Shown here: piece by piece, positions 1-64,000 of the stretch | Position numbering within the stretch: the first letter of the stretch is position 1 | Layout: each line of letters begins with the position of its first letter | Assembly (NCBI RefSeq): GCF_015500095.1 | Contig: NZ_CP062983.1 | Span: 4,774,001-4,838,000, forward strand | Source: Phototrophicus methaneseepsis | Lineage (GTDB): Bacteria; Chloroflexota; Anaerolineae; Aggregatilineales; Phototrophicaceae | Reading direction: 5' to 3' | DNA: 64,000 nt | The notes under the pieces: generated by a model | Told to the model about the DNA's origin: nothing | The model's input: the letters and a program-made list of their open reading frames with translations, nothing else | Database searches by the model: none | Translations under genes and position numbers: made by a program

Positions 1-587
1 CCGCCTCATTTGCATGGCGTGAAGATGGTCTTCTGGCCGTAGGTTTACTTGAAATCCTGATCGTTAACCCAGATACCGGAAATATCGTGAATCAACTCAG
101 TGGACATAGTAATGCCATAATCACTTTAGCGTGGCATCCCGATGGGATACGGTTAGCTAGTGGTGGCTTGGATGGGATGGTACGCGTCTGGGACACCTCA
201 ACCAACACACTTATAACGTCTTTTGATTATGGTCCTTACGTAAGAGCTGTAACATGGAGCCCAGATGGCAACACCCTGGCATATGGAGGTGATGCAGGGG
301 AAGATGTAACGATACACCAGTTGCCAACTGCTCATGCTGGCCCAGACCAGACGATAACAGACACAGATGGTAGCAGCGAGGAAATCGTTACTCTCGACGG
401 TTCTAGTAGCAGCGATTCAGATGGGACAGTTGCAAGCTACAGGTGGACTGAAGATGATGTAGAGATTACCACAAGCGTTAGCCCACAAGTGGAGCTTGCT
501 GTTGGCATTCATACCATCATGCTGACTGTAACAGACAATGATGGTTTGACAGACACCGACACAGTTACAATCACTGTTTTTGAATGA
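1..587 (+). CDS. Secreted WD40-PKD protein, 5' end outside window
   Basis: The C-terminal part of a beta-propeller protein. The reading frame is open from position 3, upstream of the first in-frame GTG at 87, so the gene starts to the left of the window. Visible are WD40 blades with the motifs WHPDG and WSPDG followed by VWD, and then a PKD-like Ig-fold domain (about residues 105-195 of the visible part) with the family signature AGPDQTITDTD, TLDGSSSSDSDGT and LTVTDNDGLTDTD. It belongs to the array of paralogues that follows on the same strand. By family analogy the product is exported and the propeller mediates binding; the ligand is unknown. The PKD-like end is nearly the same as that of the next gene, although the propellers differ. 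Confidence 0.85.
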   Translation, partial: ASFAWREDGLLAVGLLEILIVNPDTGNIVNQLSGHSNAIITLAWHPDGIRLASGGLDGMVRVWDTSTNTLITSFDYGPYVRAVTWSPDGNTLAYGGDAGEDVTIHQLPTAHAGPDQTITDTDGSSEEIVTLDGSSSSDSDGTVASYRWTEDDVEITTSVSPQVELAVGIHTIMLTVTDNDGLTDTDTVTITVFE

Positions 588-749
588 TCCTACTCTACCA
601 ATCAAAGTAAGTGGGCTTTCCGAGCTGAAGATGAGGCTAATTATCCCCAGTTAATCCAGGAGAAAGATAATGATCTATATGGATCACAAAATCATGGAGC
701 AACTGCCCTGATGGCAAAAACAACGATTACCCACGAGAAAAATCTGTTC

Positions 750-2030
750 ATGAGGCCCTGCCCAAAGCAAATACGATTTTCAGGTTATCTCCGCTTGTTT
801 CTCTTTATGTTTGTCGTATTTACATCTACTCAGTTCAAAGTGAATGGGCAGACGGGCATAAAGATTGGCGTGGTTGCAGATATTGCCTATAGCCCTGATG
901 GAAGCAAAATTGCTATCGCTGCTGGATCCCCAATCTGCAGTGACAATTCAGAACATTTCATCAAAATCATTGACTCAGAATCACAAATTGAGCTTCAAAG
1001 CCTACAAGGTCATACTTGTCCTATTCTATCCGTAGCCTGGAGCCCTGATGGCACAAAATTAGCCAGTACGGGCCAGGACAATAAAATTCTCATTTGGGAT
1101 ATTGCTACAGGGCAATCGATATTGGTTATGACACATGCTAATTCTTTTGGTCAGTTTTCACTCGATTGGAGCCCAGATGGAACCAGATTAGTAAGTCTAA
1201 TTGAAGGTGGGCGTAGAGTTGATGTGTGGGATATGTCAACTGAACAATATCTTTCATATCTTGAAGGACATGAAGATTCCGTTAACGATATAGAGTGGAG
1301 TCCAAGTGGGAATCAATTAGCAAGTGGTTCATCCGATAGAACAATTCGAATCTGGGATTTTGCGACGCGTACAACAATTATGTCTCTCAGTGAGCATACA
1401 GCATCTGTAATTGCAGTTGGATGGAGCCCAGATGGTAGTAAAATCGCGAGTGGTGGTGCTGACAACACACTTCGAATATGGGATGCTTCGACTGGGCAAC
1501 CTTTAACTGTATTTAGTAGCTCTACTCCAATTATGGCACTTAGCTGGAGCAATGATAGTAGTAGAGTAGCTAGTGCTAATGGCGATGGCAATATTCAAGT
1601 TATACACCTTCTCCCAGAACCAACAATCGACACACTACAAACAGGTTTAGGACCATTACTAGATGTTGAGTGGAATCCACAGAATAGTGATGAATTTGCC
1701 TATTTTGGTAGAGATACAGGTAGAGACAGTGGAGCACAGGGAGTTTTATTTGATCAACTTAGTATTCCTGTCGCTAACGCTAGCCAGGACCAAACGATAA
1801 CAGATACAGATAATGACGGTTCAGAATTGGTTTCTCTTGAAGGCTCTAGTAGCAGTGATTCTGATGGCACTATCGTCGATTACGTCTGGACTGAAGATGA
1901 TGTAGAGATTGCCACAGGCGTTAGCCCACAAGTTGAGCTTGCTGTTGGAATCCATAGCATCGTGCTGACTGTAACAGACAATGATGGTTTGACAGATACC
2001 GACACAGTTACAACCACGGTTTTTGAATGA
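750..2030 (+). CDS. Secreted WD40 beta-propeller protein with C-terminal PKD domain
   Basis: An exported protein of about 426 aa. The ATG at 750 (MRPCPKQIRF) is preferred over 711 because it puts a basic N-terminus directly before the hydrophobic signal segment (LFLFMFVVF) ending near NGQ. Seven propeller blades follow, several canonical: GHTCPILSVAWSPDG, GHEDSVNDIEWSPSG and EHTASVIAVGWSPDG, each closing in IWD or VWD. The PKD-like domain occupies roughly the last 85 residues and ends in the PKD-typical LTVTDNDGLTDTDTV. Two cysteines in the first blade (PIC and HTC) are shared with other array members and could form a disulfide outside the cell. WD40 propellers are protein-binding scaffolds; no enzymatic residues are evident, and the biological role is unknown. 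Confidence 0.85.
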   Translation: MRPCPKQIRFSGYLRLFLFMFVVFTSTQFKVNGQTGIKIGVVADIAYSPDGSKIAIAAGSPICSDNSEHFIKIIDSESQIELQSLQGHTCPILSVAWSPDGTKLASTGQDNKILIWDIATGQSILVMTHANSFGQFSLDWSPDGTRLVSLIEGGRRVDVWDMSTEQYLSYLEGHEDSVNDIEWSPSGNQLASGSSDRTIRIWDFATRTTIMSLSEHTASVIAVGWSPDGSKIASGGADNTLRIWDASTGQPLTVFSSSTPIMALSWSNDSSRVASANGDGNIQVIHLLPEPTIDTLQTGLGPLLDVEWNPQNSDEFAYFGRDTGRDSGAQGVLFDQLSIPVANASQDQTITDTDNDGSELVSLEGSSSSDSDGTIVDYVWTEDDVEIATGVSPQVELAVGIHSIVLTVTDNDGLTDTDTVTTTVFE

Positions 2031-2351
2031 CCCTATCCTATACCCTAATGAACACTTAAAGCTTACCTCTTGAGGCCTGCTTGTTCTCATTAAGTGACCA
2101 ATTTCTGGATATCCAGCGATCAACCTTATGTTATAAAACCAACTTACGGTGCTAATATTCATGTATCGATTCTAGTGTTATTGACGTGCGACCTTAGCCA
2201 GAATTTTACTTCATTGCGCCTATCTCAAGGAGAAGGCGACATATGATTTCGTCCGTGTCGCTCTGCCCGATTGTCGTCATAATAACTGGCCTGGGAACCT
2301 AACTGGATCACCTATGTGTTTCAAGCACAACCGTTTAAGAAAGAAAAGAAT
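2031..2351 (+). pseudogene. Intergenic stretch with a decayed gene fragment
   Basis: No intact gene is seen here. From about 2213 to 2354 one + frame is open and reads like protein (HCAYLKEKATYDFVR, then ALPDCRHNNWPGN), ending in a TGA that overlaps the start of the next gene. The N-terminal part of such a gene is missing. It resembles nothing I recognise. Together with similar fragments at 11900-12118, 14340-14500 and 17590-17690 it suggests that pieces of unrelated genes were left behind as the array was rearranged. Confidence 0.35.
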
Positions 2352-3458
2352 GTGAAAATCGTTCTTGCCATTGCCTTAGGTATTTGTTTGTTGACAGGGT
2401 CGGTCATACGATCCCAAGGACTTCCATTAGGTCAGGATATTGATGGAGCTCGTTTGGATTGGCACCCAAATGATACGATGCTCGCTATCACTGATAACCA
2501 GACAGTTAAGATCATTGATTCTACAAACCTTCAAACCATCAATGCTCTTCCTGCTGCTGCTAGTTATATCACGGATGTTGGATGGAGTCCTGACGGAACG
2601 AAGCTTGCTATTTCTTCTGACTTCAATATTGAAATCTGGAATCAGCCGTGGGATTCCGCCAACGCACAGTTAGAACGCACGCTTCAAGCACCGGAAGGTG
2701 TCTATAATATCATATCTCTTGAATGGCATCCCAACGGAGATATGTTACTTGGGGTTAAGCCTTCAACTATACACATTTGGGACGTCAGTAGTGGTCAACT
2801 TGTGCGTACTTTCTCCCCTAATCCTGCGCCATTACTAAGTGCGTCATGGAGTCATGATGGGAATAAGATTGCCCTGGGTGATATTAAAGGCAGGATCATT
2901 GTAGAAGACATCACTACAACTGTGACAAAAATGGAACAGGTCTACGATCAAGATGCCATTTTTTCCCTATCGTGGAAGAATACAGATGAGTATCTAGCCG
3001 CTGGTACGGCTTCTAGTATTATCCAGTTGATATATTTGGACAACTTTGGAGGTGCAGGCACTATATATGCAGGCGTCGAAGATATCGTTGCGATGGATTG
3101 GAACCCAACAAACAACCTTTTAGCAACAGGCAGTCCCGATGGAACAGTCGCTATCTGGGATATGAATACCTTGCAGATGGTCCTGAAAATAGATACCGAC
3201 TATCCCATTCCTTCTATTAAGTGGAATACGAACGGCGACAAGCTAGCGTACAGTAATGGCAATGGTCACGTAAGTATTATGCAACTTCCCACTGGTGAGG
3301 CAGGCAATGACCAAGTTCTCAGCGATAGCGACAATAATAGCACTGAACTAGTCACCCTCGACGGTTCTGACAGCAGTGACCCAGACGGAACAATTGTTGA
3401 TTACAGCTGGACCGAAGATGACGTAGAGATTGCTGCAGGCATTGCCCACAAAAGGTAG
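2352..3458 (+). CDS. Secreted WD40 protein with frameshifted PKD domain
   Basis: About 368 aa. The GTG at 2352 (MKIVLAIALGICLLTG) is preferred because it begins a clean signal peptide; an upstream GTG at 2316 would add 12 charged residues. The blades carry WHPN, WSPDG, WSHDG, WNPT and WNTNG signatures. The PKD-like domain is cut short: it follows the family up to EDDVEIAAG, then reads IAHKR and stops. The other copies read SPQVEL at this point, and the DNA (GGCATTGCCCACAA against GGCGTTAGCCCACAA) shows the loss of one base near 3441. The next gene starts only 12 bp downstream, so the rest of the domain has also been deleted. The propeller itself is intact and the protein may still be made. 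Confidence 0.75.
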   Translation: MKIVLAIALGICLLTGSVIRSQGLPLGQDIDGARLDWHPNDTMLAITDNQTVKIIDSTNLQTINALPAAASYITDVGWSPDGTKLAISSDFNIEIWNQPWDSANAQLERTLQAPEGVYNIISLEWHPNGDMLLGVKPSTIHIWDVSSGQLVRTFSPNPAPLLSASWSHDGNKIALGDIKGRIIVEDITTTVTKMEQVYDQDAIFSLSWKNTDEYLAAGTASSIIQLIYLDNFGGAGTIYAGVEDIVAMDWNPTNNLLATGSPDGTVAIWDMNTLQMVLKIDTDYPIPSIKWNTNGDKLAYSNGNGHVSIMQLPTGEAGNDQVLSDSDNNSTELVTLDGSDSSDPDGTIVDYSWTEDDVEIAAGIAHKR

Positions 3459-3470
3459 AAGTTTTAAGAC

Positions 3471-5027
3471 ATGAATTTATATCGAGGTTTATCCTTTGTC
3501 ATCGTTCTTATAGGCCTACTCTCCCTAAACAATATAGCAAATGCACAGTACCCTCCAGTTAACATCATTGACTTTGCAGAGGTGCAGTCCCTTGCCTGGA
3601 GCCCTGATGGGAATTATCTGGTTACAGGCAATCTGGGTGGACTTGTTCTCTGGGATGGAAACGCCCTGACTCTGATTAAGCGCATCCCGCTCCAGAGTGA
3701 TTTTGACCCGGTAGTCGCGCCGCATGTTCGTTCAATCGCCTGGAGTCCAGATAGCGATCAACTAGCAGTTCGCCTCAGTTATGAACTTGGCAGCCACTTA
3801 CAAATCATTGATATACCGAGTGGAAATGTATTCATCAGTGGCATCGACAGTGGCAGATCTGATGGTTTGGATTGGAGCCCTGATGGCAGTCGTTTAGCCG
3901 TGATTTTTCAAAGAGGGCTGAATGAAGCTATTGAGATTCGCTTCCTTGATGCGACGACTGGCCAACAACTTAGCTCTGTCGATGTCGCATCTTTTGGCAG
4001 CCTGGGCAGAGTCAGTTGGAGCCCGGATGGCTCACTCATAGCAGCAAATTATGCTGGAAGAACAGAAACCTATCTTTTTGTGTGGGATGGGAATACAGGC
4101 GAACTTTACCAGCAAATCTCAACAGATGGGAATATTCGAGATTTTGACTGGAATCCTTCGAGCACTCAGATTGCGACCTCAGTCGTCTCAACACAAAATC
4201 GGGATGATCGCACCTTACAATTGTGGGATGTTTCAACTGGAGCGTTAGCCAACGAATATCACTTGGACCTAATCGGAGATATTGATTGGCATCCGAGCGA
4301 AAATCTGATAGCAGCAGTTCGTAACGTGTCAGAAACTGGCGCCATTACAATTGATATGAGCACAGGTGAAATTGTTACAGAAAGTCAGGGACGTCTCTTC
4401 CCTTTGGATTGGAAGCCCGATGGATCTGGATTTGTGACAATAGACCGAAGTGTACCACTTTTCACCACTAGTGGTGGCATTACATTACCACAACATGCGA
4501 TTACTCTAGGGTTTGGTACATACAACAATAGCAGCGGCGCATATCCTCAGGATATGTTACCCGGTGAACAAAATATTATAGTGAATCTTGCTGATATTGA
4601 ACAATTAGAGGATACCTATCTTGTTGTTTATACAAATCCCCGTAACATCGTCGAAAGCATGTCGATTACCCTCAATGGCGAAACGTTCATCGCAAATGAA
4701 ATGCCATATAGCATCCCCCTACCAGGCGTTGGGAGTTATACCATCTCCGCAACGCCTTATTTAGAGGACAACGCTCAGGGCGAAGCAGGTACACCCCTCA
4801 CAATCACATTTGAGATCATTAACACAAGCCAATCTGCACCTACAGCCAACGCAGGTACAGATCAAACAACAACTGCTGAGCTTAGCGGATCAGCCTTAGT
4901 CACTCTTGATGGCAGTGATAGTAGCGATTCTGATGGAACTATCGTTGATTACGTCTGGACCGAAGATGAGGTAGACCTTGCCAACCGGTATCTACGACGC
5001 GCTCGCATTCCAGACCTCGGCCAATAA
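3471..5027 (+). CDS. Secreted WD40 protein with hybrid, truncated PKD end
   Basis: 518 aa, with signal peptide MNLYRGLSFVIVLIGLLSL ending near NAQ. Blades with WSPDG, WSPDS, WNPS, WHPS and WKPDG follow to about residue 330. Next comes an extra Ig-like region of about 120 residues (ADIEQLEDTYLVVYTNP and MSITLNGETF) not seen in the paralogues. The PKD-like domain begins AGTDQTTTAE but is replaced after WTEDEV by DLANRYLRRARIPDLGQ. That tail is nearly the same as the end of the chimeric ORF at 14487-14810 and marks the left edge of the 4974-6403 duplication. The C-terminus is therefore a recombination product. The next gene follows after 9 bp, with AAAGGAA as ribosome binding site. Exported binding protein; ligand unknown. 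Confidence 0.8.
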   Translation: MNLYRGLSFVIVLIGLLSLNNIANAQYPPVNIIDFAEVQSLAWSPDGNYLVTGNLGGLVLWDGNALTLIKRIPLQSDFDPVVAPHVRSIAWSPDSDQLAVRLSYELGSHLQIIDIPSGNVFISGIDSGRSDGLDWSPDGSRLAVIFQRGLNEAIEIRFLDATTGQQLSSVDVASFGSLGRVSWSPDGSLIAANYAGRTETYLFVWDGNTGELYQQISTDGNIRDFDWNPSSTQIATSVVSTQNRDDRTLQLWDVSTGALANEYHLDLIGDIDWHPSENLIAAVRNVSETGAITIDMSTGEIVTESQGRLFPLDWKPDGSGFVTIDRSVPLFTTSGGITLPQHAITLGFGTYNNSSGAYPQDMLPGEQNIIVNLADIEQLEDTYLVVYTNPRNIVESMSITLNGETFIANEMPYSIPLPGVGSYTISATPYLEDNAQGEAGTPLTITFEIINTSQSAPTANAGTDQTTTAELSGSALVTLDGSDSSDSDGTIVDYVWTEDEVDLANRYLRRARIPDLGQ

Positions 5028-6403
5028 AAGGAATTTATGATGACACTACGATTGAGTATTTTCTACGTTCTAGTGATATTGGTGGCATCCCAGTTTGGGA
5101 TAAGCGAGGTTTTGTCGCAGAGTGATTTGCCAACAGGTCCCAATTGGAATGTTCCAGAAACATTTCTTTGTCCATCTGGGAATGACTGTGCACAGTATAC
5201 ATGGGTGGATCAAGATCTCACACTTTATGTCATTTCGCTGAAAAACAATCGACTGGCTGTTGTTCCACCAGATGGTTCCGGGGCAAGCACATATGATGTT
5301 TCTGATCAATTGCAGCCTTATCCTCAAGGCTTAAAAGGTGGGATTGCTCCATTGGAGGATCGAATTCTGCTATATCGTTTGAGTATATCTGGTCATGGTA
5401 TCGACATTCTTCAACTTGATCGCAACACTGGGTTGATTACTGAACTTGCTCTTAGTGACATCGTGCCGACAGTTTCATGTTCAGGATTTGCTCACATATC
5501 CCGACGAGCGTTCTTTGCTGTTGATCAGCAACGCGTTGTACTCTGTTCTGAAGGCCCTTCCCATAATTTCAGTGTTCATGTTGTTGATATAGTGAACCAG
5601 ACTGTCGAGCAAACGTTAAATCTAGGTAAAGGCAATCTTGCGATTGGCCTCACACGGCCCTGGGCCGATATGGAGGTTGGTTTGGACGGCAACATCTACT
5701 TCAGGGCTCATCCACTTAATCTGGAAATATGGGGCATTGAGGTGCCTGCTGATGATTGGAATTATCAGATCAAATATGATATCAGCACACAGGTTTATTC
5801 ACTATCTCCTATGTTTCTGCCACCGGATGAAGAAGGGGGATTAACTGGACCTGCACTTGTTGACCAATCAGAAAACAAATACATCTTCTTCCGACACGGA
5901 ACTGTTGGGAATTTCAAAAGCGATGTCTATAAAATTGATCTAGAGGGGAATATCCTTTGGCATTTGACCAATCCGCCGTTGCCTGACCGCATGGCTATGA
6001 TGAACTTAATCGATGAAGACTACATAGCCACATCAGATATCTATGATCTTGTTGTGCTTTCAATTCCAAGTGCAAACGCAGGCACGGACCAAACCGTCAC
6101 CGATACGGACAACAACGGTAGCGAGAATGTGATGCTCGACGGCTCAGCTAGCACGGATAGGGATGGTACGATTGTCAGCTATATTTGGACACACGATGAA
6201 ATAGAGATTGCCACAGGTATCTCGCCGCAAGTAACGCTCCCTGTTGGAATACACACTATCTTGCTAACAATCACAGACGATGATGGTCTGACCAACACCG
6301 ATACGGTTGTTATTACTGTAGAAGAGAACCCACAATAGGATCTGATTTTAGCATCTCAGTGCTCGCCTTACCCCACTACAAAACGAGTCTGGCGGGTCAG
6401 CAG
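4974..6403 (+). repeat. Segmental duplication, copy 1 (partner 14757-16186)
   Basis: Begins with GACCTTGCCAA inside the end of the preceding gene and runs through the whole 433-aa gene into the shared downstream remnant. The partner lies 9,783 bp to the right. Start, stop and flanking motifs line up at this single offset. The two proteins have the same length but differ at scattered residues, so the duplication is not recent. Confidence 0.8.
5037..6338 (+). CDS. Secreted beta-propeller-like protein with PKD domain (copy 1)
   Basis: 433 aa with an N-terminal signal segment (LSIFYVLVILVASQFG). The central 300 residues lack classic WD40 repeats but show propeller-like alternation of strands, for example DQDLTLYVISLKNN, DGNIYFRAH and YKIDLEGNILWHL. 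The PKD-like domain (last 85 residues) is complete, with AGTDQTVTDTDNNGSE and LTITDDDGLTNTDTV. Cysteine pairs (LCPSGNDC and SCSG) suggest folding outside the cytoplasm. The gene has a same-length paralogue at 14820-16121. Shared DNA begins inside the preceding gene and continues past the stop, so this is a segmental duplication at a constant offset of 9,783 bp. The function is not recognised. Confidence 0.8.
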   Translation: MMTLRLSIFYVLVILVASQFGISEVLSQSDLPTGPNWNVPETFLCPSGNDCAQYTWVDQDLTLYVISLKNNRLAVVPPDGSGASTYDVSDQLQPYPQGLKGGIAPLEDRILLYRLSISGHGIDILQLDRNTGLITELALSDIVPTVSCSGFAHISRRAFFAVDQQRVVLCSEGPSHNFSVHVVDIVNQTVEQTLNLGKGNLAIGLTRPWADMEVGLDGNIYFRAHPLNLEIWGIEVPADDWNYQIKYDISTQVYSLSPMFLPPDEEGGLTGPALVDQSENKYIFFRHGTVGNFKSDVYKIDLEGNILWHLTNPPLPDRMAMMNLIDEDYIATSDIYDLVVLSIPSANAGTDQTVTDTDNNGSENVMLDGSASTDRDGTIVSYIWTHDEIEIATGISPQVTLPVGIHTILLTITDDDGLTNTDTVVITVEENPQ

Positions 6404-6420
6404 CACGAATGATACAGCGA
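6354..6420 (+). repeat. Remnant of the RVWQVSN C-terminal domain (copy a)
   Basis: Starts TCTCAGTGCTCGCC and contains ACGAGTCTGGCGGGTCAGCA. The same stretch at 10045-10270 codes for the first residues of an intact domain (CSPRPQTERVWQVSNTND). Here it lies after a stop codon and decays within about 65 bp. It is the first of eight non-coding or broken copies in the array, and is closest to the copy at 13127. Confidence 0.75.
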
Positions 6421-6573
6421 TGCCAACAAATACAGGCATACAAAATATACTAGCGCGAGGTATAGAGTGGAATCCATCAATGATAGCAGGTGTCGATGAT
6501 CTACTCCAAAGGCTCGAAATAAGGCAAGGCAGTAGTGATTAAGATGCCCAATTTAAGCAATGGAAGTCATTAT

Positions 6574-7569
6574 ATGAAATATGTGGCACAAATTCTTATT
6601 TTTGTCCTTATTAGTATAGGTGCACAGGCACAATACGAGAATACCTACGTCGTTTCTCCTCGCCTTTCTCTTAGTGATGATGGATCGGTTATTGCTATCT
6701 CAGGCCGGAGAATTGAGGATGTTTCAGCACGACATGGATTCCGCTATCCTATTGACTTCTATAATGCTCAAACTGGAGAAATCATTGACTCCTATATGGG
6801 CAGCGAAGACGATATTATTGGCCTATCACTCAATGCAGATGGTAGCTCTATAACTTATAACGACAATAATGGACAACTTGCCCTAGTAAATTTGACGACA
6901 ATAGATCAACCACTTGTACTTGTGGTAGGAGGTAATGTCGAGATCAGATACCCTGTTTGGAATCCTACGGGTGATGAAATAGCGATAGCCATGGGCGCTG
7001 GGTTGCGATTTTACGATACAGGACAACCAACCACTGTTAGAGATGAATATAACAGCGGGATATTGGGCTTTGCCTGGAGTAATGATGGAACGACTATTAC
7101 ATACACCAAACATGTCGAAAGTGAACCCGATGGCATTTTGTCCATTGTAGCTATAGATGAACAGTTCCAGGTTGGCATAGTTAATGAAATTCCAATTGTT
7201 TCAAGTCCAGTGGTGGCGCTTAATTCTGTGGGCAATATGGCAGTCACAATCTCTCAGGAGGGTATTATTGTCACTGACCTTAATGATGAAACACAACGTA
7301 TATTATCGGACAATGGGTTGCAGTTGGGTATCACATCTCTTGATTGGAGTCCTGATGGAAATCGTATTGCGGCTGGGGCTAACGAATTGATAGTCGTTTG
7401 GGATGTTGAAACGGGAGATATATTAGAGACCATGCAGGTTGATAGTATTGCATACGATGTGACTTGGTCTCCTGATGGGCAACATCTGTACTATAGTGGC
7501 GAGCCAGCAGGTATTTACCGAGATGGACTACCGTTACAGGAATCAATAGCTAATTCAAACCCAGATTAA
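6574..7569 (+). CDS. Secreted WD40 protein without PKD domain
   Basis: About 331 aa from the ATG at 6574, which opens a signal peptide (MKYVAQILIFVLISIGAQAQ). An upstream GTG at 6535 would add 13 polar residues. The blades are degenerate early on (LSLSDDGSVIAIS and LSLNADGSSITY) and canonical near the end (DWSPDGNRIAAG, VVWD and TWSPDGQHLYY). There is no PKD-like domain; the protein stops after SIANSNPD. A decayed RVWQVSN-type domain lies just downstream in another frame, so this gene may once have carried it. The DNA around the start also reads QWKSLYEIC in another frame, like the fragment DWESLYEV before 14487, which hints that an older gene end lies beneath the start. Confidence 0.75.
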   Translation: MKYVAQILIFVLISIGAQAQYENTYVVSPRLSLSDDGSVIAISGRRIEDVSARHGFRYPIDFYNAQTGEIIDSYMGSEDDIIGLSLNADGSSITYNDNNGQLALVNLTTIDQPLVLVVGGNVEIRYPVWNPTGDEIAIAMGAGLRFYDTGQPTTVRDEYNSGILGFAWSNDGTTITYTKHVESEPDGILSIVAIDEQFQVGIVNEIPIVSSPVVALNSVGNMAVTISQEGIIVTDLNDETQRILSDNGLQLGITSLDWSPDGNRIAAGANELIVVWDVETGDILETMQVDSIAYDVTWSPDGQHLYYSGEPAGIYRDGLPLQESIANSNPD

Positions 7570-7584
7570 CACTTGATTCCATCT

Positions 7585-7800
7585 GTTCACCTTATCCCGA
7601 CACAAAACGAGTCTGGCAAGTCAGTAACACGAATGATTCGGCCATCGACTTCACCTGGGAAGTCGTCTAAACGAGCGAAACAGGCACGGGGTCCGTCCCG
7701 GCTGGCACGACCGAAAATCCGGGCGTTGTCATCTTCGAGACGCAGACGGTTTCAGGCTCACCTGGCACAGTTCGCATCTTCGTCAACGGTAATCAATAGG
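7585..7800 (+). pseudogene. Full-length but inactivated RVWQVSN C-terminal domain
   Basis: Read in the frame of 7599, this stretch codes for the same domain as the end of the 9002-10270 gene (RVWQVSNTND, AIDFTWEVV, SVPAGTTENPGVV, FETQTVSGSPGT, VRIFVNGNQ, stop). A TAA replaces CAA directly after FTWEVV, and no upstream propeller is fused in this frame. It is therefore a broken remnant. It is nearly the same as 10056-10271 at a constant offset of 2,471 bp, with no insertions or deletions. Confidence 0.8.
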
Positions 7801-8330
7801 TTAGAAGGATCGCAGAGTCCATTTCTAGATGAACGCAACAACTCTACTCATAGTGCCGAGTTTATTGACTGTCTGAGAAATTACGAGTAAAAGCGCTATT
7901 GGAACAAATGGAACATAGAAAAATGCCCCACTCTTTGAGAATCGTTTTATCACTTTTGATATTGATAGTGTCAGGTCGTGATACCTTCGCTAATGACCCT
8001 AGGACTAGCTACATTTATTTATATGTTAGCGATACAACCGGTGAGACCTTTACACTTAACTTCTTAGATACTGTCTCACTTACGCTCGAGCATCAAATTC
8101 AGCTGGCAAAACCTATATCCTTCGGTATCACAGCATTTTTGAGTCCAGATGGCAAATGGGTTGCCTTTCTACCGGCTACACCTTCGGAGACAATTGAAAA
8201 CATCATTTTATACGATATTCTAAATAACGAGACTAGGTCTGTTCCCGCTCACATTTCCGCAAATTTCTTATTTGATTCCGCAACTAGGGTTTGGGGACCA
8301 TCACCAACTGTTTTATGGTCACCTGATAGT
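7607..8330 (+). repeat. Segmental duplication, copy 1 (partner 10078-10801)
   Basis: About 724 bp, nearly the same as 10078-10801 and colinear without gaps. It spans the RVWQVSN-type domain, the spacer and the first 140 or so codons of the following gene. Similarity ends abruptly inside both downstream genes, just after the codons for WSPDS. Confidence 0.85.
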
Positions 8331-8978
8331 AATGATCCCACATTTGTGTTTGTGTCTAAAGGAACAATCCTCGGTACAACAAATCGGCGATTACCCTATA
8401 CGATAAATCATTTACATCTTGAAATATTCGTCAGAGGTGTCAGCTATCAATCAACACTTCCCTATAGTTATTTTGATGGAGTTGGTTCCATTCGTATTAA
8501 TCCGCTGTTGATGTTCGAAGCAACACTGGCAGAACAACATATAAATCTGCTAGGAGATGATAACTCGTTTCCTTACTATCCATATTATCGTAATAATAAT
8601 GGTCAACAGGTGAATTTATCTGAAGATCCCTCCTTCAGGCGATTTGGTCAAATCGGATTAGGTGTAGATGATATTGACGCTACTACAGTTCGGGGAGACC
8701 TCTCGGTTACTGGCCCAGCATTCTGGGATATTCAAACGCCTGAGCCTCCAGGAATTATAGAGTGGCCGTTGAATACTATTGGTCAAACTCCAGTAAAAAC
8801 ACTGCTTAGTACTGTTGGTACAGAAAATCTATCCTTAATAACTTATCTCGAGAGATTCTATCCTTCGGGTTCCAATTACTATACGGACAGTGAGGAATCT
8901 CTAAATTGTGTAGGTGAAGGAATTGTTGTGAATATGCAAACGACTCCTTCAACCATAACAAATGTTACATGCAATTAA
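7908..8978 (+). CDS. Chimeric secreted protein (propeller-type N-terminus, unrelated C-terminus)
   Basis: About 356 aa from the ATG at 7908; a further ATG at 7923 and a TTG at 7899 are alternatives. The signal segment (LRIVLSLLILIVSG) and the first 140 or so residues are nearly the same as those of the gene at 10379, up to LWSPDS. The two proteins then diverge completely. From about residue 145 this one continues with sequence that has no propeller repeats (NDPTFVFVSKGTILGTTN, DDIDATTVRGDLSV, ESLNCVGEGIVVNM) and matches nothing I recognise. The sharp junction coincides with the end of the 724-bp duplication, so the gene is a fusion made by that event. Whether it is functional is unclear. It overlaps the ORF frame of the next gene by a few bases. 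Confidence 0.7.
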   Translation: MEHRKMPHSLRIVLSLLILIVSGRDTFANDPRTSYIYLYVSDTTGETFTLNFLDTVSLTLEHQIQLAKPISFGITAFLSPDGKWVAFLPATPSETIENIILYDILNNETRSVPAHISANFLFDSATRVWGPSPTVLWSPDSNDPTFVFVSKGTILGTTNRRLPYTINHLHLEIFVRGVSYQSTLPYSYFDGVGSIRINPLLMFEATLAEQHINLLGDDNSFPYYPYYRNNNGQQVNLSEDPSFRRFGQIGLGVDDIDATTVRGDLSVTGPAFWDIQTPEPPGIIEWPLNTIGQTPVKTLLSTVGTENLSLITYLERFYPSGSNYYTDSEESLNCVGEGIVVNMQTTPSTITNVTCN

Positions 8979-9001
8979 TGGTACGGAATGGAGCACTATC
9001 G

Positions 9002-10270
9002 ATGCAAAAAGCTCGGATTGTAACATGGACTATTATTCTATCTTTCACACTGTCATTGATGCCTTTTTATACAAATTTGACTTTGGCACAAGAATCTACA
9101 GATACCATCTACAGCATTGATATAAGCCCTGATGGTACAAAATATGCTGTTAGCCAAGGTGATTCCGAATGTATAGCTGAGACCTCAACGAACAGAATTA
9201 GCATCATCGACAGTGATTCTCTATATGATGTTATTGAACTTTCAGGACTGATCTGCCCTTCCACAGCAGTTTGGAGTCATGATGGTACTAGAATTGTGAG
9301 TACTAGTGCCGACGGTTATGTGCGAATCTGGGATGTTAGCTCAGGAACTGAGATAGCAACAGGGCTTTCTCTCTCAGAAAGTGGCACAGGAAATCTTTCA
9401 TGGCGCTCAGATGATAGTCAAATTGCAGGGATAACGTGGGGTAACTATTTTTATGCAGTTTATGATGCCTTAGATGGAACAAGGAGCGAAGTAGGAGTCG
9501 AACAACCACTGACTTCTTTGCAGTGGCATCCTACTAATCCTGACATTATTGCTAGTGGCGATGCAAATGGTAACGTCCAAATTAGAAGGCCAGATAGTTC
9601 TGTATTGTCCGATTTTCATGTGACTACGAAACCCATATTACTCCTTAACTGGAGTCCAGACGGTACAAAGATACTCTTTGTAAGTGGTGATTCAGTTGAT
9701 GCGAATCAAGAAATAATTGTAATAGACGTATCAACAGGCACAATCCAAAATCGCATTGATATTCCCGATCAACAATACGGATTAGTATATGATATGTCCT
9801 GGAGCAATGACTCCAATATATTTTCGAGCATTGGTACCAAGGGTTATGTGAGTGTATGGGATGCTGAAACGGGTAACCTGATTGATGAGATTGTTGATGG
9901 AGCACAATATTTCAAGGCAATAGTAGTAAGGAATATTGGAATTAACCAATATGAGATTGTCTTTGGTGGTGCCAGATTTGACATGAGCGACGCAGTTATA
10001 GAAACACAAATAGTATCTACTATTGAAATCTTGCCACTGCTTATATCATCTCAGTGTTCACCAAGACCTCAAACAGAACGAGTCTGGCAAGTCAGCAACA
10101 CGAACGATATGGCCATCGACTTCACCTGGGAAGTGGTCCAAACGAGCGAAACAGGCACGGGGTCGGTCCCGGCTGGCACGACCGAAAATCCGGGCGTTGT
10201 CACCTTCGAGACGCAGACGGTTTCAGGCTCACCTGGCACAGTTCGCATCTTCGTCAACGGTAATCAGTAA
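9002..10270 (+). CDS. Secreted WD40 protein with intact RVWQVSN-type C-terminal domain
   Basis: About 422 aa. The ATG at 9002 (MQKARIVTWTIILSF) begins the signal peptide; 8969 is an in-frame alternative. The propeller has DISPDG, WSHDGTRIVSTSADGYVRIWD, WHPTNPDIIASGD, WSPDG and WSNDSN blades. The cysteine pair of the first blade (SEC and LIC) is conserved. Instead of PKD, the last 75 residues form another beta-rich domain (CSPRPQTERVWQVSNTND, FTWEVVQTSETGTGS, PAGTTENPGVV, VRIFVNGNQ). I take this to be an Ig-like or beta-sandwich module. It is the only uninterrupted copy in the window and serves as reference for all the decayed remnants. Exported binding protein; ligand unknown. Confidence 0.85.
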   Translation: MQKARIVTWTIILSFTLSLMPFYTNLTLAQESTDTIYSIDISPDGTKYAVSQGDSECIAETSTNRISIIDSDSLYDVIELSGLICPSTAVWSHDGTRIVSTSADGYVRIWDVSSGTEIATGLSLSESGTGNLSWRSDDSQIAGITWGNYFYAVYDALDGTRSEVGVEQPLTSLQWHPTNPDIIASGDANGNVQIRRPDSSVLSDFHVTTKPILLLNWSPDGTKILFVSGDSVDANQEIIVIDVSTGTIQNRIDIPDQQYGLVYDMSWSNDSNIFSSIGTKGYVSVWDAETGNLIDEIVDGAQYFKAIVVRNIGINQYEIVFGGARFDMSDAVIETQIVSTIEILPLLISSQCSPRPQTERVWQVSNTNDMAIDFTWEVVQTSETGTGSVPAGTTENPGVVTFETQTVSGSPGTVRIFVNGNQ

Positions 10271-10801
10271 GTTAGAAGGATCGCAGAGTCCATTTCTAGA
10301 TGAACGCAACAACTCTACTCATAGTGCCGAGTTTATTGACTGTCTGAGAACTTACGAGTAAAAGCGCTATTGGAACAAATGGAATATAGAAAAATGCCCC
10401 ACTCTTTGAGAATCGCTTTATCACTTTTGATATTGATAGTATCAGGTCGTGATACCTTCGCTAATGCCCCTAAGTCTAGCTACATTTATTTATATGTTAG
10501 CGATACAACTGGTGAGACCTTTACACTTAACTTCTTAGATACTGTCTCACTTACGCTCGATCATCAAATTCAGCTGGCAAAACCTATATCCTTCGGTATC
10601 ACAGCATTTTTGAGTCCAGATGGCAAATGGGTTGCTTTTCTACCAGCTACACCTTCGGAGACAATTGAAAACATCATTTTATACGATATTCTAAATAACG
10701 AGACTAGGTCTGTTCCCGCTCACATTTCCGCAAATTTCTTATTTGATTCTGCAGCTAGGGTTTGGGGACCATCACCAAGTATTTTATGGTCACCTGATAG
10801 T
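10078..10801 (+). repeat. Segmental duplication, copy 2 (partner 7607-8330)
   Basis: Covers the end of the 9002 gene, the 108-bp spacer and the first 140 or so codons of the 10379 gene. In this copy the C-terminal domain is intact and the downstream gene continues as a regular propeller, so it is probably the older arrangement. Confidence 0.85.
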
Positions 10802-11713
10802 ATGAAGCTTGCATTTATTGGACAGATAAATGGCGACTTTACCCTTGGTGTTTATGAGATAAACACAGACGAGACCCTATACTTACCCAATACAGGAAGC
10901 AAATATGCAAATCTTGCGTGGAATAGCACTAGCGATGAATTGGCTGTCACTGCGCACACCTGTGATCCTATTTGTCAGCCATCTATAGAAATCTACAACA
11001 TACCAGGCCAATACCTTGTTTCATCAACAAATGTTCTAGGTCCGCACGGAGTATTTTACCCAGAGTATATGTGCAACCTCCAATGGTCTCCAGATAGCAT
11101 GCACATAAGTCTTGTTAGCTTTTGTGGCTTCGATTCATTTGAAGATCTGAAAGAAGTATATATCCTTGATCGCCAGACTAGCACACTGATCAACGCGACA
11201 CATTTGACAGATCATGCACTACCAATGACTGACCCACCTAATCCTGAACTTGTTGGACGTTTCGCGGCCTATGACACATTATGGATTAGTGATGACACTA
11301 TAATCATTGGCGCAACATATTCTGAAACAATATCCAGCAATCGAATAGCAAAGACTTTTCTGTATAACCTAAATACGCAAACCCTAACTTCCATAGGTGA
11401 TGTAAGGGGTGACGAATTTGCGCTAAGTGCATCACAGATTGCTATTTCAACTTCAAATAGTGACGAAACGCTTCAAGATGTCCGAATTGTCTCATTGTCA
11501 GATATTGCTTCACTTCAAACTCAAAATAGCCATCTGCCTGGATGTCAATTAGATTGGCACCCTATTGATAATGTCTTAGCATATACCAACCATGGTGATG
11601 CCGGATCCTACTGTCGCGATCCTATTCAGAGTCTTGTCTTTATAGACGATGATGGTATGCGAGAGTATCCCATAAGTGATATTGTGCCAATTGGTTGGGT
11701 ATCTCCCCCTTAA
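10379..11713 (+). CDS. Secreted beta-propeller protein
   Basis: About 444 aa from the ATG at 10379 (10394 also possible), with signal segment LRIALSLLILIVSG. The repeats are propeller-like, related to the TolB or WD40 type: FLSPDGKWVAFLPAT, LWSPDSMKLAFIGQ, AWNSTSDELAVTAH, LQWSPDSMHISLVS and LDWHPIDNVLAYTN. There are no catalytic residues, and no PKD or other C-terminal domain; the protein ends GWVSPP. Its first third is duplicated in the chimeric gene at 7908. Several cysteines (HTCDPICQP and MCNLQ) fit an extracytoplasmic location. The stop is followed by a decayed copy of the RVWQVSN-type domain. Confidence 0.8.
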   Translation: MEYRKMPHSLRIALSLLILIVSGRDTFANAPKSSYIYLYVSDTTGETFTLNFLDTVSLTLDHQIQLAKPISFGITAFLSPDGKWVAFLPATPSETIENIILYDILNNETRSVPAHISANFLFDSAARVWGPSPSILWSPDSMKLAFIGQINGDFTLGVYEINTDETLYLPNTGSKYANLAWNSTSDELAVTAHTCDPICQPSIEIYNIPGQYLVSSTNVLGPHGVFYPEYMCNLQWSPDSMHISLVSFCGFDSFEDLKEVYILDRQTSTLINATHLTDHALPMTDPPNPELVGRFAAYDTLWISDDTIIIGATYSETISSNRIAKTFLYNLNTQTLTSIGDVRGDEFALSASQIAISTSNSDETLQDVRIVSLSDIASLQTQNSHLPGCQLDWHPIDNVLAYTNHGDAGSYCRDPIQSLVFIDDDGMREYPISDIVPIGWVSPP

Positions 11714-11740
11714 TCATCATATCAAGTCCTTACACTATCA

Positions 11741-11890
11741 TCTGATGCTCCCATGCTCGATACCAAAAGAGTCTCGTAATTCAGCAACACGAATGATAAG
11801 ACCATCGACTTCACATGGTAAGTCGTCCAAACGAGTGAGACAGGCACGGGTCGGTCCCGGCTGGCACGACCGAAAATCTACGCACTCTCG
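11741..11890 (+). pseudogene. Decayed RVWQVSN C-terminal domain (copy b)
   Basis: Recognisable by GAGTCTCGTAATTCAGCAAC, by CATCGACTTCACATGGTAAG and by CGGTCCCGGCTGGCACGACC. These align with the codons for RVWQVSN, IDFTW and VPAGTT of the intact copy. It is inactivated by substitutions that create stops (TGG to TGG-TAA in the FTWE segment) and by short deletions. Confidence 0.7.
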
Positions 11891-12118
11891 CATTCGAGAT
11901 GCAACCCATATTGGGGTCTTACTCAAAGTCAGGCTAACCAGTTTGAAGATACTGACTTAGGCATCGAACCAGGACTTAATAATCTTTGGTCTGATATTGG
12001 TGATAAAAGAGTCAACTCTTTGATAACGTATGCTTACGAACAGACAGAGGTGGAATACAGAATATCTCTACCAAAAATGAGATCGTACTTTTCGATAATA
12101 GTCAGCATAGGTGACCTA
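11891..12118 (+). pseudogene. Gene fragment upstream of the 12119 gene
   Basis: An open frame with no start of its own reads CNPYWGLTQSQANQFEDTD, then LGIEPGLNNLW and TEVEYRISLPKM, and runs into the next gene in frame. The fragment RLGIEPSAVDEWY near 17,605 resembles the LGIEP part. I read both as leftovers of an unidentified gene family, not as part of the neighbouring WD40 genes. Nothing else is seen here. Confidence 0.35.
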
Positions 12119-13108
12119 ATGACAAGTTCTACAAAGTTTGGAATAGCATCAAGATGTGTGATAGCTATTACCCTGCTGAGCATATGCTTTTCAACTACAT
12201 TGCAATCTGTCCATAGTCAAGTATCCAATACTTTACCTATGTTTGTTGAATGGAGCCCAGATGGTAGTATGATTGCTGTTGGTGGAAAGGACTCGTATTG
12301 TAATGTAGAGTCAGGGAATTTCAACTCAGATGCACTTCGCATTCTTGATGTGGACACAAGACAACTTTTGTACAGTATTCCTGATATAACATGTGATATC
12401 TTGGCCATGGCTTGGAGTCCCGATAGCACGCAAATTATTTTTGGAGCAAGTGGAAATGATGGCGTACGTATTTGGGATGTCGTGAACCAAATATATCATC
12501 CTGACTTTTTTTATCCCGGTACTGTGCAGAATATCAGTTGGCAACCTAGCGGGTCTTTGGTAGTGGTTGGAGATGGGAAGGGGGATATTTCAATAGTTGA
12601 TACGGTCACAGGATCTATTACTCAACAATTCCCGGGCGCAGGCACGTCAACTTATTCTGCTTGGAATCCAGAAGGCTCTTTGTTAGCTTTGACAGTATTC
12701 CCATATGATCTTGTGATCTTAGATATAGCATCATTTACTGAGCTTGCTCGCATGGAAGTAGAACAAGGAACTGTTTCATACTTAGATTGGAGCAAAAGTG
12801 GAGATGTAATCTCAGCTTATAGCAAACAGCTAGAAATCATAAATGGAAGTTCGTTTGCACCGATCATATCAATAATGCCAGAAAACATTTTACCTGACTT
12901 CGCTTTGAGTCCTAATGGCGTTCAAATCGCAGGCGTCGGTCCTCTTGACGGTATCCATATCTGGGATACTCATACCGGCGAGTTAATTACAACGACTGAC
13001 CAGGAAGGTATATACGGACTAGACTGGAGTCCAGATGGCTCTCAACTAGCATATGTACCGTCACCAGATCTTCAAGAAATTATTAGCTTTCTAGACATCA
13101 ACCCCTGA
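12119..13108 (+). CDS. Secreted WD40 beta-propeller protein
   Basis: About 329 aa from the ATG at 12119 (MTSSTKFGIASRCVIAITLL), chosen because the signal peptide follows at once. The longer frame from the TTG at 12020 would place 33 unrelated residues in front. Seven blades are recognisable, including VEWSPDGSMIAVGGKD, AWSPDSTQIIFGASGNDGVRIWD, SWQPSGSLVVVGDGKGD, AWNPEGSLLAL and DWSPDGSQLAYV. The first-blade cysteines (YC and ITC) are conserved. There is no PKD domain; the protein ends at FLDINP. A remnant of the RVWQVSN-type domain follows after the stop. An exported protein-binding propeller by family; no specific role can be named. Confidence 0.8.
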   Translation: MTSSTKFGIASRCVIAITLLSICFSTTLQSVHSQVSNTLPMFVEWSPDGSMIAVGGKDSYCNVESGNFNSDALRILDVDTRQLLYSIPDITCDILAMAWSPDSTQIIFGASGNDGVRIWDVVNQIYHPDFFYPGTVQNISWQPSGSLVVVGDGKGDISIVDTVTGSITQQFPGAGTSTYSAWNPEGSLLALTVFPYDLVILDIASFTELARMEVEQGTVSYLDWSKSGDVISAYSKQLEIINGSSFAPIISIMPENILPDFALSPNGVQIAGVGPLDGIHIWDTHTGELITTTDQEGIYGLDWSPDGSQLAYVPSPDLQEIISFLDINP

Positions 13109-13126
13109 GCCATCGGTCCTTATATT

Positions 13127-13182
13127 TCAGTGCTCGCCTTACCCCACTACAAAACGAGTCTGGCGGGTCAGCAACACGAACA
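13127..13182 (+). repeat. Remnant of the RVWQVSN C-terminal domain (copy c)
   Basis: From TTCAGTGCTCGCC through ACGAGTCTGGCGGGTCAGCA; matches the copy at 6354 almost base for base. It breaks off after the codons for SNTN and runs into a short piece (TGACATTACCTTTAGGTAAA) resembling the PKD codons for TLPIG and TH, a second small scar. Confidence 0.75.
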
Positions 13183-13262
13183 GTGACATTACCTTTAGGT
13201 AAACATACAATGCTTCGGAACTTTGAAGAGTAAAGAAGAGTAAATAGGTGGGGGCTAACACA

Positions 13263-14324
13263 ATGTCTATTTTGGATAATAAGCTAAATCCCTATGAAAA
13301 CTTCGGATATTTGATGATTGTAATCTGTGTACTCATAGCTTTTCATGCAATCGCTTCAGCACAACAGCATCGCCAAGTTACTGTTGCGGACATAGCTAAA
13401 AGCGGTGACGATCAGATCCTGGCTCTACAGTATGATGGGTTACCAGGAATAGTTGACTTTGTGGACACAAATATGGGTAACCTAATAGATTCAATAGATT
13501 TTTCACCCTCAACACCTTTGATGATTAGATTGGATACAAGTGGGGATCGGCTTTTATGGTCTGACAGTGAAAGCACTATAAATGTATTCAATCGTTTGAC
13601 CAGAGAAAATACACAGATCGCACCAGGAGGACAATTTCTTCTCGAAGATATTGACTGGAGTCCGACCAATCAGATTGCGTCTGCCTTTTCATCATTCATC
13701 ATGATATATGATGCCTTGGATGGTTCTGTCATTGATTCAACAACTTCAGTATCTGGATATATCACTAATCTAGCATGGAGCCCTAATGGGCAATTTATAG
13801 CGTCAAGTCATCGAGCGCAGGATATATTTAACCCAACAAATGAACTAGTCTCAACAGAAGTTTATGAGATCTTGGGTGAAGACATAGGTGAAGATGCGAT
13901 AGAAATACTCGATGACATAGGTGGTTATGCACTAGCCTGGAGCTCAGATAGCTCACGGATTGCCGGATTAAAGCGTAGTGGTTTTTTTGTCTATAACATA
14001 GAAACAAATTCGTACGAAGCCAACATAAATATTGATGAAGAACTGCTAGGTGCGATAGCTTGGAGCCCAGATGACAGCCGATTAGCTATAGGTGGTAGTG
14101 TAATTCGCGTATGGGATACAAATAGTTGGCAACTAGATAGAGAAATATCTGTAAATGGAGGAGTTAGCACTTTACAATGGACACCAGACGGGCAACACAT
14201 TTCCAACAACGGTGGACCAGATGGATTATATATTGATAATACTCCTATCAGTCTGTGGCAACCAACCGGACCTCTTAGTAGAGTATCATTGTGCTCGCTA
14301 ATGCCATATACAAAACGAGTCTAG
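13263..14324 (+). CDS. Secreted WD40 protein truncated by a Trp-to-stop change
   Basis: About 353 aa from the ATG at 13263 (MSILDNKLNPYENF); a GTG at 13248 is possible. Signal segment LMIVICVLIAFHAIASAQ. Blades include DWSPTNQIASAFSS, AWSPNGQFIASSH, AWSSDSSRIAG and AWSPDDSRLAIGGSVIRVWD. The C-terminus ends LCSLMPYTKRV and then TAG. In the intact relative this is CSPRPQTERV followed by W. The DNA reads CGAGTCTAGCAAGTC where the intact copy has CGAGTCTGGCAAGTC, so a G-to-A change truncated the C-terminal domain in frame. This shows that the domain was once fused to this propeller. The downstream domain has since decayed. Confidence 0.8.
   Translation: MSILDNKLNPYENFGYLMIVICVLIAFHAIASAQQHRQVTVADIAKSGDDQILALQYDGLPGIVDFVDTNMGNLIDSIDFSPSTPLMIRLDTSGDRLLWSDSESTINVFNRLTRENTQIAPGGQFLLEDIDWSPTNQIASAFSSFIMIYDALDGSVIDSTTSVSGYITNLAWSPNGQFIASSHRAQDIFNPTNELVSTEVYEILGEDIGEDAIEILDDIGGYALAWSSDSSRIAGLKRSGFFVYNIETNSYEANINIDEELLGAIAWSPDDSRLAIGGSVIRVWDTNSWQLDREISVNGGVSTLQWTPDGQHISNNGGPDGLYIDNTPISLWQPTGPLSRVSLCSLMPYTKRV
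13648..13722 (+). repeat. 75-bp block copied exactly at 14494-14568
   Basis: Runs from ATATTGACTGGAGTCC to GCCTTGGATG and codes for one propeller blade (IDWSPTNQIASAF onward). By eye the copy 846 bp downstream is identical over 75 bases, which points to a recent gene-conversion or duplication event. Confidence 0.85.
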
Positions 14325-14338
14325 CAAGTCAGCAACAT
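14290..14338 (+). repeat. RVWQVSN-domain remnant with in-frame TAG (copy d)
   Basis: Contains ACGAGTCTAGCAAGTCAGCA. It overlaps the 3' end of the 13263 gene and holds the TGG-to-TAG change that truncates it. The following 150 bases carry a fragment of another gene, readable as PPPQQPEINPDVCSVITPRL and DWESLYEV. Confidence 0.75.
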
Positions 14339-14486
14339 AAGCGCTTCAGCACCCCAAATTCAATCTGTGAGAATATTGAGTTTATTTATGAAAATAAGAA
14401 TATTGTGCCTCCACCTCAACAACCAGAAATAAATCCTGATGTATGTAGTGTAATAACTCCTAGATTAACGGATTGGGAGTCATTAT

Positions 14487-14810
14487 ATGAAGTATATTGA
14501 CTGGAGTCCGACCAATCAGATTGCGTCTGCCTTTTCATCATTCATCATGATATATGATGCCTTGGATGATGTACTCATTGCCCAGCTATCCTTCAGCTCA
14601 CAGGGTTTTTTCGAGACTAAAGATGATCAGGATAACGATTCTATTTCTGGTCGCTTTGAGGTCATTACGTTGCGCACATACCTGTATAAACATGCTTCCT
14701 CTGTGGGTGAAGATATTCCTAACCCCTCTGATCCTGACTACACTCAAGTGTTGCTAGACCTTGCCAATACGTATTTGCGACGCGCTCGCGTTCCAGGCTT
14801 GGACCAATAA
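14487..14810 (+). pseudogene. Mosaic ORF built from three gene fragments
   Basis: A 107-aa open frame that is not a normal family member. It starts MKY, with upstream DNA (GAGTCATTATATGAA) like that before the 6574 gene. It then carries one exact propeller blade copied from 13648-13722. From about residue 28 it continues into unrelated sequence (FETKDDQDNDSISGRFEV, YLYKHASSVGEDIPNPS) ending LDLANTYLRRARVPGLDQ. That tail also ends the gene at 3471. It has no signal peptide. Good ribosome-binding DNA (AAGGAG) follows for the next gene. It is most likely non-functional, though translation is possible. Confidence 0.7.
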
Positions 14811-16186
14811 AAGGAGTTCATGATGGCACCACGATTGAGTGTTTTCTACGTTCTAGTGATATTGGTGGCATCCCAGTTTGGGACAACCGAGGTCTTGTCG
14901 CAGAGTGATTTGCCAACAGGTCCCGATTGGAATGTTCCAGAAACATTTCTTTGTCCATCTGGAAATGACTGTTCACAGTATACATGGGTGGATCAGGATC
15001 TCACACTTTATGTCATTTCGATGAAAAATAATAGATTGGCTGTTGTTCCACCAGATGGGTCCGGGGCACGCACATATGATGTTTCTGATCAATTGCAGCC
15101 TTATCCTCAAGGCTTACAAGGTGGGATTGCTCCATTGGAGGATCGAATTTTGCTATATCGCCTCAATCCGTTTGGACAAGGTATCGACATTCTCCAGCTT
15201 GATCGTAATACCGGGTTGCTTACTGAACTCGTCCTTGATGATATCATGCCGATTGTTTCATGTTCAGGGTTTCCTGTCACAGTTCTAAGATCGTTCTTTG
15301 CGGTTGATGATCAACGCGTTGTACTTTGTTCTGAAGGAACTCCCCATAATTTCAGTGTTCATGTTGTTGATATGGTGAACCAGACTGTCGAGCAAACATT
15401 AAGTCTAGGTAAAGACAATCTTGCGATTGGCCTCGTACGCCCCTGGACCTATATGGAGGTTGGTTTGGACGGCAACATCTACTTCAGGGCTCATTCACTT
15501 AATCTGGAAATATGGGATATTGATGTGCCTGATGATGTTTGGACTTATCAAATCAAATATGACGTCAGCACACAGGTATATTCATTATCGCCTATGTTTC
15601 TGCCACCGCATGAAGAAGGGGGATTCATTGGACCGGTACTTGTTGACCAGGAAGAAAACAAATACATCTTCTTCCGACACGGAACTGTTGGGAATTTCAA
15701 AAGCGAAGTTTATAAAATTGATCTAGAGGGGAATATCCTTTGGCATTTGACTAATCAACCGTTGCCTGACCGCATAGCTACAATGAATTTAATCGATGAA
15801 GACTACATAGCAATATCGAATATGTATGACCTTATCGTGCTTTCAATTCCAGTTGCAAACGCAGGCACGGACCAAACCATCACCGATACGGACAACAACG
15901 GTAGCGAGAATGTGATGCTCGACGGCTCAGCTAGCACGGATAGGGATGGTACGATTGTCAGCTATATTTGGACACGCGATGGAATAGAGATTGCCACCGG
16001 TATCTCGCCACAAGTAACGCTTCCCGTTGGAATCCACCCTATCACACTGACTGTAACAGACGATGATGGTCTGACCAACACCGATACGGTTGTTATTACT
16101 GTAGAAGAGAACCCGCAATAGGATCTGATTTTAGCATCTCAGTGCTCACCTTATCCCGATACCAAACGAGTCTGGCAAGTCAGCAA
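14757..16186 (+). repeat. Segmental duplication, copy 2 (partner 4974-6403)
   Basis: Same order as copy 1: the DLAN-YLRRAR tail, the 433-aa gene and the downstream RVWQVSN remnant, at a constant offset of 9,783 bp. In this copy the tail belongs to a different upstream fragment, which sets the left limit of the duplicated unit. Confidence 0.8.
14820..16121 (+). CDS. Secreted beta-propeller-like protein with PKD domain (copy 2)
   Basis: 433 aa, paralogue of 5037-6338. AAGGAG lies 3 nt before the ATG at 14820 and 6 nt before the second ATG at 14823, so 14823 may be the real start. Signal segment LSVFYVLVILVASQFG. The middle shows the same propeller-like strands (DQDLTLYVISMKNN, DGNIYFRAHSLNLEIWDID, YKIDLEGNILWHL). 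The PKD-like domain is complete (AGTDQTITDTDNNGSE to LTVTDDDGLTNTDTV). Substitutions against copy 1 are spread through the middle, for example SISGHG against NPFGQG, while the PKD part is nearly unchanged. The gene is probably functional; its ligand is unknown. Confidence 0.8.
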   Translation: MMAPRLSVFYVLVILVASQFGTTEVLSQSDLPTGPDWNVPETFLCPSGNDCSQYTWVDQDLTLYVISMKNNRLAVVPPDGSGARTYDVSDQLQPYPQGLQGGIAPLEDRILLYRLNPFGQGIDILQLDRNTGLLTELVLDDIMPIVSCSGFPVTVLRSFFAVDDQRVVLCSEGTPHNFSVHVVDMVNQTVEQTLSLGKDNLAIGLVRPWTYMEVGLDGNIYFRAHSLNLEIWDIDVPDDVWTYQIKYDVSTQVYSLSPMFLPPHEEGGFIGPVLVDQEENKYIFFRHGTVGNFKSEVYKIDLEGNILWHLTNQPLPDRIATMNLIDEDYIAISNMYDLIVLSIPVANAGTDQTITDTDNNGSENVMLDGSASTDRDGTIVSYIWTRDGIEIATGISPQVTLPVGIHPITLTVTDDDGLTNTDTVVITVEENPQ

Positions 16187-16205
16187 TACGAATAATATGG
16201 CTATC
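16137..16205 (+). repeat. RVWQVSN-domain remnant (copy e)
   Basis: CTCAGTGCTCACC through ACGAGTCTGGCAAGTCAGCA and AATATGGCTATC, matching the codons for RVWQVSN-TNDMAI of the intact copy. It follows the stop of a gene that already ends in a PKD domain, so it cannot be read as part of that gene. Confidence 0.75.
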
Positions 16206-16249
16206 AGACTTGTTTTGAAGCATACGGAATAAGCTGCAGTGAATGAGCC

Positions 16250-17494
16250 ATGGAGCGAACGATGAGAAACATAATTTTGACCGTAGCATATATAGTTTTG
16301 AACATATGCTTGTTATCTACACCTTCTAAGGCTCAACAGGGCACAACTTCCAAGGTGGACGATATTGCATATAGCACCGACGGTAAGCGAATTGCCATTG
16401 CTGATGCACCATCAATCTGTGGCTTAGACCAAAGCGAGTACAGAGTAATCGTGGTTGATGCTCAAACACTTTCGCCTGTAACCACCCTTTTGGGACATAG
16501 TTGTGCAATATCTGATCTCGCGTGGAGTCCAGATGGAACTGTTATTGTATCTGGAGGAACCGAAGGTATAGCTATTGTGTGGGATGTAAGTACAGGGATT
16601 CAAGTTAGTAGTTCTGAGCTGGTTGACTACGGTATAGGAGACTTAACTTGGAATCCAGACAGTACATTATATATCGGTATAACAGGGGGGAATGCGTATG
16701 TATTCGATTCGACTAGTGGACAAATAATCGATACTCATACTGGAAATACCAGTATATCTGCTATCAGCTGGGGATCGAATAATGTCGTTGCTTACGGGGA
16801 TATATATGGTCAGATTCGGTTGTGGAACTATCTCACCAGTCAAGAAATAATCACAATACCACAACATAATAGTCACGTAAGACTTATTGAATGGAATCGC
16901 CAGTCTACTCAGTTTGCCAGTGTTGATAGAGATGAGGTCGTCAACATTTGGGACTCAACAGGGAATTTCATTCGCTCGTTTCAATTAGATACATATGTAA
17001 CAGACCTTGTTTGGAACCCTGATGGGAGTCAAATCATCATTGGCAAAATTAATGATGGTGCTGAGATTCGGGATGTTGCCACTGGTCAGAAATTGGTAGA
17101 TGTCGTTGCAGATCAACCTCTAACGGCTATTGCATGGAGCCCTGATGGAAACCAAATTGTCTATGGTTTTCGCCCCTCACAAGATGACTTAATCGAGGTT
17201 GTTGAAGTAAGTACACTCTTTCCTACACGTCCAATAGCCGATGCAGGTGCGGATATTACCATTTTGGCTAACCCTAATGGTACAGCCAATGTTATATTAG
17301 ATGGTTCTGACAGTACTGATTCTGATGGCGCAATTGTTAGCTACGAGTGGTCTGAAAGCAGCAAACTTCTTGGTACAGGCATCAGTCAAACGGTAACGTT
17401 ACCTATAGGTACACATACAATTCACCTAGAAGTAACGGATGATAGTTCGCAAACGGATATGGATACAATTATCGTCACTGTTGAGGAACTATAG
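16250..17494 (+). CDS. Secreted WD40-PKD protein (group B, first)
   Basis: 414 aa from the ATG at 16250; 16262 is an alternative. Signal segment IILTVAYIVLNICLLSTPSKAQ. Seven blades: DIAYSTDGKRIAIAD, LGHSCAISDLAWSPDGTVIVSGGTEGIAIVWD, LTWNPDSTLYIGI, ISWGSNNVVAYGDIYGQIRLWN, IEWNRQSTQFASVD, VWNPDGSQIIIGK and AWSPDGNQIVYG. The first-blade cysteines (SICG and HSC) are kept. The PKD-like domain is a different version from group A (ADAGADITILANPNGTANV, GISQTVTLPIGTH, VTDDSSQTD). With the next two genes it forms a subgroup having one blade plan and nearly the same PKD domain. Confidence 0.85.
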   Translation: MERTMRNIILTVAYIVLNICLLSTPSKAQQGTTSKVDDIAYSTDGKRIAIADAPSICGLDQSEYRVIVVDAQTLSPVTTLLGHSCAISDLAWSPDGTVIVSGGTEGIAIVWDVSTGIQVSSSELVDYGIGDLTWNPDSTLYIGITGGNAYVFDSTSGQIIDTHTGNTSISAISWGSNNVVAYGDIYGQIRLWNYLTSQEIITIPQHNSHVRLIEWNRQSTQFASVDRDEVVNIWDSTGNFIRSFQLDTYVTDLVWNPDGSQIIIGKINDGAEIRDVATGQKLVDVVADQPLTAIAWSPDGNQIVYGFRPSQDDLIEVVEVSTLFPTRPIADAGADITILANPNGTANVILDGSDSTDSDGAIVSYEWSESSKLLGTGISQTVTLPIGTHTIHLEVTDDSSQTDMDTIIVTVEEL

Positions 17495-17503
17495 AATCTA
17501 ATC

Positions 17504-17560
17504 ATCTCAGTGCTCACCTTATCCCCATACCAAACGAGTCTGGCAAGTCAGCAACGCGAG
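17504..17560 (+). repeat. RVWQVSN-domain remnant (copy f)
   Basis: CATCTCAGTGCTCACC through ACGAGTCTGGCAAGTCAGCA, after the stop of the 16250 gene. The rest of the 327-base gap to 17822 has no gene. A fragment near 17,600-17,690 reads ERLGIEPSAVDEWYLQVGHL before a stop, similar in part to the fragment at 11,940. Confidence 0.7.
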
Positions 17561-17821
17561 GATTCAGCACAGTTCGGCTGGAGCTCCATGGCCCACTCAT
17601 GAAAGACTTGGTATTGAACCAAGTGCTGTAGATGAGTGGTATCTACAAGTTGGACATCTGAATGATGATAATTTTTTGATTTTCAAGTTCCTGATATAGC
17701 TAGTATTCCCCCTACCCTAACTACAAGCTTAGAATTGGAACTCTATAACTTATATAGCGAAACACCTTTTGAATATCTTACTTGTATGCAAGTAAATGGC
17801 ATAAACTGTAAATAATAAGTC

Positions 17822-19072
17822 ATGGAGAATAAAGTGATCAAAGATATCCTATCTATAATCATAGTAGTTATAATGTGCAAAATAATTTCAATTAATAATA
17901 TCGCTGAGGCGCAGCTTGATACTGTGCCAATAATAAAGGATATCACTTATAGTCCTGATGGATCATTTATAGCTATTGTAAGTGCTCCTTCTTTCTGTGG
18001 AATCGATGAAAATAACTACCGCATAACTGTGGTCGAGGCACAATCGCTATATCCTGTAGCTATATTTACCGGATATCATTGCCCAATATTGGATGCAGCT
18101 TGGAATCCAAATGGTGAAAAACTTGTTGGGGGTGGAAGTGAAGGCATATCAATCGTATGGGATGTGAATACTGCGAACCAAGTTAGTATCTCGAATCACG
18201 TTGCGCCGGGGAGAAGCGATCATGCTTGGAACCCAGAAGGTACATTGTACATTGGCAGAACAGGCGGCAATGCATACATATTCAATGCAAACACAGGAGA
18301 AATAGTTTATACGCTTACTGGTAATACAAGCATCTCTGCCATTGATTGGGGAACTAATAATGTAATTGCATATGGCGATATTTATGGACAGATTCGCCTA
18401 TTGAATTACTCTACCCAACAAGAAATTAGCGTTGTACAACATCATGCTAATCATATTGGGCTTGTTAAGTGGAATCGACAAGCGACAAAGTATGCTAGTG
18501 CTGACAGGGATAATCAAGTCATTATCTGGGATGCAAATGGAGAAGTGATTCAGTCCTTTAGTTTTGAAACATACGTAACAGAACTTGTTTGGAACCCTGA
18601 CGGAACCCAAATAATCATTGGTAAAATAGATGAGGGTGCAGAAATTTGGGATGTTACGACGGGCCAAAAGTTAGTAGATGTAATCATAAACCAACCTATA
18701 ACTGCTCTCGATTGGAGTCCTGATGGAAATCAAATTGCTTATGCTGTTTTTCCGGTCCTGGAGAATTTAATCGAGGTTGTTGAAGTCAGTACACTCTTTC
18801 CCACACGTCCCATAGCGGATGCAGGTGCGGATATTACCATTTTGGCCAACCCTAGTGGCACAGCCAATGTTCTGTTAGATGCCTCTGGCAGTACGGACTC
18901 GGATGGCACGATTCTTAGCTATCAGTGGTTTGAAAGCAGCAATCTTATGGGTACAAGCATCAGTCAAATGGTAACGTTACCTATAGGTACACATACAATT
19001 CAGCTAGAAGTAACAGATGATAGTTCGCAAACGGATACGGATACAATTATCGTCACTGTTGAGGAGCTATAG
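17822..19072 (+). CDS. Secreted WD40-PKD protein (group B, second)
   Basis: 416 aa, signal segment ILSIIIVVIMCKIISI with cleavage near AEAQ. The blade order follows the preceding gene: DITYSPDGSFIAIVS, AWNPNGEKLVGGGSEGISIVWD, AWNPEGTLYIGRTGGNAYIF, IDWGTNNVIAYGDIYGQIRLLN, VKWNRQATKYASAD, VWNPDGTQIIIGK and DWSPDGNQIAYA. The PKD-like domain is ADAGADITILANPSGTANV to VTDDSSQTD. The C-terminal half is much closer to its two neighbours than the N-terminal half, as expected when gene conversion homogenises the 3' ends. Exported propeller of unknown ligand. Confidence 0.85.
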   Translation: MENKVIKDILSIIIVVIMCKIISINNIAEAQLDTVPIIKDITYSPDGSFIAIVSAPSFCGIDENNYRITVVEAQSLYPVAIFTGYHCPILDAAWNPNGEKLVGGGSEGISIVWDVNTANQVSISNHVAPGRSDHAWNPEGTLYIGRTGGNAYIFNANTGEIVYTLTGNTSISAIDWGTNNVIAYGDIYGQIRLLNYSTQQEISVVQHHANHIGLVKWNRQATKYASADRDNQVIIWDANGEVIQSFSFETYVTELVWNPDGTQIIIGKIDEGAEIWDVTTGQKLVDVIINQPITALDWSPDGNQIAYAVFPVLENLIEVVEVSTLFPTRPIADAGADITILANPSGTANVLLDASGSTDSDGTILSYQWFESSNLMGTSISQMVTLPIGTHTIQLEVTDDSSQTDTDTIIVTVEEL

Positions 19073-19087
19073 AATCTCATCTTATCG

Positions 19088-19140
19088 TCTCAGTGCTCGC
19101 CTTATCCCGATACAAAACGAGCCTGGCAAGTCAACAACGC
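19088..19140 (+). repeat. RVWQVSN-domain remnant (copy g)
   Basis: GTCTCAGTGCTCGCC through ACGAGCCTGGCAAGTCAACA; the last and shortest copy in the array. It is followed by a short direct repeat of CTCACCTTC around 19,170-19,190. Confidence 0.7.
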
Positions 19141-19269
19141 TTTACCTTGGGCTTTGAAGCTAGATATCCTCACCTTCCTCACCTTCCTCACCGAGGCCAA
19201 TTATGCCCCTTATGATTTTCCCAACGGCTCAGTAGCCACTTGCATCTAATAAGACGAGAGCTGATTGAC

Positions 19270-20547
19270 ATGAATCGATTTAAGCTAACCATTACACTAT
19301 ACATTGCTATCTATTGTATTTTTACATCTACAGTTTCCATCGCCCAGCTAGAACCACACCATTACATAGGCGATATATCCTATAGCCCCGATGGAACGAG
19401 AATAGCATTAACCGATACTTTAGATCGTTGTGGCTACGGTGAAGAAAATTATCTCACGATGATAGTTGATTCACATACATTATCAACCATTTCAACATTT
19501 GTTGGACACTCGTGTCTTCTTACAGATGTTGCTTGGAGTTCTAACGAGCAATATCTTGTAAGTGGTGGGTATGAAGGCATCTCGATTGTTTGGAATACAG
19601 TAACTGAGCAACAAGTAAGCATTGCTAACGATCGTATGGGACCTGGTACTCATTCCCTAAGTTGGAATCCTACTGACACGTTATATGTTGCATGGGCCGC
19701 AGGTGGCAATGGTTATATTTTCAATCCAGAAACGGGTATGGAAGTTGATCGGTTACCTGTAGAAGTTGTTAAAGACTATATAGAATCTATAGACTGGGGC
19801 ATAAATAATGTCATTGCCTATGGTAATAGACAGGGGTTGCTGCGTTTATGGGATTATGACACACGCCAAGAGTTAGCGTTTCCCGGTGCTCACAATGCAC
19901 CAATTAGAGTAGTTAAGTGGAGTCCTCAGGCAACGTTATTTGCCAGTGCTGATGAAAATGGGATTGTCAAAATTTGGGATTCCAGCGCCAACATCATTAA
20001 CACATTACAATTTGGCACACGTGTATCACATCTTGTTTGGAGCCCTGATGGGAATCAAATCATAATAGTTAAAGAGCGTGAAGGTGCCGAGATCTGGGAC
20101 ATTACCACAGGCCAGAAACTTGTGAATGTTATTACGGATCAGATTATCACAGCTATAGATTGGAGTCCTGATGGAAATCAAATTGCATATGCTGTTTTTC
20201 CGGTCCTGGAGAATTTAATCGAGGTTGTTGAAGTCAGCACACTTTTTCCAACACATCCAATAGCGGATGCAGGTGCGGATATTACCATTTTGGCCAACCC
20301 TAGTGGCACAGCCAATGTTCTGTTAGATGCCTCTGGCAGTACGGACTCGGATGGTACGATTGTTAGCTACGAGTGGTCTGAAAGCAGCAAACTTCTTGGT
20401 ACAGGCATCAGTCAAACGGTAACGTTACCTGTAGGTATACATACAATTCATCTAGAAGTAACGGATGATAGTTCGCAAACGGATACGGATATAATTATCG
20501 TCACTGTTGAAGAAGAGAGAGCTTCATCCCCCATTGATCAACCCTAG
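19270..20547 (+). CDS. Secreted WD40-PKD protein (group B, third; end of array)
   Basis: About 425 aa from the ATG at 19270 (MNRFKLTITLYIAIYC), chosen because it begins the signal peptide; the TTG at 19240 is less likely. Blades: DISYSPDGTRIALTD, VGHSCLLTDVAWSSNEQYLVSGGYEGISIVWN, SWNPTDTLYVAW, IDWGINNVIAYGNRQGLLRLWD, VKWSPQATLFASADENGIVKIWD, VWSPDGNQIIIV and DWSPDGNQIAYA. The PKD-like domain is almost the same as in the two genes before. It ends EERASSPIDQP. Its TAG (20545-20547) overlaps, on the other strand, the stop of the displaced DUF1684 gene end. That fits an old convergent pair of host genes. Confidence 0.85.
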   Translation: MNRFKLTITLYIAIYCIFTSTVSIAQLEPHHYIGDISYSPDGTRIALTDTLDRCGYGEENYLTMIVDSHTLSTISTFVGHSCLLTDVAWSSNEQYLVSGGYEGISIVWNTVTEQQVSIANDRMGPGTHSLSWNPTDTLYVAWAAGGNGYIFNPETGMEVDRLPVEVVKDYIESIDWGINNVIAYGNRQGLLRLWDYDTRQELAFPGAHNAPIRVVKWSPQATLFASADENGIVKIWDSSANIINTLQFGTRVSHLVWSPDGNQIIIVKEREGAEIWDITTGQKLVNVITDQIITAIDWSPDGNQIAYAVFPVLENLIEVVEVSTLFPTHPIADAGADITILANPSGTANVLLDASGSTDSDGTIVSYEWSESSKLLGTGISQTVTLPVGIHTIHLEVTDDSSQTDTDIIIVTVEEERASSPIDQP

Positions 20548-20630
20548 AGCCACTCTCCAACAGGCAGTTTCTCCCCTGCGAGGATAGCAACTGACAATCG
20601 GTTTTCCGCAGGTGTGATTGGGCAATTCCA
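20544..20630 (-). pseudogene. Displaced original 3' end of the DUF1684 gene
   Basis: Reading leftward from 20630, the minus strand codes for 28 residues (WNCPITPAENRLSVAIL, then AGEKLPVGEWL) and a TAG. Twenty-four of them match the C-terminal part of the DUF1684 protein whose 5' part lies 7 kb away at 27726-28196. Nothing upstream of 20630 resembles that gene. The break falls exactly at the shared 8-bp core. It is therefore the former gene end, cut off when the element integrated. Over 80 aligned bases I count 21 differences from the end now in use. Confidence 0.85.
20623..20630. other. Left attachment core (attL)
   Basis: CAATTCCA, shared with 27718-27725. Left of it the sequence aligns with the DUF1684 3' end; right of it the alignment stops. 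On the minus strand it forms part of the codons for WNC. Confidence 0.75.
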
Positions 20631-20731
20631 ATTATCGTTCTAGAAGAGGTCACTTCAAGTCAGTAATCTTAGCGCATGAAGGCATCAATTTAGACATCTT
20701 TAGCATCAAAAGCTAGAGATATTCATATCGG

Positions 20732-20771
20732 CACGATGGAAAAATTTTTTATAGTTACATTTTCCATCGTG
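20732..20771. terminator. 12-bp perfect hairpin, probable terminator of the herA operon
   Basis: CACGATGGAAAA (20732-20743) pairs with TTTTCCATCGTG (20760-20771) around a 16-nt A/T-rich loop. It lies 33 bp beyond the stop of the herA-like gene on the minus strand and could stop transcription in both directions. A role as a recombinase accessory site is an alternative. Confidence 0.6.
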
Positions 20772-20804
20772 TCAGTCACTAAATTTACAGAATAAGATAA
20801 TAAT

Positions 20805-22685
20805 CTATTCAACTTCATCAAAATCCGAAGAAGGCCGTACAAGTTCCCTAAATTGTAAGGTCATGCTCTTAGGTTTATAGTTATCTGCTAATTCTTTTAT
20901 GTGAACTTTTATCGGGCGCTGACTTGCTACACCACTAAATATACAGGTTCCAGTTGGCAAAGTAGGAATAGATTCTTCTGTCATTCTGTCGATATATGAA
21001 ACGGCATTAGAGATCATAGCTAAATCATGACGATTAATAAGGCGGTGAATGAAGTAGTTATGAGCCTGAGAGGTGATTGTAGGAGATATATCACTAGGGC
21101 GTTGACTGGAAATAGTAACAAAAACACCAAATTTTCGCCCTTCTTTTATAATCTCTTCAAAGGTTTCAAGGCGATAATCTTTCCAGGTTTCAGACTCTCT
21201 AAATGATTCTGTAGAAAGAATATTATGAGCTTCATCAATTATAATATTTAATGACTTTTGTCCGTCACATTTCAATTTATGATCCGAATAAATTTTCTTA
21301 CAAAGTAGAAGTGGTAATGTCTTTTTCATTACCAAATTCACGTGGTTAAGATTAACCACAATGAAATTGCTCTCGCCCCAAATACTTTCATTAGGTGTAG
21401 TATTAAATAACTTTAGAATATCAGCCTTTCTACTTTGTAACCTGTGTATTACAGGAACTATATGGTCCGCATAAACCCGATCAGCAAGTACATCATCGAT
21501 TAGTTTCACGTATAAAAATTTGACAAAATTATCTAAAGAATCATCCCCAAATACATGCTTATCAATTCGCTTATATATTTCAGTCTTCATGACATTAGAG
21601 TCATCACTAAAGTATTTTTTATCTTCGGAAACAGTATGCCCTATAAGATAATAGTAACCATTTTTATAATGCCACTTAATATCTTTATCGATATCAATTA
21701 TTTCACCGTCATCATCATAATCTGGCGGTAGGATTTGCCTCATAGAATCAATGAGTTGTCTAGCAGAACTATATTCTGACATAGTCAATATCTGTTTAAC
21801 TTGATTTCTAAGAATGCCTTTAAAATAATTCTCTATATCTAGTGTTGCATGATGTGCATCCCTGTAACGTGTAAGAGCCCGACGTAAAAAGGGCTTTTGA
21901 GTTTTCTCTGTTGCATCTGAAAGAATTGAGAGCATTTCCAACTCAAGCAAACCATTCTCAGGGAAAGGGAATTTATCACCACCACTGTTAAGGGTAGATA
22001 ATTTATAGACTTTCTTATCTTTGGTTATGCAATTTTTATCGATATACTCGCCGTTGAAATCAAACACAATAAATCTAGTATTTTCTTCGTATTCTTTTTT
22101 ATTTGCATCTTGAAGGCACGCCACTAAAGATTGATATAGAGTAGCAAGTGTATTCGATTTACCACTACCAGTATTACCAAAGATCGCGATGTGTCCATTG
22201 AATAAAGTATCAACTGGAAAATCTATGTCGAAATCATCATCAGTTTTAGCAATATTTATTTTTAGATCACCTTCTCTCACTAGGTTATGAATGATATCGA
22301 TTTTATCTTTTGTAATGATATATGCTTCATTACCTATTAGAGGAAGTTCCTTAGTTCCAGCAACAAATTTTCGATCTTGTCCTATATACCCAATGAGAGA
22401 CACTGTCAAATATCTTCGATTTTTATCAACTTCATCATAACTATTGGATTCACGACCAATAGGTTCTTCTATTTTTTCTCCCTCAACTTTACCGACAATG
22501 ATCAAAAAACCTTTGCGAATTTCAATGTAACTATCTACGGCCACATTCCTAAGAATTTCTCCATCAAGAAAAATATCTGACAGATTTTTATTTTTATCGA
22601 CCTTCACAACTATTCGTCGACCAATAACTTCAAATACTTCACCTACCCGCAAAATAGCGTCTCTAGTTAGTTTATCAATAGTCAT
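20805..22685 (-). CDS. HerA-family ATPase of a SIR2-HerA defence system
   Basis: 626 aa. The N-terminal 135 residues are beta-rich, as expected for a HAS-barrel (VGEVFEVIGRRIVVKV). The ATPase core has Walker A GNTGSGKSN at about 170-178, Walker B IIIDEAH at about 481-487 and the motif SSQRPSDIS at about 526-534, typical of HerA/FtsK-like hexameric translocases. The sir2-like gene lies 22 bp upstream on the same strand, the arrangement known for SIR2-HerA antiphage systems, where the two proteins form a large complex that degrades NAD and/or DNA during infection. The insert between the Walker motifs is rich in acidic residues. The length suits HerA. The function is inferred from the family and the pairing. 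Confidence 0.88.
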   Translation of the reverse strand: MTIDKLTRDAILRVGEVFEVIGRRIVVKVDKNKNLSDIFLDGEILRNVAVDSYIEIRKGFLIIVGKVEGEKIEEPIGRESNSYDEVDKNRRYLTVSLIGYIGQDRKFVAGTKELPLIGNEAYIITKDKIDIIHNLVREGDLKINIAKTDDDFDIDFPVDTLFNGHIAIFGNTGSGKSNTLATLYQSLVACLQDANKKEYEENTRFIVFDFNGEYIDKNCITKDKKVYKLSTLNSGGDKFPFPENGLLELEMLSILSDATEKTQKPFLRRALTRYRDAHHATLDIENYFKGILRNQVKQILTMSEYSSARQLIDSMRQILPPDYDDDGEIIDIDKDIKWHYKNGYYYLIGHTVSEDKKYFSDDSNVMKTEIYKRIDKHVFGDDSLDNFVKFLYVKLIDDVLADRVYADHIVPVIHRLQSRKADILKLFNTTPNESIWGESNFIVVNLNHVNLVMKKTLPLLLCKKIYSDHKLKCDGQKSLNIIIDEAHNILSTESFRESETWKDYRLETFEEIIKEGRKFGVFVTISSQRPSDISPTITSQAHNYFIHRLINRHDLAMISNAVSYIDRMTEESIPTLPTGTCIFSGVASQRPIKVHIKELADNYKPKSMTLQFRELVRPSSDFDEVE

Positions 22686-22707
22686 TTGGCCGATCCTTTG
22701 GGGAAAA

Positions 22708-23760
22708 TCAACTAAAAATCAAGTTGAGAGTATTATCAAATACGAGGAAAGTATTTTTCTCAGTTTTTGAAGGAGCGATAATTACAACATTATTGTTTTC
22801 AGCAAATTTCTCTTTAAAATCAGTGACATCATCATTGGAGTAGGCAAAAATCACGAGTCGCAAAGAAGGATTCTTCAAAGCACGTTTCGTAATATCAAAT
22901 ATATGTTCATCGGCAAAAGAAAAGCCAAATACAATTAATAACGAATTCTCTTTGTCCAATTCATTGGCATATATTCGAAGGAGGTCATAATGTATCCTAT
23001 CCATTAATGTTTGTTCAAACTTGCTTTTCTGCGGCAAGATGAGTGCAAAGTTCTTTAAAAATTCACAAACCTCACCATCATTAGTATTGTCAGACAATAA
23101 GTTACGGACGTTACTACTAAACAAGATGGTTCCTTCATCTTGCTTCGTCCACGATAAAGAGCCATGAATTTTGATGAGATTTACTACTGGTATTTCGACT
23201 TTATAGCTATATAGATTTCCCTGATTATAGGTGGTATTGAAAAAGTTGCTGGGTGAAAATTTATACTGCTGTTTAAGATTTGGAGTGCGATTGAAACCAT
23301 CGTTTACTAATAAACTTGGCAAAGAATCTGAGGCTTGCTCAACAAATAGATCATAATTGGTCGTAAATAAGTTTATTTGCTTTGAAAGTAAATCAGTCTT
23401 TCGCTCGGTCATGATTAGTTCAAGTGTCTCAAGTAGATTTCTGTAATTCTGTAAAACTATTTTATCTTCATGACTAAGGTCATCCTCTACCAACTCTATA
23501 AGGTCGTTTGCACAACCTTGCAATTTATTTATAAAATCAGCTTTCTTACGATCCGCTTCATCTATTTTATTTTGCTGATATAGAATTTGTATTTCCTCCT
23601 CAATATTTCCAGCAACTTCGACAGCTGGAAACGATGCTCCTGATCCGATCAGAAAGTTAATCGTTGCAGATTGTAAAGATTTCGCCAGCATGGATTTAAA
23701 ATATTCACACTCTTTATCATCAGCATCTTTGGGAGGAATATATTTAATAGTAGGAGGCAT
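22708..23760 (-). CDS. SIR2-like NAD hydrolase of a SIR2-HerA defence system
   Basis: 350 aa. SIR2-family signatures: nucleotide-binding GSGAS (about 39-43), TTNYD (about 132-136, with the conserved Asn) and IKIHGSLSW (about 196-203, with the catalytic-type His). The C-terminal part has IVFGFSFADEH, common in bacterial SIR2_2 proteins. All key residues expected for NAD cleavage are present. It is the first gene of a two-gene operon with the HerA-like ATPase. In known systems of this type the SIR2 subunit depletes NAD when phage is sensed. The start ATG at 23760 follows a leader with an 8-bp inverted repeat. It sits inside a mobile element, as defence genes often do. Confidence 0.87.
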   Translation of the reverse strand: MPPTIKYIPPKDADDKECEYFKSMLAKSLQSATINFLIGSGASFPAVEVAGNIEEEIQILYQQNKIDEADRKKADFINKLQGCANDLIELVEDDLSHEDKIVLQNYRNLLETLELIMTERKTDLLSKQINLFTTNYDLFVEQASDSLPSLLVNDGFNRTPNLKQQYKFSPSNFFNTTYNQGNLYSYKVEIPVVNLIKIHGSLSWTKQDEGTILFSSNVRNLLSDNTNDGEVCEFLKNFALILPQKSKFEQTLMDRIHYDLLRIYANELDKENSLLIVFGFSFADEHIFDITKRALKNPSLRLVIFAYSNDDVTDFKEKFAENNNVVIIAPSKTEKNTFLVFDNTLNLIFS

Positions 23761-23770
23761 TTATTTTTCC

Positions 23771-23795
23771 TTATGAGATTACAAAACTCTCATAA
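23771..23795. promoter_or_regulatory. Inverted repeat in the leader of the sir2-herA operon
   Basis: TTATGAGA (23771-23778) and TCTCATAA (23788-23795) form an 8-bp perfect dyad with a 9-nt spacer, 10-35 bp before the sir2 start. A TATAAT lies upstream on the minus strand (23815-23820). The dyad could be an operator, perhaps for the XRE protein of the element, or an mRNA hairpin limiting translation. Confidence 0.45.
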
Positions 23796-23966
23796 TTGTA
23801 TCACATTAATTAATATTATAAATTTGAGTTGATACTCGCTTTGATTTTTGCTAGGACGCAAAATACTATATTATGGGACAGGAATATATTCATACAAATG
23901 CCCTTCTTTGGTGAACCCTTCGCCCACGTATCAGCAGACTACCAACCAGCCGACGCGAAGCGCTTG

Positions 23967-24090
23967 CCCTTGATGGCCTGTTTGCTTTCCGGCCTAAACT
24001 ACATAATCGAGGGGTGCAGCTACCTTACCCGCCTTCTTCGGAGCCACCCCTCGCACTTCTTCCACAGGCCGGAAAGCTGGCAGTCAAGGG
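23967..24090. other. Nested stem-loop of about 125 nt
   Basis: Three colinear stems enclose each other: CCCTTGA (23967-23973) with TCAAGGG (24084-24090); GCTTTCCGGCC (23984-23994) with GGCCGGAAAGC (24067-24077); CGAGGGGTG (24008-24016) with CACCCCTCG (24045-24053). It lies in the 341-base gap between sir2 and the XRE gene, which otherwise holds no convincing gene. The stretch is GC-richer than its surroundings. It may be a structured RNA, a replication origin hairpin for the Rep-like protein, or a recombination site. Confidence 0.5.
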
Positions 24091-24101
24091 GCGGCGAATC
24101 G

Positions 24102-24500
24102 CTAAACCTCCATGTCAACAAGCGCTTTTATTTGTGCAATAGCTACCCGCTTCTGAGCGACCGGTAACTTCCGAAACAGCATAAGTAGTTCGCTATCTTC
24201 TGGCGTTGATTCCTCAGCGTACACATGTTGTCTATATTTTTCAGGGATGAAGTATAGAAGCGGCTTATTGAGTTTCCGGCTGATATATGTAAGCGTCTCA
24301 ATATCAGGATACATTTTGCCGTTTTCAATCTCAGAGATCGAAGCTCGCCGTTTATATACAGCATTAGCTAATTCGGTTTGACTTAGTCCAGCTTCCTCAC
24401 GTGCCTGCCGAATAGCATTACCAATTCCTCTAGATAAAGGGTTTGGCAACCTGCCGCGTTGATCAACGTGCTCGTAGATTAATTCCCACATTATAAACAC
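24102..24500 (-). CDS. XRE-family transcriptional regulator
   Basis: 132 aa from a GTG at 24500; an ATG at 24491 is equally plausible. A helix-turn-helix of the Cro/C1 type lies at about residues 26-82: IGNAIRQAREEAGLSQTELA, then RRASISEIENGKMYPDIETL. A short C-terminal helical tail (LLMLFRKLPVAQKRVAIAQI) may dimerise. It is transcribed away from the Rep-like gene, and the rep promoter overlaps its start, so it probably controls both itself and replication. Such regulators keep integrated elements quiet. Confidence 0.85.
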   Translation of the reverse strand: MFIMWELIYEHVDQRGRLPNPLSRGIGNAIRQAREEAGLSQTELANAVYKRRASISEIENGKMYPDIETLTYISRKLNKPLLYFIPEKYRQHVYAEESTPEDSELLMLFRKLPVAQKRVAIAQIKALVDMEV

Positions 24501-24503
24501 TCA

Positions 24504-24532
24504 TTGACACATTTGATGGATAAACGTACAAT
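24504..24532 (+). promoter_or_regulatory. Promoter of the Rep-like gene
   Basis: TTGACA (24504-24509), a 17-nt spacer and TACAAT (24527-24532), close to the sigma-70 consensus. It abuts the start of the divergent XRE gene, an ideal place for repression by that protein. Confidence 0.7.
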
Positions 24533-24564
24533 AATGATGGATTATCGGACAGTGTAATTCTAGG

Positions 24565-24665
24565 GCGTGGCGCCTCTTTTTGGTGGCGCCACGCTCAAAC
24601 AATCATTGGAGTTTAGCTTGAAAAAACATGATTTCGACAACCCCCGTACTGTATCACGGGGGTTG
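24565..24665 (+). other. Two perfect 10-bp hairpins at the start of the Rep-like gene
   Basis: GCGTGGCGCC (24565-24574) pairs with GGCGCCACGC (24585-24594). CAACCCCCGT (24638-24647) pairs with ACGGGGGTTG (24656-24665) around ACTGTATC. Rolling-circle Rep proteins of this kind nick their origin at hairpins, often in or just before their own gene. This pair is a candidate origin; control of rep translation is another possibility. Confidence 0.45.
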
Positions 24666-25829
24666 AAAGTCCAACCCCTACACATCGGATTAGATAGTCT
24701 CTATTTGCTGATAGAGTATCCACATATCGATCTTTTCCATTATTGGAAGTCAACAACTTCTCAAGCAAGTTCGCTAAGGTTGCGTAATGGTATTGTACAC
24801 GAGGATTTTGTGATTCGTGGCGGAGTTTTAGGCTATAAACTCACAATTTGGGATGGTGATGCAAGACTACTTATCACAGATCGGGTGGAGGAAACACTTA
24901 TAGCAACTCATCATGCTGGCGAAGGCATGGGAGCAATGCTCCAACTCGGCCCAAAGTGGCTAATGAAGCATGGTAATTTCAGTTCAAGCAACGAGCTGAT
25001 AACAAACATTCATGTCCAGCTAAAGAAATTCAAGATTTCTTCACCTCAAGACTACCCTATACGCATCAACAGGATTGACATAGCACTAGATGTATTCGGG
25101 CTAGCTGTCAAAGATTTCATCATTGATGAATGGCGGCATGGTTGGGTCGGGCGAGCATCCGGTAAACATTTCTATGATGAGAACGAAGCTGGTAATCTAT
25201 CAGGCTTTTCAGTTGGATCTTCAGAAGGTGCTGTTCGCTTTAAAGTCTATGACAAAGTATTGGAAAGCAAGAAGAAGGAGACATTCGGCTTTTGGGCTTC
25301 TGTTTGGAACTGGGAAATTCTCAAAGACAATGCACAAGTTACCAATGAATTGAACATTGCACGCTTTGAGTGGAGCATAAAACCTTTCTCAGCCAAATTT
25401 ACAAGCTTCCAGTATCTATCAGACTACTCATTTGATGGTCTAAAACAAATCATGAACTATGTCGTAACACAATGGGGACGACTTTGCATTATATCTGAGA
25501 ACCCCAAGCGCTCACGCTGGGAAACACATCCCTTATGGACAATCATTCGACGAATGATGATCGATGCATGGGACATAGATCACGTTGGCAATGCAAAACG
25601 TGAATATCATTTTACCCCTGACCTCACACAAAAATACACTAATTCACTCACAGGCTGGATAGCGGGAATGCGAGCCAGGGCTGGGCTTGAGCTCGGTTAT
25701 GATCAGCCTGCTGACCTGGATGAAGCGCTAAAACTCGCCGAAAAGCACAATCGCTCCATTGACGAAAAAGCTAAAGAAAAATTTGCAATTCTACTCAGAC
25801 TATCAGGAAAGAGACCATCGCAAAAATGA
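24567..25829 (+). CDS. Replication-initiation-factor-like protein (Rep_trans type)
   Basis: 420 aa from the GTG at 24567. Because two strong hairpins cover the first 33 codons, the true start may be further in, for instance the TTG at 24663 just before VQPLHIGLDSLYLLIEYP. Features of rolling-circle initiators of the Rep_trans/RstA kind: IRINRIDIALDV (about 173-184), VRFKVYDKVLESKKK (about 225-239) and IARFEWSIKPF (about 268-278). In that family the protein nicks its origin through a tyrosine. I cannot assign the tyrosine with certainty; the one in KVYDK is a candidate. Linked by ATGA overlap to a 51-aa ORF. It implies that the excised element can replicate or transfer. Confidence 0.65.
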   Translation: MAPLFGGATLKQSLEFSLKKHDFDNPRTVSRGLKVQPLHIGLDSLYLLIEYPHIDLFHYWKSTTSQASSLRLRNGIVHEDFVIRGGVLGYKLTIWDGDARLLITDRVEETLIATHHAGEGMGAMLQLGPKWLMKHGNFSSSNELITNIHVQLKKFKISSPQDYPIRINRIDIALDVFGLAVKDFIIDEWRHGWVGRASGKHFYDENEAGNLSGFSVGSSEGAVRFKVYDKVLESKKKETFGFWASVWNWEILKDNAQVTNELNIARFEWSIKPFSAKFTSFQYLSDYSFDGLKQIMNYVVTQWGRLCIISENPKRSRWETHPLWTIIRRMMIDAWDIDHVGNAKREYHFTPDLTQKYTNSLTGWIAGMRARAGLELGYDQPADLDEALKLAEKHNRSIDEKAKEKFAILLRLSGKRPSQK

Positions 25830-25981
25830 AAAACAAAAGTTTGGAAAAACAAAATCTTCTCAACTTACAGTCAATTCATATTACCAAGAACATATTTGTC
25901 GAAGGTAATCTCCGTGCAGGCATTCGATGGATTGAGGCAATCAATACTATTTACAAAATCTTCCAACAAAATCATTCATAA
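25826..25981 (+). CDS. 51-aa protein coupled to the Rep-like gene
   Basis: Starts at an ATG that overlaps the rep stop (ATGA), the usual sign of translational coupling, and ends 24 bp before the recombinase start. It begins MKNKSLEKQNLLNLQSIHIT and contains RAGIRWIEAINTIYKIFQ, basic and probably helical. No known motif is seen. From its place between rep and the integrase it could be a small excision or copy-control protein, but this is only positional inference. Confidence 0.55.
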   Translation: MKNKSLEKQNLLNLQSIHITKNIFVEGNLRAGIRWIEAINTIYKIFQQNHS

Positions 25982-26005
25982 GTATTCGTAAGGAAGTCAA
26001 TCAAA

Positions 26006-27802
26006 GTGCGTGAGTTAATCATTTCCGATAAAGAAGATATTGCCCAGATCATTGATACTCTTGAGAGTATGCCAATGACAAGAAAATATGGTAAAGCGGT
26101 TGTTGCCCGTATACCTTATGCAAAAGAAGTCGATTATCCAGCAGCGATCTATATTCGGGTTTCAAGTGCTAAACAAGCCACAAAAGGCAAAGGCTCTCTC
26201 CCAGAACAATTCGATACTGTGTGGAACGCCACAATTAATAAAGGTGGCCAAATCGTTGCTGTATACGCTGACGTATGTACGGCTGCAAATCGAGATAGAC
26301 AAGCATTTAACATACTCCTTAAGGACCTTCGCGACGGTCAATTTACTATGCTAGGTTGCTGGCATTCAAGTCGATTAGTGAGGACTCAACTTGCAGCAGG
26401 AGAACTCGAAGAAGCCGTTGAAAAACTCAAAACAAAAGTTCATATGTTTGCTGTCGCTGATACATTGGATGCCGATATTTTAGGCGTACTTGCATGGGCG
26501 GGACGATGGGAACGTAAGGCTTTTCGCGAGCGTTCGTTAATGGGTAGACAAGCTGCCGCGACTGAAAATCGAACACCTAGCGGTAAACCGCCTTTTTGGA
26601 TTAAAACAATCAAAGATGAAAGTAAAAAGATTGTCGGGTACGAACTTAAGCCTGTTGCAAAATGGATCAAGTGGGCTGCAGAAGCCTATGTATCTGGCAT
26701 TGGAAGTACAGAAATTGTAAGAAGAATGAATCAAGAAGGGGTTCCCAGAGCAACAGGTCGAACAAAATATGGATGGACACGACAGTATCTAAATCAGGTT
26801 CTCAAATATACAGCCCTTAAGGGTAAATGGGGGCCGTTTTGGGATGTGTATATTGACGTCCCTCCCCTGGTAGATGAAGCTACATGGGACGCAATTCAAG
26901 AGAAAATACAAGAAAATGCAACATATACAGGGCGTCCTGCCAAGCATTTTGTAGCGCTACGTGGATTAATGTGGTGTAGTGTATGTGGTCAAAAAATGGG
27001 AACTCACGTGCGCGATTGGGATTATGTCTATCACACGTTAAAAGATGGCACACGTCAACGCTATCGAATTAAAAAAGAAAAACTGAAAATAAGACATGTA
27101 TGTAATGGCCAACAACATTATGGTAAAAGCTGTAGAAGGCCCGAATACATACGTGATGCCATCATCTTCGATAGAGTCTGGGACAGACTATCAGAAGCCT
27201 TATCCAACCATGATATTTTGATTGCAGGTTTACAATCACAAATCAAAGCTCTTGAAAAGCAAGATGAATTAGAAGAGCTTTTGTCAATTAACTCACGTCT
27301 CGAAAAACTACATCAACGTGAACTTTCCTATGCGGAACAGCGTGCTGAGGGCACGCTTTCAAAGGCAATCCAGAAGGAACTAGTATTGCGATTGCAGCAA
27401 GAACAAAAAGAATTACTTGAAGCTCAATCACAATTACAAAGCAAAGCAGAACAGATAACACAAGCGAGAAACCAGCTTGCTTCAGCCGAAGTTCTGATCG
27501 ATCAATTACCAGATATTTTGCCTCAGATTCAGCGTAGCGACAAAGAAAAACTCATCATGGCACTGATTTCTCGCATTGATGTTGATGCAGATAATCAGGT
27601 TACAATCACTCTGTGCCTTCATCCTGATGTGCTTGCCAATCTACCCACTCACCAACAGGGAGCTTCTCCCCAGCAGGAATCGCAATCTTCAGACGATTCT
27701 CAGCAGGAGTTATCGGACAATTCCATTGACGAGATGGCTGCCCTGCAACACGAAGTGAATGCGGCTCGTTATACGCGCAATACGGATTATAAGCCTGATT
27801 AA
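26006..27802 (+). CDS. Large serine recombinase (integrase of the element)
   Basis: 598 aa from a GTG with AAGGAAG 9 nt upstream. Resolvase domain with catalytic serine in AAIYIRVSS (Ser-53 probable), then HSSRLVRTQLAAGELEEA. It is followed by the recombinase domain (about 190-320; GSTEIVRRMNQEGVPRATGR, WTRQYLNQVL), a zinc-ribbon-like part starting at WCSVCGQKM, and a long coiled coil (about 400-520). The length suits large serine integrases, which join attP and attB without host factors. The reading frame crosses the right att core: the last 25 or so residues (from SIDEMAALQH) are coded by host DNA antisense to the DUF1684 gene. In the excised circle the frame would instead run into 20631 onward and end at 20716. 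Confidence 0.92.
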   Translation: MRELIISDKEDIAQIIDTLESMPMTRKYGKAVVARIPYAKEVDYPAAIYIRVSSAKQATKGKGSLPEQFDTVWNATINKGGQIVAVYADVCTAANRDRQAFNILLKDLRDGQFTMLGCWHSSRLVRTQLAAGELEEAVEKLKTKVHMFAVADTLDADILGVLAWAGRWERKAFRERSLMGRQAAATENRTPSGKPPFWIKTIKDESKKIVGYELKPVAKWIKWAAEAYVSGIGSTEIVRRMNQEGVPRATGRTKYGWTRQYLNQVLKYTALKGKWGPFWDVYIDVPPLVDEATWDAIQEKIQENATYTGRPAKHFVALRGLMWCSVCGQKMGTHVRDWDYVYHTLKDGTRQRYRIKKEKLKIRHVCNGQQHYGKSCRRPEYIRDAIIFDRVWDRLSEALSNHDILIAGLQSQIKALEKQDELEELLSINSRLEKLHQRELSYAEQRAEGTLSKAIQKELVLRLQQEQKELLEAQSQLQSKAEQITQARNQLASAEVLIDQLPDILPQIQRSDKEKLIMALISRIDVDADNQVTITLCLHPDVLANLPTHQQGASPQQESQSSDDSQQELSDNSIDEMAALQHEVNAARYTRNTDYKPD

Positions 27803-28196
27803 AATCGATATGGAATGTCGTCTCATCGATCTGTACGGGCTCTAGATAACGACCGGCAGGATATGTTTCAGTGCCGACGTTGCTATCAACAAAGGGCAGG
27901 AAGATATAATCAGCCGCGCGATAAATCGTCAGCCGCGCCTGTTCGCCAGCGACATCAAATGTAAACTCGCCATAGCGCATAAACCAGCGAGCATCACCCT
28001 TGGTATGTGGGATCTGCACGTTATCTTTCTTCGCAAAAGGCGTCACCGTAACGACCATATCCCAATTTGGCTGCCCAATATAATAACTCAAACCTGTGAA
28101 AGCGGCTTTCTGAGCCTCTGTCAGAGGAGAATGCTCGCTCTCTTTGAAGAATTTATCTTTTTGTGCACGTAGTTGTATCAGTCTTTGGGTATCCAT
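27606..28196 (-). CDS. DUF1684 family protein, target gene of the element
   Basis: 196 aa. Typical DUF1684 features: LRAQKDKFFKESEHSPL near the N-terminus, YIGQPNWDMVV, and in the C-terminal half IDFNQAYNPYCAYNE followed by WNCPITPAENRLKIAIPAGEK. The family has no settled biochemical role. The coding sequence up to codon 157 or so is host DNA. From the att core at 27725 leftward the gene end comes from the integrated element and differs from the original end kept at 20544-20630 (11 extra residues, VDWQAHQDEGTE replacing a terminal L). The 3' end overlaps the recombinase gene by 197 bp in the opposite direction. A LOG-like gene lies 2 bp upstream on the same strand. Confidence 0.85.
   Translation of the reverse strand: MDTQRLIQLRAQKDKFFKESEHSPLTEAQKAAFTGLSYYIGQPNWDMVVTVTPFAKKDNVQIPHTKGDARWFMRYGEFTFDVAGEQARLTIYRAADYIFLPFVDSNVGTETYPAGRYLEPVQIDETTFHIDFNQAYNPYCAYNEPHSLRVAGQPSRQWNCPITPAENRLKIAIPAGEKLPVGEWVDWQAHQDEGTE
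27718..27725. other. Right attachment core (attR)
   Basis: CAATTCCA, matching the left core. It lies inside both the recombinase gene and the antiparallel DUF1684 gene. To its left is the element-supplied gene end, to its right the host 5' part of the gene. Confidence 0.75.
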
Positions 28197-28198
28197 CG

Positions 28199-28753
28199 TT
28201 ATGAAGCTTCCACCTCATTCGTTCCGAGTACAGCATTGATCACAGCAAGAGTGTCTTCAGTTGTATTGCAAAAGACCAGCATATCCGCCAATTCAGATGG
28301 CACATAATCACAATCTTTCAGCGGTTGCAGCACCTGACGCCACAAGGGACCGTAGGCAACCATAGGCTTACGCTGACCACATGCTCTTAGATGCTGCCAT
28401 GCTTCGCCAACTTCCTGCAAGGTACCAATGCCACCAGGCATAACGACATAGCCATCAGCCTCATCAACCAGATGATGCAACCGCAAGCGCATGGTCGGAT
28501 GCTCGATGCACTGTGTCAACCAGGGATTGGGAACCCGCTCAGCGAGTTGAGCACTCGCTCCCACGGTAACACCCACGACCTCGCCGCCAACTTCTGCTGC
28601 ACCCTTACTGACGGCCCCCATAATGCCCTCATAACCGCCCGTCATCACGGCATAACCAGCCTCAGCCAGCGCCTTCCCCATTGCTACGGCAGCAAAGTAT
28701 TCAGGCGCGGAAGGGATCACCACGGCACTGCCAAATACTGCAATTGTCTTCAT
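28199..28753 (-). CDS. LOG/TIGR00725-like nucleotide-binding protein
   Basis: 184 aa from the ATG at 28753, which has GAGGA about 9 nt upstream; an in-frame extension to 28786 lacks such a site. Rossmann-like fold with MKTIAVFGSAV, GYAVMTGGYEGIMGAVSKGA and PGGIGTLQEVGEAWQ. The last matches the PGGxGTxxE motif of LOG proteins (phosphoribohydrolases acting on nucleoside 5'-monophosphates, long annotated as lysine decarboxylase-like). This branch is often called TIGR00725; its substrate is not certain. Probably co-transcribed with the DUF1684 gene, 2 bp downstream. Confidence 0.82.
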   Translation of the reverse strand: MKTIAVFGSAVVIPSAPEYFAAVAMGKALAEAGYAVMTGGYEGIMGAVSKGAAEVGGEVVGVTVGASAQLAERVPNPWLTQCIEHPTMRLRLHHLVDEADGYVVMPGGIGTLQEVGEAWQHLRACGQRKPMVAYGPLWRQVLQPLKDCDYVPSELADMLVFCNTTEDTLAVINAVLGTNEVEAS

Positions 28754-28811
28754 AAAATTATCCTCACACAACCGAGAAATTGACACACAACTTCCGGCTC
28801 AGAAACACAAA

Positions 28812-28833
28812 AGCCCTCCAGAGAGGGAGGGCT
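28812..28833 (-). terminator. Terminator after tRNA-Ser
   Basis: AGCCCTCC (28812-28819) pairs with GGAGGGCT (28826-28833). On the minus strand a TTTT run follows. It lies 9 bp beyond the 3' end of the tRNA gene. Confidence 0.75.
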
Positions 28834-28841
28834 GCACACTG

Positions 28842-28929
28842 CGGAAAGGGTGGGATTCGAACCCACGGTAGGGCCAGGCCCTACACCTGTTTTCGAGACA
28901 GGCCCATTCAACCACTCTGGCACCTTTCC
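28842..28929 (-). tRNA. tRNA-Ser (anticodon CGA)
   Basis: 88 nt on the minus strand. The acceptor stem GGAAAGG/CCTTTCC is perfect. The anticodon stem CCTGT/ACAGG encloses the loop CTCGAAA, giving anticodon CGA (codon UCG). A long variable arm (TAGGGCC/GGCCCTA), typical of class II tRNAs, and a GTTCGAATC T-loop are present. The CCA end is not encoded. It is followed by a terminator hairpin. Confidence 0.95.
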
Positions 28930-29048
28930 TGAATATATGAAAAGCATTTTACAGGAAAGTATCTGATGAATAAATGCTCTCTTTGCCACGACACCACAGT
29001 ATACTGTCTCAAAGGGATTTAGATATTTATATGGGATAGGAGAACCAA

Positions 29049-29366
29049 ATGGAACTCATCGCTGATATGATCGAATGGATCGTGACAGCACCGTTTATCG
29101 TCCTTGGTTGGATTATTATTGGCGCGATTGCAGGTGATTTGGCTCGTCGCTTTATGGGCCGCCCGGATAGAAGCGGCTGCCTGGACTTCGTCCTAGGTAT
29201 TGCAGGCGCCATCATTGGTGGCTTCCTGGCGAGCATCATCGGCGTGAATACACCAGATGGCGGCATCGCACTCGTGATCGTCAATCTGATCATCGCAACA
29301 ATTGGTGCAGCCGTTCTGATCTTCATCGGCAGCTTGTTTACAGGTCGTGGGCGCGCCAGAACCTAA
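29049..29366 (+). CDS. GlsB/YeaQ/YmgE family small membrane protein
   Basis: 105 aa with three hydrophobic segments: APFIVLGWIIIGAIAG, FVLGIAGAIIGGFLASIIG and IVNLIIATIGAAVLIFIGSL. The glycine-rich pattern WIIIGAIAGDLARRFM and GIAGAIIGGF is characteristic of the transglycosylase-associated (GlsB/YeaQ) family, whose members are linked to envelope stress. GGAG lies 8-11 nt before the ATG. It is a single gene with its own strong terminator 38 bp downstream. Confidence 0.88.
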   Translation: MELIADMIEWIVTAPFIVLGWIIIGAIAGDLARRFMGRPDRSGCLDFVLGIAGAIIGGFLASIIGVNTPDGGIALVIVNLIIATIGAAVLIFIGSLFTGRGRART

Positions 29367-29403
29367 TGCAGGCTCAATAAACTTTAGACACAAGCTAAAT
29401 ACT

Positions 29404-29431
29404 AAAAGGCGACCTCAGGGTCGCCTTTTTT
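29404..29431 (+). terminator. Rho-independent terminator
   Basis: AAAAGGCGACC (29404-29414) pairs with GGTCGCCTTTT (29419-29429), followed by T residues. It serves the small membrane protein gene and may also act for the convergent tadA-like gene. Confidence 0.85.
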
Positions 29432-29471
29432 GATGCCATAGATATGTTTAAGTGCCTTACTGGCACTAACA

Positions 29472-30005
29472 TTACTTCTTACCCTGCGCCCGTAGGGCCC
29501 TAAAAAAAGTCCGAATCTGCTCAGCCGCTTCATCCGCCAACAGCCCATAAGCCACATCCACCCGATGATTAAGCTGTGGATGCTGCGTGATGTTCATAAT
29601 GCTCCCTCCGGCCCCGGCCTTTGGGTCATGGGTAGCATAGATGAGCCGAGGTAGCCGCGCCAGCACCATCGCCCCGGCGCACATGGGACATGGCTCCAGG
29701 GTACAGTAGAGCGTGACATCATCCAGCCGCCAATGCCGGATATGATGCGCGGCTTCTCGCATAGCGATGATCTCTGCATGGGCCGTTGGGTCGCGGTCAC
29801 GTTCGCGCTGGTTATAGCCACGCCCAATGACTTCATGATGCAACACGGCGACAGCCCCAATGGGCACATCGCCGTGTTCAAGTGCTTTACTCGCTTCTTG
29901 CAGGGCCAAACGCATAAAATGCGTCTCTTCTTCCGTAAAGTCGGGTTCGATGGAATCAGGCGCTATTGGCGTACCATCCGGCGTTATATCGAACTCACTG
30001 GTCAT
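29472..30005 (-). CDS. tadA: tRNA-specific adenosine deaminase (TadA-like)
   Basis: 177 aa from the ATG at 30005; a longer frame to 30083 has no family support. CDA-fold zinc deaminase with the HAE motif (DPTAHAEIIAMREA) and PCxxC motif (CTLEPCPMCAGAMVLARL), plus GDVPIGAVAVL at the start of the domain and DPKAGAGGSIMN. In its family this enzyme converts A34 of tRNA-Arg to inosine. The start overlaps the end of the upstream membrane-protein gene by 11 bp, so the two are probably co-transcribed. A short acidic N-terminal extension precedes the catalytic domain. Confidence 0.9.
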   Translation of the reverse strand: MTSEFDITPDGTPIAPDSIEPDFTEEETHFMRLALQEASKALEHGDVPIGAVAVLHHEVIGRGYNQRERDRDPTAHAEIIAMREAAHHIRHWRLDDVTLYCTLEPCPMCAGAMVLARLPRLIYATHDPKAGAGGSIMNITQHPQLNHRVDVAYGLLADEAAEQIRTFFRALRAQGKK

Positions 30006-30855
30006 CACTATCCGGGTCTTCAACATCGACACTGATATGCACTTTGCCGTTGACCCTCTCCATGAAGGCTTCGGCATCGCCAAGCTTGCGTTCCGTTATT
30101 TCATACATCCGGTACGTCTCATCTTCTTCGAAGCGCGGCAGAGGGACGCTGTGCCGCGAAGGCAGATCTTCATCATTTTCTGGCACGTCAGGCACATCAC
30201 GGTAGATATCGGTCATATGCCGTGTTTCTCTAAATTCACGCCATACGATGAACAGAACCACCCCTATCGCAACAATCAGTGCAACCAGCGCGATGATATT
30301 CACGGGGTCCTGATAGCCTTCTATCGCAAAGTAATGCACAATATCACCTCCTGTCGAACGGACAATGTCGTACATGCCCTCGTCGACAATTGTATTGACA
30401 CGCACAAACACCCATAGCGGCACACCAAGCTGAATCGCCGCAGCAGCATAATCGGTGATCTGCTCACGTTGATCACCATACCGTGACATCCAGTCCAACC
30501 GATTTTTCGCTTCAGCGATATAATTATCGGTGATGAAATCGGGGAGGCGCGTGGTATTCGTCATCTCGATGCGCACGCTGCAAACTGTACACTTTGATGT
30601 TTGTGCCGGGTTCGCTGTGCCGTTACAGATGCACTGCCCGATTAGATTGTTATTCTCTGTGTTGAGGTCCTTTGCCAGGATACGCTCGCCATCCGTTCCC
30701 CGTTCCCGAACAGTGCTTTCAACGACTTCCACAATTTCACTGGAATATCGTCGCCCGGTCGGGTTCGGAGCCGTGATATTCATCAGCATGACGACGCTCA
30801 CAATGATGATGATCACCATTAGCAAGCCGACTACACGCCGAATCGTTGTCCACAT
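29995..30855 (-). CDS. Two-TM membrane protein with possible PD-(D/E)XK-like domain
   Basis: 286 aa. The N-terminal membrane segment (LLMVIIIIVSVVMLM, about 11-25) follows a basic start. Residues about 30-185 form a domain with two cysteine pairs (CICN and CTVC), then LPDFITDNYIAEAKNRLDW and a helix rich in Q and A before GVPLWVFVR. PD followed by EAK, a helix and a hydrophobic strand resembles the PD-(D/E)XK nuclease fold, and the cysteines a zinc knuckle. A second membrane segment (about 187-208, IALVALIVAIGVVLFIVW) leads into a charged cytoplasmic tail of about 78 residues. By the positive-inside rule the central domain would be extracytoplasmic, odd for a nuclease. The function is unknown; the fold call is tentative. 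It overlaps tadA. Confidence 0.6.
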   Translation of the reverse strand: MWTTIRRVVGLLMVIIIIVSVVMLMNITAPNPTGRRYSSEIVEVVESTVRERGTDGERILAKDLNTENNNLIGQCICNGTANPAQTSKCTVCSVRIEMTNTTRLPDFITDNYIAEAKNRLDWMSRYGDQREQITDYAAAAIQLGVPLWVFVRVNTIVDEGMYDIVRSTGGDIVHYFAIEGYQDPVNIIALVALIVAIGVVLFIVWREFRETRHMTDIYRDVPDVPENDEDLPSRHSVPLPRFEEDETYRMYEITERKLGDAEAFMERVNGKVHISVDVEDPDSDDQ

Positions 30856-30923
30856 GGAGCGCCTCCTTATACAAAGGCTCTATATCAAAACCCTAATAGC
30901 GCTAAAAAGCGCTCGTCATTCTG

Positions 30924-31400
30924 CTAGAACATGCTCATCTGCTTAGCAGAACGTTCTGCCTTGTCTTTTTCTTCTTCCTGTCGCGCTTCCAGCGCTTCAG
31001 CAGAAAGCGGCTGCCCGTCACTATCGTGCAGCGCTTCGTTTTCATGAGATTCCATACATGCGGCACAGGTGCACTCTGCGGGGTGCGGCACAAAAGAACG
31101 CTCATCATCAACCGGGGCAGCATTCATCACGGGCGCCTCTGGCTCAGTAGCTTCCCCTGCCACCTGTTCCATATCCGGCACATAATCTGCTGGCATGTCA
31201 TCAGCACGCATGGTGGCTTCGACATAGAGGCCGCGCAAATCCTCTTCCGTAAAGTTGATCGCCTGACTGAGCAAGACTTTCTTCAGCGACGTCTCTGTGA
31301 TTTTGTCTTCGTTGCGCACGACGTGCTTATAATGTTCGCGTAAGCAGCGACGCCATTCCTGGCTAAAGATGCTCTCTTCCATAATATAGACTGCTTCCAT
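30924..31400 (-). CDS. Hypothetical acidic protein
   Basis: 158 aa; an ATG at 31382 is an alternative start. The N-terminal half looks helical (SQEWRRCLREHYKHVVRN and SLKKVLLSQAINFTEEDLRGLY). The second half is acidic and low in complexity, with a CTCAAC motif that could bind metal, and ends in a charged helix with MSMF. No signal peptide or membrane segment. I do not recognise the family. It lies between the membrane-protein gene (68 bp) and the MBL hydrolase gene (32 bp) on the same strand, so it may be part of the same transcript. Confidence 0.65.
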   Translation of the reverse strand: MEAVYIMEESIFSQEWRRCLREHYKHVVRNEDKITETSLKKVLLSQAINFTEEDLRGLYVEATMRADDMPADYVPDMEQVAGEATEPEAPVMNAAPVDDERSFVPHPAECTCAACMESHENEALHDSDGQPLSAEALEARQEEEKDKAERSAKQMSMF

Positions 31401-31432
31401 CTTCAGACTAACGACAGATGATCATAACTTAA

Positions 31433-32836
31433 TCATACAACAAATTGCGCTTTCATATCAGGAATATCGACGGTCAGGCCGAAATTGGTCTGCAGCGTTT
31501 GCGCCAGCGCACTCGATGATTCAATCTCGCCATGCACCAAAAACGTACGCTCTGGCTTTTGCTGCATCGCACCAACCCAGCCCAGCAACTCGTCACGGTC
31601 AGCATGGCCGCTGAACCCATTGAGGACTTCAACGTCTGCATTCAGGCGATACTCTTCGCCAAAGATACGCACAATTTCCTGATGTTCCACCATGCGGCGG
31701 CCCAGCGTATGCGGTGCCTGCCAGCCTGTAATCAGAACCGTATTGCGGCTGTCCTCAATCCGATTTTTGAGATGATGCACCACACGGCCAAATTCCGCCA
31801 TGCCGCTCGCGCTGATAATGATACACGGGTCGCGATGGAAGTTGAGCTGTTTGCTCTCCTCCACAGACTGGATATACGTCAGGTCCTCAAAGCCGAAAGG
31901 ATCCGACCGCCCTAACTCCATGACGAAATCGCGCGTCTCCGCATCGTAGACTTCCGGGTGCATGCCGAATACAGCCGTGGTATTCACAGCCAGGGGGCTA
32001 TCTACGTAAATAGGAATGCGTGGAATATCGCCACTGTTCATCAAGCGATGCAGCGTATAGACCAACTGTTGTGTACGCCCGACAGCAAAGGCAGGCACCA
32101 CAATAGAACCATCGCGTTTGTAGGTCTCGTTGACGATGCGCTCCATCTCTTTTTCTGCATCTGGGTAAGGCTCATGAAGGCGATTCCCATACGTACTTTC
32201 CATAATAAGCACGTTAGCGCCCTCTACGGTCATGGGATCACGGATAATCGGGATGCCCTTCCGGCCAAGGTCGCCACTGAAAACAAGGCGTATATCGCGG
32301 TTTGTCTCTCGTTCATGAATATCCAACTGGACAATGGCACTGCCCAGCATGTGCCCTGCATCATAAAACGTCAGTTGCACATCAGGGGCGATTGTCCGCT
32401 TGCGGAAGTATGCCTGTGTGACGAAGTACGTCATCGCCTCGACCACATCTTGCTGAGTATAAAGCGGATCAACAGGCGCTTCACCACGCTTATGACGACG
32501 TTTATTCACATATTCGACGTTGCGTTCCTGAATGTGGGCACTGTCTGCCAGCATGGTCGCGCATAGGTCTCGTGTCGCGGGCGTACAGATAATGTCGCCT
32601 TTGAAGCCGCTCTTCACCAGGTTGGGGATATTACCACTGTGATCAATGTGCGCATGAGAGAGCACCATCACATCAACGGACGACGCATCAAATGGGAGAT
32701 GTAAGTTTTGCTCATACGTTTCATCTCGCTGGCCCTGGAACATGCCACAGTCCAGCAAAATGCGCGTGTCATTCACTTCAATGAGATGCTTGGAACCTGT
32801 TACTGTCCTGGCTGCACCATAAAAACCGAGCCGCAT
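31433..32836 (-). CDS. Metallo-beta-lactamase / beta-CASP RNA hydrolase
   Basis: 467 aa from the ATG at 32836 (MRLGFYGAARTVTGSKHL), the family's usual start; the 15-residue extension to 32881 is not. MBL motifs: LSHAHIDHSGNIP (HxHxDH), YDAGHMLGS and FSGDLGR. A beta-CASP region follows with STYGNRLHEP, VVPAFAVGRTQQLVYTL, ISASGMAEFGRVVHHL and GFSGHADRDELLGW. This matches the bacterial homologues of CPSF-73 that process or degrade RNA in the cytoplasm. Both zinc sites appear complete. On the same strand as the genes on either side. Confidence 0.9.
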   Translation of the reverse strand: MRLGFYGAARTVTGSKHLIEVNDTRILLDCGMFQGQRDETYEQNLHLPFDASSVDVMVLSHAHIDHSGNIPNLVKSGFKGDIICTPATRDLCATMLADSAHIQERNVEYVNKRRHKRGEAPVDPLYTQQDVVEAMTYFVTQAYFRKRTIAPDVQLTFYDAGHMLGSAIVQLDIHERETNRDIRLVFSGDLGRKGIPIIRDPMTVEGANVLIMESTYGNRLHEPYPDAEKEMERIVNETYKRDGSIVVPAFAVGRTQQLVYTLHRLMNSGDIPRIPIYVDSPLAVNTTAVFGMHPEVYDAETRDFVMELGRSDPFGFEDLTYIQSVEESKQLNFHRDPCIIISASGMAEFGRVVHHLKNRIEDSRNTVLITGWQAPHTLGRRMVEHQEIVRIFGEEYRLNADVEVLNGFSGHADRDELLGWVGAMQQKPERTFLVHGEIESSSALAQTLQTNFGLTVDIPDMKAQFVV

Positions 32837-32948
32837 AATTGTCCTTATCTCCTGTGTGAATCTGCCCCTATTGTACGCCAATATGCCGCCCAGAGCCGTT
32901 CAAAGATCAGGATGTAAGCTGGATTCTATCTCATGAGAAGGAACGAAC

Positions 32949-34097
32949 TTACGAAGACGATCCATTCATCTGGTGGATGACATCAAGAATCGCCTCACCA
33001 TATTGGTTTAAGCGCCATTCCCCCATGCCATTGATTGCAGACAAGGCGTTCATATTCAAAGGCATCTCTTCAGCAATCGTCCATAGGATCTGTTTGGGCA
33101 AGACCAGGCTGCTGTCGATGGCACGTTGTTCAGCGGTTTCTTTACGCCATGCGTGCAACGCGGAATAGCGCTCAACAATAATAGGCTTACGGCGTTCAAC
33201 CCGTGGCGGGCGCGGTGGCTTGTTATCCTGTGCGCGCTCAATGGCTTCCAGAATGTCGCTACCATACTCGCGAACATAATAACCAGACAAATCCCGCAGG
33301 TTAAACAGATCGGTCAGATTCGCCGGGGGCCTTTGGGCCATATAAATCATCGTTTTGTTGGTGAAGACCTTGTAAGGCGGCACATCTTCTTCCTGGGCGA
33401 TGGCATCTCGCACAAGATATAGCTCCTTGAGGAAGGTCATCTCCCGCCGATTGAGCGCACGCGGACGTCCAATCTTCCAATAGCCATCCGGGTCAAAAGC
33501 TTTTTCTTCCACATCAATCAGCATCAAATCCCTGAAGACTTCTTGTGCTTCCTCCAGGTGGCCTGTCTTGATGAGCCGCTCTTCCAGAGCATCGCGCAAA
33601 CGCGGCAGATAGTGCGTATCCATTTGCGCGTAGATCAGGCTGTCCTGCGGCAGAGGGCGCTGCCCCCAATCATCCAACTGATGGCGCTTATCCACTGTCA
33701 CATCGAAGAACTCGTGCAGCATATCCCCCAGGCCAACAGAAGGAATCCCCAAAACACGCGCCGCCAGCATCGTATCGAACACATTCGCGATGCCGAAATC
33801 AAAATCACGCTGCATGCAGATTAAGTCATATTCTGCCGCGTGGAAGATTTTCTCAATAGCTGGGTTGAGCAGTAAATCGCCGAGGGGCTGCATATCATCA
33901 ATAGCCAGAGGGTCAATGATATAGTCTTGTTGGCGCGTCGAAAGCTGCACCAAACAGACCCGGCCTCGATACGCGTGCATACTGTTGGATTCCGTATCGA
34001 GCGCGATCAATGTTTCCTGAGAAAGTCTTTGGACCAGAGTGCGCAGGTCGTTTGTGTTGTCGATGTAAATTGCTGCCGGGAGCTTCGGCACACTCAT
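32949..34097 (-). CDS. rnd: Ribonuclease D
   Basis: 382 aa. DEDDy 3'-5' exonuclease domain in the first 200 residues: IALDTESNSMHAYRGRVCL (Exo I), FHAAEYDLICMQRDF (Exo II) and YAQMDTHYLPRLRDAL (Exo III with the tyrosine). An HRDC domain follows (FLKELYLVRDAIAQEEDVPP, TDLFNLRDLSG), with a second HRDC-like module at the C-terminus (LSAINGMGEWRLNQYG). The family trims tRNA and other small RNA precursors. The start overlaps the corA stop by 4 bp (ATGA), showing an operon with corA upstream. Confidence 0.93.
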   Translation of the reverse strand: MSVPKLPAAIYIDNTNDLRTLVQRLSQETLIALDTESNSMHAYRGRVCLVQLSTRQQDYIIDPLAIDDMQPLGDLLLNPAIEKIFHAAEYDLICMQRDFDFGIANVFDTMLAARVLGIPSVGLGDMLHEFFDVTVDKRHQLDDWGQRPLPQDSLIYAQMDTHYLPRLRDALEERLIKTGHLEEAQEVFRDLMLIDVEEKAFDPDGYWKIGRPRALNRREMTFLKELYLVRDAIAQEEDVPPYKVFTNKTMIYMAQRPPANLTDLFNLRDLSGYYVREYGSDILEAIERAQDNKPPRPPRVERRKPIIVERYSALHAWRKETAEQRAIDSSLVLPKQILWTIAEEMPLNMNALSAINGMGEWRLNQYGEAILDVIHQMNGSSS

Positions 34098-35023
34098 AAC
34101 CAGTTTCGCTTCCTGAAATACCAGAGCATCACTAACGAAATAAGGACCATGAAAACGGCAATAAGCCAGAAAGAATTTGGGTCCTGTCTGAATTCTGGCT
34201 GACCCGGCAGAGGAACGTTCATCCCATAAATGCTTGAGATCAACGTCAGAGGCAGCATGATAACGCTAATCACCGTCAGGATACGCATCACCTCATTGAT
34301 ACGATGGCTCGCCAGCGTATCAACCGTATCTGCCAGGCTGGTGATAATTTCATAATTTTCATCGACAATATCACGCGCTTTATAAAGGTGGTCAGCAATA
34401 TCGCCGAAGTATTCTTCCAGGTCTTCATGAATAATCGGATGCTCAACCTGTTCCAACTGCTCTACAATGGGCACCTGCTGGCGGATAATCCGACGCAATG
34501 CAATCACATCTCGCCGCACAAGGGAAATCTCACGAATAACCTCGCGCGTATCCCTTGTAAAGATGTCTTCCTCTATATCACGGATATTCCCATCGACCTT
34601 GCGCAGGATTGGCAGCACATAATCTACCAATTGGTCGATAATGGTATAGAAAGCATGGTTGGCCCCACGTCCCAGTAACCGCTGACGCTGCAACTCATCG
34701 TCTTCGCACAATTCATAGAGCGTCGTCAAAGGTTTGAGGACGCCATCGTGCACAGTCACCACATACCCACGTCCAATGATTAGATCAACTTCGCGCGGGC
34801 GAGATAACGATAAGCGTTTATCAAACAGCGGGAAATGCATGACGACAAATAGGTAATTGTCATCAACATCGATTTTAGGGCGCTCCATTGGGCTGCGGAC
34901 ATCCTCCAGGTTCAGAGGATGGATATACGGAAAGCGCTCCTGCAAATTTTCGACGTCTGCTGGAGTTGGATGGATGATGTCGATCCAGGTGACTGAACCG
35001 TATGTTAGCGTTTGTGTCCCCAT
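34094..35023 (-). CDS. corA: CorA-type magnesium/cobalt transporter
   Basis: 309 aa. Large N-terminal cytoplasmic domain (VTWIDIIHPTPADVENL, HPLNLEDVRSPMERPKID), a long helix, then two C-terminal membrane segments. The first ends in the signature YGMN (SSIYGMNVPLPG); the second is FWLIAVFMVLISLVMLWYF, followed by the basic RKRNWL. The family forms pentameric Mg2+ channels gated by cytoplasmic Mg2+. Overlaps rnd by 4 bp. The upstream 549-bp gap separates it from the divergent Rieske operon. Confidence 0.93.
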   Translation of the reverse strand: MGTQTLTYGSVTWIDIIHPTPADVENLQERFPYIHPLNLEDVRSPMERPKIDVDDNYLFVVMHFPLFDKRLSLSRPREVDLIIGRGYVVTVHDGVLKPLTTLYELCEDDELQRQRLLGRGANHAFYTIIDQLVDYVLPILRKVDGNIRDIEEDIFTRDTREVIREISLVRRDVIALRRIIRQQVPIVEQLEQVEHPIIHEDLEEYFGDIADHLYKARDIVDENYEIITSLADTVDTLASHRINEVMRILTVISVIMLPLTLISSIYGMNVPLPGQPEFRQDPNSFWLIAVFMVLISLVMLWYFRKRNWL

Positions 35024-35329
35024 GTTTCATATTATGGTCCCCGTTCGGAACCTAAGCAATAGTCAAACACATGTATTCCATTGTTAATACGTCCAGAAAA
35101 CACCCTATTTCCCAGCCGCCTATAAAGATTTCACCGACTTTGTGATACTATTTGAGACGTAGAAAAACGAATTGTGCGAATCCTGTTACATGCCTTAACA
35201 ACTGAACATAGCAATACATATCCTCGCAGCCATAGCCTGGATACAAGAGTTGCGATAATAAGTTCGTTATATCACAATTAAGACGAAAGGCGGAGGCGCA
35301 AAATCCGCCGAAAGGTCTATAAGCGGCTT

Positions 35330-35358
35330 TTGACTTCACTCTCATCCTGTGCTATATT
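35330..35358 (+). promoter_or_regulatory. Sigma-70-like promoter of the Rieske/cytochrome b operon
   Basis: TTGACT (35330-35335), a 17-nt spacer and TATATT (35353-35358). The expected transcript starts near 35365 and has a leader of about 200 nt before the Rieske gene. The rest of the 549-base gap (35024-35572) holds no gene that I can support; a short GGCGGA/TCCGCC hairpin lies at about 35290-35310. Confidence 0.7.
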
Positions 35359-35572
35359 TCATGCGAGTACATTTGTGACATTTTTCGCATATGACTTGTA
35401 TTTCGTCGTTGGCAATGACGCTTTACGGTCCCAAATACATCACAGCACCCATTCTTGCTAATTGGTTGTAAAGTGGTCATAATTACGAACAATCAAATTA
35501 CGAATAACCAATCCACAACCAACCTCATCTCAACTGAGGCTGTTATGTCCAAACATAGAGGAGCCTAGCTGT

Positions 35573-36169
35573 ATGGCAACAACCACAAAACCTGTTCAGC
35601 GGGCAAGTGTTGCACGACCATCTGCAAATGCAAACCAAGCATCTGTGGATGCTGCAGCACCGACTCGCCGTGAATTTATGTATTACATATGGGGCGCCTC
35701 AATCGCGCTTTTGCTCGGTCAGGCAGGGGCTGGGTTCGTGTGGTTTACCTTCCCCCGCTTCCGGGAAGGCGAATTTGGTGGTATTTTCCCCTATAATCCG
35801 GCAGATCTGCCGTCAACTGGGGCAGCACCAGAGTGGGTTGCGGCTGGGCGTTTCCACATCAGCAACACACAGGATGGGCTGCTAGCCCTATATGGTGTTT
35901 GTACACATCTCGGTTGCCTGCCTAAATGGACCCCGTCGAATGTCCGCTTCGAGTGCCCATGCCATGGTTCGAAGTTCACAGCCTATGGTAACTATATCGA
36001 AGGCCCTGCACCACGTGGCCTAGATCGGTTCAAGACCACAATCGTCTTCTTGGACGGTACCACAGCAGAAACTGATACCGATGGTGGGCCGATCCCGATC
36101 CCCGCAGATAAATCCATTGCGGAAATTCGTGTCGATACGGGCGCGAAGATTACTGGGCCATCGCATTAA
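35573..36169 (+). CDS. qcrA: Rieske [2Fe-2S] subunit of a bc-type quinol oxidoreductase
   Basis: 198 aa, ATG preceded by GAGGAG. The N-terminus is cytoplasmic and alanine-rich, then TRREFMYYIWGASIALLLG starts the membrane anchor (about 31-58). Cluster-binding motifs CTHLGC (110-115) and CPCHGSKF (128-135) are complete; C110, H112, C128 and H131 are the expected ligands and C115/C130 the disulfide. It passes electrons from quinol to cytochrome c in a complex with the cytochrome b encoded next. First gene of the operon, 40 bp before cytochrome b. Confidence 0.95.
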   Translation: MATTTKPVQRASVARPSANANQASVDAAAPTRREFMYYIWGASIALLLGQAGAGFVWFTFPRFREGEFGGIFPYNPADLPSTGAAPEWVAAGRFHISNTQDGLLALYGVCTHLGCLPKWTPSNVRFECPCHGSKFTAYGNYIEGPAPRGLDRFKTTIVFLDGTTAETDTDGGPIPIPADKSIAEIRVDTGAKITGPSH

Positions 36170-36209
36170 GCGGTTTTGCAGCTAGAACAACAAGAGAGGT
36201 GCTGGACTA

Positions 36210-38120
36210 ATGTCGATTCTTCCATTTCCTTCTTTCCTTGACGATGTAAAGGAAAAGGGATTGCGTAAAGCCATGGCTGAAGGCATCAACGAAACCGTTG
36301 AGCGCATCACCGTTGGTATGAATATCCAGGATATCCGCGAGGCGCTACGTGGCGAACCACCTAGCCGTCGCCCTAATCCGCGTTTGCAGCCGCACGCAGA
36401 TGGTTTCTGGTTACATATGCGCCCTGGTTACTACCACCGGGACGTAACGGGCGTCTACCCGACGTTCCGTTTGGGCTGGCTCTCCACGTATTTCGTCGTG
36501 TTCGAGACGATTACGGGTGTGCTGCTCATGGGTTGGTATACGCCTTCCCCACAAATTGCCTATGGCAACATGTTGAGCATTCTCAACAACGTGCCGCTCG
36601 GCCAATTTATGCGTGATATGCACCGCCTTGGTGCCGAAGCGATGGTGATTATCGTCGCCTTGCATATGATGCGAACGTGGATCACAGGTAGTTATAAGAA
36701 GCCACGACAATTTACGTGGTTTACTGGCCTGATCCTACTGGTGCTGACAGGTCTGCTCAGCTTCACAGGCTATCTGCTCCCTTGGGACCAGTTGTCGTTG
36801 TGGGCTGTGACGATCGGTGCATCCATGACTGAAGCAACGCCCGTCATCGGTGAACAGGTCAACCTGATCTTCCGAGGCGCGCCAGAACTAGGCGCAAACG
36901 GTCTGTTACGCTTCTATCTGGTGCATGTCCTGTTGCTGCCGCTTATTTTGTATATCTTCGTGGGGGTCCATTATTACAAGGTCATTATTCATGGGCACAG
37001 TCTCCCACCGCAGTTGGAAAACATCGGTGAAGATACGGCCAAGCGTGTCCCCCTGGATAAGCGCGTTTACTACATCCCGGATATCTTAACCAACGAAATC
37101 ACGTGGATCGCCGTTACAACGCTTATCATGACGATCTTGTGCATTTGGTTCTACCATGCACCGTTGGAAAATCATGCGAACCCGCAGGTAACGCCGCTCG
37201 GCACAACAGCGCCGTGGTACTTCTTGTGGATTCAGGGTGCGCTGAAGCTCGGCGATAAGTTCTTCTGGGGTCTTGTCTTCCCGACAGCGATGTTAGGCTT
37301 GCTGGCCGCTATCCCCTACCTGGATGTTGGCCCAAGTCGCCGCTATGCTCATCGTCGCTGGATGCTCTCCGCAGCAATGGGCCTGATCTCCTTTGCGACT
37401 ATCCTGAGTTATATGGGTCTGCCAGAATTCGCCGTTGCGACTGCTGCGGAAACAGAAATTCTCCATGATCTGACGAAGGAACCTGCTCATAATGCGGTTG
37501 GTGCTGCTCGTACCATCCCCTTCGATCAAGCTGTTGTCGGCATGTATACGACAGAACAGTTCGAAGCGGTAGAAGGCCAATCAGAGCGCGATGCCGTCGC
37601 CCAGTTCGAGGCTGATCTGCGCGAAACGTACAACCTGTATACAACCGGGCAGATCGAAGCTCTGGGAGAAGGTACAGATCCGGCAGAGCTCACCATCAGA
37701 GAAACCAGCGTCTATGGCGCTATGGAAACAGCTTTGTCTGAAGGCCATCTGGCAAGCGGCAGCATCCCGGCCCGCTTCAGCCTGGTCCCAAGCGACGCAC
37801 CAGAATTGGCTGCAGTGCTGCATGAGCTGAAGGAAGAAATCGAAAACCGCTCTCGTGAACTGCCCAACGCCTGGGGTGCGATCATCATCACACCTGCCCA
37901 GGGCAACCTGCGTCGCATTGATCTGGTTATCAGTTGGGATACTGTTGTTGTCGATGCGGGTGAACCTGAAGTGGATGAAAACGGGAATCCGGTATACGTC
38001 TATCAAACGGACCCAGTCACCGACGAAACGCTATTAGATGAAAACGGCGAGCCGATCATCGAGCGCAGCGTCGCAACAGAGCACATTTACTTGCACGAAG
38101 ATTCGGCTTACTTCGACTAA
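36210..38120 (+). CDS. qcrB: Cytochrome b with long C-terminal soluble extension
   Basis: 636 aa. The haem ligands are probably H138/H152 and H239/H254. Fourteen residues separate the second pair, as in b6-type proteins. Helices include LGWLSTYFVVFETITGVLL, FTGLILLVLTGLLSFTGYLLPWD and FYLVHVLLLPLILYIFVGVHYYK; the quinol-site region reads TAPWYFLWIQG where PEWY is usual. Membrane helices end at about residue 402. The remaining 230 or so residues form an acidic soluble domain unlike cytochrome b (RFSLVPSDAPELAAVL, AWGAIIITPAQGNL, DLVISWDTVVVDAG). It has no haem-binding CxxCH motif. It works with the Rieske protein and the cytochrome c encoded on either side. Confidence 0.93.
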   Translation: MSILPFPSFLDDVKEKGLRKAMAEGINETVERITVGMNIQDIREALRGEPPSRRPNPRLQPHADGFWLHMRPGYYHRDVTGVYPTFRLGWLSTYFVVFETITGVLLMGWYTPSPQIAYGNMLSILNNVPLGQFMRDMHRLGAEAMVIIVALHMMRTWITGSYKKPRQFTWFTGLILLVLTGLLSFTGYLLPWDQLSLWAVTIGASMTEATPVIGEQVNLIFRGAPELGANGLLRFYLVHVLLLPLILYIFVGVHYYKVIIHGHSLPPQLENIGEDTAKRVPLDKRVYYIPDILTNEITWIAVTTLIMTILCIWFYHAPLENHANPQVTPLGTTAPWYFLWIQGALKLGDKFFWGLVFPTAMLGLLAAIPYLDVGPSRRYAHRRWMLSAAMGLISFATILSYMGLPEFAVATAAETEILHDLTKEPAHNAVGAARTIPFDQAVVGMYTTEQFEAVEGQSERDAVAQFEADLRETYNLYTTGQIEALGEGTDPAELTIRETSVYGAMETALSEGHLASGSIPARFSLVPSDAPELAAVLHELKEEIENRSRELPNAWGAIIITPAQGNLRRIDLVISWDTVVVDAGEPEVDENGNPVYVYQTDPVTDETLLDENGEPIIERSVATEHIYLHEDSAYFD

Positions 38121-38137
38121 AAGAGGACGGGAGGCGC

Positions 38138-39616
38138 ATGAAAGGCTTCTTGAAAAATTTTATCATCCCGACGCTTGAAGGGCGTATCCTGACGGGCATC
38201 GTCGCCTTCGTGGCGCTCATGATCCTGCTGGGATGGGTTGCAATCAATGAACCAGCCCGTATGGCTGCCTTTGAAGATCAGCACCTTGGGCGTTCAATCG
38301 AACGTGGTGCAGAACTTTTCGCGGCCAACTGTTCAACGTGTCATGGACCTAATGGTCTCGGTAGTGCAGAACGCGCACCCGGCCTGAATAATCCACACTT
38401 GTTTGGTTATGACTACCTGGCCCTCGTCAATGCGGATGTTTCATCGTATGAACGCCAAATTGATGACTTGAATGACCAGCTTGGAGACCTTCTCGGTGTG
38501 GAATCGGGTGAAGATGCACGTGAAGGTGAGCGTAATGAGCTCTTTGCGGAAATCGCAACTCTCGACCGTAATACGGATGAAGGTGCAGCTCGTGCAGTAG
38601 AAATTGCCGAGCGCATCGAAGAGATCAACGCGCTGACAGATACAAATAACGAAGCGCTGCAAGCACAATATCAGGACTTGGCATCTCAACTAGAGAGCGA
38701 AGATCTGACTGATGATGAGCGTGCCGATATTCAGGAGCAGATCAACGCCCTGCTCTCACAGAATATCCCGCTGCATATCAGTGTGCTGGAATCCGATTTG
38801 GAGCCGCTCTATACTGAGCGTTCAGAAGAGCTTGCAGCATTGGAACCAGCATTTATCGCCGGGTACCTACCGGGCCTTCAGGATGCGATGGCCTCCGGCG
38901 ATGAACGTGCCGTTTCAGCAATCTTGCAAGAGCACACATCCCGTCTGGCGCAAAATGGCTTCGGCGGTGACCTGGGCAGCTACATCACCACCACGCTGAT
39001 TCATGGTCGTCCTGGCAGCCAGTACATCTGGGGTAATAGCCAGATGGTGGCCTGGTCACAACGTGGCGGTGGCCCACTGCGCGATGATGAAATTGAGGAT
39101 ATTCGCAACTACATCCTCAATTGGGATCGTGGCGATGAGTGGACGCTGGAAGACTTATACGCTGTACAGCAGTTCGGTAAGCTGCCGGGTGGCACAGGCG
39201 CTGGTGGTGGCGAAGACGTCACGAGACTGGCTGATGATCCGTACAATTCGGATGTCGTGACCATAACAGAAGCCCTGGCCGATGTCGAAGGCGATGCCGA
39301 ACGTGGTGAAGCAATCTACACAGGTAGTGCCCTGACAGAAGTAGGCTCACGGTTGGGCTGTGGCAGTTGTCATATTGGTGGCGCTGCTGCCCCGAACACC
39401 ACGGATCAGTGGGAATCCATTCACAGTGACATTCTCAATCAGTCCCAGTTCGCGGGTTATACAGCTGAACAGTACATCGTTGAAAGCATCATCTACCCGA
39501 ATGCTTACATCGTCGAAGGTTGGACTGCTGGCGCAATGCCGCAGGACTTTGACCAGCAGCTTAGCCTGCAGGATATGGCCGATATCATCGCCTATATCGC
39601 AAGCTACGGCGAGTAA
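38138..39616 (+). CDS. Membrane-anchored di-haem cytochrome c of the bc complex
   Basis: 492 aa. An N-terminal anchor (ILTGIVAFVALMILLGWVA, about 17-35) is followed by haem site 1, CSTCH (65-69). A helical, charged insertion of about 150 residues (YERQIDDLNDQLGDLLG, DLASQLESEDLTDDERA) follows before the domain resumes; GNSQMVAWSQRGGGPL holds a likely methionine ligand. Haem site 2 is CGSCH (408-412), with Met in GAMPQDF. The second domain resembles that of the next cytochrome gene (YTAEQYIVESIIYPNAYIVEG). By position it is the electron acceptor of the Rieske/cytochrome b pair. The predicted coiled coil inside a cytochrome domain is unusual. A strong terminator follows. Confidence 0.9.
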   Translation: MKGFLKNFIIPTLEGRILTGIVAFVALMILLGWVAINEPARMAAFEDQHLGRSIERGAELFAANCSTCHGPNGLGSAERAPGLNNPHLFGYDYLALVNADVSSYERQIDDLNDQLGDLLGVESGEDAREGERNELFAEIATLDRNTDEGAARAVEIAERIEEINALTDTNNEALQAQYQDLASQLESEDLTDDERADIQEQINALLSQNIPLHISVLESDLEPLYTERSEELAALEPAFIAGYLPGLQDAMASGDERAVSAILQEHTSRLAQNGFGGDLGSYITTTLIHGRPGSQYIWGNSQMVAWSQRGGGPLRDDEIEDIRNYILNWDRGDEWTLEDLYAVQQFGKLPGGTGAGGGEDVTRLADDPYNSDVVTITEALADVEGDAERGEAIYTGSALTEVGSRLGCGSCHIGGAAAPNTTDQWESIHSDILNQSQFAGYTAEQYIVESIIYPNAYIVEGWTAGAMPQDFDQQLSLQDMADIIAYIASYGE

Positions 39617-39670
39617 GTACCAGCGAATAAGAATCTAGTTAACGCCGTTCGCGCAAGCTAGCATCTCTAA

Positions 39671-39702
39671 AGCCCCTGACCTATTATGGCAGGGGCTTTT
39701 TG
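39671..39702 (+). terminator. Rho-independent terminator of the bc operon
   Basis: AGCCCCTG (39671-39678) pairs with CAGGGGCT (39690-39697), followed by a T run. It separates the bc operon from the next cytochrome gene, whose start lies 15 bp downstream. Confidence 0.85.
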
Positions 39703-39716
39703 CTAGGAGATCGACT

Positions 39717-40505
39717 ATGATTGAATCCTTACATTGCCATACCGTACAAAAACAACGTGGCAATCCCCTGCTTATACTGCTTATTTTGCTTACCGTGATC
39801 TGCGTGCATCTTGGCGTCATGCCCACACAGGCACAGGATGAGGCTTCTGATGAAGCTTCCAACGAATCATCAACAGAAACAAGCACCTGTACACCTGAGA
39901 TGCTCACTCAAGAGCTAGAGAGCTTCCAAACAGATTATCCTGTTGAAGCTGAAGCCGACGCCGATGCTGCGCTCAGTAATCTATTTCGGCTCGCGATGGT
40001 GTATCAAAAACTGGCGATAGACTGTGGCTACACGCCCACTGAAGAAGAACTTGGGGCGATGATTGATAACACGCTCGCACTGGCGGATGCGGGCACGATC
40101 CTGGCAGCCAATGCTGTCGGCGTCGATACAGAAGCCATCGTCGCTGAGCTAGAGACCGTCACAGGCGATTCATTCACCGGGCAGTTGCTCTACAATGGGA
40201 TTGAGGAAGCGCTCGACGGTAATGCGCTGGGATGTTCCGGGTGCCATGTGAGCGACACAGCCCCACCGACAGAAAGCACCTGGACGCGCGTCGTAGAGGA
40301 ACGCCTGCCGCTACCGCAGTTCGATGGTTACACCGATACACATTATCTTGTGGAATCTATCCTGCACCCCAACTACTACGTTGTAGAAGGTTTTGCCCCC
40401 AATCTCATGCCCACGACATATGGGCAGCGAATGGACATCCAGCAGCTAGCAGACCTGGTTGCGTACCTCATGAGCCAGGACCAACTGCCCGAAGAGGACG
40501 AATAG
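39717..40505 (+). CDS. Secreted mono-haem cytochrome c
   Basis: 262 aa. The ATG at 39717 has AGGAG 9 nt upstream. A hydrophobic export signal (LLILLILLTVICVHLGV) ends near TQAQ, followed by a Ser/Glu-rich linker. The N-terminal half (CTPEMLTQELESFQTDYPV onward) is helical and of unknown role. One haem site, CSGCH, lies at about residue 175; a methionine in APNLMPTTYG is the probable sixth ligand. The haem domain matches the second domain of the preceding di-haem cytochrome (YTDTHYLVESILHPNYYVVEG), so it arose from it or from a common module. It probably carries electrons outside the membrane. Confidence 0.88.
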   Translation: MIESLHCHTVQKQRGNPLLILLILLTVICVHLGVMPTQAQDEASDEASNESSTETSTCTPEMLTQELESFQTDYPVEAEADADAALSNLFRLAMVYQKLAIDCGYTPTEEELGAMIDNTLALADAGTILAANAVGVDTEAIVAELETVTGDSFTGQLLYNGIEEALDGNALGCSGCHVSDTAPPTESTWTRVVEERLPLPQFDGYTDTHYLVESILHPNYYVVEGFAPNLMPTTYGQRMDIQQLADLVAYLMSQDQLPEEDE

Positions 40506-40653
40506 CACCTACCAAAGCGAAGTTATGCTATGGACAGCGGCGCGAACGCGGTAAAATAAGGTCATACAGTATTCGATAGAATAGTATTCAACAGATATGA
40601 TAAGCAACAGATAGCATCTATCTTGATGAATCGCCCACACTGAGGAAGATATT

Positions 40654-40857
40654 ATGCCAATCCGCATGAAATACACGCTTTTTACCCTTGCCGTGCTGTT
40701 GATGAACACAGTCGCTACCCTTGCCCAGGAAGAAGCCGCCGCTGAGGCAGAAGGGGCTCCTCCAGGCGTGAGTATGTTCTTGCTGCTGCTCGGCTTGGGT
40801 GCCATCGCTCTGGTAGGTTATGTAACTGCACGGCGCGATACATCCAACGAATCGTAA
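40654..40857 (+). CDS. Small secreted or membrane protein
   Basis: 67 aa, GAGGAAG 8 nt before the ATG. The N-terminal signal-like segment (YTLFTLAVLLMNTVATLAQ) is followed by an Ala/Glu stretch and a second hydrophobic segment (MFLLLLGLGAIALVGYV) ending in basic residues. It lies between a cytochrome c gene and ccmE. Its size recalls CcmD, but CcmD has no cleavable signal, so I leave it unnamed. Confidence 0.6.
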   Translation: MPIRMKYTLFTLAVLLMNTVATLAQEEAAAEAEGAPPGVSMFLLLLGLGAIALVGYVTARRDTSNES

Positions 40858-40883
40858 TGCTGCATACAACGGCGTCCTAAAAA

Positions 40884-40948
40884 GTGACAATTGTGCGCTT
40901 TGTCACAATTCGTTTACAATTATGGCGTAAAATTCATGGCGTAAAATG
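40884..40948. promoter_or_regulatory. Dyad and tandem repeat upstream of ccmE
   Basis: GTGACAA (40884-40890) and TTGTCAC (40900-40906) form a 7-bp dyad. A 14-bp tandem repeat with the core ATGGCGTAAAAT follows (40922-40948). They lie in the 233-base gap before the maturation operon and may bind a regulator; nothing else is seen in the gap. Confidence 0.35.
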
Positions 40949-41090
40949 ATGCAGATAACATGATTGATGATCTAGCGCTTTTTTGCATTTCAAAGCATGA
41001 TCATATCAAGTGCGTCGATAGCTATGTACGCATATTGTCACTTAAGAACCGCATTTAAACATAAGAACCTATAAAAGATTGGAGCAAGCT

Positions 41091-41627
41091 ATGGCGGAAA
41101 TGACTTGGGAAAAGAGCGCCATCGCAAGCACGGATACAATCAAAGCCAAAAAATCAGAACGCCTTAAGTTCCTGGCAGGTGGCTTGCTGATTGTGGTTGC
41201 AATCGTCGTATTGATGGCTTCCGGTACCGCTAGCGGTGCCCGGTACTTCATCAGCGTGGATGATGTCGTCAACAGCCCGCAGTATGTCGGCCAGACAGTC
41301 CGCCTCACGGGTTCCGTCTTCGGCGAAACGATTCGCTACAATAGCGATGATGGCGAATTATCCTTCAGCATCGCCAATATCCCAGATGATTACGAAGATC
41401 TGGCGACAGCACTGCACGAGGCTGTGAATAATCCGTTGGTTACAACGTTGCCCATTCACATGTCCGACACCACGAAGCCGGACCTGTTGCAGCACGAAGC
41501 ACAGGCGATCCTGACGGGCCGCATGGGCGAAGATGGCATCTTCTACGCTACAGAAGTACAGCTCAAGTGCCCCAGCCGCTTCGAAGAGGATACCCCCGGC
41601 AGCATGATTCATTTGCAGCAGGGTTAG
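41091..41627 (+). CDS. ccmE: Cytochrome c maturation haem chaperone CcmE (Cys type)
   Basis: 178 aa from the ATG at 41091 with GGAG 7 nt upstream. An N-terminal anchor (FLAGGLLIVVAIVVLMA) precedes an OB-fold-like domain (YVGQTVRLTGSVFGETI, GELSFSIANIPDD). CcmE usually binds haem covalently through His in HxxxY near its end. Here the corresponding place reads VQLKCPSRFEE, so a cysteine takes the position of the histidine, as in the CxxxY variants, and the tyrosine is replaced by Phe. First gene of the maturation operon, 4 bp before ccmF. Confidence 0.9.
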   Translation: MAEMTWEKSAIASTDTIKAKKSERLKFLAGGLLIVVAIVVLMASGTASGARYFISVDDVVNSPQYVGQTVRLTGSVFGETIRYNSDDGELSFSIANIPDDYEDLATALHEAVNNPLVTTLPIHMSDTTKPDLLQHEAQAILTGRMGEDGIFYATEVQLKCPSRFEEDTPGSMIHLQQG

Positions 41628-41631
41628 GCCC

Positions 41632-43713
41632 ATGCTGTCAGAAATTGGCCTGATTGCGCTCGTATTCGCCTTCATTGCCGCCATATACGCAATCATCGCC
41701 TCCACATTGGGAGCGTGGCGACATCACGAAAATAGCATCGTCAGCGGTCGTAACGCTGCGCTCGCAACGTTCCCATTGCTCATTGTTGCAGCAGGTGCCC
41801 TGTTAGTCGCGCTGCTCACCAAGGATTATCAAAATACGTATGTGTGGTCTGTAACGGACCCACAAACGCCGATGTTCTATCGCTTCACGGCGCTATGGGG
41901 ATCTCAGAAGGGATCGCTGCTATTCTGGTGTCTGACGATGAGCGCCTTTTCATTTGGGGCTGTCTGGTTCAACTGGCATAGTGATCGCCGCCTGATGCCC
42001 TATACCATCGCCTTCATGATGGCGACACTGGCTTTCTTCATCGGCATCACCCTCGTACTAGAAAATCCATTTCAGCGCTGGTGGCTGGACGCCACAACAG
42101 GCGAGACTTTCGCCGCGTTGCTCGTCCCTGCCAATGCGGCCATCCCGCCGGATAGTTTGTTAGCCTCAACAGCCAGCGGATTAAACCCGCTGCTGCGTCA
42201 CTTCGGCATGATCATCCACCCGCCGATGCTCTACATGGGCTTCGTCGGCTTTGTGGTGCCGTTCGCATTCGCGATGGCAGCCCTTGCCTCTGGCGACCTC
42301 AGCACCAACTGGATCCGTGCGACGCGCCGCTGGGCGTTGATTGCATGGATATTCCTCAGTTTGGGGCTTATCTTAGGGGGCCGATGGGCTTATGACGTGC
42401 TGGGATGGGGTGGTTATTGGGGCTGGGACCCTGTCGAGAATGCGGCCTTCTTGCCCTGGCTGATTGGCACAGCCTTCATCCACAGTGTGATGATCCAGCA
42501 AAAGCGCGGTATGCTCAAAGTCTGGAATATGTTCCTGGTGATTTTCACCTTCTCGGCAGTCTTGTTCGGCACATTTGCCACCCGCAGCGGCGTCATTGAA
42601 AGCGTGCACAGCTTCGCCCGCAGCGAGATCGGCTATCCGATGCTCATCTTTTGGGCGAGCATGACGATTATCGGCGTTGGGCTGCTGCTGTGGCGCTGGA
42701 ACCGGGGCGAACTGCGCGACGAACGCAGTAATACGTCCCTGCTCAGCCGAGAATCGCTCTTTGTGCTGAATAACGTTATCTTCATGGCGCTCACGCTGAC
42801 GATCTTCTTCGGCAGCTTCGGCCTACCGATTTTCTCCGAGCTATTCATGGATACGGAGATCACCGTAGGTACGGAATACTTCATGATTGTCACGCCGCCA
42901 CTCTTCGCGGCTCTTTACGTTCTGATGGGTGTGGCCCCGCTCTCTGCCTGGGGGGCCTCTTCCGCCGCACGCCTGAGCAGTGCACTGTTCGTCCCCATGT
43001 TGCTAACGGTCGTCACGCTCGTCCTGCTCATCTTCGCCACCCCCATGACGCCTGTCGCCTTCATCGGCTATGGCGTGGTGCTGCTGGCAGGCTATGTCGC
43101 GCTGTACGAGATTTTCCGGGGTGTGCGTGCCCGCATGGCAACTCGTCAGGAAAATCCGTTACAAGCACTCGTCAAGCTATTCGGACGCAATCAACAGCGT
43201 TACGGCGGCTATATCGTCCACGTTGGCGTCGTGATTATTGGCCTGGGCGTCATTGGTAGCACCGTCTTCCAATACGAGACGCGCCGGACCCTGGCTATGG
43301 GCGAAGTCGAACAGATTGACAGCCAATACGCCGTCCGTTATGACGACTATCAGGAAGGCGTCGCCTCAGATGGGCGACGACTCCATGTTGCCTCGTTAAC
43401 CCTGCTGCAAAATGGCAACCCCATTGCAACCATACAGCCGCGAGAAGATGACTTCGGCGAGATGTCTATGATGATCGCAGGCGCGCACAGCACGCTCAGC
43501 AATGATTTTTATGTGCTACTGGATGCCTGGGATACCCAACGCGGGCTGGCGGCTTTCGTGCTTTATATCAACCCCCTGGTGAACTTCGTCTGGTGGGGTG
43601 GCATTGTGCTGATTATTGGCACGCTGATTGCTGCATGGCCTAAACAGGTTGTTCCGCGCAGCCTGCGTGCACGTCATACAACGCCCGCAGCGGAAGGGCT
43701 GCAAACCACATGA
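41632..43713 (+). CDS. ccmF: Cytochrome c haem lyase subunit CcmF
   Basis: 693 aa polytopic membrane protein. The tryptophan-rich haem-handling motif WGGYWGWDPVENAAFLPW is complete (about 262-279), with LRHFGMIIHPPMLYMGFVG before it and FGTFATRSGVIESVHSF after it, both family hallmarks. Near the C-terminus a soluble loop (RRTLAMGEVEQIDSQYAV) lies before the final helix. In its family it joins haem from CcmE to the CxxCH cysteines of apocytochromes with CcmH. Its stop overlaps the ccmH start by 4 bp (ATGA). Confidence 0.95.
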   Translation: MLSEIGLIALVFAFIAAIYAIIASTLGAWRHHENSIVSGRNAALATFPLLIVAAGALLVALLTKDYQNTYVWSVTDPQTPMFYRFTALWGSQKGSLLFWCLTMSAFSFGAVWFNWHSDRRLMPYTIAFMMATLAFFIGITLVLENPFQRWWLDATTGETFAALLVPANAAIPPDSLLASTASGLNPLLRHFGMIIHPPMLYMGFVGFVVPFAFAMAALASGDLSTNWIRATRRWALIAWIFLSLGLILGGRWAYDVLGWGGYWGWDPVENAAFLPWLIGTAFIHSVMIQQKRGMLKVWNMFLVIFTFSAVLFGTFATRSGVIESVHSFARSEIGYPMLIFWASMTIIGVGLLLWRWNRGELRDERSNTSLLSRESLFVLNNVIFMALTLTIFFGSFGLPIFSELFMDTEITVGTEYFMIVTPPLFAALYVLMGVAPLSAWGASSAARLSSALFVPMLLTVVTLVLLIFATPMTPVAFIGYGVVLLAGYVALYEIFRGVRARMATRQENPLQALVKLFGRNQQRYGGYIVHVGVVIIGLGVIGSTVFQYETRRTLAMGEVEQIDSQYAVRYDDYQEGVASDGRRLHVASLTLLQNGNPIATIQPREDDFGEMSMMIAGAHSTLSNDFYVLLDAWDTQRGLAAFVLYINPLVNFVWWGGIVLIIGTLIAAWPKQVVPRSLRARHTTPAAEGLQTT

Positions 43714-44189
43714 AGCACGTCCCTTTCAGACATTTTTTGCTCCTGATCATCCTTGTAAGTATGGCGCTACCCGCTTTCGCCCAGACATCAACTGTCACAG
43801 ATGATGAAGTCCGTGACGTCGCGGAGCATATGTACTGCCCCATCTGCGAAAATGAACCACTTGATGACTGCCGCAATGTAACGTGTATGCAGTGGAAGGC
43901 TGAAATTCGCCGTATGTTGGGCGAAGGCATGAGCCAGCAAGCGATCGTTGATGATTTCGTCGCCCGCTATGGCGATCAAGTCGTCGGCGTGCCTGTAAAT
44001 CCCTTCCTACGTGCCCTCTCATTAGGCCTCCCTATTCTGATCTTACTGGCCGCCTTCTTCATTGGTTGGCGCACATTCAGCCGATGGCGAGCCGCACCTA
44101 TGGAATCGGCTTCTGCAGATGCAGCACCCGTTATCAGCGAAGACGACGCCCTTTATCGAGATATGCTGGAACGTGACCTGGGTTCATGA
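43710..44189 (+). CDS. ccmH: Cytochrome c maturation thiol protein CcmH
   Basis: 159 aa. Signal peptide (FLLLIILVSMALPAFAQ), then the CcmH domain: VRDVAEHMYCPICENEPLDDC with the redox pair CPIC (usual form LRCxxC), and the helical part MLGEGMSQQAIVDDFVARYGD. Two more cysteines (DDC and VTC) are additional. A C-terminal membrane segment (ALSLGLPILILLAAFFIGW) anchors it. It reduces or presents apocytochrome thiols to CcmF. It overlaps both neighbours by 4 bp. Confidence 0.92.
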   Translation: MKHVPFRHFLLLIILVSMALPAFAQTSTVTDDEVRDVAEHMYCPICENEPLDDCRNVTCMQWKAEIRRMLGEGMSQQAIVDDFVARYGDQVVGVPVNPFLRALSLGLPILILLAAFFIGWRTFSRWRAAPMESASADAAPVISEDDALYRDMLERDLGS

Positions 44190-44770
44190 TGACTGAATTG
44201 GATTTTTTGCAAGAGGCTGACCCCAAGCCGACCCGGCGCAGCTTCAGCCCAGGTTCGATTGCGATCCTCATCGGGCTGATTGTCTTCGCTGTGGTGCTGG
44301 CTGTGCAACTGGGCAACCAACGTGTGATTCAGCCGCAACCGGGGGAAGCTATCCGAGATTTCTCGCTAACCACGTTTGAGGGTGAAGCGCTCAACACAGC
44401 CGACCTGCGCGGCAAAATCCTGGTGATTAACTTCTGGGGGAGCTGGTGCGCCCCCTGCCGCGATGAAGCACCTGATTTACAAGCCATCTGGGAAGATTAC
44501 GGCGGCGAAGATGTGGTACTGATCGGAGTCAATTGGAATGACATTGAGGGAAGCGCGCGCGCTTTCATTGATGAATTTGGCCTGACATTCCCCAATGGGC
44601 CAGATATTGGCGAAAAGATTGCCGAGCAGTACGCCATTACAGGTGCGCCGGAAACCTTCATCGTAGATCAGGAGGGAACGATTGCTGCCGCCATCATCCA
44701 GCCTACAAACTATGATGCCCTAGCCCAGGTTATCACCCGGTTGCAAGCCAACGGAGGCACAGACTCATGA
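44186..44770 (+). CDS. ccmG: Thioredoxin-like thiol reductant CcmG/ResA
   Basis: 194 aa. One N-terminal membrane anchor (GSIAILIGLIVFAVVLAVQL). The thioredoxin fold has the active site WGSWCAPC (WCxPC type), with ILVINF before it and EYA-type ITGAPETFIVD (cis-proline) after it. Keeps the haem-binding cysteines of apocytochromes reduced outside the membrane. Start codons ATGATG at 44186; either may be used. Coupled to both neighbours by 4-bp overlaps. Confidence 0.92.
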   Translation: MMTELDFLQEADPKPTRRSFSPGSIAILIGLIVFAVVLAVQLGNQRVIQPQPGEAIRDFSLTTFEGEALNTADLRGKILVINFWGSWCAPCRDEAPDLQAIWEDYGGEDVVLIGVNWNDIEGSARAFIDEFGLTFPNGPDIGEKIAEQYAITGAPETFIVDQEGTIAAAIIQPTNYDALAQVITRLQANGGTDS

Positions 44771-45165
44771 GCTTAGCAGCGCTCCTGGTCGGGCTGGGAC
44801 TACTGGCCGTCGTATTGTGGTTCGTCCTGCGCCCATTGATGCAAACACCGCGTTCAGCCGCCCTACCGTTGGACCGCCAGCGGGAACGTGCGCTGGCCTA
44901 TTATGAGCGTGTTCTGACCAACATCCGCGATCTGGACGAAGACCATGCCACGGGTAAAATCGATGAAGCATCGTACCAGCAGCAGCGGGAGTTATGGGCC
45001 AGCCGGGGCGTACAAATCCTGAAGATGCTGGATACGCTCGATCACGAGCAGCCCCTCGTCAGCGACCGGCAGGCCGATGATGCCACCATCGACGCGGCCA
45101 TCGAAGACGCCGTACAGCAAGCAGAAACAACCCGTACCCAACAACAAACGTTATCCGCAACCTAA
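44767..45165 (+). CDS. CcmI-like small membrane protein
   Basis: 132 aa. One N-terminal helix (LAALLVGLGLLAVVLWFVL) is followed by a charged helical domain (ERALAYYERVLTNIRDLDEDH, GKIDEASYQQQRELWASR). This pattern of membrane helix, loop and DxDxxxGKI-xxxYxxxR is found in short CcmI-type proteins of such operons. The tail of the next protein repeats it (LDAQHDQGQINHDLYQRQRA). Overlaps ccmG by 4 bp. A role in cytochrome c assembly is inferred from position. Confidence 0.7.
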   Translation: MSLAALLVGLGLLAVVLWFVLRPLMQTPRSAALPLDRQRERALAYYERVLTNIRDLDEDHATGKIDEASYQQQRELWASRGVQILKMLDTLDHEQPLVSDRQADDATIDAAIEDAVQQAETTRTQQQTLSAT

Positions 45166-45168
45166 CCC

Positions 45169-47094
45169 ATGCGCCATCATGTAACCAACACAGGTCAGGC
45201 CAACGTCTTGAATCAGCGCAAACAATCCATTCGCATCCATCCATTCGCCTGGCTTCTGCCATTGATGATGCTTTTCAGCGCTTGTAGTAATCTGGCGGGA
45301 GAACAGCATATCGTGGCGACCTTCACGCCCAGTGCGGCTGTTTCCGCTGTGCTGACGACGGATGACGCCCCCAACCAATCGCCCGATTTACGCGATGGGG
45401 CGATAATCTACCAGCAGAATTGCACAAGCTGCCATGGTACAGGTGGCGCTGGTGATGGTGAACTCGTCCAGGATGGCAGCGTACCCACGATGCCTTCTTT
45501 CCTCGATGTAGACCATATGCGCCAACAAGAACCCGCTGATTATTATGACATCATCACACATGGCCGTATCGAAAACCTGATGCCGCCCTGGGAGGAAGCG
45601 CTCACCCAGCAACAACGCTGGGATGTCGCCATGTACGTCTATACCCTGCAATATTCGCTGGACCAAGTGCACCTGGGCCAGGATGTTTACAGCGCCCAGT
45701 GCGTCGATTGTCATGGCATTGGCGGCGAAGGCGATGGTCCTGAAATGGTCGAATCGGGCCGCAGCGCTTTTGATATGACCAATATTCTGGATACAGCCGC
45801 TTTAACAGATAACAATATCTACGTCAGCGTATCAGAAGGCATCGGCGACGAAATGCCTGCTTTTGCCGATGATCTGACCGAGGAAGAGATGTGGGCCGCC
45901 GTCGCTTATGCGCGTACCCAATCGCTGGCGAACTTTGACGCCTCGCGCGATGCAAATCTACGGCTGGCTGAACCCGGTGAAACGGTCACCATCAGCGGCA
46001 CCGTATCCCAGGGCACGCAAGACGCAAGCCTACCCGATTCGCTGCAAGTCGGTCTGCGGTATGGCTCCCAGGAAAGCGGCGTGCAGTCCCAGGATGTTAC
46101 GATGGGGACGGATGGCAGCTATACCTTTACAGAAGTCCCCGTCCAGCCAGATTATGAATATGTCATCTTCGTCATCTATGGCGAACAGGCTTTCTTGAGC
46201 GAAGTGCTCACAGGTGATCAACTCCTGCTAGAGAATACGCTCAATCTAGCTCTGTATGAAACCACAGATGATCCTGCTGTGCTCACGATCAGCCAGCTAG
46301 AGACGGCCATCGGCGCAGATCGGCTGGATGTCGAGAATGTGACGACCGGGCTGGTCTTCAACCAGAGCATTACCTTTACCAATCACTCAGATCGTCTCTT
46401 TGCGATTGCGGCCCCCACCCAGAGCGGCCAACGAAGCACCGTCTCGACATTGATTCAGCTACCGCCTGGGGCCATTATTCTCAATTCACCGGATGACCCG
46501 CGTTTCATTATCGTACAGCAGCAGTACGCGCTCATCTACACAGAACCGCTGCTACCGGGCGAAACGACTGTCAATGTCGCGTTCTTCCTGCCTTATGAAA
46601 GCGAGGCCGTCATTGACCAGCCCTGGCAGTATCCTATTGAAGGCGAAGTCACCGTTTACCTGGCCCCGCCCAATATTGACCTATTGAGCGACACGCTCCA
46701 ACCAGGCGAGGATAGGGTCATCAATGGGGTGACATACCGTGCTTACAGCGAAGAGCGCGACCAGGCTGCCAACGCATCGACAATCTACACGCTACAGGGC
46801 GAACTTTTTGGCCGTGCAGCGAATGCGGATGGAAATGTCGTCCCATCCGATGTATTGTTGCCTGTGCTACTGGTCGGTGTCGCTCTGCTCATCCTGATTG
46901 TAGCCGTGCTGGTCATACGGACGCAGCATAGCCCGAAAACAGATGCAGAGATACAGCAGTTGGTCCACCAGATAGCAGAACTCGACGCGCAGCACGACCA
47001 GGGACAGATCAATCATGATTTGTACCAACGGCAGCGTGCCGATTTAAAAGCACGGTTAGCGGCGTTAATGTCCCAAAACGACGACGCATCATAA
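45169..47094 (+). CDS. Di-haem cytochrome c lipoprotein with CcmI-like tail
   Basis: 641 aa. The N-terminus has a lipobox-like LFSACS at about residue 40, so it is probably lipid-anchored. Two cytochrome c domains follow: CTSCH and CVDCH, each with GxGxGDG nearby and methionine candidates in NLMPPWEEAL and GDEMPAFADDL. A long beta-rich part follows (TVTISGTVSQGTQDASLPD, ITFTNHSDRLFAIAAPTQSG). A C-terminal membrane segment (VLLPVLLVGVALLILIVAVLVI) ends in a charged helix like that of the preceding gene. The mixture of a cytochrome with a maturation-type tail, inside the ccm operon, is unusual. It may accept electrons or serve assembly. Confidence 0.82.
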   Translation: MRHHVTNTGQANVLNQRKQSIRIHPFAWLLPLMMLFSACSNLAGEQHIVATFTPSAAVSAVLTTDDAPNQSPDLRDGAIIYQQNCTSCHGTGGAGDGELVQDGSVPTMPSFLDVDHMRQQEPADYYDIITHGRIENLMPPWEEALTQQQRWDVAMYVYTLQYSLDQVHLGQDVYSAQCVDCHGIGGEGDGPEMVESGRSAFDMTNILDTAALTDNNIYVSVSEGIGDEMPAFADDLTEEEMWAAVAYARTQSLANFDASRDANLRLAEPGETVTISGTVSQGTQDASLPDSLQVGLRYGSQESGVQSQDVTMGTDGSYTFTEVPVQPDYEYVIFVIYGEQAFLSEVLTGDQLLLENTLNLALYETTDDPAVLTISQLETAIGADRLDVENVTTGLVFNQSITFTNHSDRLFAIAAPTQSGQRSTVSTLIQLPPGAIILNSPDDPRFIIVQQQYALIYTEPLLPGETTVNVAFFLPYESEAVIDQPWQYPIEGEVTVYLAPPNIDLLSDTLQPGEDRVINGVTYRAYSEERDQAANASTIYTLQGELFGRAANADGNVVPSDVLLPVLLVGVALLILIVAVLVIRTQHSPKTDAEIQQLVHQIAELDAQHDQGQINHDLYQRQRADLKARLAALMSQNDDAS

Positions 47095-47122
47095 AAATAC
47101 ACTTGAACTAGAGGAGATTTGA

Positions 47123-48514
47123 ATGCGTAAACTGACGATCAGCTTACTTATAGCCGCCATTGCGCTCATGGGGATTCTGCCCATCAGCGCCCAGGACACA
47201 GCAACCCCGACGGATGCACCAACCGACGAAGCCGCAGAAGTCGCCACGGAAGAAGTCACAGAAGAAGCGATGGAAGAGGCAACAGAAGAAGCGACCGTTG
47301 ACGAAACAACCGACGAAACCACAGACGAGGCGACAGAAGAAGATGGCAGCATCGTCGTCAACGAACTGGGTTTAACATTGCCGGAAGAATGGGGTGCGAT
47401 CATCGACTCTGAAGGCTATGTGCTGGTCGCTGATTTCAACGTCGATGTTGTGTTGGATGAAGCCGCCGCCGCTGGCGAAGACCCCGTCATCCCTGAAAAT
47501 CCGCTGGTGATGCGCCTGATTATGGCCGGAATTCCCGCCAGCGAAGAACCACAGACGGTTATCGACCTCGTCAAGCAATTCACTGGCGTGCCAGAAGATG
47601 GCCCAGCCGTTGAAGAAGTCGAAGTTGATGGCATCACATTTGGCCGCATTAACGCATCCGACACAGAATCCGGCGTTTATATTCTGGGCCGTTACCTAGC
47701 AGACGATCTATTCCTGCTCGCCAGCCTCGTAGGTCCAATTGATGTTGTCGAAGCCAAGTACGAGACAGCGCTGGACGTCTACCTGAATGCTGAGCCCGCT
47801 TTGCAGCCGATGATCCCGGAAGAAGCCGAATTGGCTGCGCTGTATAGTGAGATCCCACAGAGCACCACTGAAGAAGGCTACCCCGTCCTTGGTGACCCTG
47901 AAGCAGAGGCAAAGGTTACAGAAATTGGCAGCTTTGCATGCTCTGCCTGTAAAGTCTTCCATGATCAGGTTTACCCGGAACTGCTCGACCGCATCATCGC
48001 GGGTGAAGTCGTCCTGACTTATGTGCCGATTGCCAGCACAGGCAGCTACCCCAACGGCGTTTACGCCGCAGAAGTCGCCCTATGCGCGGGCCAGCAAGGC
48101 CAATTCTGGCCAGTCTTCGATGCACTTTATGCTGCGCAGGCCCATGGTGGTACAGCCTTCATCCCCAGCCGCGTTGAGCAGGCAGTGGATGTCCTCGGCC
48201 TGGATAAAGATGCTTTCGATACCTGCATCGCTGAAGGCCAAATGTCCGAAGTCGTCGAAACAGCCGAACAATTCGCACTGGGAGTCCCCGGCTATACCGG
48301 TACCCCGGCACTTATCGTCAACGACGAACTGCTGGAAGGCTTTGCTCCGGTCATCCTGAATGCCGCTATCGACGAAGCACTGGGCATTGCCCCGGCTGAA
48401 GAAGCAACCGAAGAAGTCACAGAAGAAGCAAGTGACGAAACAGCCGCAGAAGCGACTGAGGAAGTCTCCGAAGAAGCAACTGTTGAAGCAACCGAAGAAA
48501 GCACTGACGATTAA
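47123..48514 (+). CDS. Secreted DsbA-like thioredoxin-fold protein
   Basis: 463 aa. Signal peptide LLIAAIALMGILPISAQ. A Thr/Glu-rich acidic stretch (repeats like EEVTEEAMEEATEEA) covers about 28-75, then a domain of unknown type. A DsbA-like domain starts at about 255 (VLGDPEAEAKVTEIGSF) with CSAC as the redox pair, FWPVFDALYAA, and TPALIVND near the cis-proline. A second acidic repeat (EEATEEVTEEASDETAA) ends the protein. It lies between the cytochrome lipoprotein and ccmA and probably oxidises or shuffles thiols of exported cytochromes. The acidic repeats probably act as flexible linkers. Confidence 0.85.
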   Translation: MRKLTISLLIAAIALMGILPISAQDTATPTDAPTDEAAEVATEEVTEEAMEEATEEATVDETTDETTDEATEEDGSIVVNELGLTLPEEWGAIIDSEGYVLVADFNVDVVLDEAAAAGEDPVIPENPLVMRLIMAGIPASEEPQTVIDLVKQFTGVPEDGPAVEEVEVDGITFGRINASDTESGVYILGRYLADDLFLLASLVGPIDVVEAKYETALDVYLNAEPALQPMIPEEAELAALYSEIPQSTTEEGYPVLGDPEAEAKVTEIGSFACSACKVFHDQVYPELLDRIIAGEVVLTYVPIASTGSYPNGVYAAEVALCAGQQGQFWPVFDALYAAQAHGGTAFIPSRVEQAVDVLGLDKDAFDTCIAEGQMSEVVETAEQFALGVPGYTGTPALIVNDELLEGFAPVILNAAIDEALGIAPAEEATEEVTEEASDETAAEATEEVSEEATVEATEESTDD

Positions 48515-48516
48515 CA

Positions 48517-49299
48517 ATGACTGAAACACGCCCGGTGGTGGCAATCCGTGGGCTGGTCAAGGCATATGGGTTTATGCCTGTGCTGCGCCAGCTTGATCTT
48601 GATGTCATGCATGGTGAGTGTGTGGCGCTGCTCGGCCCAAACGGCAGCGGCAAATCGACACTACTCAAGCTTATCGCCGGGCTGACAAAGCCCACAGCGG
48701 GCACTATTGAAGTTGGTGGCTGGCAAATGCCCCAGGAAGCACATGCTGTCCGGGCGCAGCTCGGCATGGTCAGCCACCAATCGCTGCTTTATGGTAACCT
48801 GACCGCGCGCGAAAATTTGCGTTTCTTCGCACGTCTCTACAATTTACCCAGGCAGGGCCGCGACGCGCGTATCAGCGATCTGCTGGAACAAGTCGGCCTG
48901 ACGCGACGCGCTGAAAGCCTCGTGCGGACGTTTTCAAGAGGCATGCAGCAACGGCTGAGTATTGCACGCGCGCTGTTGCCCCAGCCTCACGTCCTCTTAT
49001 TTGATGAGCCTTACAGCGGGCTTGACCAGGATGCCGCCGCCATGCTGGATGAAATCCTGATCCAGACGCACCGTGATGGGCAGACCATGCTCATCTCGAC
49101 ACATTTATTGGAACGCGCACAGCATACCGCCAGCCGTGTGATCATCCTCAACCGGGGCAGAATCGCCCTGGATACCCCTGCGGATGCCATCCCACCGAAC
49201 CAGCTCGCAATCCAGTATGCTGCCGCTACAAGTGATGCCCAACAGGCCAGCACAAATACAAATACCGAATCAACCTCACAAACGGAGCAGCCTGCATGA
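48517..49299 (+). CDS. ccmA: Haem exporter ATP-binding protein CcmA
   Basis: 260 aa ABC ATPase. Walker A GPNGSGKST (about 46-54), Q-loop SHQSLLYGNL, a signature region reading FSRGMQQRLS, Walker B HVLLFDEP and a D-loop SGLDQ, with the switch histidine in STHLLER. The family partner is CcmB, encoded next with a 4-bp overlap. The complex releases holo-CcmE by ATP hydrolysis. A Thr/Gln-rich tail of about 25 residues is extra. Confidence 0.92.
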   Translation: MTETRPVVAIRGLVKAYGFMPVLRQLDLDVMHGECVALLGPNGSGKSTLLKLIAGLTKPTAGTIEVGGWQMPQEAHAVRAQLGMVSHQSLLYGNLTARENLRFFARLYNLPRQGRDARISDLLEQVGLTRRAESLVRTFSRGMQQRLSIARALLPQPHVLLFDEPYSGLDQDAAAMLDEILIQTHRDGQTMLISTHLLERAQHTASRVIILNRGRIALDTPADAIPPNQLAIQYAAATSDAQQASTNTNTESTSQTEQPA

Positions 49300-49973
49300 A
49301 AACACCTTTCTGGCAGGCCGTAATCGCCCTCATCAGTAAAGACCTCCTGGCAGAAGTCCGCAGCCGTGAACTGATTAGCATCATGGGTTTGTTTGCGCTG
49401 CTGAGTGTCATTATTTTCAGCTTTGCCCTGGAGATGGACCGTGAAGCCCGTGAAACGGCTATCAGTGGCGTATTATGGGTCACAGTCGTCTTTGCCAGTA
49501 TCCTGGGCCTGAATCGCAGTATGAGTGCTGAGCGTGAACAGGGCAGCTTTGATGCCCTATTGCTCGCCCCTGTGGATCGTGGGGCCTTGTTCATCGGCAA
49601 ATTTCTGGGGAATTTCGCCCTTGTGCTGCTGGTCGGGCTGGCGCTGCTGCCACTAGGGACCCTGCTCTACAACATCAACCTGATCGACCCCTGGGTGCTG
49701 GTGGTCCTGGTCCTGGGGATATTTGGCATTAGCTGTACAGGAACCCTCCTCGCCGCCATGACATCCCAGACGCGCGCGCGTGATGCCCTACTTTCGATAG
49801 CGATGCTCCCCGTGATTCTGCCTGTCTTGTTAGCCGCCGTCAAAGCAACAACGGCCATTATCAGCGGCGACCCCATGTCAGATTGGCAGGCATGGCCGCA
49901 GGTGCTGCTCGTCGTAGATCTCATTTATCTGGTGATCTGCTTCTTTACATTTGGGTTTGCCATCGAAGAATAA
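49296..49973 (+). CDS. ccmB: Haem exporter permease CcmB
   Basis: 225 aa with six hydrophobic segments (LISIMGLFALLSVIIFSFAL, VLWVTVVFASILG, FALVLLVGLALLPLGTLLY, VLVVLVLGIFGISCTGTLLA, IAMLPVILPVLLAAVKAT, VDLIYLVICFFTFGFAI). EREQGSFDALLLAPVDR after helix 2 is the CcmB signature region. It pairs with CcmA. Last gene of the operon; a terminator follows and no ccmC is found behind it. Confidence 0.92.
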   Translation: MKTPFWQAVIALISKDLLAEVRSRELISIMGLFALLSVIIFSFALEMDREARETAISGVLWVTVVFASILGLNRSMSAEREQGSFDALLLAPVDRGALFIGKFLGNFALVLLVGLALLPLGTLLYNINLIDPWVLVVLVLGIFGISCTGTLLAAMTSQTRARDALLSIAMLPVILPVLLAAVKATTAIISGDPMSDWQAWPQVLLVVDLIYLVICFFTFGFAIEE

Positions 49974-50092
49974 GCTGCATCGCCACGCGCTAGTGTCGGG
50001 CATACTCAGGTCAACAACTCATTTTGTCATCAAATGTCACTATATATGCCGTATTCCGCAAGGAATAGAAAATACAGGATGTGAAGGTGCAT

Positions 50093-50121
50093 GGCCCTGG
50101 ATTACCACCAGGGCCGTTTTT
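50093..50121 (+). terminator. Terminator of the ccm operon
   Basis: GGCCCTGG (50093-50100) and CCAGGGCC (50108-50115), then G and seven T residues. The 119 bases between the ccmB stop and this hairpin contain nothing recognisable. Confidence 0.85.
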
Positions 50122-50138
50122 TTACTGTTTGCTGATGC

Positions 50139-50639
50139 TCATCGCTCTGCTACCAGCTCGAAGGTGAGCTCCCAAGGCGCGTCAGTATTACTAATACCAA
50201 TGAGAGTCGAACATCCCTCAAGTTCAAGAGGTGTTTGTGCTCCATCATTAGCTTCGCCCTCCATAAGGCTGAAGACATATTGCTCATCACAGTCACCTTC
50301 AAGAGCGGTAAACTGCACAGTAGCATATCTTTCAGTCTTTACGGTTGCTATCCAGACCCCATCAGTAAATTCAATAGGCCCCAATACTGGCTGCAAGCCT
50401 TCTTCCTCGCTGGTGAAGACAAAGCCACTGCATTCGGCTCGGGCTTGACTGATCATGCTTGCCATTTCGGTAAGCAGGCCAAGCGGATCATCAGACTCTG
50501 TTAGTTTGCCAGCCATCTCAGATATATCGCCCGAGAATGCTGGTAAATCACATGCTTCCGTATCCTGAGCAAATGCCGGAAGACAGACGACACTCAGTAG
50601 AACGAAGATAGCTATGCATTTTGTTAAGGTGGTGAACAT
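50139..50639 (-). CDS. Small secreted protein of unknown function
   Basis: 166 aa with a clear signal peptide (CIAIFVLLSVVCLPAFAQ). The mature part has four cysteines (EACDL, AECSG, GDCDEQ and EGCST), fitting two disulfides, and beta-strand-like segments (WIATVKTERYATVQF, WELTFELVAE). No known family recognised. Convergent with ccmB across the terminator. An 8-bp dyad lies in its promoter region. Confidence 0.7.
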   Translation of the reverse strand: MFTTLTKCIAIFVLLSVVCLPAFAQDTEACDLPAFSGDISEMAGKLTESDDPLGLLTEMASMISQARAECSGFVFTSEEEGLQPVLGPIEFTDGVWIATVKTERYATVQFTALEGDCDEQYVFSLMEGEANDGAQTPLELEGCSTLIGISNTDAPWELTFELVAER

Positions 50640-50672
50640 TATAAGCCCCTATGCATTAAGAAAGACATTAAG

Positions 50673-50700
50673 TTAACGCTTTATAACGTAATAGCGTTAA
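50673..50700. promoter_or_regulatory. Dyad upstream of the secreted-protein gene
   Basis: TTAACGCT (50673-50680) and AGCGTTAA (50693-50700) form an 8-bp perfect inverted repeat with a 12-nt centre. It lies 34-61 bp upstream of the 50639 start, where an operator would be expected. Confidence 0.45.
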
Positions 50701-50728
50701 CTACTTGCCTATCTTAGCATGGGCAGTC

Positions 50729-50758
50729 GTCATAATGAATAAAAGTGTTCATTATGAC
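50729..50758. promoter_or_regulatory. 11-bp perfect dyad at the end of the prophage repressor gene
   Basis: GTCATAATGAA (50729-50739) and TTCATTATGAC (50748-50758) around TAAAAGTG. It overlaps the last codons of the XRE gene. It may terminate that gene or be a repressor site at the edge of the prophage. Confidence 0.45.
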
Positions 50759-50982
50759 GGTTCGAGTTCGTCAATGTACAGCAGATCGCCCATTTCCACA
50801 TCAAGGAAACGGCAAAGCTTTGTTATAGCGACAGGGTCGAGCTGCCCGAATGGCTCCGGCGACATCCAACGAGATATGGTTTTTGTGCTCAGGCCAGTTG
50901 CGGTCGCAATATCTTTTTGCCAGATACGCTCGCCACGCTCACGCTCAAGCCGCGATATAAGTTCTTTAAGTCTGCTTTTCAC
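50752..50982 (-). CDS. XRE-family repressor-like protein
   Basis: 76 aa from the GTG at 50982, preceded by AAAGGAG at a normal distance; an ATG at 51012 would add 10 residues. A Cro/C1-type helix-turn-helix spans most of the protein: IWQKDIATATGLSTKTISRW, then LDPVAITKLCRFLDVEMGDLL. No C-terminal oligomerisation domain is present. It is divergent from the early genes of the prophage and probably represses them. Confidence 0.82.
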   Translation of the reverse strand: MKSRLKELISRLERERGERIWQKDIATATGLSTKTISRWMSPEPFGQLDPVAITKLCRFLDVEMGDLLYIDELEPS

Positions 50983-51200
50983 GACCAATTCTCCTTTGCC
51001 CCAATTTACCATGACGTTACCTCCGATGTCAATAATATTACGGGGTTTGGAAATTTATACCCTGCGCCTTCTTGACTTGATCTATTCAGAGTGATAGAAT
51101 GCGTGGTAAATAAATGACCAAACGCGGTAAATAAAGTGAAACACCCTATTCACATGATACCGCAACTTGAATAAGTAGGTCCACAAAGGGAGGTACTTGC

Positions 51201-51380
51201 ATGACGACACCTGTAAAAGCCGAAGGGCCCGAGACTTGGCACGTAGAAATAGAAGCATGGGACACATCGATTGATGCTGTGCCGAACCATGAGCCGATTG
51301 TCATCGATATGGAAAAGGTTGAACGCATCAGGGCTGAATCTGACGCGTTGATGAAACGCCTATTCGGTATCGATCGCTAA
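51201..51380 (+). CDS. 59-aa early prophage protein
   Basis: ATG preceded by GGGAGG at 9 nt. The protein begins MTTPVKAEGPETWHVEIEAW, continues PIVIDMEKVERIRAESD and ends LFGIDR; it is acidic, with a helical C-terminal half. No motif recognised. First gene to the right of the repressor. Confidence 0.6.
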   Translation: MTTPVKAEGPETWHVEIEAWDTSIDAVPNHEPIVIDMEKVERIRAESDALMKRLFGIDR

Positions 51381-51433
51381 TTCACTTGAGTTCATTCAAT
51401 CTCTGATCGGGATTTAACCATAAGGATAGCAAG

Positions 51434-51688
51434 ATGATTCATTTTCAAAGTCGTTTTCAGGATGAGGCAGACCCCTACCAGGCCGATCTGGCCGAGCAGG
51501 ATGTGCTGCTTGAGGAAGCTCTCATTCATATTCGCCGGTTAACGCATCAATTGGCCCGTGCACTAGATTACAGTGCGCTGCCGCCTGAAGCGATCAACAA
51601 AGCCGAGAGCATTTGCCACGTTGCGTCGCGTTTCGTGAATCAGTTCGACGATGTCAATGACATTGTCAGCGATGACTTTCACCAGTAA
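51434..51688 (+). CDS. Hypothetical early prophage protein
   Basis: 84 aa, with AAGGATAG about 8 nt before the ATG. Helical and acidic: DLAEQDVLLEEALIHIRRL, LARALDYSALPPEAINKAE. No recognised domain or signal peptide. In a series of small same-strand genes with short gaps; 9 bp separate it from the next. Confidence 0.6.
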   Translation: MIHFQSRFQDEADPYQADLAEQDVLLEEALIHIRRLTHQLARALDYSALPPEAINKAESICHVASRFVNQFDDVNDIVSDDFHQ

Positions 51689-51697
51689 GGGGCCGAG

Positions 51698-52162
51698 ATG
51701 AACACATCTGAGATGAGCACGTTTGATCATCTGCCGGAAGATCGCGGCCCTATCGACGAGACCGTGACCTTACCTGCTATGAATAAGATTGTTCGTCACC
51801 TGGTGGTTGACGTGCGGCGGGACCGGGTACCGATGGCGAATGTGTTGAAGCTGCTGCGCTTTGCCGCCCATCTCGGCGCTGATGATGCCAAGGGTATGAC
51901 GAGTGATGAGCCGCTTCATTGGACAAAGCATCTTGAGCTGGTGAAGTTCGTGCGTGGGTTCACGCGTGAGATGCTGAAAGATGGTATGCAGTTGGATGTC
52001 ATCCTGGGCCAGTTGCGCCTGGCGGCCTGGATGGGCGAACGGGATTATCTCAAGGCAACCTATCGTGGTGATAAGCATGCTACGAAAGAATTGCCAAAGA
52101 TCGACCCGGGTCAATATGTCAGCCGGGAAGCTGCTGGTTGGCCTGAAGAAGAGGAAATCTGA
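51698..52162 (+). CDS. Hypothetical early prophage protein
   Basis: 154 aa. Contains two similar helical segments, VDVRRDRVPMANVLKLLRFA and LKDGMQLDVILGQLRLAAWM, which suggests an internal duplication. No family recognised. Its stop overlaps the next start by one base (TGATG). Confidence 0.6.
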   Translation: MNTSEMSTFDHLPEDRGPIDETVTLPAMNKIVRHLVVDVRRDRVPMANVLKLLRFAAHLGADDAKGMTSDEPLHWTKHLELVKFVRGFTREMLKDGMQLDVILGQLRLAAWMGERDYLKATYRGDKHATKELPKIDPGQYVSREAAGWPEEEEI

Positions 52163-52509
52163 TGTTGTTCGAGATTCCTAACATTTCTGTGAAGTTCGAC
52201 CGCGACGGGCAGCGCGTGGCCGCTGAGGCGGTTTGTCTGATGAATTGGCCCATGCCGGATGGTACATGGACAGAGCAATATCGACTGATGGTCGTGCACG
52301 ATGTGCGCGACCCGCAGTGGTTGGATGTGCCGCAGACAGCTCTATATCACGTGGATGGCAGCTTGATGCCTGTATGGCAATTGTTGAGTGCCGATGATCG
52401 CAATCAGTATTTGTACTATCGGCAGAAGCAGCAGCTTGGCAGCCGCCGCGCCTTCTTCAATACGGTGGGGCGGCATCTGCGGAAAGGGGGCCAGCATGTA
52501 CGAGCATGA
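52162..52509 (+). CDS. Hypothetical early prophage protein
   Basis: 115 aa. Beta-rich first half (MLFEIPNISVKFDRDGQRVA, LMVVHDVRDPQWLDV), basic end (GSRRAFFNTVGRHLRKGG). No recognised domain. Starts directly at the stop of the previous gene and overlaps the next by 14 bp, so it is read in the same transcript. Confidence 0.6.
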   Translation: MLFEIPNISVKFDRDGQRVAAEAVCLMNWPMPDGTWTEQYRLMVVHDVRDPQWLDVPQTALYHVDGSLMPVWQLLSADDRNQYLYYRQKQQLGSRRAFFNTVGRHLRKGGQHVRA

Positions 52510-52735
52510 GAAGACCAGAGATAAGGATACTTTTGAGCAGGGGTACCAGGACGGCCGGATTGATGCCATAGATAACAACTCCGTCGATATTGATGGCTGG
52601 TTCCAGGCATGTCTGGATGATGATGACGAATACGCCTGGGGTTACATCGTCGGTTATTGCCGCTATGCAGCGGACAGTGAACTCGGTCAACGTGGGCTGC
52701 GAGATGATGGAGAAAAGGTGGTGCGAGATGGCTAA
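52496..52735 (+). CDS. Small acidic prophage protein
   Basis: 79 aa from the ATG at 52496 (MYEHEKTRDKDTFEQGYQDG), preceded by AAGGGGG. Longer readings upstream lie within the previous gene. Rich in Asp, with GWFQACLDDDDEYAWGYIVG. Function unknown; overlaps both neighbours. Confidence 0.55.
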   Translation: MYEHEKTRDKDTFEQGYQDGRIDAIDNNSVDIDGWFQACLDDDDEYAWGYIVGYCRYAADSELGQRGLRDDGEKVVRDG

Positions 52736-53132
52736 CAGTTTATCAAAGCTCCAGGCGCGGACGATGCGCACCGGGTTTGTCGGCCAGATCGAGCGCACCG
52801 GTGACAGTACAGGCATTGAGACCGTTGACCAGGTGCGAGCCAGTATGCAGCAACGCATTGAACAATTGGAGATGCAGCTTGAAGCCGCTCGGCGGCAGAT
52901 CGGCGAACTGAAAGCGCGGAACAATGTGCACAGCGATGACGGCCACTGGATGACGCCGAAAGAAGCTGCCCAGGCGCTCGGCGTCTCACAGCCGACGATT
53001 AGCCGGGCTATCCGGGGCGTTGGAACTGGGCGAATCAAGAGCAAGATTATCGGTGGCGGCCAGAAGGCAGAACGCTATCTGGTCGATGTGAGCAGCTACA
53101 TCCCTGCGCGGAAGAAGTCGCGCATTAAATAG
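52728..53132 (+). CDS. Helix-turn-helix DNA-binding protein
   Basis: 134 aa from the ATG at 52728 (MANSLSKLQARTMRTG), which overlaps the previous gene by 8 bp. A coiled-coil segment (SMQQRIEQLEMQLEAARRQI) is followed by an excisionase-like HTH (WMTPKEAAQALGVSQPTISR) and YLVDVSSYIPARKKSRIK. The layout suits a dimeric regulator or an excisionase. The end of the gene shows a tandem repeat of GCGCATTAAATAG. Confidence 0.7.
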   Translation: MANSLSKLQARTMRTGFVGQIERTGDSTGIETVDQVRASMQQRIEQLEMQLEAARRQIGELKARNNVHSDDGHWMTPKEAAQALGVSQPTISRAIRGVGTGRIKSKIIGGGQKAERYLVDVSSYIPARKKSRIK

Positions 53133-53168
53133 TTGCGCATTAAATAGACGAAGCCGCAGAAGCGGCTC

Positions 53169-53208
53169 CGAGGTGCCTTGTTCTCTGATCGGGAGGTAAG
53201 GCACCTCG
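53169..53208. promoter_or_regulatory. 11-bp hairpin upstream of the ERF gene
   Basis: CGAGGTGCCTT (53169-53179) and AAGGCACCTCG (53198-53208) with an 18-nt loop that contains GGGAGG. No T run follows, so it is more probably an operator or a leader structure than a terminator. Confidence 0.45.
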
Positions 53209-53227
53209 AGTATATCATGAGGTTCCT

Positions 53228-54067
53228 ATGACTGACAATCACGGCGCTTTGAAGAACGCAGTTACAGAGAAATCGATCAGCCTCTTTGCAAAGATGGCAT
53301 CGATCATGGGCGAGCTGAAGCGGCTGCCTAAGAATGGCTACAACAGCTATCACCGCTATGAGTACGCCACCGACGCCGACGTGCTCGATACCATTCGGCA
53401 GAAGATGGCTGAATACAATATCGCCTTCTTCGCTTCAATGGTTGACCACAACTATGAAGAAATCACGACAAATGATGGTAAGACGGCCTATCACATCATC
53501 GTGAAGCTGGAATTCACATTCGCTTGCGGGGACACAGGCCAGACGATGACGCTGCCCTGGCGGGGCGAGAGCATCGATACCAATGACAAGGGGACCAGCA
53601 AGGCCGCAACCACCGGTGAAAAATACTTCCTGCTGAAGACATTCATGCTCAGCACCGGTGATGTGCAGGATGATGCTGACAATACCTCGCCGGAGATTGG
53701 GCAGCGCAACAATAACGGCCAACGTCCAAAGTCACAGCGCAGCAATGGCAGTAATCGACGTGAGGCGTCGTCGAAGAGGCAGCCAGTCAGTCCACCCGCC
53801 AGCTCTAGCGCACCGCAGTCTGCTGCAAATGGTCGCACACCTATAGCACCGTTTACGCCCTGGCAGCATCAGGAAGTGAACCTCACGGAAATTCGCAAGA
53901 TGTATGAACGATGGGAGAACGAACCAGGCAGCAGCTTCATCCTGATTGAAGACGCTAAGAAGCAGCTCGGCAGCATTATGGGCTTTTCATCCTTGAAGGA
54001 CTACCAAACGAGGTTTGTCGAGGTCCTTAAAGCCACCATCAAGGAAGCCAACGGCGTTCCATTTTAG
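53228..54067 (+). CDS. ERF-family single-strand annealing protein
   Basis: 279 aa. The ERF domain covers about 15-155: IMGELKRLPKNGYNSYHRYEY near the start, then FTFACGDTGQTMTLPWRGES and GTSKAATTGEKYFLLKTF, ending STGDVQDDAD. The family anneals complementary single strands during phage recombination. A Ser/Arg/Gln-rich linker follows (about 160-205), and a C-terminal helical part (LTEIRKMYERWENEPGSSF) may contact a partner such as SSB. Own ribosome site is weak; an 11-bp hairpin lies upstream. Confidence 0.85.
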   Translation: MTDNHGALKNAVTEKSISLFAKMASIMGELKRLPKNGYNSYHRYEYATDADVLDTIRQKMAEYNIAFFASMVDHNYEEITTNDGKTAYHIIVKLEFTFACGDTGQTMTLPWRGESIDTNDKGTSKAATTGEKYFLLKTFMLSTGDVQDDADNTSPEIGQRNNNGQRPKSQRSNGSNRREASSKRQPVSPPASSSAPQSAANGRTPIAPFTPWQHQEVNLTEIRKMYERWENEPGSSFILIEDAKKQLGSIMGFSSLKDYQTRFVEVLKATIKEANGVPF

Positions 54068-54121
54068 AGCTCTGGCAGATAGGATAGTCGGAGGCTCGGA
54101 GGTAGTCGAAACGAGGATGAA

Positions 54122-54529
54122 ATGAGGCGGATTATCGTCAAGGATGCTGAACGGTTGCTGACAGGCAAGCGTGCCATCCTAAATGCAGTGACGAATAGAG
54201 ACACAATTGATCGGGGGAATGGCTGGGAAAGCCAAAAAACCATCGATGATCGAGAAGAATTGCAGGCCGTTCAGCATCTAGGGCGGCATGTATCGAGCGT
54301 CGGCGAGGTGGTTGTTGTCGAAAATCAGGACTTTAAGCCTGTGTGCCGGGTGATCATCGAACGCATTTATCGTGTTCGGACCACAGAGCTAAATTCAGAT
54401 GAATTGCGCGCACTCGGTGGTTATCAAAATCCAGGTGACATCATCGAAGAAGAACAACTCGGAGATCGTCGGATGTGGCTGATGTACGTTCAGCCTGTTG
54501 CGACTCCAACGAATACGACATTGCAGTAA
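54122..54529 (+). CDS. Hypothetical prophage protein, possibly ASCH-like
   Basis: 135 aa. The part VSSVGEVVVVENQDFKPVCRV, then RVRTTELNSDELRALGGYQN has the look of an ASCH-type RNA-binding beta-barrel (a strand with a polar loop, and then a helix with LxxxE and G-Y). This is a weak resemblance. No catalytic residue can be pointed out. AGGATGAAATG carries the start. Confidence 0.5.
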   Translation: MRRIIVKDAERLLTGKRAILNAVTNRDTIDRGNGWESQKTIDDREELQAVQHLGRHVSSVGEVVVVENQDFKPVCRVIIERIYRVRTTELNSDELRALGGYQNPGDIIEEEQLGDRRMWLMYVQPVATPTNTTLQ

Positions 54530-54574
54530 CCTCGAAACACGCTTCGCTTTTTGTTATTAGCTGCACATTCCGCA

Positions 54575-54618
54575 GGCTGGCGCGGGAATCGACTCAAGCC
54601 GATTCCCATTTGCCAGCC
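54575..54618. other. Two-part stem-loop in the gap before 54781
   Basis: GGCTGGC (54575-54581) with GCCAGCC (54612-54618), and inside it GGGAATCG (54584-54591) with CGATTCCC (54600-54607). No T run follows. Possible structured RNA or site; the rest of the 251-base gap (54530-54780) shows no convincing gene. Confidence 0.4.
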
Positions 54619-54780
54619 TTTGTCATGTGCTGTGCTACGCACATCTGCAACAGCGACCAGAAGACGACGCAGCACCGCCGCGCGGCGATTGTACATCACG
54701 GTTCAAGCAAAAAGCGCTTGACCTCGTGATGTGCCGCGCTGGTGTACGGTGCTGCTCGTACATTCTTATTCGATTGCAGC

Positions 54781-55146
54781 ATGAAAGGTTTGCAGGTTTT
54801 GCAGATGTTCGAGAACGGGTTATCTCATCGAGTTGCGATACTTATTCCGAGTACGAATAATGTATCCGAATCCCTTACTGTGGATGAGCATACGCAGTAT
54901 GTGGAGCTTTACTTGAGATTGTTGTCTGAGAGATTTGGCGGAGCGACCGCCGCCTCCAAGTTAGGCGCTTGGATTGACGACGACGGCCAGCTTATCCGCG
55001 AAAACATAACTGAAGTATATGCCTTTGCCAGTGAAATCACAAGCGATGACCTTGTATTCATCCAACAGGCTGCTATGGGCCTGAAAGATGAGCTAGCACA
55101 GGAAGCGATTGCTGTTGAAATAGACAATAAGCTCTATTTCGTGTAG
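54781..55146 (+). CDS. Hypothetical protein with FGGAT motif
   Basis: About 121 aa from the ATG at 54781; 54742 and 54805 are other in-frame starts, and none has a strong ribosome site. The core LRLLSERFGGATAASKLGAWIDDDG is a pattern I have seen in small phage- and plasmid-borne proteins of unknown role. Followed by IRENITEVYAFASEITSDDL and a helix. Ends in a strong terminator that separates it from the TIR gene. Confidence 0.55.
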   Translation: MKGLQVLQMFENGLSHRVAILIPSTNNVSESLTVDEHTQYVELYLRLLSERFGGATAASKLGAWIDDDGQLIRENITEVYAFASEITSDDLVFIQQAAMGLKDELAQEAIAVEIDNKLYFV

Positions 55147-55159
55147 CGGAATTGCTCAT

Positions 55160-55192
55160 GGGTGGGTCTGCAAAGACCTACCCTCTTTTTTT
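55160..55192 (+). terminator. Rho-independent terminator
   Basis: GGGTGGGTCT (55160-55169) pairs with AGACCTACCC (55174-55183) with one mismatch, around GCAA, followed by CTTTTTTT-type sequence. The 206 bases to the TIR gene contain a GC-rich stretch and then a promoter. Confidence 0.8.
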
Positions 55193-55333
55193 GCGTCGCT
55201 TTGCACGTTTGGCGCGGGCACCTGTGCTGACCTCGTTTCACTCGTCACAGCGCAGACGCCCGCGCCCGTGCGCGCTGCGGGTTGGCATCAGCAGCTTCTA
55301 TAGCTCAGAAAAAATACTTTGGACGCTCACATT

Positions 55334-55363
55334 TTGGTCATGAAAGAATATTGAAGTTACAAT
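55334..55363 (+). promoter_or_regulatory. Probable promoter of the TIR-NB-ARC-TPR gene
   Basis: TTGGTC (55334-55339), an 18-nt spacer and TACAAT (55358-55363), giving a leader of about 30 nt before the ATG at 55399. It lies in an A/T-rich stretch unlike the GC-rich DNA before it, and after a terminator, so the defence-like gene seems to be expressed on its own. Confidence 0.5.
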
Positions 55364-55398
55364 ATTTACTAATTAGTGATTTTGTAGGACGTTCCCCC

Positions 55399-58300
55399 AT
55401 GCCAGATACCAAAAAAGTCCGGGTTTTTATCTCCTATGCTCGGAAAGACGACTACCTCACAGAGGTAAAACCGGGAGAAGAACATACCTATCATCTGGAT
55501 GTGACACGTAGCTTCACCCGACAACTCTACAATGCGTTGAAAATTGCTGGTTTCGATGTCTGGTGGGACCGGGAAAATATGCCTAATCGGGGCCTTACCT
55601 TTCTTGATGAAATCAAGGCAGCCGTTACAGACTGCGATTTTTTAGTCTATGTTGCAGGACCCCACGCCCTGAAATCGGACTATGTACGCGCTGAGTGGCA
55701 GTATGCCAAAAGTATTTGTAAGCCGGTGATTCCCATCCTAAGAGCCGGTGAGTATGAAGATATGATTCCGCCAGAAATGGCAATGGACAATGGCCCAGAT
55801 ATGCGTGATATGGCCTTCTTCTATGACAAGGTTAGCGAGTTGGTGCGCTTGCTATCGGATGAGCCGAAGGTAGCGACGCTCTACAGCGTGCCGAATCTGC
55901 CGGATTGGTACATTGAGCGAGGAACAGATGTAAGCGCTTTACAGGCGTCGCTCCGTGCTGATGCCCTAAACCCTGTGGTTGTAACGAGTAAACAGCAGAC
56001 CGTGACGCTACAAGGCATGGGCGGACTTGGCAAGACGACTATGGCGACAGCAGTCTGCCGATTATGCGACGTGCGCTACAGCTTCCCGGATGGTGTGTTC
56101 TGGATCGAGATGGGTAAAGAGCCAGCAATTCCCACGAGACAAGGTGATATTGGCGCAACCTTCGGTGATGATCGTGGAGAATACCCGGATGCGCAGAGAG
56201 GAAAATCCCGCCTGAGTTATATCCTCCAGAATAAGGCTGCATTGATTGTGCTAGATGACGTATGGGATTATCGGCATGTGGATGCATTCCGTGTGAATGC
56301 GCCTCGCAGCCGCCTACTGGTGACGACACGCAATGGCCGGATTGCGACTCAGCTCGGCGTTGAGGAACATCTTATTGATACATTGACTGAGGAAGAAGGC
56401 GTCGCCTTAATCGGCAAACGCCTGGGGCGCTCTCCAGATGCAGACAATCCATATCTTGAAGACGAAAAAGCCATCGTTCAGTTGCTGGGTGGGCATACGC
56501 TAGCGATTAGCATCGCTGCGGCGCGGATCAGCGAAGAAGGTGCTGATTATACGCCTCGTTTCCGGCAGCGATTGGAAACACGCCGGGCCAGTGGCGGCAG
56601 CCCACTGGGCGACTTGAATATGCAGAATGATGACAAGAATTATAACCTGGAACTCTCTCTGTCTGAGAGCTATGAGGAACTGAATGCTCAGCAACAAGCA
56701 CAGTTCCGGGCATTGGGTGTTTTCGCTGCCGAGGGTACTTTCGATGCTGCCGCTGCACAAGCTGTCTGGATGCTCGACGATGCCTACCAGACAGAGGACA
56801 CCTTACGATTTTTTGTCAAGTTGTCCCTACTAGACCAACCAGAAACAGGACGCTATCAGCAGCATGGTCTGCTTCGTGATTATGCTCATGGACTCAGCAG
56901 CGAAGAAGAATTGGCAGCCAATCAAAAGCGCCATTTTGAACATTATTTCAATGAACATGGTGACTATGATCGCAACCAAGCCTATCAAGATGATGGGTCA
57001 ATGCTACGTCACAACGTGCTCTCGAAAGATTGGGAGCAAGTGAATATCGCCATCACCTGGGGCTTTACACATGAACCCAAGCCAGCCATTGATTGGGTCG
57101 TGGCATTACAAGCTTTTATGCTAATGCGGCGAACATTATCCGAGCAATTTGCCCTACTTAGAAGCGGCTTGCAAGTTTCTCAAAGAATCGATTATGTTCA
57201 GGGCCAGGCCGACATGCTTCAAGCCTTGGGTAATGTGGAAATGAGACGGAATGCGTACGGTGAAGCGGAAGCACGCTACCGGGAGGCGCTGCCCTTGTAT
57301 GAGGCGATTGGGTCTCGGCTGGGCCAGGCCCACACGCTGAAAGCCATGGGCGATGTGGCGTATATGCGGAATGAGTACGGTGAAGCGGAAGCACGCTACG
57401 GGGAGGCGCTGCCCTTGTATGAGGCGATTGGGTCTCGGCTGGGCCAGGCCAACACGCTGAAAGCCCTGGGCGATGTGGCGTATATGCGGAATGAGTACGG
57501 TGAAGCGGAAGCACGCTTCCGCGAGGCGCTGCCCTTGTATGAGGCGATTGGGGATCGGCTGGGCCAGGCCAACACGCTGAAAGCCCTGGGCGATGTATAT
57601 CGAATGCGGAATGAGTACGGTGAAGCGGAAGCACGCTACGGGGAGGCGCTGCCCTTGTATGAGGCGATTGGGTCTCGGGTGGGCCAGGCCAACACGCTTC
57701 AAGCCATGGGCGATGTGGCGTATATGCAGGATGAGTACGGTGAAGCGGAAGCACGCTACGGGGAGGCGCTGCCCTTGTATGAGGCGATTGGGTCTCGGGT
57801 GGGCCAGGCCAACACGCTGAAAGCCCTGGGCGATGTGGAAATGAGACGGAATGAGTACGGTGAAGCGGAAGCCCGCTACGGGGAGGCGCTGCCCTTGTAT
57901 GAGGCGATTGGGTCTCGGGTGGGCCAGGCCAACACGCTGAAAGCCCTGGGCGATGTGGCGTATATGCAGGATGAGTATGGTGAAGCGGAAGCCCGCTACC
58001 GGGAGGCGCTGCCCTTGTATGAGGCGATTGGGTCTCGGGTGGGCCAGGCCAACACGCTGAAAGCCCTGGGCGATGTGGAGATGAGTCGGAATGAGTATGG
58101 TGAAGCGGAAGCCCGCTACCGGGAGGCGCTGCCCTTGTATGAGGCGATTGGGTCTCGGGTGGGCCAGGCCAACACGCTGAAAGCCCTGGGCGATGTGGCG
58201 TATATGCAGGATGAGTACGGTGAAGCGGAAGCACGCTACCGGGAGGCGCTGCGCTTGTATGAGGCGATTGGGGATCGGCTGGGCCAGACCAACACGCTGA

Positions 58301-58704
58301 AAGCCCTGGGCGATGTGGCGTATATGAAGGATGAGTACGGTGAAGCGGAAGCACGCTACCAAGAGGCGCTGTCCTTATATGAGGCTATAGGGGCTCGCCT
58401 GGGCCAAGCCAACACGCTGAAAGCCCTGGGCGATGTGGCGTATATGCAGGATGAGTACGGTGAAGCAGAAGCACGCTTCCGCGAGGCGCTCATACTTGGT
58501 GAATCTATAGGTGACTTTACAGTTCAGCTAAATAGCTTAAAAGGTTTAGCTTCTACTTATTATGCACTGGATCGGACTGAGGAGGCCTGCGCATATGCCC
58601 AGAGGTTTTTGACATTGGCAGATAGCCATCCCTTTTTTAGAGAACATGCTGTGGTTCAAAGCTGGCGCAAAATTTTTGTCACCTGGGGCTGTGATGTGGA
58701 ATAA
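55399..58704 (+). CDS. TIR-NB-ARC-TPR (NLR-like) protein in a prophage
   Basis: About 1,101 aa from the ATG at 55399 (MPDTKKVRVFISYARKDD); the open frame to 55282 would add 39 unrelated residues and start before the promoter. Residues 7-155 form a TIR domain (VFISYARKDD, FDVWWDRENMPNRG, and the probable catalytic Glu-99 in YVRAEWQYAK). A STAND-type NB-ARC module follows: P-loop GMGGLGKTT (206-214), Walker B LIVLDDVW (about 282-289), SRLLVTTRNG, and a YQQHGLLRDYA segment at the MHD position with HG in place of HD. The last 490 residues are ten to eleven TPR-type units of 40 residues. In the family, ligand sensing by the repeats oligomerises the protein and the TIR domain destroys NAD. It is monocistronic between prophage early and packaging genes. 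Confidence 0.88.
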   Translation: MPDTKKVRVFISYARKDDYLTEVKPGEEHTYHLDVTRSFTRQLYNALKIAGFDVWWDRENMPNRGLTFLDEIKAAVTDCDFLVYVAGPHALKSDYVRAEWQYAKSICKPVIPILRAGEYEDMIPPEMAMDNGPDMRDMAFFYDKVSELVRLLSDEPKVATLYSVPNLPDWYIERGTDVSALQASLRADALNPVVVTSKQQTVTLQGMGGLGKTTMATAVCRLCDVRYSFPDGVFWIEMGKEPAIPTRQGDIGATFGDDRGEYPDAQRGKSRLSYILQNKAALIVLDDVWDYRHVDAFRVNAPRSRLLVTTRNGRIATQLGVEEHLIDTLTEEEGVALIGKRLGRSPDADNPYLEDEKAIVQLLGGHTLAISIAAARISEEGADYTPRFRQRLETRRASGGSPLGDLNMQNDDKNYNLELSLSESYEELNAQQQAQFRALGVFAAEGTFDAAAAQAVWMLDDAYQTEDTLRFFVKLSLLDQPETGRYQQHGLLRDYAHGLSSEEELAANQKRHFEHYFNEHGDYDRNQAYQDDGSMLRHNVLSKDWEQVNIAITWGFTHEPKPAIDWVVALQAFMLMRRTLSEQFALLRSGLQVSQRIDYVQGQADMLQALGNVEMRRNAYGEAEARYREALPLYEAIGSRLGQAHTLKAMGDVAYMRNEYGEAEARYGEALPLYEAIGSRLGQANTLKALGDVAYMRNEYGEAEARFREALPLYEAIGDRLGQANTLKALGDVYRMRNEYGEAEARYGEALPLYEAIGSRVGQANTLQAMGDVAYMQDEYGEAEARYGEALPLYEAIGSRVGQANTLKALGDVEMRRNEYGEAEARYGEALPLYEAIGSRVGQANTLKALGDVAYMQDEYGEAEARYREALPLYEAIGSRVGQANTLKALGDVEMSRNEYGEAEARYREALPLYEAIGSRVGQANTLKALGDVAYMQDEYGEAEARYREALRLYEAIGDRLGQTNTLKALGDVAYMKDEYGEAEARYQEALSLYEAIGARLGQANTLKALGDVAYMQDEYGEAEARFREALILGESIGDFTVQLNSLKGLASTYYALDRTEEACAYAQRFLTLADSHPFFREHAVVQSWRKIFVTWGCDVE
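57241..58500 (+). repeat. Tandem 120-bp repeats coding for TPR units
   Basis: Ten full 120-bp units and a partial eleventh start at 57241, 57361, 57481 and so on to 58441, without indels. The unit codes for a 40-residue TPR-like hairpin (NEYGEAEARYGEALPLYEAI, GSRVGQANTLKALGDVAYM). Neighbouring units differ at a handful of bases, concentrated at the codons for AYMRN/AYMQD/EMRRN, Y-G/Y-R/F-R and GSRV/GSRL/GDRL. The first and last units are the most diverged. Such near-identity points to recent expansion by unequal crossing-over. Confidence 0.95.
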
Positions 58705-58802
58705 ACGCAACTGACTTGCCTATTTTTCTTGTAGGTTCACGTACAATAAAAATGTAAAAAGAACTTGGTCAGTTCTAAGTACGAAGTTTCATGCAAGGGC
58801 GA

Positions 58803-58829
58803 TGCCGCTGCTGTATACCACCAGCGGCA
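58803..58829 (+). terminator. Probable terminator after the TIR gene
   Basis: TGCCGCTG (58803-58810) pairs with CAGCGGCA (58822-58829). The following sequence (CCTTCATTTAATG) has only a weak T tract. Confidence 0.5.
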
Positions 58830-58867
58830 CCTTCATTTAATGCATAGATTTATTCACTGAGTGTTGT

Positions 58868-59074
58868 ATGTCACCGTTTGCCGAATTACTCATCAGCCAG
58901 ATTGTCGAGATTCAGCATCGCACCGGACGCCCTGCCCGTTCCAGCACGTTGAGCAATCATCTGAATATGGCACCGCGTACGATTCGCTGGCATTTGCACA
59001 ACCTGGAAAATGCCGGTTTGCTGGCACGGCCTGCCGGGCCTAAATCTGGCTACGCCATAGCGAGGGTTCATTGA
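58868..59074 (+). CDS. Small winged-helix DNA-binding protein
   Basis: 68 aa. Reads like the core of a winged helix: LLISQIVEIQHRTGRPARSS, TLSNHLNMAPRTIRWHLHNL, ENAGLLARPAGPKSGYA. The recognition helix is the PRTIRWHLHNLE part, followed by a short wing. No other domain. It may regulate the late genes. Its stop overlaps the next start by 4 bp. Confidence 0.7.
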   Translation: MSPFAELLISQIVEIQHRTGRPARSSTLSNHLNMAPRTIRWHLHNLENAGLLARPAGPKSGYAIARVH

Positions 59075-59439
59075 GCCAACAAGATGATGCTAATTATGAG
59101 GCTTGGCTGGCTTCGCCCTTTGGGCAAGTTCACGTAAAGGCAGCGGAAGCCGAGAAAATGCGCCCGATACGTGAGGCTCAGGCCACGCTGGAACACTTCG
59201 CAAAACATACTGAATGCCGTGAAGGCGTCAATGTGGCTTCTCGATGTGTGCCGGGGTGGTGGGATCGTGACCGCTGTGGCCCGATGAATGAAATTATTCA
59301 GTACGCGTTTAATCAATCGGTGCGGATGCACATCAGCGCCTGGCAAGATTGGCTCTTCTTCATCAAGGCGAGCCAATACGAGTATGTCCGAGATAGTTGG
59401 CGACCCCGTCGAAAACCTCCACGCAAAAAAAGCGCCTAA
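59071..59439 (+). CDS. Hypothetical prophage protein
   Basis: 122 aa from a TTG that overlaps the previous stop (TTGA). Mostly helical, with three cysteines (TECREG, SRCVPGWWDRDRCG) and a basic tail (RRKPPRKKSA). No family recognised. It sits directly before the packaging genes, where phages often encode an HNH nuclease, but no HNH motif is present. Confidence 0.55.
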   Translation: MSQQDDANYEAWLASPFGQVHVKAAEAEKMRPIREAQATLEHFAKHTECREGVNVASRCVPGWWDRDRCGPMNEIIQYAFNQSVRMHISAWQDWLFFIKASQYEYVRDSWRPRRKPPRKKSA

Positions 59440-59522
59440 AACAAAAGTTCCTAGCGCAAAATCATTTAAACCATCTCTCTTGACGTCACACCTACTCTAA
59501 AAATGTAGCAGATAGGTGATTT

Positions 59523-60152
59523 ATGGCGCTCAATTACCGTAAGCAAATCTTTGCAGAAGCCTGGTTGCGAAGCAAAAACCAGACCGCTGCCGCTGTCGAA
59601 GCGGGGTACAGCGCGCGATCAGCATATAACCAGGGCTATCGTCTGATGAAAGATGATGATGTTCAGGAATATATACGCGCGCGCATGGAAGAGAACCGAG
59701 CCGGTGCTGATGAGGTGCTGATGCGCCTGGTGGATCGTGCTAATGGCAGTATGGCGATGTTCGGTGATGTCGACAAGTCTGGCGATTTTAAGCTGGACTT
59801 TGGCAAGGCTCAGCAGTTAGGCGCGCTGCATCTGATTAAAAAAATGCGGCGGATGACTGAGCGGCGGACGATCGGTGAAGAGGATGAGATCGAGCGCACG
59901 ACGATTGAGATTGAACTCTACGATGCGCAGCAAGCCGACACGCTCCTGGGCCGCTATAACAAGATGTTCACCGACAAGATCGAAGTAACTGATCCGCAGA
60001 TGGCATTGCTGGCCGACATCCGCAGCGGTGCCGTAGATTACGAGAGCCTGGCTCATGAGTTTGGCGAGTCCTTCGCGCGAACCGCGTTCGAGGATGCCGG
60101 AATCCCTGTTCCGGCTGAAGATGGAGCGAGCGCGCCAGCAGACGAAGATTAA
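59523..60152 (+). CDS. Phage terminase small subunit
   Basis: 209 aa. N-terminal DNA-binding region typical of Terminase_2 proteins: FAEAWLRSKNQTAAAVEAGY, SARSAYNQGYRLMKDDDVQE, YIRARME. A helical oligomerisation part follows and then the acidic tail (VPAEDGASAPADED). The family recognises the packaging site and loads DNA into the large subunit. The end overlaps the large-subunit gene by 32 bp. Confidence 0.85.
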   Translation: MALNYRKQIFAEAWLRSKNQTAAAVEAGYSARSAYNQGYRLMKDDDVQEYIRARMEENRAGADEVLMRLVDRANGSMAMFGDVDKSGDFKLDFGKAQQLGALHLIKKMRRMTERRTIGEEDEIERTTIEIELYDAQQADTLLGRYNKMFTDKIEVTDPQMALLADIRSGAVDYESLAHEFGESFARTAFEDAGIPVPAEDGASAPADED

Positions 60153-61575
60153 CCAGGTTCGACGTCGTAGCCTGCCGGAATATGAATTGCGTGGCAACAA
60201 CCTGGCGCTACAGACAGCCGGAGCTGGAACCTACCTCCTATGCGGGGCTGCGGGGACGGGTAAGACGCTTGCGATTTTGCTGCTGATTAATCGGCTGATG
60301 TGGGAATATCCGGGCGCGCGTTGGGTGATTATGCGCAAGGTGCGTGCTGACCTGGCACAGACGACGCTGGTTACATTTGAGCGCGATGTGCTCGGTGAAG
60401 ATAACCCGATTTGCGCCAATGTACAGCGGGAGTATCGCCAGAGCTACAAGTATCCGAACGGCAGCGAGATTGTCGTCGGCGGTATGGATCGGCCCGGCAA
60501 GATTTTGTCGGGTGAATATGACGGGGCCTATTGTGCCGAGGCTGTGCAGTTTGACAAGCTGGACATCGAAACGATTGAGATGCGTCTGCGAAATGGCGTT
60601 ATCCCTGAACCTCGTTTGCTGATGGATACGAACCCTGACCGGCCAGACCATTGGTTAAAGCAGCGTTGTGACGAAGGTTTCGTCACGCTGATGAACACAT
60701 ATCACAAAGATAACCCAAGGTACTGGGATAACAAGCTGGGCCAGTGGACGGCTGCCGGTGTGCAGTATGTGCTGGGTGCTCTAGAGAAGTTAACGGGCTT
60801 ATGGCGTGATCGGTACCGAGATGGCAAATGGACGCTGGCCGAAGGCGCTATCTTCGATGAATACCGGGAAGATGTGCACGTCGTCAACTGGTTTGCTCCG
60901 CCGCTGGACTGGCGCAAGTATCGCGTTATTGACTTCGGCTATAACCATCCGTTCGTGTGTCAGTGGTGGGCAGAAGATCCAGATGGGCGATTGTATCTCT
61001 ATCGTGAGATTTATTGGTCTGAGCGCCTTGTCCAGGATCATGCTGAAGATATTCGACGGATGACGGCCACAGCGCACTGGCGCAGCAATGCGGCGCTCTA
61101 CGACGAAGACATCATTGAATATGTGAGCCGGGAAGAATGGGCAGAAATGACTGACGAAGAGAAGCAACGCGCGCTGCTCATGGGCGAGCAAATTACTGTC
61201 TCGATCAGTGACCATGATGCTGAAGATAGAGCGACATTGAAGCGTTACGGCATTGATACGAAGGCGGCTTATAAGGCGGTCAAAGATGGTATCCAGCTCG
61301 TTAAATCGCGGCTAAGGGTCCAGGATGATGGCAAGCCGAAGCTCTTTATCATGCGCGGCGCGACTGTTGAGATTGATGACAAGCTGCGTACAAAGGGCCT
61401 GCCGACGAGCACACAAAGCGAGCTGCCTGGCTACATCTGGGCGGATAAATCCAAGAAGGAAGAGCCGCTTAAAGAGAATGATCATGGCGCAGATACCACG
61501 CGTTATATGGTGGCACATTTAGATAAGCGCGGCGGTAAGAAAGCGACAAGCCGCCGCAGGAATCCAGTATGGTGA
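60121..61575 (+). CDS. Phage terminase large subunit
   Basis: 484 aa from the ATG at 60121 (MERARQQTKINQVRRRSL); the frame is open to 60055 but that part lies in the small-subunit gene. ATPase with P-loop CGAAGTGKT (about 41-49), then VIMRKVRADLAQTTLVTF and a Walker-B-like segment GEYDGAYCAEAVQF. The C-terminal nuclease part includes YRVIDFGYNHPFVCQWWAED with an acidic residue after the strand, and later NAALYDEDIIEYV. Family: terminase of the PBSX/Terminase_3 type. Drives DNA into the prohead through the portal encoded downstream. Confidence 0.88.
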   Translation: MERARQQTKINQVRRRSLPEYELRGNNLALQTAGAGTYLLCGAAGTGKTLAILLLINRLMWEYPGARWVIMRKVRADLAQTTLVTFERDVLGEDNPICANVQREYRQSYKYPNGSEIVVGGMDRPGKILSGEYDGAYCAEAVQFDKLDIETIEMRLRNGVIPEPRLLMDTNPDRPDHWLKQRCDEGFVTLMNTYHKDNPRYWDNKLGQWTAAGVQYVLGALEKLTGLWRDRYRDGKWTLAEGAIFDEYREDVHVVNWFAPPLDWRKYRVIDFGYNHPFVCQWWAEDPDGRLYLYREIYWSERLVQDHAEDIRRMTATAHWRSNAALYDEDIIEYVSREEWAEMTDEEKQRALLMGEQITVSISDHDAEDRATLKRYGIDTKAAYKAVKDGIQLVKSRLRVQDDGKPKLFIMRGATVEIDDKLRTKGLPTSTQSELPGYIWADKSKKEEPLKENDHGADTTRYMVAHLDKRGGKKATSRRRNPVW

Positions 61576-61582
61576 GGTGAGA

Positions 61583-61768
61583 ATGAATTGCCCAATATGT
61601 CAACGTCCAATGGTGCATTATCGCCTAACCGGATACAGGTGTTTTGATGAGCGTCACAATGAAATGCGACGTGATATAGAAGTGAAAGCTATTGAGCGAG
61701 CTTTAAAAACGGGCGAAGAGCTGGATGTTGTTTTAGGTCGACTCTATGCCGAAGTGCAAGAGAGGTGA
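61583..61768 (+). CDS. Small zinc-ribbon-like prophage protein
   Basis: 61 aa from the ATG at 61583 with GGTGAG upstream; a GTG at 61577 is possible. MNCPICQRPMVHYRLTGYRC has one CxxC and a later Cys, followed by FDERHNEM, so one metal could be bound by three Cys and a His. A helix ends the protein. Located between terminase and portal; role unknown. Confidence 0.6.
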   Translation: MNCPICQRPMVHYRLTGYRCFDERHNEMRRDIEVKAIERALKTGEELDVVLGRLYAEVQER

Positions 61769-61772
61769 AGAT

Positions 61773-63251
61773 ATGCCCGGAATCGTACCGATTATGGGTG
61801 AGGATGCCGATACCGGCATGCCAGTGCCGATGTATGACCCGAATAGTCGCAAAAAGCAGGTTAAGGCTATCGACGAAGCCGGAGATAAAGAACGGGTCGC
61901 ACGGCAGAAGGAAATCGACAAGCGGCAGAAGTATTATGACGGCGATCAGGCGCTGCCGCTCGTCGTCGAGCCGGGCGAGATTGACGAGAATATCATCGTG
62001 AATGTGTACGGGTTGACCATCGATAAGCTGGTTAAATCCAGCCGAGTGCCGACGCTGGAAGTCGAAGGCGGCATTGAGAAGCACACGAATGAAGACGGCT
62101 CTATCACCAAACGAAAAAGCCCTGAGCAGGAAGCGCTCGATAGGCTGCTTGAAGAAACGGACATCACCGAGCTGGTGCCTAACGCGCTTGAGAGCAGCGC
62201 TATCGCAGGCCATTGTTTTTATCGCATTGTTTTGCCGGAAGAAGGCGACGTTACGCTGGATAACCCGCCGCATCTGGAACTTGTCGACCCGCGCTATGTG
62301 ACGACTTTCTGGCATATGGCGACGCGTAAGCTGCTGTGGTACCGGCTGAGCTGGACATTTGGCGATGCTGTGATGCGCCAGGATATTGTGCCGGTGAGCA
62401 TGGTGGCTGATGACGTCCTGAGCCTGGCTGAGAATACGCCTGATGTGAGCATTGATGGCTGGGTCATCATCGAGCAGCGCAAGAAATCGCGCAGTGCTGT
62501 ATTTGAAATTGTCGCTGTGGATACGTGGGATTATCCGTTTCCGCCTATCGTCGATGGCAAGGTGACGCGGCGCGCGCACACTTATTATGGTCGACCACTT
62601 ATTAAATCGACCCGACCACAGGACGCTATCAACCTGGTGGCATCTAATACAGGCCGGATCATCACCATTCACGGCCATCCTAAGATGTTTCTCTTCGGCG
62701 ATGAACTGGGCAATGAAGTCGATATGCGCATTGATGGCATCATCGACAACCTGGATAAAGAGGCCCGCATCGAACAGATGGAGATGATCAGCGACTTGAG
62801 CAGCTCGATTAATTTCTATCGCATGTTGCGTGAAGCCTTCTTCACTGAAGTTGGTGCAACGGATCCAACGACTGTGAAAGATAAGATCGGTGCAGCAACG
62901 AATTTCGTCATTCGTATGCTCTACGATGACCAGATCGAAACCGTGACAGAGCTGCGGCGCAAGCAAGGCGCGATGCTGACAGAAGCATTCCGGCGCATGC
63001 TTTACGTCATTGGTATCGAAGCCGATGTCATGGACAAATGGCCGCCTGCTTTGCCGGAAAACCGCGAAGAAACGTTGAAGAATGCTGAGACAGAACAGGG
63101 CCTGAAAATTACCAGTGATCAAACGCTGGCTGATGAGATTGGCCGCGACTATGCCGACGAGCTGGAACGGCGGCGCATTGAACAGCAGAATGCTATTGAT
63201 GAGCAGGTCGAGGTCCGGCGTAGAGTGGCCGAAATGGGGTTGATGATCTGA
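61773..63251 (+). CDS. Phage portal protein
   Basis: 492 aa from the ATG at 61773, with AGAGGTGAAG at the right distance; the in-frame ATG at 61746 lies in the preceding gene. Portal-like regions: QKYYDGDQALPL, NIIVNVYGLTIDKLVKSS, LESSAIAGHCFYRIVL and INLVASNTGRIITIHGHPKMF, with a helical C-terminal part (DELERRRIEQQNAIDEQVEV). The organisation suits the SPP1 gp6 type, which forms the 12-fold ring through which DNA enters. The stop overlaps the next start (TGATG-type). Confidence 0.82.
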   Translation: MPGIVPIMGEDADTGMPVPMYDPNSRKKQVKAIDEAGDKERVARQKEIDKRQKYYDGDQALPLVVEPGEIDENIIVNVYGLTIDKLVKSSRVPTLEVEGGIEKHTNEDGSITKRKSPEQEALDRLLEETDITELVPNALESSAIAGHCFYRIVLPEEGDVTLDNPPHLELVDPRYVTTFWHMATRKLLWYRLSWTFGDAVMRQDIVPVSMVADDVLSLAENTPDVSIDGWVIIEQRKKSRSAVFEIVAVDTWDYPFPPIVDGKVTRRAHTYYGRPLIKSTRPQDAINLVASNTGRIITIHGHPKMFLFGDELGNEVDMRIDGIIDNLDKEARIEQMEMISDLSSSINFYRMLREAFFTEVGATDPTTVKDKIGAATNFVIRMLYDDQIETVTELRRKQGAMLTEAFRRMLYVIGIEADVMDKWPPALPENREETLKNAETEQGLKITSDQTLADEIGRDYADELERRRIEQQNAIDEQVEVRRRVAEMGLMI

Positions 63252-64000
63252 TGGCGATCCCTGGCGACTTAACTCATCTCAATCAGGCGGATCGTGTCCT
63301 GCGTGCGCGCGATGGTTGGCGGCGTGAGCTGGCTGACCAGGAACGTGAGACAGCGCAGCGTTTGCTGGCAGCTTATGAGCGCACCGTGCCGGAAATGCAG
63401 CGGCGTATGGATTCCCTGATTGCCGAGATCCAGCGCCTGGAAGCAGCCGGGGATGCGACCACACAGCGCGTGCGGGAACTCAACGCTTACCAAAAAATGA
63501 TGGAACGCGTTGACTATGAAATGACTGAGTTTCAGCGCATCTTAAGCGATGAGATGAGCACAGCCAGTGATAGCGCGATTGAAGCGGGCAGCCGCATTGC
63601 ACAAGATATGGTTGAAATTATGGGCGGCTCGACGACTGGCGTCTTCCTTGGTGGCTGGAATGAGCCAGACCCGGCAGCGATCCGCACATTGGCGGATTAC
63701 CTGAGCCGGGAAGCGATGCAGGACAAGCTGAGCAGCTTCTCTGAAAATGCTGTTCTGAGCCTGGAAGATCTGATTTTGACACACGTTGCCCAGGGTAAAA
63801 ATCCGCGTGAACTGGCGCGGCGGCTTAGCCAGTGGACCAATACACCTTATTACTGGTCCGAGAATATGGCGCGTACCGTTCAGGTGTATAGCTACCGAGG
63901 CGCAACACATGCCAGCTATCTGGCGAATGAACATGTTGTGCAGGGGTGGGTATGGAGCGCGGCTTGTGATCGTCGTACGTGCATTAGCTGCTGGAACATG
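63251..64000 (+). CDS. Phage head morphogenesis (minor head) protein, 3' end outside window
   Basis: 250 codons are visible with no stop before the window edge. Begins MAIPGDLTHLNQADRVLRAR; the first 110 residues form a long helix-rich region (MQRRMDSLIAEIQRLEAAGD). Then LILTHVAQGKNPRELARRLS, MARTVQVYSYRGATHASYLA, and WVWSAACDRRTCISCWNM, the pattern of Mu gpF-like proteins (W-x-D-x-RTC-xx-C). Such proteins sit at the portal and help start head assembly. Its start overlaps the portal stop by one base. Confidence 0.8.
   Translation, partial: MAIPGDLTHLNQADRVLRARDGWRRELADQERETAQRLLAAYERTVPEMQRRMDSLIAEIQRLEAAGDATTQRVRELNAYQKMMERVDYEMTEFQRILSDEMSTASDSAIEAGSRIAQDMVEIMGGSTTGVFLGGWNEPDPAAIRTLADYLSREAMQDKLSSFSENAVLSLEDLILTHVAQGKNPRELARRLSQWTNTPYYWSENMARTVQVYSYRGATHASYLANEHVVQGWVWSAACDRRTCISCWNM

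Follow-up and report, generated by a model that had tools for sequence, protein, structure and literature searches.

Large serine recombinases have been described as inserting the staphylococcal and enterococcal cassette chromosome islands (SCC, ECC), which vary in content, at the 3′ region of rlmH (PMC6222049). In SSV-type (suicidal) archaeal integrases the attachment site is described within the integrase gene, and tRNA genes are described as being reconstituted after integration (PMC8371274). Among described elements that keep the 3′ end of their target, tyrosine-integrase ICEs carry repeats of 12-54 bp. In the serine-integrase triplets described, genes are disrupted and the repeats are 2-8 bp, whereas element A, reported here, keeps its target gene whole. 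SIR2-HerA is listed among the NADase defence systems (PMC11263360).

We analysed a 64-kb stretch of DNA (the window) in which a DUF1684 gene is split by element A; a sibling, element B, lies in the same genome. Element A is very probably a gene-end-swapping serine-integrase insertion with an antisense substitute end and SIR2-HerA cargo. It would thus be a precisely bounded serine-integrase element that keeps its seat in a protein gene by replacing the end of that gene. Like the SCC/ECC islands, it has a large serine recombinase and sits in the 3′ part of a conserved protein gene. It differs from them in that the target is DUF1684 rather than rlmH, 28 codons are swapped for a diverged copy, one recombinase gene replaces the ccrAB pair, and the gene end lies antisense within the recombinase gene. 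Classification as an SCC/ECC cassette was rejected on the target and on the NCBIfam matches of the recombinase, which were led by CcrB and CcrC and were far below cut-off (CcrB 64.3 bits versus 900). The features at the two ends are listed below, where G001 is a genome of the same genus.

20544-20630, minus strand: original DUF1684 3′ end, now displaced, of 28 codons plus stop (tail comparison; the G001 end matches at 25 of 28 residues)
20623-20630: left core CAATTCCA, junction of the old DUF1684 end and the element, the exact crossover within the 8 bp not being fixed
20631-27717: integrated element A, about 7.1 kb, GC 0.388
27606-27641, minus strand: continuation of the repaired DUF1684 frame to its new stop, on the strand opposite the recombinase gene
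27642-27725, minus strand: substitute DUF1684 end supplied by element A, lying antisense to the 3′ end of the recombinase gene
27718-27725: right core CAATTCCA
27726-28196, minus strand: host DUF1684 gene body (Pfam DUF1684 4e-36 for the joined protein)

The preliminary description placed 28 C-terminal DUF1684 residues and a stop at 20544-20630 and the remaining gene, joined in frame to another 3′ end, at 27726-28196. Translation reproduced both. The minus strand from 20630 to 20544 reads WNCPITPAENRLSVAILAGEKLPVGEWL and then a stop, and the body at 27726-28196 is followed in frame by WNCPITPAENRLKIAIPAGEKLPVGEWV and an 11-residue extension, the joined end occupying 27606-27725. The substitute end exceeds native ends in length, as its frame continues into the antisense of the recombinase gene. 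Both junctions carry CAATTCCA, as had been claimed. The crossover point could not be fixed within these 8 bp because the identity is partly shared coding sequence (codons W, N, C). The overlap between the stop of the old end (20544-20546, minus) and that of the WD40 gene (20545-20547, plus) was also reproduced. Neighbouring WD40 genes have near-identical stretches in common. Inverted symmetry around the core of element A was not above chance; the 8-bp core is present at both ends. A tRNA target was rejected, the sole structured RNA found being a tRNA at about 28841-28929.

We then compared the two ends base by base. The counts given earlier, 21 differences in the first 80 bases with 24 of 28 residues kept, were obtained again, and over the full length 23 of 84 bases differed. 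When the old 28-mer was compared without gaps against all six frames of the 64-kb window, the runner-up match had 9 identities. By DUF1684 codon position 1, 2 and 3 the differences numbered 4, 2 and 17 (binomial P 8e-5). This pattern indicates that selection has acted on both DUF1684 ends, and it supports the earlier claim that the element carries its own diverged gene end. It could instead be supposed that element A once carried an identical target end, as plain att repeats, and that neutral drift has since eroded the displaced end. The old end does have one unusual residue, L where the other compared ends have P, R, M, K or E, a possible sign of early decay. However, neutral change would spread over the codon positions, and the old end keeps its frame and stop and its likeness to G001, so that we regard decay by drift as very unlikely. 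With such divergence under selection for the DUF1684 protein, the most likely source of the substitute is the gene of another lineage. When 29 other DUF1684 ends were compared by bases, 19 were nearer the old end, 9 were nearer the substitute and 1 was tied; the best match to the substitute was G001 (61/84).

These results suggest an insertion mechanism. The element's own large serine recombinase would insert it into the DUF1684 reading frame at a point 28 codons short of the stop. A functional, diverged copy of those codons, most likely acquired from an earlier host's DUF1684 gene, would lie in the element's attachment site, so that insertion would swap the gene end rather than break the gene.

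The DUF1684 site was also examined in other genomes. An empty site in a relative had been proposed as a check, and G001 provided part of it. Its DUF1684 gene is uninterrupted, has the short end and directly follows a gene of the type found upstream in the window; its downstream DNA differs, and the junction with the WD40 gene was not seen. Among 61 genomes (E <= 0.001), the only one for which an isolated DUF1684 tail fragment was listed was that of the window itself. We saw neither an empty-site relative holding the left fragment and the DUF1684 gene as separate genes nor the 7-kb arrangement unvaried in distant genomes, the two outcomes that the preliminary description had named against itself. 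A local duplication of the DUF1684 tail, with unrelated genes later inserted or shuffled between the copies and no unit element, would agree with the presence of two tails and with the stretches shared by the adjoining WD40 genes. It is hardly credible when the recombinase gene spans one junction, the interval differs in GC (0.388, versus 0.515 and 0.424 in the flanks), and a sibling built in the same way, with a terminal repeat of its own, lies elsewhere.

The end swap involves the recombinase gene itself, which reaches into host DNA.

26006-27802, plus strand: large serine recombinase, 598 aa as integrated (Pfam Resolvase, Recombinase, Zn_ribbon_recom)
27726-27802, plus strand: host DNA giving the last 25 recombinase codons and stop when integrated; the first codon straddles the core

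Resolvase, Recombinase and Zn_ribbon_recom were all above the Pfam cut-offs in this one long protein. Its PHROG integrase match (5.7e-58) ended at residue 543, matches in class genomes extended to residue 554 at most, and likeness to other recombinases stopped near residue 546 (27641), about where the substitute DUF1684 end starts. The frame has no stop before the core and continues through it into the host gene. The C-terminal part was considered as a homologue of the B-type remnant in G001, a reading that was dropped for want of support, as 480 of 1000 shuffles scored as high. Since that similarity is not significant, the former recombinase end rests on where the profile and homologue matches end. 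SSV-type integrases likewise have the attachment site inside the integrase gene; those described are tyrosine enzymes whose gene is broken by integration, whereas the enzyme of element A is a serine recombinase that keeps its domains intact and is altered only in its tail. We rejected an SSV-type split integrase, as the known domains and homologue matches stop before the core at residue 574.

The integrase gene thus doubles, in antisense, as a repair patch for the target gene. The recombinase frame, with no stop in the copy, would read through copy and core into whatever lies beyond, and the repaired DUF1684 frame would pass the old end into the recombinase antisense. Insertion that restores the target gene is already known as a strategy; what look new are the element family and the way in which integrase and target gene overlap each other at their 3′ ends. 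Among the papers listed in literature searches, none evidently dealt with an integrase tail that encodes the end of its target gene in antisense, which is weak evidence of absence. The overlap might even be a built-in sensor of integration state, a reading that we hold to be improbable. When integrated, DUF1684 transcription would run antisense into the recombinase gene and the recombinase tail would be host-encoded; in the circle, antisense transcription and tail would change together. If so, a host gene would silence and retune an integrase only while the element is seated.

The recombinase is also distant from its known relatives. In 396 class genomes its top-scoring match shared 28% identity, plasmids gave only 21-28% matches in 12 records, and 60 relative genomes gave weak matches in 4 only. 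Scans of viral_contigs and genome_contigs, which begin from six exact peptides, gave no relatives at E <= 1e-3. Element A is known from one copy only. A recombinase this diverged, with predicted attB and attP, is a candidate tool.

From left to right, element A encodes HerA, SIR2, an XRE repressor, a Rep_trans-like protein, a small ORF and the recombinase, and its core genes have open reading frames. The replication-control genes are as follows.

24102-24500, minus strand: XRE-type repressor, 132 aa (Pfam HTH_3; 61% identical to that of element B)
24504-24532, plus strand: promoter-like TTGACA-17-TACAAT (hexamers and spacing the same in element B)
24563-24596, plus strand: hairpin with T-rich loop before Rep (z -5.1; counterpart at the same place in element B)
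24567-25829, plus strand: Rep_trans-like protein (Pfam Rep_trans E 1.9e-4; 54% identical copy in element B)
25826-25981, plus strand: 51-aa ORF that follows Rep, with an ATGA overlap, and precedes the recombinase gene

The Rep_trans match was below the curated Pfam cut-off (21.6 bits versus 29.6; in the genome search 18.8 for A and 19.2 for B), and the fold predicted for Rep was unusable (mean pLDDT 33). By eye, the true Rep start is probably TTG at 24618, so that the hairpin would fall in the leader; it is a candidate replication origin or attenuator. Replication of the excised circle is probably the task of the Rep_trans-like protein, expressed under XRE repression, and may start at this hairpin; the protein could also serve as a relaxase. 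The 51-aa ORF is a candidate directionality factor; element B has an ORF in that slot with no evident similarity. No Rep relatives were found in plasmids, phages, genome_contigs or viral_contigs. Distant relatives were found in 13 other genomes of 400 (E <= 0.01). Within the same phylum such Rep-like genes lie beside integrases, and 4 of 4 nearby integrases tested were of the tyrosine type, in contrast to the serine type of element A. In 12 Rep-like neighbourhoods no ORF matched serine recombinase or XRE references at E <= 0.01.

The remaining genes are the cargo.

20805-22685, minus strand: HerA-type ATPase, 626 aa (PADLOC HerA 8e-196; Pfam DUF87; PDB HerA chains)
22708-23760, minus strand: SIR2-like protein, 350 aa (PADLOC SIR2 1.8e-112; Pfam SIR2_2)

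The cargo looks like an anti-phage system. It resembles SIR2-HerA in the adjacency of the two genes, the PADLOC models and the pocket residues, the SIR2-like protein retaining N-Y-D and H in alignment with a solved SIR2 (8yhx). It differs in that both proteins are distant from those of the solved pairs (best E 1e-12 for SIR2, 2e-32 for HerA); the NCBIfam anti-phage SIR2 and HerA equivalog models scored far below cut-offs. It probably ends phage infection through NAD+ loss. Among the element proteins tested, we recognised no structural, packaging or transfer genes. Only HerA passed a coupling-protein model, barely (TrwB_AAD_bind 21.5 versus 20.5), and it did so because of its HerA match. This gene content would suit a defective phage or conjugative remnant that is no longer mobile, as would the shortened recombinase of element B, but the open core genes of element A argue against a remnant. 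Element B moreover repeats the small size and layout, so that the compactness looks original, and we consider a remnant unlikely. From the sequence, we infer that element A is mobile.

Element B lies at 1,041,323-1,048,943 with the layout and gene order of element A and carries a 15-bp repeat at its ends. Beside the related Rep and XRE proteins, its recombinase is distant from that of A and its cargo is different: three of its cargo proteins had no Pfam match to E 1, PADLOC matched 0 of 4, and one protein tested against PDB had no convincing match. The two elements thus represent one replication-control core with distant integrases and different cargo on the same chromosome, and this pairing makes the swapping of integrases and cargo testable. 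When the inner ends of B were joined, symmetry was 13/19 (P 0.002) and 13/24 (P 0.022), which is weak, being the best of several sites, centres and arms. At B's site, G001 holds a remnant in which sequence like B's right inner end leads into the core (one mismatch) and then into a recombinase 3′ end. This natural end-to-end junction supports the ends of B. Relative to the remnant, the recombinase of B is shortened by a frameshift. Beyond the frameshift, the frame that continues it likewise stays open across the core, so that the sensor layout would be a design common to A and B.

The genome containing the window is a single contig of 5,631,885 bases. Its DUF1684 gene is divided by element A, an interval of about 7.1 kb between two 8-bp cores.

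20544-20630, minus strand: old end, the displaced original DUF1684 3' end
20623-20630 and 27718-27725: cores, CAATTCCA
20631-27717: element A, from left to right HerA, SIR2 and XRE (minus strand), then a Rep_trans-like gene (Rep, plus strand), a 51-aa ORF and a serine recombinase (plus strand)
27642-27725, minus strand: substitute end, the copy carried by the element
27726-28196, minus strand: body of the DUF1684 gene

The old end was translated from 20630 to 20544 as WNCPITPAENRLSVAILAGEKLPVGEWL followed by a stop, and in the adjoining part of the element it is closely preceded by stops in the same frame. The body continues in frame into WNCPITPAENRLKIAIPAGEKLPVGEWV and then to a stop at 27606-27608, and the joined protein (body plus substitute end) matched DUF1684 in Pfam (4e-36). 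The two ends differed at 23 of 84 bases, and the next best match of the old 28-mer elsewhere in the window had 9 identities. A preliminary description had reported the rest of the gene some 7 kb away, joined in frame to another 3' end, with a common core and with 21 differences over 80 bp that left 24 of 28 residues the same; coordinates and translations were reproduced, the core was confirmed at each junction and the recount gave the same figures. The insertion and the gene repair are supported nearly as well as sequence evidence allows. The GC content was 0.388 in element A, 0.515 in the right flank and 0.424 in the left flank. Beside the crossover, the body carries a loop (27726-27770, EPHSLRVAGQPSRQ). 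In its place, about two residues are present in G001, a genome of the same genus, and in the other family ends displayed, and a similar-looking loop was seen at a locus of another family (L019).

The 23 differences fell 4, 2 and 17 on DUF1684 codon positions 1, 2 and 3 (P of at least 17 third-position differences by chance, 8e-5), and in the opposite-strand recombinase frame these 17 are second-position differences. These results indicate that each end was in use in a DUF1684 protein as the two diverged, and that conservation did not act on the recombinase reading of the substitute-end stretch. Compared with the G001 end, the old end had 20 differences (1, 3 and 16 by codon position) and 25 of 28 residues matching, and the substitute end 23 differences (5, 3 and 15) and 23 of 28. 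In residues, the old end is thus closer to G001, as would be expected of a resident end, by a small margin.

Of 61 genomes searched, 34 had DUF1684 matches, including the genome of the window, and among the matches listed (E <= 0.001) an isolated tail fragment occurred only in the latter. G001 has an intact gene of 174 codons, ending GEWLD, directly after a LOG-type gene identical to that of the window at 107 of 176 aligned residues. The empty-site search proposed earlier therefore yielded an uninterrupted gene but not the WD40 junction, since the downstream neighbour in G001 is a beta-galactosidase gene (Pfam). The stops of the old end and the WD40 gene do overlap in the window, as described earlier, and this overlap is now the sole basis for the pre-insertion order WD40-DUF1684. 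No recombinase match (eight serine and four tyrosine queries, E <= 1e-3) was found near DUF1684 at 29 loci taken from the remaining 33 DUF1684-positive genomes, with flanks mostly of 1.5 kb. Between the neighbouring WD40/PKD genes (16250-20547), stretches of 114-115 bases are nearly identical (93-95%), which points to duplication or conversion in the recent past.

The PHROG integrase profile match to the A recombinase ends at residue 543, and matches in other class genomes end at residue 554 at most. Residue 546 ends at base 27641 and the DUF1684-homologous stretch starts at 27642, so the recognisable recombinase gives way to the captured gene end over no more than a few codons. Neither gene has a stop at this seam. 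The recombinase frame runs on through 84 bases antisense to DUF1684 and 77 host bases; the DUF1684 frame, once repaired, covers 36 bases antisense to the recombinase. In a circular form, the last 25 residues of the integrated recombinase would be replaced by 28 different ones. From simple stop frequency, the chance that a frame of this length (about 53 codons) stays open is estimated at roughly 8%, so its openness alone does not prove function. A C-terminal likeness to the B-type remnant in G001 (below), seen by eye, was rejected, as 480 of 1000 shuffles scored as high.

Restoration of the target gene by integrating elements has been described for tRNA genes and some protein genes in PMC8371274 and PMC4701971, and serine-recombinase islands at rlmH in PMC6222049. 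The particular feature of element A is an integrase 3' end antisense to a diverged replacement end, of which no description was found for serine integrases among the papers listed.

In the class sample, the Rep of A matched one further protein of the window's genome, that of the sibling element B, and nothing in the remaining 395 genomes.

L075:7324-14944 (about 1,041,323-1,048,943 of the window's genome): element B, mirror image of A, with recombinase, small ORF, Rep, XRE and four other genes
L118:7938-8520 (G001): degraded B-type remnant carrying two cores

Identity between A and B was 54% for Rep, 61% for XRE and 26% for the recombinases, and a 15-bp repeat, CTCCTCAGGTCCACC, lies at the ends of B. 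At the matching place beside ParA in G001, sequence like the right inner end of B is joined via a core (one mismatch) to the recombinase 3' end, and the remnant frame is open through that core. Relative to this remnant, the B recombinase has a frameshift and an early stop; the continuing frame is open through B's core. Together with the reading in A, these results indicate that the 3' end of the recombinase gene lies within the attachment site in A and, as far as the remnant tells, in B's line. The two cores of the remnant may derive from former tandem insertions. A ParA-ParB-DUF3987-primase block (L075:2016-7048) adjoins B. ParA matches, near and distant, occur in 47 of 51 family genomes, and the window's genome has four full-length copies at at least 71% identity and two broken ones; from these copies, there seems to be another unit, mobile or plasmid-like, that is present several times.

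The SIR2 of A keeps NYD and H when aligned to a solved SIR2 of a SIR2-HerA pair; such residues (N, Y, D, H) are assigned to the catalytic pocket in PMC11263360. Its HerA aligns over its length with a solved HerA chain. For element A, we infer mobility, replication and defence. The same slot in B (L075:11242-14816) holds its four other genes, which had no PADLOC match; three had no Pfam match, and the last had a PIN match below the cut-off. This cargo is a candidate defence cassette of unknown type. Between SIR2 and XRE of A, 23829-24167 holds mechanical ORFs only.

Between XRE and Rep, both elements have TTGACA, 17 bases and TACAAT. A scan found 24 promoter-like sites over A's region against 24.1 in shuffles, so what counts here is that A and B have identical hexamers and spacing. 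Alignment of the two intergenic stretches, some Rep-side bases included, beat 300 of 300 single-base shuffles. A hairpin with a T-rich loop precedes Rep in both (z -5.1 in A, -3.2 in B). Inverted repeats of at least 9 pairs were found in 7 of 13 pre-Rep regions (A, B and five of the 11 distant ones, from 12 neighbourhoods with L107 omitted), and in 2.5 to 18.5% of background windows from the same loci. Both a replication origin and an attenuator are possible for this hairpin.
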